A stretch of 21,704 bases of DNA from a virus, in the IMG/VR virus record IMGVR_UViG_3300049893_000105, positions 1 through 21,704 of that record; one strand, 5' to 3'. Position 1 is the first letter of the stretch; each line of letters starts with the position of its first letter. Positions 1 to 21,704 of the stretch are shown here, piece by piece. The translations under genes were made by a program, and so were the position numbers. Under the pieces are notes generated by a model. That model was not told where the DNA came from and searched no databases. It saw nothing but the letters and a program-made list of their open reading frames with translations.

Positions 1-3000
1 CCTTGGTAGGCCCTCTCAAAAATGCCTCGCGTTGAATCGAACGTCCCAATGGAGAACGCATTATGAACTTTCTCAACAAAGTCCAGAACCTTATCGAACG
101 CTGACGCGATTGCATTTGCCGCCTTCTGAAGTTTGGTCGTCCCTGGCTGGTAGCCGCCAAGCATTGCCTTAATCGGGTCCTGCCCATTAAGCCTTGCCGC
201 GCCATACTTCTGGAATGCCACTGCCTGGGTTTCAGCGTAAGCAATGCCCCCTCCTGCATCGTGGTTGGCTGCGAGGGCGGTCTTAAGTCGGGCCCAGTTG
301 TTGTCCAGCACCGCAGCCTCCTTGGGCGACAGGGCCAGGTACTGCACCCGATGCCAGGACTCGTGGAAGGCTGTCTCGTCCCATTCGCGGTCCGTGGCCT
401 GCAGCGCAGCCCGCAAGGTCATGGTGTCTTGCCGGATGTTGTAAGTGCCGCCTGAACGGGTCATGGTCTTGCCGTCACCACCCCATTCCTTGGGCTTGAT
501 CTTCTTGAGGTACAGGTCCTCAAACCGGACAGTCAGGCCGTCATCCAGGCCAGTCACCCGCTGGATGATCTCCATGGCCCGGGCCTGACGCCGCTCACGC
601 AGTTCGGCCTCCACCTCAAATGGACCAGGACTGCCGTCGTCCAGGGAGATGCGGGTGGGTGGCTGGATGGACTCCAAAGCAACGCTGGGTGGCTGGCTCA
701 GCAACGGCGTGCTGGTGTCGTACTGACCAACCCCAAACATGTCCTGCTGGCTGGTGGCATTGGCATCCATGGCGTTGGCCGCTCGACTGCGCTCCAGCTG
801 CCGCAGTTCCTGCTGCCATGCCGCAGCACCGGCTTCATCGCCCTGGGCCTTGGCCTGCTCCAGCTGCTGACGGGCCAGCTGGGCACGTTCGTCCAGGGTG
901 CCAGCCTTCTGGACTGTCCAGGTGTCCAGCATCCCGTTGGCTTTCTTCTCCTCCAGGGGCATGTCGTCATACCCAATCGCCTTGCGTTGGGCTTCCAGCG
1001 CCACCTGTTGCTGAATGGCGTCCTGTTGGGCGTAGTGATCCGCCAGACGCACCTCGTCCTCCAGGGCCAGCTCAGGGTTGGATGGATCCCTCGGTGGATC
1101 CGGCAATTCCGGTAGCGGCGCCTCGCTGGGTCTCACCTCACCGTTCTGGATGGCGCGGGTGATGACTGCCTTCTTCAGTTCATTGCGTTGGTCGGGCAGC
1201 AACGGGCCGGGCTCTGCCGGGGCTTCCGGCACCGGCTCCTCAACCGGTGCCTTGGGTGTTGGTGGCGCTGCTTCAGCGGCCTGCTCCAGCTGGGCCAGGA
1301 TCCGCTTCTTGATGACATCAGGCTTGGCACCACCAGCAATCTCAGCAGCACCGTCATTCAGCAGCTGACTGATCGGCGTCTCGGCCATGTACTTGGTCCG
1401 GTCAAACTCAGCCAGGACCGATTGGGCAACGCTGGCAGCGTCCTGCACCTGGCTTTGATTGACCTCGGTGCCGCCCTTCTCGGCCAGCTTGGCTGCGTTT
1501 TTATTACGCCCGACCTTCTTGAACAGGTTCTTGTTGCTGGTCAGGTCAGCCCTGACCTTGGCTGACAGCTCAGCCTTGATGATCGTGGTGTCGATGTAGT
1601 CGTCAAACCCAGGCAGCCGGGTCTGACCATCGTCTGCCTTCACCTTGGGAGCAGTGCTGGCCATCTGAGTCAGCTCAGCGAAGCCCCGCTCAGTGATGTC
1701 CCGGCCTTCCATCAGCTGGTAGACCCGGACCATGGCTTCCGCGTCCAAACCGCTGCCACCCAACGCCAACGCCCGACCCAGGGGCAGCTCACCGTTGACT
1801 GCTGCCTGAAACAGGTTGTCGGGCAGCTTGCTCAGCGCCAGGCCCTGCGTACCCAGGCCCGACTGCAGGGGGATACCAGCAGCTTCCAGGCCAGCTGGAT
1901 CGGTAATGCCCAGCTCACGGATCACCTTGGCTGCGTCAAACGCAGTACCAGACCCTTTGGCAATGTTGCTCAGGGCTCCAACGGTTCTGGCTTGCTCTGG
2001 CGTGTCAGCAAGGATTTCCTTGGTTAGGACAGTCGGGATGCCCAACTCCTTTGCCTTGGCCAGGCTGTTGTGACCGTTGACGACGTAGGTCTTGCCATCC
2101 TTCGGGCTGGTCCAGACCTCGTTGACCTGCTCAAGGTCGGTGTTCCACTTGGTCACCCCTTCCAGGGAATTGCCCTTCTGTTGGCCCTGGGCGTTGACGC
2201 CGGCCTTGTACTGGAACGTCACCGGGTCAACCCCAAGCTCACCCACGGGTGTCGCCGTGACGCCTTCCTGCAACCGGCTGGGCAGCACGGTCTGACCCTC
2301 GGCCTGCAATGCCTTCAGGCCATCAATCACATCCCCGCGAGTGAACTCCTCAAACTCACGCCCGGTCAGGCCCTGCACCTTCTCAAACAACCGTGGGCTG
2401 TTCTGGGGTGCAGCCAACGACAACAAGGTGTCATTCGGCAGCTGCTGCCACTGCGCGTCATAGGCCACGGCAGGGTTCGCCAGGTTCTGAGTTGGAGCAC
2501 TGACCCCGTCAACACCCAACCCTTCCTGCACCTGGAAGTTGGCCTTCTGATCCCCCAGGGTCCGGTCCAGCTCCGGCAGGACAGGGCCAGCACCTGCTGC
2601 CATCTCCTGCAGCCGCTGGTCATCCAGCCGGTCCAGCGCCTGAACGGCGACATCCACCTCAGGCAGTGATGGGTCATAGACCGGGGCCTCCTCTTCAGGA
2701 CCAAGCAGCATTTCCTCGGCCTGCTTGGCCGTAGGGGGCGCTGCGGCAGGCTCTGCAGCAGGTGCAGGGGTTGGTTCAGCCTTGGGTGCAGGGGCAGCCG
2801 CAGGGGCCTCTGGTTCTGGAGGAGTGGCGGCCTTGGCCTCTGGGGTGAAGTCGTGGGTGCCATCAGCTTCAGCCTGAACGCCGTTCTCCTTGGTCCAGTT
2901 CCTGGCATTCGCTGTTTCCTGCGCAGCACGCCCTTCCCGGATGCGACGGGTGATGTTGTTCAGACCCTTGCCAACACCCAGGCCGCCCAGACCAAACGCA

Positions 3001-3797
3001 ATCTCGACCCCGGCATTGGGCAGCAATGACTTGCCCAGCGCCGAGACCATGTCATCCGTTGGCTGCACCGCAAATGGTGCGTTCTCACCAAACGCATTGG
3101 CCGGGTTGCCTTGGCGGTTGTCAGTCAGCGCCGTGCTGACAAAGGACTCGGTGCCAACACCTGCCGTCCACCGCAACGCCTGCTGCACAACGGGAGACAG
3201 GCTCTTGAATGCTCCCTGGGTGAACGCATTGGCACCAACCAGCCTGCTGCCTACCACGCCACCAATGGCACCAGTGGTGAACTGGTTGCCCATCTGCTGC
3301 CAGAACAGGTCTTCCGGCCTGCGCTGCTCTGGCTGCGGCAACTGCATGGCTGTGTTCAGACCGCGCTCTGCACGAGTGATGGCACGCCCTACAGGGCTGC
3401 TGGCCGGATCTGCAGCCTTGCCGCCACTTGCAAAGCGCTGACCCGTGTTGACCGCCAACTTGGCTGCATCAAGCGGCACCTGTGCTGCGCCCCTGATGAT
3501 GTCCCGCTGCGAGGGTGTAGATGTCCCAAGTGCTCCCTTGGCATCCATGTAGATCGGCAACACGCCGACCCGACCCATGTACCGGGTGCCCTTGTTGATG
3601 CGCTGGATCTGCTGCTGCCGATACTTCGCCTCATTGGCCAGACCAGCAGGTGTGACATACCACCACCACGGCCTGGCCGGTGCTGCCTTGGGCGGTGCCT
3701 TGCTGCCACCAGAAGGCTTGGTGGTGGCTTCAGCCACTGCAGGGCTGGATTCACTGGCGCTCAACCCACGCCGATTCCGCCGCTGCTCAGGGGTCAT
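1..3797 (-). CDS. gp16-like giant ejection (internal core) protein with ParB-like and HExxH motifs, partial
   Basis: An open frame of at least 1265 codons runs from an ATG at 3797 to the left edge without a stop, so the C-terminus is missing. This is the only ATG after the in-frame TGA at 3809-3807. Position after the gp15-like gene and size match T7 gp16, an internal core protein ejected into the host at infection. Seen in the sequence: a basic N-terminus; Ala/Pro/Glu-rich linker at about residues 319-360; a ParB/sulfiredoxin-like motif YVVNGHNSLAKAKELGI around residues 571-587 (NGH at 574-576); a second Ala/Pro/Glu linker near residues 850-870; a Gln/Ala-rich probable coiled coil at about 960-1060; and HESWH at 1145-1149 (bases 351-365), a zincin HExxH motif, with Glu1189 in AYAETQAVAF as a possible third zinc ligand. 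No SLT/lysozyme domain is seen at the N-terminus, unlike T7 gp16. Ribosome-binding site is weak. Ejection role is inferred from synteny; enzyme activities are inferred from motifs only. Confidence 0.88.
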   Translation of the reverse strand, partial: MTPEQRRNRRGLSASESSPAVAEATTKPSGGSKAPPKAAPARPWWWYVTPAGLANEAKYRQQQIQRINKGTRYMGRVGVLPIYMDAKGALGTSTPSQRDIIRGAAQVPLDAAKLAVNTGQRFASGGKAADPASSPVGRAITRAERGLNTAMQLPQPEQRRPEDLFWQQMGNQFTTGAIGGVVGSRLVGANAFTQGAFKSLSPVVQQALRWTAGVGTESFVSTALTDNRQGNPANAFGENAPFAVQPTDDMVSALGKSLLPNAGVEIAFGLGGLGVGKGLNNITRRIREGRAAQETANARNWTKENGVQAEADGTHDFTPEAKAATPPEPEAPAAAPAPKAEPTPAPAAEPAAAPPTAKQAEEMLLGPEEEAPVYDPSLPEVDVAVQALDRLDDQRLQEMAAGAGPVLPELDRTLGDQKANFQVQEGLGVDGVSAPTQNLANPAVAYDAQWQQLPNDTLLSLAAPQNSPRLFEKVQGLTGREFEEFTRGDVIDGLKALQAEGQTVLPSRLQEGVTATPVGELGVDPVTFQYKAGVNAQGQQKGNSLEGVTKWNTDLEQVNEVWTSPKDGKTYVVNGHNSLAKAKELGIPTVLTKEILADTPEQARTVGALSNIAKGSGTAFDAAKVIRELGITDPAGLEAAGIPLQSGLGTQGLALSKLPDNLFQAAVNGELPLGRALALGGSGLDAEAMVRVYQLMEGRDITERGFAELTQMASTAPKVKADDGQTRLPGFDDYIDTTIIKAELSAKVRADLTSNKNLFKKVGRNKNAAKLAEKGGTEVNQSQVQDAASVAQSVLAEFDRTKYMAETPISQLLNDGAAEIAGGAKPDVIKKRILAQLEQAAEAAPPTPKAPVEEPVPEAPAEPGPLLPDQRNELKKAVITRAIQNGEVRPSEAPLPELPDPPRDPSNPELALEDEVRLADHYAQQDAIQQQVALEAQRKAIGYDDMPLEEKKANGMLDTWTVQKAGTLDERAQLARQQLEQAKAQGDEAGAAAWQQELRQLERSRAANAMDANATSQQDMFGVGQYDTSTPLLSQPPSVALESIQPPTRISLDDGSPGPFEVEAELRERRQARAMEIIQRVTGLDDGLTVRFEDLYLKKIKPKEWGGDGKTMTRSGGTYNIRQDTMTLRAALQATDREWDETAFHESWHRVQYLALSPKEAAVLDNNWARLKTALAANHDAGGGIAYAETQAVAFQKYGAARLNGQDPIKAMLGGYQPGTTKLQKAANAIASAFDKVLDFVEKVHNAFSIGTFDSTRGIFERAYQ

Positions 3798-3859
3798 CCC
3801 ATCTACTCAATACGTCCCCTCATTCCAACGCACTGCGTTGGTGTTGTCCGGGGGTGTAG
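3798..3859 (-). other. 62-base intergenic gap with perfect inverted repeat
   Basis: The gap between the two giant ejection genes holds a perfect 8-base inverted repeat, CCAACGCA and TGCGTTGG, separated by one base (3825-3841). As RNA it would fold to a stem of about 7 pairs with a 3-base loop. No T-tract follows it on the minus strand, so it is not a typical intrinsic terminator. An RNA-processing site, an mRNA-stabilising hairpin or a protein-binding site are possible; none can be proved from sequence. Confidence 0.5.
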
Positions 3860-6823
3860 TTATCTGCCCAGCCGTTGCCTCCGGGCTTCAATCAACGCCT
3901 GCCTGACCCGTGCTGCCTTGATTGACGCACGGTTGCCTCCCTTGTCGCCGTCATACCGCCCACGACCATTTGGCCTCTGGACTGCTGCCCATTCAGCCGC
4001 CAGGTCCTCGTGCGCTGCGTTCAGGTCATTGCTTTCACCCTTGAGGTAAGCAGCCAGGGCAGGGCGCTTCCCGCCCGTCGCCAGGCCCCAGAACATCCGG
4101 GTCTGGTTTTCTGGTGACATCGGGGCATTGGCTGGCAACCCCGCATCACGCCTGGCGCGAGCCAATACCCGAGGGGTGAACTGGTACGCACCAACGGCAA
4201 AAACCTCGCCACGCGCCTGCATCGCTTCCACTTGGCCAATGGTCATGCCGGTCAGGTTCAACGTGCCCGCTGACCCAGTGGTGCCGTAATTCACGCTGTT
4301 CCAGCCGCCCTCGCCAGAGGAAATCAGGGCAGGCAACCCACCAGCATTCCCGCCACCGCCACCACTACCCGTAAAAGGGGTGTCAGCACCAGGCCAGCCT
4401 CCCCCGCCCTGGCGGAGTGCAACCCGTGGTGAACCGGCGGCACTGGCTGGAGCAGCGCCCGTGAGGGCATCAATCGTTGTCAAGGCCACTTGATTGGCAA
4501 TGGCGGCAATGTTCGGGAATTGCTTGCTCATCGCTGCACGGGCAACCTCAGCATTGGCCGTCCCACCCATCGACAACAGCTGCTGGCGAGCCTTCTTCTC
4601 CTCAGCAGGGGTCCAGTCACCACCTTTGTAGTTGGGGTACTTCTCCAGCTGCCGCTGGATGAAGTCCCACGCATTGGGTGCTCCGGCATCACGCCATGCC
4701 CGTTCAAACTTGGCGCTCTGCGCCTTGCCGTCAATCGCGTTGAAGATCACATCACGCACTGACTGCAACGCCATCACCGGCTTGGTTCGGTACTGACGCA
4801 ACTCCACAGCACGGTTGGGAATGTCATCCAACTGGTTGATGGAATAAACCTTCGGGACTGGGCCAGCTGGCTTTGGCTTGCCATCAGGGCCCAGGTCCAC
4901 CGGCTTGATCGTCCCGTATGGGTCCACTGATGGACTGTTGGGATACGCCTGGCTGCCAGGGAACAGGTACTGCAACGCCTCCTTGTCGTTCTTGCCGTAC
5001 TCGTCAATCGCCTGCTGGGTGACAGCACGCACCTCCGTTTCATTCAGCTTGCGCTTCAGCTGTGCCTCCTTCTCCTTGATCCGGTTGTTGACGTGATCGG
5101 TGTAAGCCAGACGCTGACGGCGTTCTGACTCCTCCCGGTCAGGTTTGCCCATTGCTGGGTTGATGACCGTGTAGTTCCGCTGGATGCGGGCACTGATGTT
5201 GTCATTGATGATCTTGTCGCGGGTGGATTTATACCCGCTCATGTCCTGCACTTCCTTCTCCTTGCGCTCGATCTCCCCGTAGGCCTGGGTAACAAACTGC
5301 CTGGCAGCCTTCTGGTCCTTCATCCCAGCAGCGAGAGCATCAACCTTCTCTCGCTCATTCTTGGCATTGAAATCAGACCCATACAGCTGACCAAGCCCAG
5401 CCAGGTATCGCGTCGGAGCGCCAGGGTCGTCCTTCTCAAAGACCAATTCACTCGCCAGGTCACTGGCTTCCTTGAATGCCTTGCGTGCTGCCTGCATCGC
5501 AATAGGCGATGGCGGCCTGCCTGCTGCCGTCTCCTCTTCCACCCATCTCTGCAAGGCAGCAGCAGCAGCAGCAGCCCGATCAGGGCCTGGCGGCATGTCC
5601 TGAATGGCGTTGCCAATCGCGGCCTCAGCCCCATCCCTGAACTGCTTGACCTGGTTCTGCCTTGCCGTAAAACCAGCCTGCTCGTACTTGATCCTGGAAT
5701 CCAGCGAGTCCTGGCTGTAGAGCTGATCCCAGGTCAGATACACCGGTTGCCCGTCAGCACCCACCGTCGGCTTCCCATCAGGACCGCGCAATGGCTCGCC
5801 TGATCGGATCAATCCAATCATCTGGTGCAACGCCTGGTCGCCGTTGTAATTGGCATCAGCCTTGAGGCTTTCATACGCCTGCCGTGCCCACTTGCTGGCC
5901 ATGCCACCAGGCCCTGCCTTCTGCAGGAAATCCCTGGACATGTTGTTCAGCTTGATGCCAACAGCCGTCCAGTACAGCTGCTCTGAATCTTTCCCCCTGG
6001 TATAAACCTTGCCGTCCAGCTCAACCGATGCTCCCTGCATACGGGACAGGTTCATCTGGTTACGCAGCAACTGCGTCAGCTGACGAGGCATCGTCTCGTC
6101 GTAATACTTGACTCGATCCTCCTGGATTCGTGTTGCCTCCTTCTCGCTGGCCTTCTCAATAGCAGGAGCCGTGTACTTCTGGAAACCAGGCGAGGAGTCA
6201 TTGACTCCAAACTTCCCAGTCACCTGGGCGACGTACTCAGCCCGGATCTTGTTCAGTGCTGCAAAGCCCTGGTCCGGCGCGGTGTAGTCAATCTCCCCAC
6301 TACGGGAGTTGACGTAGGCAGGCATCCCAAACTCAATCTCCTGCGCCGCCAGGCGGCTGCGAGCACGCTGCGCCCCAATCTCCCGGTATGGGTTCAACCC
6401 CCACATCAATGACCCGGCCTTGGGGTCTTTCGCACCAACGGCACGGGCGCCCTGGGCATAGTTGGTCTCACCCACCTCGGTGGATTCATCCACCTTCAGC
6501 TGAGCAGTCCGGTACTGCTGCATGAACTCAGCTTCACCCTTGGCCATCTGCCACTGGGCGAACTGCAAACCAGCTGTCTGCGCTGTCTCAATCAGCTCCT
6601 TGCTGAATGGCCTCAATGCATTGGACAGCTCCTCAAAGCTGTTGGCACCCTGCACATAGGTGGTGCCACCGGTGTTGATCGCACTGACGCCCTGCACCCC
6701 AGGTAGCTGGGCAGGTTGCTGCCCCGGCTGGGCCACCTGGTAATTGACCGGTGAGATGAACGCATCAACCGGTTTGGCTGCTGTGTTCAGCTGGCCAACA
6801 GGGAGCTGTGTGTCGCGTGCCAT
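3860..6823 (-). CDS. gp15-like ejection protein with C-terminal lysozyme-like domain
   Basis: 987 residues; ATG at 6823 lies two bases after the gp14-like stop, with AAAGG upstream. By position and size it corresponds to T7 gp15 (747 residues), an internal core protein ejected with gp14 and gp16 to form the trans-envelope DNA channel. The first ~800 residues are Gln/Ala/Lys-rich and mostly helical in character, with many charged heptad-like stretches and a run of seven Ala at bases 5556-5576. A Gly/Ala/Ser-rich linker (about 795-830) leads to a lysozyme-like domain at about 832-975: SSGEGGWNSVNYG with candidate catalytic Glu838, then VGAYQFTPRVLARA and LAAEWAAVQRPNGRGRY, the order seen in phage muramidases/transglycosylases. 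It probably cuts peptidoglycan locally during DNA entry. In T7 this kind of domain is at the N-terminus of gp16, not here. The structural role rests on synteny, the hydrolase on motif resemblance. Confidence 0.9.
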   Translation of the reverse strand: MARDTQLPVGQLNTAAKPVDAFISPVNYQVAQPGQQPAQLPGVQGVSAINTGGTTYVQGANSFEELSNALRPFSKELIETAQTAGLQFAQWQMAKGEAEFMQQYRTAQLKVDESTEVGETNYAQGARAVGAKDPKAGSLMWGLNPYREIGAQRARSRLAAQEIEFGMPAYVNSRSGEIDYTAPDQGFAALNKIRAEYVAQVTGKFGVNDSSPGFQKYTAPAIEKASEKEATRIQEDRVKYYDETMPRQLTQLLRNQMNLSRMQGASVELDGKVYTRGKDSEQLYWTAVGIKLNNMSRDFLQKAGPGGMASKWARQAYESLKADANYNGDQALHQMIGLIRSGEPLRGPDGKPTVGADGQPVYLTWDQLYSQDSLDSRIKYEQAGFTARQNQVKQFRDGAEAAIGNAIQDMPPGPDRAAAAAAALQRWVEEETAAGRPPSPIAMQAARKAFKEASDLASELVFEKDDPGAPTRYLAGLGQLYGSDFNAKNEREKVDALAAGMKDQKAARQFVTQAYGEIERKEKEVQDMSGYKSTRDKIINDNISARIQRNYTVINPAMGKPDREESERRQRLAYTDHVNNRIKEKEAQLKRKLNETEVRAVTQQAIDEYGKNDKEALQYLFPGSQAYPNSPSVDPYGTIKPVDLGPDGKPKPAGPVPKVYSINQLDDIPNRAVELRQYRTKPVMALQSVRDVIFNAIDGKAQSAKFERAWRDAGAPNAWDFIQRQLEKYPNYKGGDWTPAEEKKARQQLLSMGGTANAEVARAAMSKQFPNIAAIANQVALTTIDALTGAAPASAAGSPRVALRQGGGGWPGADTPFTGSGGGGGNAGGLPALISSGEGGWNSVNYGTTGSAGTLNLTGMTIGQVEAMQARGEVFAVGAYQFTPRVLARARRDAGLPANAPMSPENQTRMFWGLATGGKRPALAAYLKGESNDLNAAHEDLAAEWAAVQRPNGRGRYDGDKGGNRASIKAARVRQALIEARRQRLGR
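5556..5573. repeat. GCA trinucleotide repeat (6 units)
   Basis: Six tandem GCA units on the plus strand; on the coding minus strand they read as GCT alanine codons, giving a seven-alanine run in the gp15-like protein. Slippage here would change alanine number without breaking the frame. Confidence 0.6.
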
Positions 6824-6825
6824 GG

Positions 6826-7629
6826 TCAGCCTTTGATTTTGTTGATCTGAGAGTTCATGCTCAGGAAGCTGTTCACCCCACCAAGGATCCCGGTGCCCAC
6901 CGTCAGCCAGCCATTGCCGCCAGGCGCACCACCTGTCATCGAAGGTGGCGGTGGCATCACCATCGTGGGCAGCGGCGGGAACGGTGCCACAGGATCCATG
7001 TATGGCGTCCGCTCGTAGAACTGCTGGCTGTTGTACTGATTCAGGTAGGTCGTCATCGCTGCCAGCTGATCCCGGCTGTACTGACGTTCCTGGAACTTCT
7101 GACCCATCTGCATCAACGCGTTGTAATCCCCCGCCTGACGGGAGAAGTTGGCCACATACCGATCCATCGTCTGACCTTCCTGTCCTGCTGCCTGGTACGC
7201 CGCTGACTCCTGCAGCGACCGATAGCTGTACTGCTGCATTGCCACAGCCTCCTGCATCCCACGCTCCTGAAGCGCCTGCTGGATGGCAGCAGAGGACACA
7301 ATGAACTGCGTGCCAGCACCAGTGCGGGCTTCGGCCACACGCTGCGCCTGGGCCAGCTCCTTGGCAAACTCATACCCCCTGAGCTGACTCGTGTAGGCCA
7401 GCTGCTGGTTGTGGTTGACCGTGTCCCGCCAGTAGCCGTACTGACTGTTCAGGTTCTGCATTTGGGCATTCATGCCCGCCTGCCATCGGTTGAACTGCGA
7501 ATTGACGTTCTGGAATGCCGCCTGGTTCAGGTAGTCCTGCTTCTTGGCGTTGCTGTCGGCAATGCCCTGGAAGATCCCAAGGCCGCCGGTAAGGATCCCA
7601 ACGCCAGCGGAAATCGGATCAATGATCAT
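6826..7629 (-). CDS. gp14-like internal virion (ejection) protein
   Basis: 267 residues (T7 gp14 is 196). The ATG at 7629 overlaps the upstream stop as TGATG and is preceded by GGAGGG at good spacing. In T7, gp14 is ejected first and goes to the outer membrane, forming part of the DNA-entry channel. Seen here: an N-terminal Gly-rich hydrophobic segment (about residues 5-27, SAGVGILTGGLGIF...), long Gln/Asn/Ala/Tyr-rich helices (about 28-200), a Pro-rich stretch PFPPLPTMVMPPPP near 218-231, and a second Gly-rich hydrophobic segment near the C-terminus (GWLTVGTGILGGV). Two glycine-zipper-like hydrophobic ends around a polar helical middle fit a membrane-inserting core protein. Assignment combines composition with its place between gp13 and gp15 equivalents. 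Confidence 0.87.
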   Translation of the reverse strand: MIIDPISAGVGILTGGLGIFQGIADSNAKKQDYLNQAAFQNVNSQFNRWQAGMNAQMQNLNSQYGYWRDTVNHNQQLAYTSQLRGYEFAKELAQAQRVAEARTGAGTQFIVSSAAIQQALQERGMQEAVAMQQYSYRSLQESAAYQAAGQEGQTMDRYVANFSRQAGDYNALMQMGQKFQERQYSRDQLAAMTTYLNQYNSQQFYERTPYMDPVAPFPPLPTMVMPPPPSMTGGAPGGNGWLTVGTGILGGVNSFLSMNSQINKIKG

Positions 7630-8075
7630 CAGACCGCCCTCCAGAACGGGTGAAACAATGCAGCACTTGGCCCAAACGGTTCAGGTACTCCAACCTCAAA
7701 CCCCAACCACTGCAACCACCTCACGGACATTCGGTTCTTGGCATAGACATGATTCCCGATGGTCTTCCCCACTTGGCTGGCGCAATGCTGCACCCAGTCT
7801 CGGCCCTGGTGGCACAGCTGCAAACGCCTCGCCTTGGTGGCAGTCAACCCCTCAGTGCCAAGCAACCAGATCCGATCACCACAAACCCCTGTCACACCAA
7901 CCGGCTCGCCATCGCTGGTGACAATGCACCGGCAAATCTCACTGCTCAACCAGCTTTCAAACACCGCCTCATCACCTGGGATGTGGTGACTCAGCCAAAC
8001 CTCCGTCTTGTCGTCACTTCGCAGGTTGAGCGCAATGTGGCTGACCCGTTCAGCCGTTGGTCTGGCCCACCTCAT
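7629..8075 (-). CDS. gp13-like internal virion protein (GNAT-like)
   Basis: 148 residues from ATG at 8075, which overlaps the gp12 stop as ATGA; AGGT/GCGAGG lies upstream. The frame extends to a possible start at 8171, but that would overlap gp12 by about 100 bases. T7 gp13 (138 residues) is a virion-assembly protein with an acetyltransferase-like fold. Visible matches by memory: GVTGVCGDRIWLL parallels the GGNCGDQCWFV of T7 gp13, and YAKNRMSVRWLQWLGFEV parallels its NTSHIRFLKTIGAVF segment, the GNAT motif B pattern. Ends in ALFHPFWRAV. Whether it acetylates anything is unknown; the T7 protein has no proven catalytic role. Confidence 0.85.
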   Translation of the reverse strand: MRWARPTAERVSHIALNLRSDDKTEVWLSHHIPGDEAVFESWLSSEICRCIVTSDGEPVGVTGVCGDRIWLLGTEGLTATKARRLQLCHQGRDWVQHCASQVGKTIGNHVYAKNRMSVRWLQWLGFEVGVPEPFGPSAALFHPFWRAV

Positions 8076-10582
8076 TGCATCGACCTCGCTTTGCCTGCTG
8101 TCAAACCCACCCACTCGCAAGTGCTGAACTTGCAAGGGTGTGGGGTGCTGTTGCGAAGCTCCACCACACACCGCTCACCACGGCTCATGATCGGGATGTT
8201 GAACACCCCCTCGCTGTACTGCGGCTCGGTGGAATCAACCAGATCCGGCGACCCGATCCTGGCGTCACGCACACCGCTGACAGTGCCATCAAACCGGTAC
8301 AGACATTCACTGCGATGCTCTGGCAGTACATGCACATCGAAATACCCGGTCTCGTGATAGCGGAGCTTGGCCTGCCTCACCTGGGTGCGGATGGCATTGG
8401 CCGCAGCCTTCCCGCCACCGATCTCACGCATCACCTTGAACCGCGTGAAGCGATACCTGAACTCATACGGCTCACCGGCGTAGACCTCAGCCGCTGACCA
8501 GTCCCCCCGAGCCACGATGGTGTTCCCGCTGGTGGCTTCGCCCAGGCGGACGCCTGCACTGTTCAGGCCATAAAGGCCGGTGCCTGCAGGGAGACCACTC
8601 CACAACTCGGTCTTGGCCTTCACCCCATACGGCAAGGTGAACGTGGTCTTGTTGGTCACAGGGTCGTAGACACCCTTGGCCATCCGCATCGCAACCGGTG
8701 TCGCCGTGGTGGTGCTCACCCGTCGGTCCAGCAGCAGCGGATAACCAACCCCGCTGGTTGATGCCATCCGGTCCATCACCGGCACCATCTCCAGGTACAC
8801 CTCCTGGCCGTAGCGCATCAGGCAGTACAGGGTCTCGCGGATACAGACCACCTGCAGCACCTCGTCCACACCGTTGAACTCCCAGTGGCTCCAGCTGGAC
8901 TGGGCACGCTCAGCGCCCTGGCCCGTGTTGCGGAAGTACCACTTGTAGGTGTAGATCCGCTTCTGGTGGCCAGCCTTCCCGCTGATGGCGAACAGGGCAT
9001 TGCCCGTGTCGTTCACCGTCATCTTGAACACCCCGGATGGGATGTAGGCCGAGACATACCCCGTCAGGTCAGACGCATCAGCCGTCAGAGCAGTTCCCGC
9101 ACCGCGGACACTGAACTCACGGAACTGACTCCACTGCGAGTTGACCTGGCAGAAGATGATCCCGCCGCCCGCCTGCTGGGGTCTGACGTTGATGTCTGAC
9201 TCGAACTGGGTCAGCACCGTGATCTGCGCTGTCCGTGGTGTCAGCACCGTCTCCGCTGCATTGAAGCGGAACTGGTACTGAGCACTGAACAGGATCAGCT
9301 CATCCTGATAGGGAACGGCGTACTTGAGAACGGATACCCGGTTATTGCTAGCAACAACATCAATAGGGTCAGTATCCAGAACTGTTGTGACAGTCTCCGG
9401 GAAGAACTCGAAGAACTCCCGCACGCGACTGAGGATGACATTCTCATCAGCCAGGAACCCCAGACGGTTCTTGTAGATGAAGACATCATTGATGGGATAG
9501 CCAACAAAGCTAGGGTCTGGCGCAGTGTCGTAATCACCTGTTGTCCGCTGACCCCAAGCAGGAACCGTGATGCCAGCCGTTGCCGAGCCATCAGCTGGAC
9601 CAAACCAGAACTGACCATTCGGCAACCGGATCAGCAGATGGGGCATCGTTGACCCATCCAGCTTGTACTCCACACCAGGGCTCACCGTCTCAGACCATGT
9701 GCCCTCACCAAAGGCCCCAGACTTCGGCGTGAACTGAACGTAGTACCCGTCGAAGTTGTTGCCCGGATCCCCCGTGATCTCCACCTGATAGCCCTTCGGG
9801 GCAATGGTGGGCAGCTCGGTGAACGCCTGCACCTGGCTCAGAATCGCCGTGATGTCAGCGTTGGCCCTGGCATCACTGGCCGCCAGCGTGATCGGGTTGG
9901 CTGACTGCAGCCACAGCACTGACCCTGACCGGGTGACGGTCACACCTGTCACGCTGGCCAGGCCGGTCTTCAGCTGCTCAGCAATCTCAGCACTGCTGAT
10001 CCGGTTCTCGGTCACGGTGGTGCCGCTGCTCACCACTGGTGCCACAGCGGTTGTCACCTTGGCTTCAGTGCCGTTGACGTTGACCTTGTACTCCTGCCCA
10101 TAGTTGGCAGCCTTCACCCACACCAGCGCCTCATGCACCGTGGGCCTGGCCGTCACTGGTGCCACAGCAGGGTTCATCGCCACTGCTGTATTGGTGTTGA
10201 GGATGAAGGTGTAGTCCGCGATCGACTGCGCCCTGACCTGCTGACGTGCATCCGTCACGCTGGCCAGATAGCCGTAGCCACCAGGGGCGTTCACGGTCTT
10301 CTCACCGCCCTGCAGGTCAAACACCCTGATGCCGGTCTTGGTGATGACCGCCAGGTACTCCTCGGTGTTGTCCCGCAGGATCGTGTGGATGAACGCATCA
10401 CCAAACGGTGTGGCACTCACCCTGGCCAGCGTGTGCGTGCTGTCCCGCTTCCTCAGACCCTCAGCGATCGAAGAGACCGCATTGACCTGGATCTCAGCCT
10501 GGGTGGGATCACGCTGTGCATCCGGCTGCTGGCTGACCCCCTGGATCAATGAGGGGATCGTGTAAGAGACCAGATCAGCCAA
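8072..10582 (-). CDS. Tail tubular protein B, gp12-like (nozzle), TTG start
   Basis: 836 residues (T7 gp12 is 794). It forms the distal nozzle of the short tail. The N-terminus after the start, ADLVSYTIPSLIQGVSQQPD, carries the family hallmark GxSQQPD about 15 residues in. The TTG at 10582 is preceded by GGAGG eight bases upstream and sits inside the last codons of gp11, an 8-base overlap; the longer frame opening at 10660 would add 26 residues unlike the family start and overlap gp11 by 86 bases. The middle has many Thr/Val-rich beta repeats and FIYKNRLGFLADENV, a segment conserved in these proteins. The stop overlaps the gp13 start. Confidence 0.94.
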   Translation of the reverse strand: MADLVSYTIPSLIQGVSQQPDAQRDPTQAEIQVNAVSSIAEGLRKRDSTHTLARVSATPFGDAFIHTILRDNTEEYLAVITKTGIRVFDLQGGEKTVNAPGGYGYLASVTDARQQVRAQSIADYTFILNTNTAVAMNPAVAPVTARPTVHEALVWVKAANYGQEYKVNVNGTEAKVTTAVAPVVSSGTTVTENRISSAEIAEQLKTGLASVTGVTVTRSGSVLWLQSANPITLAASDARANADITAILSQVQAFTELPTIAPKGYQVEITGDPGNNFDGYYVQFTPKSGAFGEGTWSETVSPGVEYKLDGSTMPHLLIRLPNGQFWFGPADGSATAGITVPAWGQRTTGDYDTAPDPSFVGYPINDVFIYKNRLGFLADENVILSRVREFFEFFPETVTTVLDTDPIDVVASNNRVSVLKYAVPYQDELILFSAQYQFRFNAAETVLTPRTAQITVLTQFESDINVRPQQAGGGIIFCQVNSQWSQFREFSVRGAGTALTADASDLTGYVSAYIPSGVFKMTVNDTGNALFAISGKAGHQKRIYTYKWYFRNTGQGAERAQSSWSHWEFNGVDEVLQVVCIRETLYCLMRYGQEVYLEMVPVMDRMASTSGVGYPLLLDRRVSTTTATPVAMRMAKGVYDPVTNKTTFTLPYGVKAKTELWSGLPAGTGLYGLNSAGVRLGEATSGNTIVARGDWSAAEVYAGEPYEFRYRFTRFKVMREIGGGKAAANAIRTQVRQAKLRYHETGYFDVHVLPEHRSECLYRFDGTVSGVRDARIGSPDLVDSTEPQYSEGVFNIPIMSRGERCVVELRNSTPHPCKFSTCEWVGLTAGKARSMQ

Positions 10583-11237
10583 TGACCCTGCCTCCAAACG
10601 TGCCACGCAGCAGACCGCGACCAGCCACGTAGGTGGGGAACGGCCTGAGGCTGGGGCCACCGGTCAGGCTGTTTGGCTTGGCCTGGTCCAGCTCAACACG
10701 CATCAGCTCGGTCAGCGCCGACTGCTCATCCAGTGCCGTGTACTGCACCGCAGCTCGATCACCCAGCACACGGGCAGCGAACACCCGTGCAGCACGGATC
10801 GTCGTCCAGCGGTTGAACGCCTCCGGTGACTCGTCCCACTGCAGCAGCCAAACCACATCAGCCTGGATGGGGCAGACCGTGGGGTCGATCTTGTAGCTGC
10901 GTTCCCACAGGTCATACACCCGCTGGCCCCTGACGATGAACCGCCCATCCCACTGGTACGGGTTCACCGTGAAGTTCACCACGTTGGCCGGCACCACCAC
11001 TTCACCGGTTGCCGTGTCCCGCTCAAACGGGTACGCCTCCTCACGGTTCCAACTCCACCCACGGACCTGACCTTCGCGGTGGAACTCAAGGATCGTCCGC
11101 TCAGCCACTCGCGCATCCTGGATCTGCTGGTTGTCCAGCTGATCGACCGGCTGCTCACCGATGTTCTCCAGCAGCGTGTTCACTGCCTCCAGCAGGGTGG
11201 TCCTGCCAGGCGTCTTGCCTTGGTTCGACAGGCCCAT
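10575..11237 (-). CDS. Tail tubular protein A, gp11-like (tail adaptor)
   Basis: 220 residues (T7 gp11 is 196). It forms the ring joining portal to nozzle. The N-terminal TTLLEAVNTLLENIGEQPVDQLD motif (residues 13-35) is typical of the family (many members read LxAVNxxLxxIGexPV), followed by ERTILEFHREGQVRGWSWN and, later, AARVFAARVLGD. ATG at 11237 follows the terminator by 38 bases; the Shine-Dalgarno is weak (only GAGGG about 20 bases up). It is the first gene after the capsid terminator, as in T7, so its expression depends on read-through or on a promoter inside 11238-11275. Confidence 0.93.
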   Translation of the reverse strand: MGLSNQGKTPGRTTLLEAVNTLLENIGEQPVDQLDNQQIQDARVAERTILEFHREGQVRGWSWNREEAYPFERDTATGEVVVPANVVNFTVNPYQWDGRFIVRGQRVYDLWERSYKIDPTVCPIQADVVWLLQWDESPEAFNRWTTIRAARVFAARVLGDRAAVQYTALDEQSALTELMRVELDQAKPNSLTGGPSLRPFPTYVAGRGLLRGTFGGRVIG

Positions 11238-11274
11238 CAGACCAGTGCACAGGTGCGACCCTCATCGTATGGGG

Positions 11275-11315
11275 GCACGAAAAAAGGGGCCAGCCGTAGC
11301 TGACCCCCCTCGTGC
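11275..11315 (-). terminator. Intrinsic terminator after the capsid gene (T-phi equivalent)
   Basis: On the minus strand GGGGTCAGC, loop TACG, GCTGGCCCC (11307-11286) forms a nine-pair stem with one G-U pair, followed directly by six T (11285-11280). Outer bases GCACGA (11315-11310) and TCGTGC (11280-11275) can extend the hairpin. T7 has its main late terminator at exactly this place, between genes 10 and 11, where partial read-through makes capsid the most abundant product. Confidence 0.9.
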
Positions 11316-11337
11316 TTTCTGACTGCCCCAGGCTAGG

Positions 11338-12414
11338 TCAGGGAGTGACCAGGGCCACAGCCGACTCAGCACGCAGGACCCCCATGCCGATGGCCTGCCT
11401 GGCCACCATCAGGGTTGCCTGGTACTCGATGTTCCAATCCCCAGAAGTCATCTGGAGAGAGGGGCTCATCAGAGTCAGCACGCCGACCGCATCCTTGTTG
11501 AAGATGAGGCCATGGCACTTGCTCAGGTCCTGGGCGTAGTCGGCGTTGTAGTCACCGGCCACCAGGGCGTAAGCAGGCTGCTGCAGGTGGTTGCTGGCGT
11601 AGATGGGGATGCCAGCCACGCGCATCGTGGTGCCTTGAGCGATGGTGCCGTTGGAACCATTGCCACCGTTGAAGTCGGTGTTAATGGCACGGCTGGACAT
11701 CGTGATGGCGTAGTAGTCCTCAGGGGTGAAGACAGCCACGACACCATCAATACCCACATCCTTCTTCTCAAGCGCAATGCGCGCATCGAAGATGGCCTCC
11801 ACCAGGGCATCACCCTTGGCCTGACGGGTGGCGCCAGCCCCGGTGTAACCGGTGCCCAGAGTGATGGTCTTACCAACCCGGCCAGTGTTGTTGGCAGGGC
11901 CCTTGGGCTTGGCGGTGCCGTCCTTGGCCAGGGGCTCAGTGGTGGTGGCAGCAGCGGCGTAGATCATCCGAGCCACGCGCTTGTCGTACTCATAAGCCAG
12001 AGCACGGCCAAGCTCAGTGGTGTAGATGGAACGCACGTCGTAGTACGCCATCAGCTCGTCGATGTCAGGGATGGCCGCATCAGCGATCATCAGAGCATCG
12101 AGGTTGATCACACGCTCGTTCAGGTCCGAAGGATCATTGCCCTCGCCCAGAATCGGTGTGCCCGGCTTGTGGTAGCGAGCCGCCATCTTGCCCGTGATCG
12201 GGAAGGCAACGCTCTTACCACCGCGGATGTTCCGCTCGCGGGTCTTGCCCTTGAAGATGCAAGCCTCCTCAAAAGCAGTGAGCACTTCAGCAGCGCCCAG
12301 CTTCAGGAACAGTGCACGGTCCTTGTCAAGACCAGCAGCACCGGGGCCCCACGTTGCGGCGTCGCCCTTAATCTGGCCGATCCGCTGCAGAGCTGCATCA
12401 GGAGGTGTAGCCAT
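11338..12414 (-). CDS. Major capsid protein, gp10A-like
   Basis: 358 residues (T7 gp10A is 345), HK97-fold T7 family. Visible features: early AFEEACIFKGKTRERNIRGG (about 48-67), SVAFPITGKMAARYHKPGTPILG, IADAAIPDIDELMAYYDVRS, and a C-terminal half with GVVAVFTPEDYYAI and VAGIPIYASNHL, all typical of T7-like capsids. ATG at 12414 has no Shine-Dalgarno nearby although it should be among the most translated genes; a 111-base structured leader precedes it. The gene ends CCC TGA, a sequence that can act as a +1 shifty stop, and the +1 frame stays open for 25 more codons to 11262. It is bounded downstream by the intrinsic terminator. Confidence 0.96.
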   Translation of the reverse strand: MATPPDAALQRIGQIKGDAATWGPGAAGLDKDRALFLKLGAAEVLTAFEEACIFKGKTRERNIRGGKSVAFPITGKMAARYHKPGTPILGEGNDPSDLNERVINLDALMIADAAIPDIDELMAYYDVRSIYTTELGRALAYEYDKRVARMIYAAAATTTEPLAKDGTAKPKGPANNTGRVGKTITLGTGYTGAGATRQAKGDALVEAIFDARIALEKKDVGIDGVVAVFTPEDYYAITMSSRAINTDFNGGNGSNGTIAQGTTMRVAGIPIYASNHLQQPAYALVAGDYNADYAQDLSKCHGLIFNKDAVGVLTLMSPSLQMTSGDWNIEYQATLMVARQAIGMGVLRAESAVALVTP

Positions 12415-12525
12415 GAGTCTGTAAAGAGAAGTGATCGGGTCTCACTTCCGCCTTCACCAGCTCGGGTTATCCCCGCAGGGGCCCGTCAGTTGCAGGGGTG
12501 AGGAGTATTCCCTGCTCTGAAGGTA
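12415..12525 (-). promoter_or_regulatory. 111-base structured leader of the capsid gene, possible phage promoter
   Basis: Longest gap in the window. On the minus strand it holds, in order: AATACTCCTCAC (12509-12498), which shares AATAC and CTCAC with the same two-base spacing as the T7 promoter AATACGACTCACTATAGGG, flanked by the inverted repeat GCAGGG/CCCTGC (12515-12510 and 12497-12492); the small GC hairpin CCCCTGCGGGG (12481-12471); and an inverted repeat GAAGTGA/TCACTTC (12448-12442 and 12434-12428) with a 7-base loop, 13 bases before the ATG. T7 has promoter phi10 at this position. The match lacks the TATAGGG initiation part, so promoter function is tentative; the hairpins are seen directly. 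Confidence 0.45.
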
Positions 12526-13371
12526 CTAGAACACATCACTCCTGGCGAGGAGTTCACGGACCTTCTGCCGGTAGGCGTCATCCACGTCGTAGAGCTTCTG
12601 CCCCTTGTCGTTGCGCTTGCTCATCGCATCGAGCACCTGCTGCTTCGACTCGAACTTCTCCACCGCAGGTGGTCGCCCACCACTGATCAGCTTCGGTTCA
12701 GCTGGTGCTGCCGTGGCTGATGCCTTGGCCTGGATGGCCTTGAGCGCCCAGCTGATCGCTTGCTTGTTGCCGCTGTCCACCACGGCGTTGTAGTCAGCCA
12801 GCTCAGCAGACTCAAGGTTCTGCTGCGCCCAGGCACTCAGCTGCTGGAATCCTTCATCGCCGCCAACCATGGCCTTGAGCTCAGTGGCATCTGCGGCAGA
12901 CAGAACAGGGCTATCAGCTGCTGCAGCAGGAGGAGCTTGAGTCTTGGTGACATAGGCCTCCACCAGCTGCCGGGGGACATTGAACGCCTCAGCGAGGGTG
13001 TCGTAGTGGCTGCTGATGTCTTGGCCTTGATCGGCCTGCCACATCACTTCAGCCAGGTTCAGGCCCTTGCCGGCCACAGCTTCAACGGCTTCCTGGCCGT
13101 AGATCTCGACAGCCTGCTCAGCTGTGTAACCCTGAGAGGGAGGAGCGTCTTCACTGGCTGGGTTGGGTTGAGCACCCTGACCCAGCTTTCTCTCCAGCTC
13201 CTGGTACGCCTTGGCCAGCTCCTCGGGTGAGTTGAACTTGCCAAGGATCCGCTGCTGCTCTTCCTGTTCCTGCTCGGCAACAAACTCATCAAGCAGTGAC
13301 TCCTGGCCAGGAGCCACCATCCCCGTTGCTTCGGCTTCGGGTTGGCTGAGAACGAGATTGGATTCGGTCAT
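12526..13371 (-). CDS. Scaffolding protein, gp9-like
   Basis: 281 residues (T7 gp9 is 307). It guides capsid assembly and leaves before DNA packaging. The protein is acidic and Gln/Glu/Ala-rich, with the family-typical segment FNSPEELAKAYQELERKLGQ near residues 46-65, Pro/Ala-rich middle linkers, and a basic C-terminus (SKRNDKGQKLYDVDDAYRQKVRELLARSDVF) of the kind that contacts the shell in other scaffolds. ATG overlaps the portal stop as ATGA. Position between portal and capsid is exactly that of T7 gene 9. Confidence 0.93.
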   Translation of the reverse strand: MTESNLVLSQPEAEATGMVAPGQESLLDEFVAEQEQEEQQRILGKFNSPEELAKAYQELERKLGQGAQPNPASEDAPPSQGYTAEQAVEIYGQEAVEAVAGKGLNLAEVMWQADQGQDISSHYDTLAEAFNVPRQLVEAYVTKTQAPPAAAADSPVLSAADATELKAMVGGDEGFQQLSAWAQQNLESAELADYNAVVDSGNKQAISWALKAIQAKASATAAPAEPKLISGGRPPAVEKFESKQQVLDAMSKRNDKGQKLYDVDDAYRQKVRELLARSDVF

Positions 13372-15023
13372 GCAGTGGGTTGCTCAGGTGGTTGATCAGT
13401 GGGTTGCTGTTGTGCCATCGCCATCTGCTGAGAGGTGGCGGCAGCATTGGCCAACTTCTGAGGGTCAGCCATCCCAGCTGCCATGGCTTGCTGGGCCATC
13501 GCTTGCTGCTGGGCCTGCTGCGCTTCTGCAGCAAGCTGCTGCTCGGTCTTCACCAGGCCCAACGGGCTGATGCCCATCGAGCTGGCCAGGCGGCGGATCA
13601 GCTCGGTTGGGATCACGTACTGGGCAATCCCTTCAGGGCCGATCGTCTGCTGCAGGATCTGCATGAAGCGAGCGGTCTTCTCCAGGTCGTTGCCACGGCC
13701 AACAGCAGCCAGGCCAACGCTGACCATCGGCTTCACCAGACCCTCCGGCAGCTGGGTCATCCCACCGCTGCGGGTGAACAGCTCGAGCTTGCGGGCGATG
13801 TACTTGCTCTGGAACTCGACCGTCAACACGGCATAGATCGACCCCAGGCTGTTCTCCAGCTGCAGGGCCTGAAGCCTGACTTCCTCAGCCGTGACACGCT
13901 CAGCATCACGCATGTCAGCGAGCATGAAGGCCTGAGCCAGACGCGCCTCAATCCGCTGCAGAGCGGACATCGCCACGTTCAGATCGCCACCCTTCTGCAC
14001 CTGGATGGTGAAGACATCATCTGGGTTGCCAGGCAGGTAGGCACCGTTCGGTGCTTCAGCCAGCTGCTTGGCATTGGTGACACCACTTGGCTTGACCAAG
14101 TGCTTCACCTGGGCCGACACCAGCGCACCCTCAGCCATGGCCTGACTGAGCGCTTCAGCGGTCTGCAGGTCAGCGATGCAAGCCGACTCCACATAGCCAG
14201 GGCCATAGCTGCTGCCATCCACGCGGATCATGCGCAGCGGCAGCCAGGGCGATGCCTCAGCTGATGCAGTGCCGTGTGTGCCCTCGATCTCCTTGCCCTT
14301 GATCTCCTGGTGCCAGCGGACCTTCTTCCCTTCCCAAACGATGTGGGTGTAGATGCGGACAGCCTTGTCGTAACGAGGGATCGGCACTTCACCGTCGATG
14401 ATGCCCTTGAGCTCCTGGTCCTCCTCTTCCATCACCTTGCGGATGGAATCAGGCAGCGCCTCATAGCTGATCTCCTCGCACACCACCGCCTCAACCGGGT
14501 TGCCCATCGGGTCCCGCAGCAGGGTGTAGCGGTTCAGGTGGAAGCACTTCAGACCTTCCTCGCTCACGTAGAGCAGGCAGTTGCCAGCAACGATCAGGTG
14601 CACCAGGGCTTCATGAACTGCCACCCGGTCATTGCTGGTCTCGATGCTGCGCAGCACTGACAGCTCAAGACGGTTCAGGGCCAGCTCGATCTCAGACTTC
14701 ATCTGAGCGATCTGATCCTCGGCCATCCCCTGCTTGGCCATCTGCATCTCTTGCTTCTGCATCGCCACTTCATCCACCGTGAAGCGGAAGAAGGATTCAG
14801 TAGGCGGCAGCAGGGCAAGCAGCAACCGGCTGGCCAGGTTGTGAACACCCCTGGCACCGATGCCATTCCAGGGCAGCACAAAGGTTTCGTTGTTCTCCCG
14901 CACCGGCTCGTTGCTGGAGGGGATCAGGTACGGCACCGTCAACCGTGACGATGACCGCGCCCGGCTGAGGTAGTTGTCGCGGTCCGGCTGGAGGGCGCGG
15001 TAGCGAGCTTCTGCTGTGGCCAT
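13368..15023 (-). CDS. Portal (head-tail connector), gp8-like
   Basis: 551 residues (T7 gp8 is 536). The dodecameric portal sits at one capsid vertex and conducts DNA. Visible family segments: N-terminal RYRALQPDRDNYLSRARSSSRLTVPYLIP, the LPWNGIGARGVHNLASRLLLALLPP stretch (about 50-74), DGSSYGPGYVESACIADLQTAEALS, and AFMLADMRDAERVTAEEVRLQALQLE in the C-terminal half. The last ~60 residues are Gln/Ala/Met-rich low complexity ending QPPEQPTA. ATG at 15023 is three bases after the preceding stop. Confidence 0.96.
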   Translation of the reverse strand: MATAEARYRALQPDRDNYLSRARSSSRLTVPYLIPSSNEPVRENNETFVLPWNGIGARGVHNLASRLLLALLPPTESFFRFTVDEVAMQKQEMQMAKQGMAEDQIAQMKSEIELALNRLELSVLRSIETSNDRVAVHEALVHLIVAGNCLLYVSEEGLKCFHLNRYTLLRDPMGNPVEAVVCEEISYEALPDSIRKVMEEEDQELKGIIDGEVPIPRYDKAVRIYTHIVWEGKKVRWHQEIKGKEIEGTHGTASAEASPWLPLRMIRVDGSSYGPGYVESACIADLQTAEALSQAMAEGALVSAQVKHLVKPSGVTNAKQLAEAPNGAYLPGNPDDVFTIQVQKGGDLNVAMSALQRIEARLAQAFMLADMRDAERVTAEEVRLQALQLENSLGSIYAVLTVEFQSKYIARKLELFTRSGGMTQLPEGLVKPMVSVGLAAVGRGNDLEKTARFMQILQQTIGPEGIAQYVIPTELIRRLASSMGISPLGLVKTEQQLAAEAQQAQQQAMAQQAMAAGMADPQKLANAAATSQQMAMAQQQPTDQPPEQPTA

Positions 15024-15026
15024 GAG

Positions 15027-15458
15027 TTACACCGCGACGTTGGCGCCAGAGCCGGTGCCCTGACCTGTTGCACCCATCCGCAGGGATGCAGTTGTTGACC
15101 TGGCACCGGCTTGCGCCTTCTGGCGTGGTGCCACCGCTGCAGTCGGTGCCTGCTGACCACCGGCCTGCCCCAGGATCCGCAGCGATTGCGACATCGCAGT
15201 GCCCATGGACTGAAGGCCCGCCAGGCGTTCCTGCTGCTGCGCTCGCAGTCGATCCACCTCTGCCTGCTGCAATCCCTGCTCCGCTGCAGCCTGTTCCTGC
15301 ATCTGCCGAAGCTGTGCCTGCTGCGTTGCAGCCGTGGCTTGCCGTTCAGCCGCAAGGCGGTTCATTTCAGCCTGCCGCTGAGCGGCGACAGCATCAGCCT
15401 CACGCTGCCGCTTGGCGGCTTCATGTTCAGCCTTGCGTCGTTGGTTGCCTGCACACAT
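15027..15458 (-). CDS. Small Met-Cys coiled-coil protein, probable minor virion protein
   Basis: 143 residues, starts MCAGNQRRKAEHEAAKRQRE. Residues about 8-85 are Gln/Arg/Glu/Ala-rich heptads, a likely long coiled coil. The C-terminus, TTASLRMGATGQGTGSGANVAV, ends with the same pattern (ALRI/TLKI/SLRM ... GxGxN[IV]) as two neighbouring small proteins and resembles the SLSVARSSGGGINI tail of T7 gp7.3, a tail-assembly/ejected protein encoded just before the portal. It follows the next gene upstream by three bases and precedes the portal by three. Function inferred from position and tail. Confidence 0.8.
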   Translation of the reverse strand: MCAGNQRRKAEHEAAKRQREADAVAAQRQAEMNRLAAERQATAATQQAQLRQMQEQAAAEQGLQQAEVDRLRAQQQERLAGLQSMGTAMSQSLRILGQAGGQQAPTAAVAPRQKAQAGARSTTASLRMGATGQGTGSGANVAV

Positions 15459-15461
15459 GGC

Positions 15462-15854
15462 TCAGACCCCGATGTTGAGACCAGAGCCAGCCGATGCAGC
15501 CACACCGCCAGTGTTGATCTTGAGAGTGCTCTTAGGCTTCTCCTTCTTGGGTGTGGCCGCAGTGGTCTGAGCATTGACCGGTGCGGTCTGTGATGCAGTC
15601 ACCGCATAGCTACCGGTCTGCTGGGCAGCGGCTGCAGCAGCAGCGGCAGCGGCATCCGCCTCGTACTGCTGCTTGATCCTGTCGGTCTCAGTGTTCGCTG
15701 CGTCAATCTGAGCCTGCAGCTGCTTCTGGAAGTCCGCCTGCTGCTGTCCCATCTGCGAGCGGTACTGCTCCAGCGAGGCACGGTTCGCCTCGATCTCAGC
15801 TTCACTCGGGCCCTGGTAGACGATGTTTGGTGCCTTGGGTTGTGCGAAACACAT
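15462..15854 (-). CDS. Small Met-Cys protein with gp7.3-like tail, probable minor virion protein
   Basis: 130 residues, starts MCFAQPKAPNIVYQGPSEAE; T7 gp6.7, an ejected virion protein, also begins MCF. Residues about 18-75 are Gln/Glu/Ala-rich (probable coiled coil) ending in a run of ten alanines with one interruption at most; residues ~108-130 give the tail STLKINTGGVAASAGSGLNI-GV, close to T7 gp7.3's ending. ATG at 15854 has TAGGAGA nine bases upstream; that TAG is also the stop codon of the preceding small gene. Confidence 0.83.
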   Translation of the reverse strand: MCFAQPKAPNIVYQGPSEAEIEANRASLEQYRSQMGQQQADFQKQLQAQIDAANTETDRIKQQYEADAAAAAAAAAAQQTGSYAVTASQTAPVNAQTTAATPKKEKPKSTLKINTGGVAASAGSGLNIGV

Positions 15855-15865
15855 GGCCGGTTCTC

Positions 15866-16009
15866 CTAGGTGATGTTGAGGCCAGCACCCTGGCCAGAAG
15901 ACGATGCAACAGCTCGCTCAATCCGCAGAGCACCCTTGCCCTTTGATGTGAGCGTGCCCCGGTTCCGGCCCACCACAGGAGCCTCTGACGCCTTCTCCGG
16001 TGGCGGCAC
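15866..16009 (-). CDS. Small protein with GLNI tail, no ATG start (GTG at 16009 or CTG at 16018)
   Basis: A 47-codon frame from GTG at 16009 to TAG at 15868-15866 encodes a product starting VPPPEKASEAPVV and ending ALRIERAVASSSGQGAGLN-IT. The end matches the tails of its two downstream neighbours, which argues strongly that the frame is real. It also fills what would be a 160-base gap in an otherwise packed region. In-frame upstream, CTG at 16018 overlaps the preceding stop as CTGA, mirroring the ATGA/GTGA junctions used elsewhere, and would add three residues (LIG). No clear Shine-Dalgarno supports either start. Probably a minor virion protein of the gp7.3 type; too short and ATG-less for most gene finders. 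Confidence 0.68.
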   Translation of the reverse strand: MPPPEKASEAPVVGRNRGTLTSKGKGALRIERAVASSSGQGAGLNIT

Positions 16010-16014
16010 ACCGA

Positions 16015-16212
16015 TCAGCGCGGCCGCAGATCACGCAGGTCGGTCATCACCTTCTGCTGCGCCAGCGTCGCTGCGTTCAGCTGCTGCTGCTTCATCTGGG
16101 TGCCGCTTTCCATGACCGACTTCATCGCGTCGATCTGCCCCTGCCCCAGCCGGTCGTAAGCACCGGTGTCAGGCATGGTGATCGTGGCTGCCTGGCCGCC
16201 TCCCATGCACAT
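16015..16212 (-). CDS. Small Met-Cys protein (65 aa), unknown
   Basis: Starts MCMGGGQAATITMPDTGAYD; the rest is Gln/Met/Lys-rich helix (GQGQIDAMKSVMESGTQMKQ...). ATG at 16212 overlaps the previous stop as TGATG with GGAGGA seven bases upstream, a strong start. It lacks the GLNI tail of its neighbours; the next small frame immediately downstream carries one, so the two together look like one T7-type protein split in two (N-terminal Met-Cys part here, tail part next). Not recognised further. Confidence 0.8.
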   Translation of the reverse strand: MCMGGGQAATITMPDTGAYDRLGQGQIDAMKSVMESGTQMKQQQLNAATLAQQKVMTDLRDLRPR

Positions 16213-16406
16213 CAGCCGTCCTCCAAGTTGAACAAGCCCTCCTCCTGTTCCTCCAGCTTCAACGCAAGCCAGCGAACAACTGACACCTGTCCGGCGTAGA
16301 ACCAGACCTCCTTCTCATTCCAATTCAGCTCAGCGGAACGCTCTGGGAACTGAGCCGCCAGAGCCGCAACCAGCTGTTCGGATAGACGCGGGAGAGGAAC
16401 CACCAC
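16212..16406 (-). CDS. Small conserved-looking protein (64 aa), unknown
   Basis: Starts at GTG 16406 (a second GTG follows at 16403); an in-frame TGA lies just upstream, so no longer form exists. Acidic, amphipathic: LSEQLVAALAAQFPERSAEL, then NEKEVWFYAGQVSVVRWLALKLEEQEEG. It occupies the place of T7 gene 6.5, directly after the exonuclease. I recall similar WxxAGQxxVVRxL proteins in podoviruses but cannot name a function. No strong Shine-Dalgarno. Confidence 0.72.
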   Translation of the reverse strand: MVVPLPRLSEQLVAALAAQFPERSAELNWNEKEVWFYAGQVSVVRWLALKLEEQEEGLFNLEDG

Positions 16407-16423
16407 ACAGGTGCATCACACCA

Positions 16424-17164
16424 TCAGGTTACCGGTGGCTTCCACAGCAGCGGAATGCCCCGCTCATGGTCGTACTCCCCTGGCCGGAGGATACGAGCAC
16501 AGCGGGCTTGAGTGATGGCATAGCGCTCATCGAAGCCGGCCTTCTCGTAAGCACGCCGCACCGCAGACCACATGTCGGCCTCGTCGTCACAGTCCGCCAA
16601 CAGCTTGCGCGCTGTCACCGGGCCGTACTTCGGGCAGCCGGGGTAGTTGTCCGCTGCATCACCGGTCAGAGCCTGTGAGTAAAAGGCCATGTCCGCATCA
16701 CGGCGGCTCACCTCAATCAACCCCTCCTCCCGCAGGTGAAGGCCTGGGAGGGTGAGCATGTCCTTGTCCTGGCTGACGATCACATCACCGGGATCGCAAA
16801 GGATCCCCAGCACGTCATCGCCTTCAACCTCAGGCAGCGTTGCGATGGCCCAGCCGCGGCCAGGTGCCACGGTCTTCACCCACTCGATCAGCCGGCCGTA
16901 ACCAGCTGGCTTGCGGTACTTCTTCCTGTTGGCCTTGTACGCCGGCCAGAGAGAGTGCCGGAAGCTTGAACCCTCACTGAAGACCAGCACCGCATCGAAG
17001 TTGGGCAGCTGGTCCATGAACTCAGCCAACTGGTCCTGGAAGCTGGCCTGCGCTTCCCCGTGCCGGCAGAAGTAGGTCCAGTCATTCGGCGCCCATTCGG
17101 CCTCAAACTCAGCCCCTGCCGCGCAGCGGTAGAGGTAATACTCCGCATCAATCAGCGCTTTCAC
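16424..17164 (-). CDS. 5'-3' exonuclease, gp6-like
   Basis: 246 residues (T7 gp6 is 300). FEN/5' nuclease family; in T7 it removes RNA primers, degrades host DNA and takes part in recombination. Metal-ligand motifs are visible: N-terminal Asp in ALIDAEYYLYRCA (Asp6), EGDD at 114-117, SQDKD at 131-135, and GDAADNYPG at 168-176; the basic AYKANRKKYRKPAGY (75-89) parallels the T7 NYKANRKAVKKPVGY, and QARCARILRPGEYD matches T7 near the C-terminus. GTG at 17164 overlaps the preceding stop as GTGA. All catalytic acidic motifs are intact. Confidence 0.94.
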   Translation of the reverse strand: MKALIDAEYYLYRCAAGAEFEAEWAPNDWTYFCRHGEAQASFQDQLAEFMDQLPNFDAVLVFSEGSSFRHSLWPAYKANRKKYRKPAGYGRLIEWVKTVAPGRGWAIATLPEVEGDDVLGILCDPGDVIVSQDKDMLTLPGLHLREEGLIEVSRRDADMAFYSQALTGDAADNYPGCPKYGPVTARKLLADCDDEADMWSAVRRAYEKAGFDERYAITQARCARILRPGEYDHERGIPLLWKPPVT

Positions 17165-17310
17165 AGCCCGGCCTCCTGCATGTCGCGCTCAACCAGCTCC
17201 TTCAGCCGTTCCTGGTACAGGCCCGTGTAGGTGCAGCAGGTGCGGCCGGACTGCTCATACAGCCAGTCGAGATACTCTTGGCGGCGCTGCTCACTCTTGC
17301 GGTCAATCAT
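17161..17310 (-). CDS. Small protein (49 aa), unknown
   Basis: MIDRKSEQRRQEYLDWLYEQ..., highly charged, with CCTYTG at residues 22-27 and a helical acidic/basic end (ERLKELVERDMQEAGL). The ATG at 17310 overlaps the previous gene by 8 bases; the frame runs further up but without a better start. Its stop overlaps the exonuclease GTG start, suggesting translational coupling. No recognised family. Confidence 0.68.
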   Translation of the reverse strand: MIDRKSEQRRQEYLDWLYEQSGRTCCTYTGLYQERLKELVERDMQEAGL

Positions 17311-17509
17311 CCTGCTCACACTCGCGGATGAGACGGTCAGCCACTTCATTGATGGCCAGGTGGCAGATCTTGGCCTGGCCAGGATCCGGTGCCCAGGTGC
17401 GGACACGCTGGCTGATCTCATACACCACAGTCTTCATGCGCCGCCGGTCGTCAATGGAGTATTCCCCCAGCGACCAGTAGAGGGTCATCAGGTCGTCGAG
17501 CATGGTCAT
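17303..17509 (-). CDS. Small protein (68 aa), unknown
   Basis: MTMLDDLMTLYWSLGEYSID... Starts at ATG 17509, overlapping the preceding stop as ATGA (a second ATG lies at 17503). Helical, mixed charge, ending in RLIRECEQDD; contains one His/Cys pair (KICHLA). No family recognised. Belongs to the run of short overlapping frames between the zinc-ribbon gene and the exonuclease. Confidence 0.72.
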   Translation of the reverse strand: MTMLDDLMTLYWSLGEYSIDDRRRMKTVVYEISQRVRTWAPDPGQAKICHLAINEVADRLIRECEQDD

Positions 17510-17742
17510 TTGATGATGATGGCGTTGGAGTTGGGCCAACGGTTCTTGGCGTAGAGCTTGGCCTTGGAAGCAGTGGCAGCACGGATGCTGGTTCGCATGG
17601 GCGTGGTGCCCTCAACCGTCACCAGCAGGTTGAACAGCTTGGTTCGCTCACCAGGCAGTGGCCGGCTGATGCCTTCGCCCAGGTAGGGTTCAGCGCCCTC
17701 CATGGATGGCGGAATCAGATAGCTGGGTTCAACGCGTCCCAT
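17506..17742 (-). CDS. Small basic protein (78 aa), unknown
   Basis: MGRVEPSYLIPPSMEGAEPY... then SRPLPGERTKLFNLLVTVEGTTPMRTSIRAATASKAKLYAKNRWPNSNAIIIK. The second half looks like a small basic beta/helix fold. ATG at 17742 overlaps the upstream stop as TGATG, with GGAG eight bases up; a GTG three bases earlier is also possible. No family recognised. Confidence 0.72.
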   Translation of the reverse strand: MGRVEPSYLIPPSMEGAEPYLGEGISRPLPGERTKLFNLLVTVEGTTPMRTSIRAATASKAKLYAKNRWPNSNAIIIK

Positions 17743-17933
17743 CACTCGTTCTCCAGCTCAAGAACATGGCGCAGGGCACGGATGTAGCCGTCGTTGTAGG
17801 CCTCGCCGTACTTGTAGCCGGATTTGATTGCCTCGTTGTAGCGCTCCATCCCGTCCAGGATCAGACGCTTAATGGCGCCGACCTCAATGTCCAGGTGCCT
17901 GTCCTCACTGAGGTTTGATGTTCCGATGGTCAT
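17742..17933 (-). CDS. Small helical protein (63 aa), unknown
   Basis: MTIGTSNLSEDRHLDIEVGA followed by IKRLILDGMERYNEAIKSGYKYGEAYNDGYIRALRHVLELENE: two amphipathic helices. The ATG at 17933 has GAGGG four bases upstream, better than any earlier start, and gives a 29-base overlap with the preceding gene in another frame. No family recognised. Confidence 0.7.
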   Translation of the reverse strand: MTIGTSNLSEDRHLDIEVGAIKRLILDGMERYNEAIKSGYKYGEAYNDGYIRALRHVLELENE

Positions 17934-18078
17934 AAACCCTCGTTGTTTTCTGGGTGCTGCCCACGCTCCACAGAACGCTGCAGCTGTTGGGATACACGGT
18001 GGCAATCGTGCCTTTCTTCCACCCATCAGCCGTGTAGAACCTGACAGGTTGACCCTTGCGGAACTGCGACCAGCTCAA
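17905..18078 (-). CDS. Small SH3-like protein (57 aa), TTG start
   Basis: The frame has no ATG or GTG at a sensible place; TTG at 18078 overlaps the preceding stop as TTGA, the junction type used throughout this block. The product, (M)SWSQFRKGQPVRFYTADGWK..., alternates short beta strands with turns (GWKKGTIATVYPNSCSVLWS), the look of a small SH3/KOW-like barrel that may bind nucleic acid or protein. The ATG-less start and missing Shine-Dalgarno lower confidence; an upstream start at 18219 would overlap the neighbour by about 145 bases. Confidence 0.58.
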   Translation of the reverse strand: MSWSQFRKGQPVRFYTADGWKKGTIATVYPNSCSVLWSVGSTQKTTRVYDHRNIKPQ

Positions 18079-18284
18079 AAGCGGATCCGGTGACCGGACT
18101 TCTTGAACGCATCCATGTCCCTGAAGTTCATGTCCAGGAACTTCGGATGAGATTCCAGGAATTCCTTGCTGGGTAGCGTCGGGTCCTGAGCGTTCTTGTT
18201 GAACTGGTTGATCGACCACAGGCCAGTGGCCAGCCCACGCTCGAGGATCTCCCGCAGCTCAAGGTTGCTGATCAGCCGTTGCAC
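18075..18284 (-). CDS. Small protein (69 aa), unknown, GTG start
   Basis: GTG at 18284 is preceded by an excellent Shine-Dalgarno (GGAGGAGGAG ending five bases before it), which sits in the last codons of the previous gene, giving a 13-base overlap. Product: (M)QRLISNLELREILERGLATG, LWSINQFNKNAQDP..., FLDMNFRDMDAFKKSGHRIRF; a helical start and a basic end. No family recognised. Confidence 0.75.
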   Translation of the reverse strand: MQRLISNLELREILERGLATGLWSINQFNKNAQDPTLPSKEFLESHPKFLDMNFRDMDAFKKSGHRIRF

Positions 18285-18805
18285 CGCATCTCCTCCTCGG
18301 CCAGGAAGTTGAGATAGTCGGCCCACTTCTCTGGCGTCAGACCAGGGCCCTCGTCATGCGCAGGTGGCAGGACGGGGTGGCCATCGCTGGTGAAGGGCAG
18401 ATAGGCAGCACAGTTGTGCGGATCAGGGCTGGCCGTGATCGACTCCGCACGCTGCGGCAGCATCTGCAGCTGCTCTGCCGTGGGCTGGAACATCGCTGGC
18501 AGGGAGTCGCGGAACCCCCAGCTGCGATTCGCCAGCCCGTTCTCGCTGCGATACAGCGGGACCATCAGCTCCTTCCAGGTGGGATACCTCAGGAAATCCT
18601 TCCCACCAGTGGTCTGCAACCACTGCTCAGCAGCCCACACCAGCTGGTGGTCGCTCACCTCGGGGAACTCCGCCGAGAAGCTCACGTACTTCAGCTGACA
18701 GATCGTTGGCGTCCAGCGATCGGCTTCCTTGATCCGCAGCTGTGCTGCGATCATCTCGGCCACCGCCAAGAACGTCTCGATCGTCACGCGCCCTGGAGAT
18801 TCCAC
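18272..18805 (-). CDS. Unknown 177-residue protein of the early block
   Basis: Start chosen at GTG 18805 because AGGAGG lies ten bases upstream (22-base overlap with the zinc-ribbon gene); GTG 18787, overlapping the stop as GTGA, is the alternative and would remove six residues. Seen: helical N-terminus (TIETFLAVAEMIAAQLRIKEADRW), Trp-rich middle (QLVWAAEQWLQ, RYPTWKELMVPLYR, RSWGFRDSLPAMFQPTAEQL), a Pro/His-rich variable region (128-155), and an acidic C-terminal helix (EKWADYLNFLAEEEMRC). It lies where T7 would carry replication genes, so a replication-accessory role is possible but nothing in the sequence proves it. Confidence 0.82.
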   Translation of the reverse strand: MESPGRVTIETFLAVAEMIAAQLRIKEADRWTPTICQLKYVSFSAEFPEVSDHQLVWAAEQWLQTTGGKDFLRYPTWKELMVPLYRSENGLANRSWGFRDSLPAMFQPTAEQLQMLPQRAESITASPDPHNCAAYLPFTSDGHPVLPPAHDEGPGLTPEKWADYLNFLAEEEMRCNG

Positions 18806-19356
18806 CGCGAAATCGCCTCCTGCATCGCTTGGTTCTTGGGCACCAGACCTGCCTCAACAGGGGGCTGGATGTCCTTGATGTACTCAGGCTTGAGCGTCTG
18901 CCAGCCGTGCTCAACACCGGCCTGAGCCAGCGCCAGCTGCTGCCAGTCAGGCAGTGCTGCGACACGTTCCACCGTCATCAGCCAGGCCTTCCTGGTCCAG
19001 GTGGCTTGCCTGCGGTGCTTGCTGCGCCTGCTCTCGTTCCACCACTCCACCAGCAGCGGCCTGGCGTCCTCGATGACATCGTTCAGTTCAGGGCCAACGG
19101 TCACCGGGTGGAAGTCAGCCGCTGCACGCTTGGCCGCGGCGATTGGCTCCGGGTCCTCAGGAGGATCGCCAAGCTGACCAGCTGAGGAATCCACCTCGAT
19201 GTAGCCAACCGCTCTGCCGGCATGGACCGCCACACGCTCAAGCGTCTGAAAAGTCTTGGCGCAACCACGGCACAGCCGGATGCGGCGGTCGAAGTTGTCG
19301 GTGGAACGGGTCTCGGTCACCCGTGATTCAGGGTGGCCGCAGTGTGGGCAGTTCAT
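18784..19356 (-). CDS. NrdR-like zinc-ribbon protein
   Basis: 190 residues. The N-terminus MNCPHCGHPESRVTETRS, then DRRIRLCRGCAKTFQTLERV, has Cys3, Cys6, Cys29 and Cys32 arranged as in the zinc ribbon of NrdR, the bacterial repressor of ribonucleotide reductase genes (CPxCG...RRRxCxxCxxRFTTxE). The ATP-cone that follows in real NrdR is absent; residues 45-190 are unrelated, with a basic WWNESRRSKHRRQATWTRKAW stretch. It may therefore be a small phage DNA-binding regulator built on this ribbon; an Ogr/Delta-like activator ribbon is the other possibility. ATG overlaps the RusA stop as ATGA. Confidence 0.82.
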   Translation of the reverse strand: MNCPHCGHPESRVTETRSTDNFDRRIRLCRGCAKTFQTLERVAVHAGRAVGYIEVDSSAGQLGDPPEDPEPIAAAKRAAADFHPVTVGPELNDVIEDARPLLVEWWNESRRSKHRRQATWTRKAWLMTVERVAALPDWQQLALAQAGVEHGWQTLKPEYIKDIQPPVEAGLVPKNQAMQEAISRWNLQGA

Positions 19357-19718
19357 TCTTCCTCCCAGAAGATTTTCATGTAGATCGATGAGTCCTTCGG
19401 CTTCGCTTTGGCGAACTTCAGGACCATGGAATTGACGACAGACACCCGGTCATCGACCCAGAGCAGCCCGTTGCCAGCGTCCAGAACAGCGCCGGCAAGG
19501 TTGTCCAGGTCGCCGCGGGCAGGACCGCTGAAGGTGAGCACCAGGACTGGAACATGGGACCGCGGCGGCAGGGTCCACCACTCACCCATCAGCCCTCTGA
19601 GCGCAGCCTTCCAGTTCACGTAGGTGGCTGGCATGTATGGCCTGCCGCCCCTGGGTGATGACCGCGGCCGAGCCTTGGACATCAGGGGCACACGGAACAG
19701 GAACTCAGCGCTCTCCAT
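19353..19718 (-). CDS. RusA-family Holliday-junction resolvase
   Basis: 121 residues, normal for RusA (120 in E. coli). RusA dimers cut four-way DNA junctions with Mg. Seen: N-terminal KARPRSSPRGGRPYMPATYVNW, then RGDLDNLAGAVLDAGNGLLW-VDDR with Asp70, Asp72 and Asp89/Asp90 matching the catalytic acidic residues of E. coli RusA (Asp70, Asp72, Asp91). The lysine that E. coli RusA has four residues after Asp72 (Lys76) is Gly here. Its place right after SSB is that of T7 gene 3 (endonuclease I, an unrelated junction resolvase), so it is probably a functional replacement that debranches DNA before packaging. ATG overlaps the SSB stop as TGATG. Confidence 0.9.
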   Translation of the reverse strand: MESAEFLFRVPLMSKARPRSSPRGGRPYMPATYVNWKAALRGLMGEWWTLPPRSHVPVLVLTFSGPARGDLDNLAGAVLDAGNGLLWVDDRVSVVNSMVLKFAKAKPKDSSIYMKIFWEEE

Positions 19719-20395
19719 CAGAAGGGAACGTCCTCTTCCAGGTCCTTGGCTTCAGCCATCACCTGGGCAGCACGTGCCTTGAGCTGAGCGGAGAAGCCCT
19801 GCGGCTCGGGCTCAGCAAGGAACGGGGTCTCACTCTCAGGAGTGATCACCTCAAAGCCGTCCTCCTCCTCGAAGGCATCGGTGGCAGCCGGCTTATCGAA
19901 CGGCACCAGGTCCAGCACCTGAACAGACTCGAGCTCAAGGCTCATCCCCTTGCCGCTGGGGCCAGACCACGACCAGGGGGAGAAGGCAACCTTCACCTTG
20001 CTGCCGTTGCCGATCAGCATGTCCTGGGGCCATGCCTTCTTCTTGGCATCGACCACCACCGGCGCGGGCTTGGCGTGACCCTTGGCGGTGAACTCCTTGC
20101 GCTTGAAGTTGAACTTCACCTTGCCGGTGGGCACCGGCCGGCCTTTCTCATCCTTGGTGGTCTCATCGCCAAACGGCCAGCCGTTGGCAGCCACCTTCAC
20201 CCCCTTGCCGTGCATGGCCTCGAACTGAGCCTCGAGGCGTTCGATGAACGTGATGGTCTCCGGGTCGCTGGGGTCCAGCAGCAGGGAGATCGACCAGGCC
20301 CTGGGGTCACCGTCCTCGTACCCCTCGGCAGCTTCGCCCAGGACCTTGGCCCACAACGCCTCCCCCCTAGGAGAGACGATCAGCTCGCGTGGCAT
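19718..20395 (-). CDS. Single-stranded DNA-binding protein, gp2.5-like
   Basis: 225 residues (T7 gp2.5 is 232). ATG at 20395 chosen; the open frame continues up to 20635 but would run into the RNA polymerase gene and has no SSB character there. Matching parts: an OB-fold with PVVVDAKKKAWPQDMLIGNG and SKVKVAFSPWSW...LELESVQVLDLVPF, which align by eye to T7 VVVDSKGKK...IGGGSKLKVKYS...LQLESVMLVELATF, and an acidic C-terminal tail (EEEDGFEV... EAKDLEEDVPF) ending in Phe like T7, the part that contacts replication partners. No Shine-Dalgarno is visible; a 91-base structured leader lies upstream. Confidence 0.92.
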   Translation of the reverse strand: MPRELIVSPRGEALWAKVLGEAAEGYEDGDPRAWSISLLLDPSDPETITFIERLEAQFEAMHGKGVKVAANGWPFGDETTKDEKGRPVPTGKVKFNFKRKEFTAKGHAKPAPVVVDAKKKAWPQDMLIGNGSKVKVAFSPWSWSGPSGKGMSLELESVQVLDLVPFDKPAATDAFEEEDGFEVITPESETPFLAEPEPQGFSAQLKARAAQVMAEAKDLEEDVPF

Positions 20396-20486
20396 GAGAT
20401 GCAGATGTGCATTGCATCGGGACCATACGGCACCTAGGTGCAGCAGGCAAGCACTCCTAGGAGCCCGTATGAGACGCAGTGCTGGA
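20396..20486 (-). promoter_or_regulatory. 91-base structured leader between RNA polymerase and SSB genes
   Basis: Outer inverted repeat CATACGG (20424-20430) and CCGTATG (20465-20471) encloses two palindromes: GCACCTAGGTGC (20430-20441) and CTCCTAGGAG (20454-20463). As RNA this could fold as a stem carrying two hairpins. No T-tract. T7 has an RNase III processing site and, further on, an early terminator after gene 1; an RNA-processing site or an operator/promoter for the next genes would fit here. The repeats are seen directly; the role is inference. Confidence 0.5.
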
Positions 20487-21704
20487 TCAGCAGAACACGT
20501 AAGGGTTTTGGCCGATCTGCCCCTCGCACAGATCCCCAACTCGCGGTGGATGCGGCAGCTGAACACGGGCATTGCGACTGACTTCCTGCCGCATCGCAGG
20601 CAGCCAGTCCACCAGATACAGCGACCGCAGCTCACCCAGCAGCGTCTGGTGCAGCCAGCTCGCCCTGGACGGCACCGTGGCGAAGCAGTCGTGGTTCGTC
20701 AGCACCGGTGCTCGAACCTTCCCACAGGCGAGAACCACTGCGTGGACCAGCGCCGCATCGAACACGTGGATGGTGTTGGCCGTGATCCCGCGGTTGGTGT
20801 TCCGGGCGCTGAGCTCACCCGGTGCCACGTCGGTGTCATGGCGCTTCCAGCGGCGTGCACCGTGGATGGCGGTGCTTGTCTTCTCCTGCTCCTCAAGCAG
20901 GTTCCCAAAGGCCAGCGGGAACCCCATCGGGCTGGTCCACCGCACCGTCTGCTGCTCCTTGATGCAGGTCATGCTGACCTTCCGCAGCCAGGCCTCCAGC
21001 TCCACGCAGCTGCGCAGCTCAGCCTTGATCACCTCACCCAGCTTCTTGGCCATGTAGTTGGCAGGGCGGGTGTACTGCCACTGCCACTGCGCCACCGGCA
21101 CATCAGGGTTCTCCTCCTGCAGCCAGCTCTGCAGGTAGTCCACCAGGGAGAAGAACTTCGCCCCATAGACCACCGTCATGGTCGGTGCCTTGGTCAGTGA
21201 GCGGTCGATCGGTTTCTTCAGCCAGAACTCAGCCTGCCTCTGGGCGGAGAAATCGAACGAATCCAGATCCATCCGCAGGTGACTCAGCAGCACCTCCGCC
21301 ATGTGGGCGTACAGATCACGGCGGGTGCTGCCGATCATGTTGGTGTGCCTCGCCAGGCCCTCATCACGGGTCAGCGCCGCGATGATTCCCATTCCGCTGC
21401 AGGTCTGGTCAAACCGCACCGGGCACCCACACGGCTTGCTGTCATCCGCCAGGAAGTCAGCAATGGCCTTGCAGCACTGCAGGTACTGCCACGGGTCAGA
21501 CGCTGCTCGCCACAGATCAGAGCGGTCCAGCGGCTGGCGGACGATCGCCTCCATCTGATCCAGGTGGGCACGGCCCCACTGCACCCGCTCATCCCAGCTG
21601 CTGTGGCCCAGTCCGTAGTGCCCTGCTGCGGCCGCCAGCAGCTGCTCAAACGCATCGTCATCCATCCGCTCGCCATGGGCAAACGACACCAGTGCCTTCT
21701 GGTG
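20487..21704 (-). CDS. Single-subunit T7-like RNA polymerase, C-terminal part
   Basis: The frame enters at the right edge and gives the last 405 residues (T7 RNAP is 883). Catalytic elements are all visible, numbered from the window edge: FDQTCSG with Asp99 (T7 Asp537); RSLTKAPTMTVVYG with Arg168, Lys172 and Tyr180 at exactly T7 spacing (Arg627, Lys631, Tyr639); GITANTIHVFDAALVHAVV (T7 GIAPNFVHSQDGSHL...); and TNHDCFATVP with Asp339 (T7 Asp812). The C-terminus is NPYVFC where T7 ends FAFA. The promoter specificity loop region (RWTSPMGFPLAFGNLL... to ...RRWKRHDTDVAP) is unlike T7's, so its promoter should differ from T7's. It transcribes the phage genes leftward in this window. Confidence 0.97.
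   Translation of the reverse strand, partial: HQKALVSFAHGERMDDDAFEQLLAAAAGHYGLGHSSWDERVQWGRAHLDQMEAIVRQPLDRSDLWRAASDPWQYLQCCKAIADFLADDSKPCGCPVRFDQTCSGMGIIAALTRDEGLARHTNMIGSTRRDLYAHMAEVLLSHLRMDLDSFDFSAQRQAEFWLKKPIDRSLTKAPTMTVVYGAKFFSLVDYLQSWLQEENPDVPVAQWQWQYTRPANYMAKKLGEVIKAELRSCVELEAWLRKVSMTCIKEQQTVRWTSPMGFPLAFGNLLEEQEKTSTAIHGARRWKRHDTDVAPGELSARNTNRGITANTIHVFDAALVHAVVLACGKVRAPVLTNHDCFATVPSRASWLHQTLLGELRSLYLVDWLPAMRQEVSRNARVQLPHPPRVGDLCEGQIGQNPYVFC

What the first reader, a model, noticed from the sequence alone, without database searches (positions are those of the whole stretch)
1..2100. Last ejection protein carries ParB-like and HExxH zincin motifs: a polyvalent-protein-like injected effector
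The gp16-position protein has YVVNGHNSLAKAKELGI (NGH at residues 574-576), the core of ParB/sulfiredoxin-type domains, and HESWH at 1145-1149 with a possible third ligand Glu1189, the pattern of zincin metallopeptidases. T7 gp16 has neither. ParB plus zincin modules joined by Pro/Ala-rich linkers are known from phage 'polyvalent proteins', thought to be injected with DNA to counter host defences. Having them on the ejected core protein of a T7-like virion would provide a delivery route.
Basis: partly seen in the sequence, partly recalled or inferred. Interest (0 to 1): 0.78.

Follow-up and report, generated by a model that had tools for sequence, protein, structure and literature searches.

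The report
Swappable-cargo protein in T7-like ejection cluster
The protein really does carry a ParB-type DNA-binding module and a zinc-protease module, and related phages swap such modules (including ADP-ribosyltransferases) in and out of the same virion-cluster gene, which suggests an exchangeable enzyme load that T7-like phages may inject together with their DNA.

Summary
The motifs are real and are two true domains.

Residues 505-830 fold confidently as a chromosome/plasmid-type ParB unit (N domain plus HTH). The best PDB matches are ParB, Noc and KorB (Foldseek probability 1.00).

Residues ~1060-1265 fold as a zincin (pLDDT 91). His1145, Glu1146, His1149 and Glu1189 are invariant, also in relatives found without using HExxH.

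Three corrections:
- The gene is not the last ejection gene. In complete close relatives a ~1,100-1,180-aa protein lies between it and the fibre gene.
- The superfamily's near-invariant active-site Arg is Ser578 in this copy.
- Neither domain is fixed. Among 20 complete proteins from the same gene slot, found through the neighbouring nozzle gene, 10 carry neither domain, 7 zincin only, 2 both, 1 ParB only.

All share an N-terminal scaffold, most a conserved bridge and a G-x-C tail. Modules sit at two junctions. Phages ~92-97% identical in flanking DNA carry different cargo (one ART versus zincin plus another ART).

Best reading: a polyvalent protein on an internal-virion scaffold of T7-like (probably cyanobacterial) phages, ejected with the genome. 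Domain content is shown; ejection and targets are inferred. UniProt already names the closest recorded homologue a large-polyvalent-domain protein: a new variant of a known kind.

The parts
3..3797 (-). Slot protein: polyvalent protein, 1265 aa, C-terminus beyond the window
   Evidence: Open frame to the window edge. Complete relatives are 1,287-1,861 aa in the nearest lineages.
2316..3797 (-). N-terminal scaffold, residues 1-494
   Evidence: Profile of this region (A9) also matches ParB-less and zincin-less proteins of the same slot.
1308..2285 (-). ParB module, residues 505-830: ParB N domain plus HTH (M) domain
   Evidence: AlphaFold pLDDT 89.7; Foldseek to ParB/Noc/KorB, probability 1.00, E 1.6e-4; profile versus PDB ParB/Noc E ~1e-3.
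2070..2078 (-). NGH motif, residues 574-576 (ParB box II position)
   Evidence: Gly and His in 60/60, Asn in 54/60 domains; aligned with the GERR motif of Noc.
2064..2066 (-). Ser578 in place of the near-invariant Arg of the ParB/Srx pocket
   Evidence: 57/60 domains have Arg; Ser only in the window, L082 and L132 and in the near copy L002.
927..1205 (-). Bridge segment, residues 865-957 (..AIQNGEVRPSEAPLPELP...EEKKANGM)
   Evidence: A profile trained only on ParB-containing proteins finds it in 19 of 28 ParB-less slot proteins, E 1e-16 to 1e-29.
693..914 (-). Linker module, residues ~962-1035 (..LARQQLEQ...SQQDMFGVGQYDTSTPLL)
   Evidence: Also in proteins of other phage types, L145, L147, L150, L153, L154, L156, E 1e-29 to 1e-34.
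3..620 (-). Zincin metallopeptidase module, residues ~1060-1265
   Evidence: AlphaFold pLDDT 91.3, pTM 0.85, HExxH helix then Glu helix; zincins top the PDB list, weakly.
351..365 (-). HESWH, residues 1145-1149
   Evidence: HExxH kept in 59 of 61 aligned domains; the two exceptions are a truncated protein and a spurious 20-bit match.
231..233 (-). Glu1189, predicted third zinc ligand
   Evidence: Invariant in 54/54 and not part of any scan pattern; lies on helix 148-164 of the model.
3860..6823 (-). gp15-position internal protein, 987 aa, with a C-terminal lysozyme-like domain (3881-4372)
   Evidence: Residues 829-980 match 'lysozyme-like domain protein' and virion proteins of other phages at 42-46%.
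6826..7629 (-). gp14-position protein, 267 aa
   Evidence: Position and conservation in relatives.
7629..8171 (-). gp13-like internal virion protein
   Evidence: phrog_308 E 3.6e-26; PF11090 Phage_T7_Gp13 E 8.1e-5.
8072..10660 (-). Tail nozzle (gp12-like), context anchor
   Evidence: PF25675 Phage_nozzle E 1.5e-238.

Best explanation
The gene encodes a modular (polyvalent) protein built on a scaffold that belongs to the internal-virion cluster of T7-like, probably cyanobacterial, phages. The scaffold (N-terminal part, bridge, C-terminal G-x-C tail) is kept across the lineage. Functional modules are placed at two junctions: a ParB unit between scaffold and bridge, and zincin, ADP-ribosyltransferase and other modules between bridge and tail. 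Most likely the protein is packaged with the core proteins and ejected with the DNA. Inside the cell the zincin cleaves either the protein's own linkers, releasing the modules, or a host protein. The ParB unit binds the incoming DNA. Shown: domain folds, catalytic residues, conserved scaffold, module exchange. Inferred: packaging, ejection, cleavage targets, benefit at entry. In this copy the ParB unit probably binds DNA but handles CTP poorly or not at all, because the pocket Arg is Ser578 (inference).
For: ParB fold. Zincin fold. Catalytic H, E, H, E kept in sets chosen without HExxH. Purifying selection (window vs L003: ParB dN/dS 0.25, zincin 0.21). Conserved gene order nozzle/gp13/gp14/gp15/THIS/~1,150-aa protein/fibre. 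Bridge found in ParB-less slot proteins; in L190, L233 and L187 scaffold and bridge meet within ~10 residues where the ParB unit would sit. ParB state changes at least 8-9 times and zincin state 10 times on the nozzle tree. Cargo exchange between near-identical phages (L100 vs L110, L099 vs L108). ART modules. The closest viral structural match is named a large polyvalent protein in UniProt. Precedents: ejected N4 vRNAP carries a conserved HExxH motif (PMC12633501); polyvalent proteins (PMC5512222).
Against: No virion proteomics or ejection data for any member. Zincin Foldseek hits to PDB are weak (best E 0.08, probability up to 0.92), and zinc-site geometry was not measured. No Pfam or NCBIfam model matches the window protein; Pfam MPTase-PolyVal does not match this domain. 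Ser578 argues against normal nucleotide use by this ParB copy. Half of the nozzle-anchored slot proteins have neither module, so the modules are not needed for the virion or for basic infection.
Confidence: 0.66

Rival explanations
1. The zincin and ParB modules work during virion assembly, not in the new host: the zincin trims this or another internal protein before or inside the capsid, and the ParB unit helps to organise or package DNA.
For: Phage P1 DdrB, a ParB plus MPTase protein, is processed before packaging (PMC5512222). The gene sits among head and core genes. The same ParB type lies next to head-protease and tail genes in another phage type.
Against: Module content is exchangeable between near-identical phages and often absent, unlike an assembly factor. 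ART modules in the same junction make little sense in assembly.
Confidence: 0.22
2. The modules are remnants: ParB and zincin folds kept as structural or spacer domains of a core protein, without enzymatic activity.
For: Ser578 replaces the near-invariant pocket Arg in this copy. The ENxQR nucleotide motif of ParB/Noc is SNIAK here (read from the alignment). Scaffold-only alleles exist.
Against: All four zincin residues are invariant across dozens of divergent copies and dN/dS is ~0.2 in both modules; structural decay would spare no such tetrad.
Confidence: 0.1
3. The protein is not ejected; it is made late and acts in the infected cell (for example against superinfecting phages).
For: No proteomic evidence of packaging. 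ParB-like proteins with other roles are known (PMC5512222).
Against: Constant place between gp15-like and ~1,150-aa internal-type proteins, with a conserved scaffold even when all modules are missing.
Confidence: 0.1

Closest known systems
Phage polyvalent proteins (Iyer et al. 2017, PMC5512222), e.g. P1 DdrB
   Same: Several unrelated enzymatic modules (ParB, zincin MPTase, ART) in one large late protein near virion genes; zincin most common; UniProt labels the closest recorded homologue of the window protein (A0A6S4PA15) as large-polyvalent-domain protein.
   Different: ParB unit is N domain plus HTH and no DdrB-ParB match appeared; the zincin does not match Pfam MPTase-PolyVal; modules are set in a conserved scaffold of a T7-like internal cluster, which the 2017 paper does not mention (no hits for T7-like, cyanophage, internal virion).
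T7 internal core proteins gp15/gp16 (ejectosome)
   Same: Gene neighbourhood and order around nozzle, gp13-like and fibre.
   Different: No sequence homology of the flanking proteins to T7 gp15/gp16 found; T7 has no such extra protein between gp15 and gp16.
N4-like virion RNA polymerase (ejected)
   Same: Giant ejected podovirus protein with a conserved HExxH motif next to another activity (PMC12633501).
   Different: No RNA polymerase here; smaller; scaffold with optional modules.
Prochlorococcus phage P-SCSP1 large internal-type protein (2563 aa in P-SCSP1g)
   Same: ParB at 453-769, zincin at 1127-1318, ART-like module at 1542-1689.
   Different: Longer. Authors guessed, from size and position, that P-SCSP1a g20/g21 are internal virion proteins and could not annotate them (PMC9860041); that one of them is this gene follows from gene order.
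Synechococcus phage S-SRP02 p046 (cultured)
   Same: Same slot, scaffold and bridge, G-x-C tail; followed by a homologue (p047) of the ~1,150-aa protein.
   Different: No ParB, no zincin: a scaffold-only allele; annotated 'chromosome segregation ATPase-like'.

Membership tests
ParB (N + HTH) fold | ParB N-domain fold followed by helix-turn-helix domain | tested here: met
   Foldseek to ParB, Noc and KorB chains over ~200 residues, probability 1.00; profile hits.
ParB/sulfiredoxin superfamily | Conserved active-site Arg in box II | tested here: not met
   Ser578 in the window; Arg in 57 of 60 relatives. Family membership rests on the fold and the relatives; activity of this copy is doubtful.
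ParB CTPase | ENxQR nucleotide motif (box III) | tested here: not met
   SNIAK at the aligned position; Noc has ENLQR.
DdrB-like ParB of polyvalent proteins | Match to that subfamily | tested here: inconclusive
   No Pfam match at E<=1 for window or relatives; no dedicated profile-profile test.
Zincin metallopeptidase | HExxH plus downstream Glu on the next core helix | tested here: met
   Invariant tetrad; helices at the right places.
Zincin metallopeptidase | Zincin fold | tested here: met
   pLDDT 91.3; best PDB matches are zincins but E 0.08-0.2; viral IrrE-like, SprT-like and polyvalent matches.
Zincin metallopeptidase | Zinc binding and proteolysis | not testable with these tools
   Needs biochemistry; metal-site distances were not measured because coordinates are not given.
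Pfam MPTase-PolyVal | Score over the family cut-off | tested here: not met
   No match in the window or tested relatives at this domain.
Polyvalent protein | Two or more functionally disparate domains in one large polypeptide | tested here: met
   ParB plus zincin here, ART in relatives.
Polyvalent protein | Genomic context of late or virion genes | tested here: met
   Between gp15-like and ~1,150-aa internal-type gene.
Polyvalent protein | Injected with DNA | not testable with these tools
   No proteomic or ejection data found.
T7 gp16 | Last internal core gene before the fibre, with sequence relation to gp16 | tested here: not met
   A further conserved gene follows. The window protein itself was not profile-compared with gp16; the neighbour at that place shows no homology.

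The most novel reading that the evidence does not exclude
T7-like cyanophages possess a dedicated hypervariable cargo site inside an ejected internal-virion protein: constant scaffold and tail deliver whichever effector modules (ParB, zincin, two ART types, others) recombination has placed there, comparable in logic to polymorphic toxins but in a podovirus ejectosome.
Probability: 0.45. Interest if true: 0.82.

Novelty: new variant of a known kind. Interest (0 to 1): 0.63.

Why it matters
Internal proteins of T7-like phages are usually treated as parts of the DNA-ejection channel. Here a gene in that cluster carries optional enzymatic modules that are exchanged between nearly identical phages, as expected of effectors under arms-race selection. 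It gives a domain annotation to a class of large proteins in cyanopodoviruses that their discoverers could not annotate, and offers cultured pairs (P-SCSP1 phages with modules, S-SRP02 without) in which injection by the T7-type ejectosome can be tested.

Tried and rejected
- 'Portal protein': the only PHROG match of the slot protein is phrog_21 (portal), but it covers only the ParB part (profile 1018-1324). Rejected as an annotation.
- Pfam and NCBIfam scans of the window protein: nothing.
- gp16 equivalence: T7 gp16 vs the ~1,150-aa neighbour and T7 gp15 vs the gp15-position protein by hhalign, no signal (T7 given as single sequences). PDB profile searches with both also gave nothing meaningful.
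- The C-terminal ~1,100 aa of the 2,000-2,500-aa relatives as a fusion with the ~1,150-aa protein: not detected by hmmsearch.
- Simple module loss as the explanation of scaffold-only alleles: the window's nearest nozzle relative L219 (88-91%) has a scaffold-only slot protein, but its gp15-like and slot proteins are only ~30% identical, so whole-gene replacement by a divergent allele is more likely there.
- Conservation of HExxH in loci found with an HExxH-containing pattern was discounted as built in; the count was repeated on sets found by nozzle and by ParB.
- A search anchored on the ~1,150-aa family could not be run (too divergent); the nozzle was used instead.

Full report
What is there. 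The window is a 21.7-kb virus fragment. Its left end holds, on the minus strand, a T7-like structural block: portal, scaffold, capsid, tail tube A, nozzle (PF25675, E 1.5e-238), a gp13-like protein (phrog_308), a gp14-position and a gp15-position protein, then the ORF in question, 3797 to 3, 1265 aa and open at the window edge. In shuffles of the same protein HExxH appears in 0.26% and NGH in 2.5% of cases.

Relatives. Close relatives came from IMG/VR and the phage records: L003 at 74%, Nohivirus MedDCM-OCT-S31-C1 (L010) at 39%, and Prochlorococcus phage P-SCSP1g. All full-length ones keep both motifs. Wider searches with the two domains gave 66 and 366 loci. Because those scans used the motifs themselves, conservation was recounted on loci found only through the nozzle or only through the ParB domain: H, E, H and Glu1189 are kept in 9/9 and 17/17 untruncated zincin domains. 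Two non-matching rows in that count are a protein cut by its contig end (L187) and a spurious 20-bit match (L107).

Domain 1, ParB. Alignment of 57-60 sequences, AlphaFold model with pLDDT 89.7. Foldseek against PDB lists ParB (Caulobacter, Myxococcus and others), Noc and KorB with probability 1.00, E from 1.6e-4. Profile search of PDB sequences gives ParB and Noc at E ~1e-3. The match runs over the N domain and the HTH domain. The box II residue that is Arg in 57 of 60 copies is Ser578 in the window, and also in L082, L132 and the near copy L002. The ENxQR motif of Noc reads SNIAK in the window. I infer that DNA binding may remain while CTP handling is impaired.

Domain 2, zincin. Alignment of 54 sequences: the invariant columns are Gly1117, His1145, Glu1146, His1149 and Glu1189. 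The model has pLDDT 91.3 and pTM 0.85, with HExxH on helix 97-116 and the Glu on helix 148-164. PDB matches are headed by zincins, but weakly (best E 0.08, probability up to 0.92). Viral matches include IrrE-like, SprT-like and many polyvalent proteins, the best being the Nohivirus homologue, named 'Large polyvalent protein associated domain-containing protein' in UniProt (E 1.6e-11). Metal-site distances could not be measured. Pfam MPTase-PolyVal does not match. Selection is purifying in both domains (window vs L003: dN/dS 0.25 and 0.21).

Place in the genome. In relatives the order is nozzle, gp13-like, gp14-like, gp15-like, this protein, a ~1,100-1,180-aa protein, fibre, all in one direction. 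So it is not the last ejection gene in this lineage. In some distant relatives with 2,000-2,500-aa versions the fibre follows directly. Neither neighbour shows homology to T7 gp15/gp16, so 'gp15-like' and 'gp16-like' are positional terms only.

A scaffold with optional modules. A profile of the N-terminal part and a profile of the bridge (residues 865-957), the latter trained only on ParB-containing proteins, also match proteins of the same slot that have no ParB: the bridge is found in 19 of 28 (E 1e-16 to 1e-29). In L190, L233 and L187 the scaffold match ends about 10 residues before the bridge, exactly where the ~345-residue ParB unit sits in others. The cultured Synechococcus phage S-SRP02 has such a scaffold-only protein (p046, 1016 aa) followed by a homologue of the ~1,150-aa protein (E 2.6e-66). 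Of 20 complete slot proteins found by nozzle alone, 10 have neither module, 7 zincin only, 2 both, 1 ParB only (a few are near-copies). On a nozzle tree of 48 rows ParB presence changes at least 8-9 times and zincin presence 10 times (quick method; one row, L043, has a very long branch).

Module exchange. L100 and L110, from different metagenomes, are 96.6% identical over 7.4 kb upstream and 92% over 5.6 kb downstream. Between the bridge (98% DNA identity) and the tail they share only a 47-bp tag: L100 has an ART there, L110 a zincin and a different ART. L099 and L108 differ in the same place (92% and 97% on the two sides). The ART1 modules match Pfam PARP (E 9e-6) and PARP structures in PDB (E 0.03). 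ART2 modules match ART-PolyVal and DUF3990 only weakly (E ~0.01), so ART2 is less certain. A third ART type (PF01129, E 3e-10) occurs with the same ParB domain in a different, integrase-bearing phage type (L150). The window's own linker module (962-1035) is also shared with that phage type.

Whole-gene replacement. The window's closest nozzle relative (L219, 88-91%) carries a scaffold-only protein with only ~30% identity in the bridge and in part of the gp15-like protein. There the whole gene pair seems to have been replaced, not a module deleted.

How it most likely works. Ejected proteins of podoviruses reach the cell with the DNA, and the N4 virion RNA polymerase, which is ejected, has a conserved HExxH motif in its C1 domain (PMC12633501). 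Polyvalent proteins have been proposed to be injected and to be processed by their zincins (PMC5512222). By place, scaffold and cargo exchange, the same reading fits here. Packaging and ejection have not been shown for any member: the P-SCSP1u cryo-EM paper as searched does not model internal proteins, the P-SCSP1 genome paper guesses internal virion proteins by size and position and could not annotate them, and the S-SRP02 paper gives no proteomics in the searched text.

Verdict. The motifs and domains are confirmed, the third ligand is right, 'last ejection protein' is wrong for this lineage, and the counter-defence role is untested. The added finding is the scaffold with two cargo junctions and exchange between near-identical phages.

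Noticed in passing
L100 9558-10374 vs L110 9396-10860: Cargo swap between phages 92-97% identical on both sides; a ~47-bp conserved tag (encoding ..PAPVRPEPLQL..) lies within the exchanged stretch and recurs in L099, L108, L109.
   Followed up: yes
Slot proteins, C-terminus; next gene's N-terminus: Nearly all slot proteins end in G-x-C or similar (EGC, GGC, GSC), and the next protein begins MxNC with an invariant Cys4. May partly reflect an overlapping ribosome-binding site (GGAGG) or may be a real feature.
   Followed up: partly
3881-4372: Lysozyme-like domain at the C-terminus of the gp15-position protein, shared with tape-measure and virion proteins of other phages.
   Followed up: partly
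1308-2285: phrog_21 ('portal protein') matches only the ParB-like part, so automatic annotation may call such proteins portals.
   Followed up: yes
L145-L156: Same ParB domain and the window's linker module in another phage type with integrase, head protease and tail genes; some carry R-S-E type ART and repeated Cys-rich stretches (CSTGYGCGSxCIS).
   Followed up: partly
7629-8171: gp13-position protein; the S-SRP02 counterpart is annotated as an acetyltransferase.
   Followed up: no
IMGVR_UViG_3300044681_000374, bases 112-456: Separate small ORF (179 aa) with a strong MPTase-PolyVal match (E 5.5e-40) in the contig of L021, a second zincin outside the slot protein.
   Followed up: no
window vs L219: gp15-like and slot proteins are divergent alleles (~30%) in phages whose nozzles are 88-91% identical: the two genes seem to be exchanged together.
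   Followed up: partly
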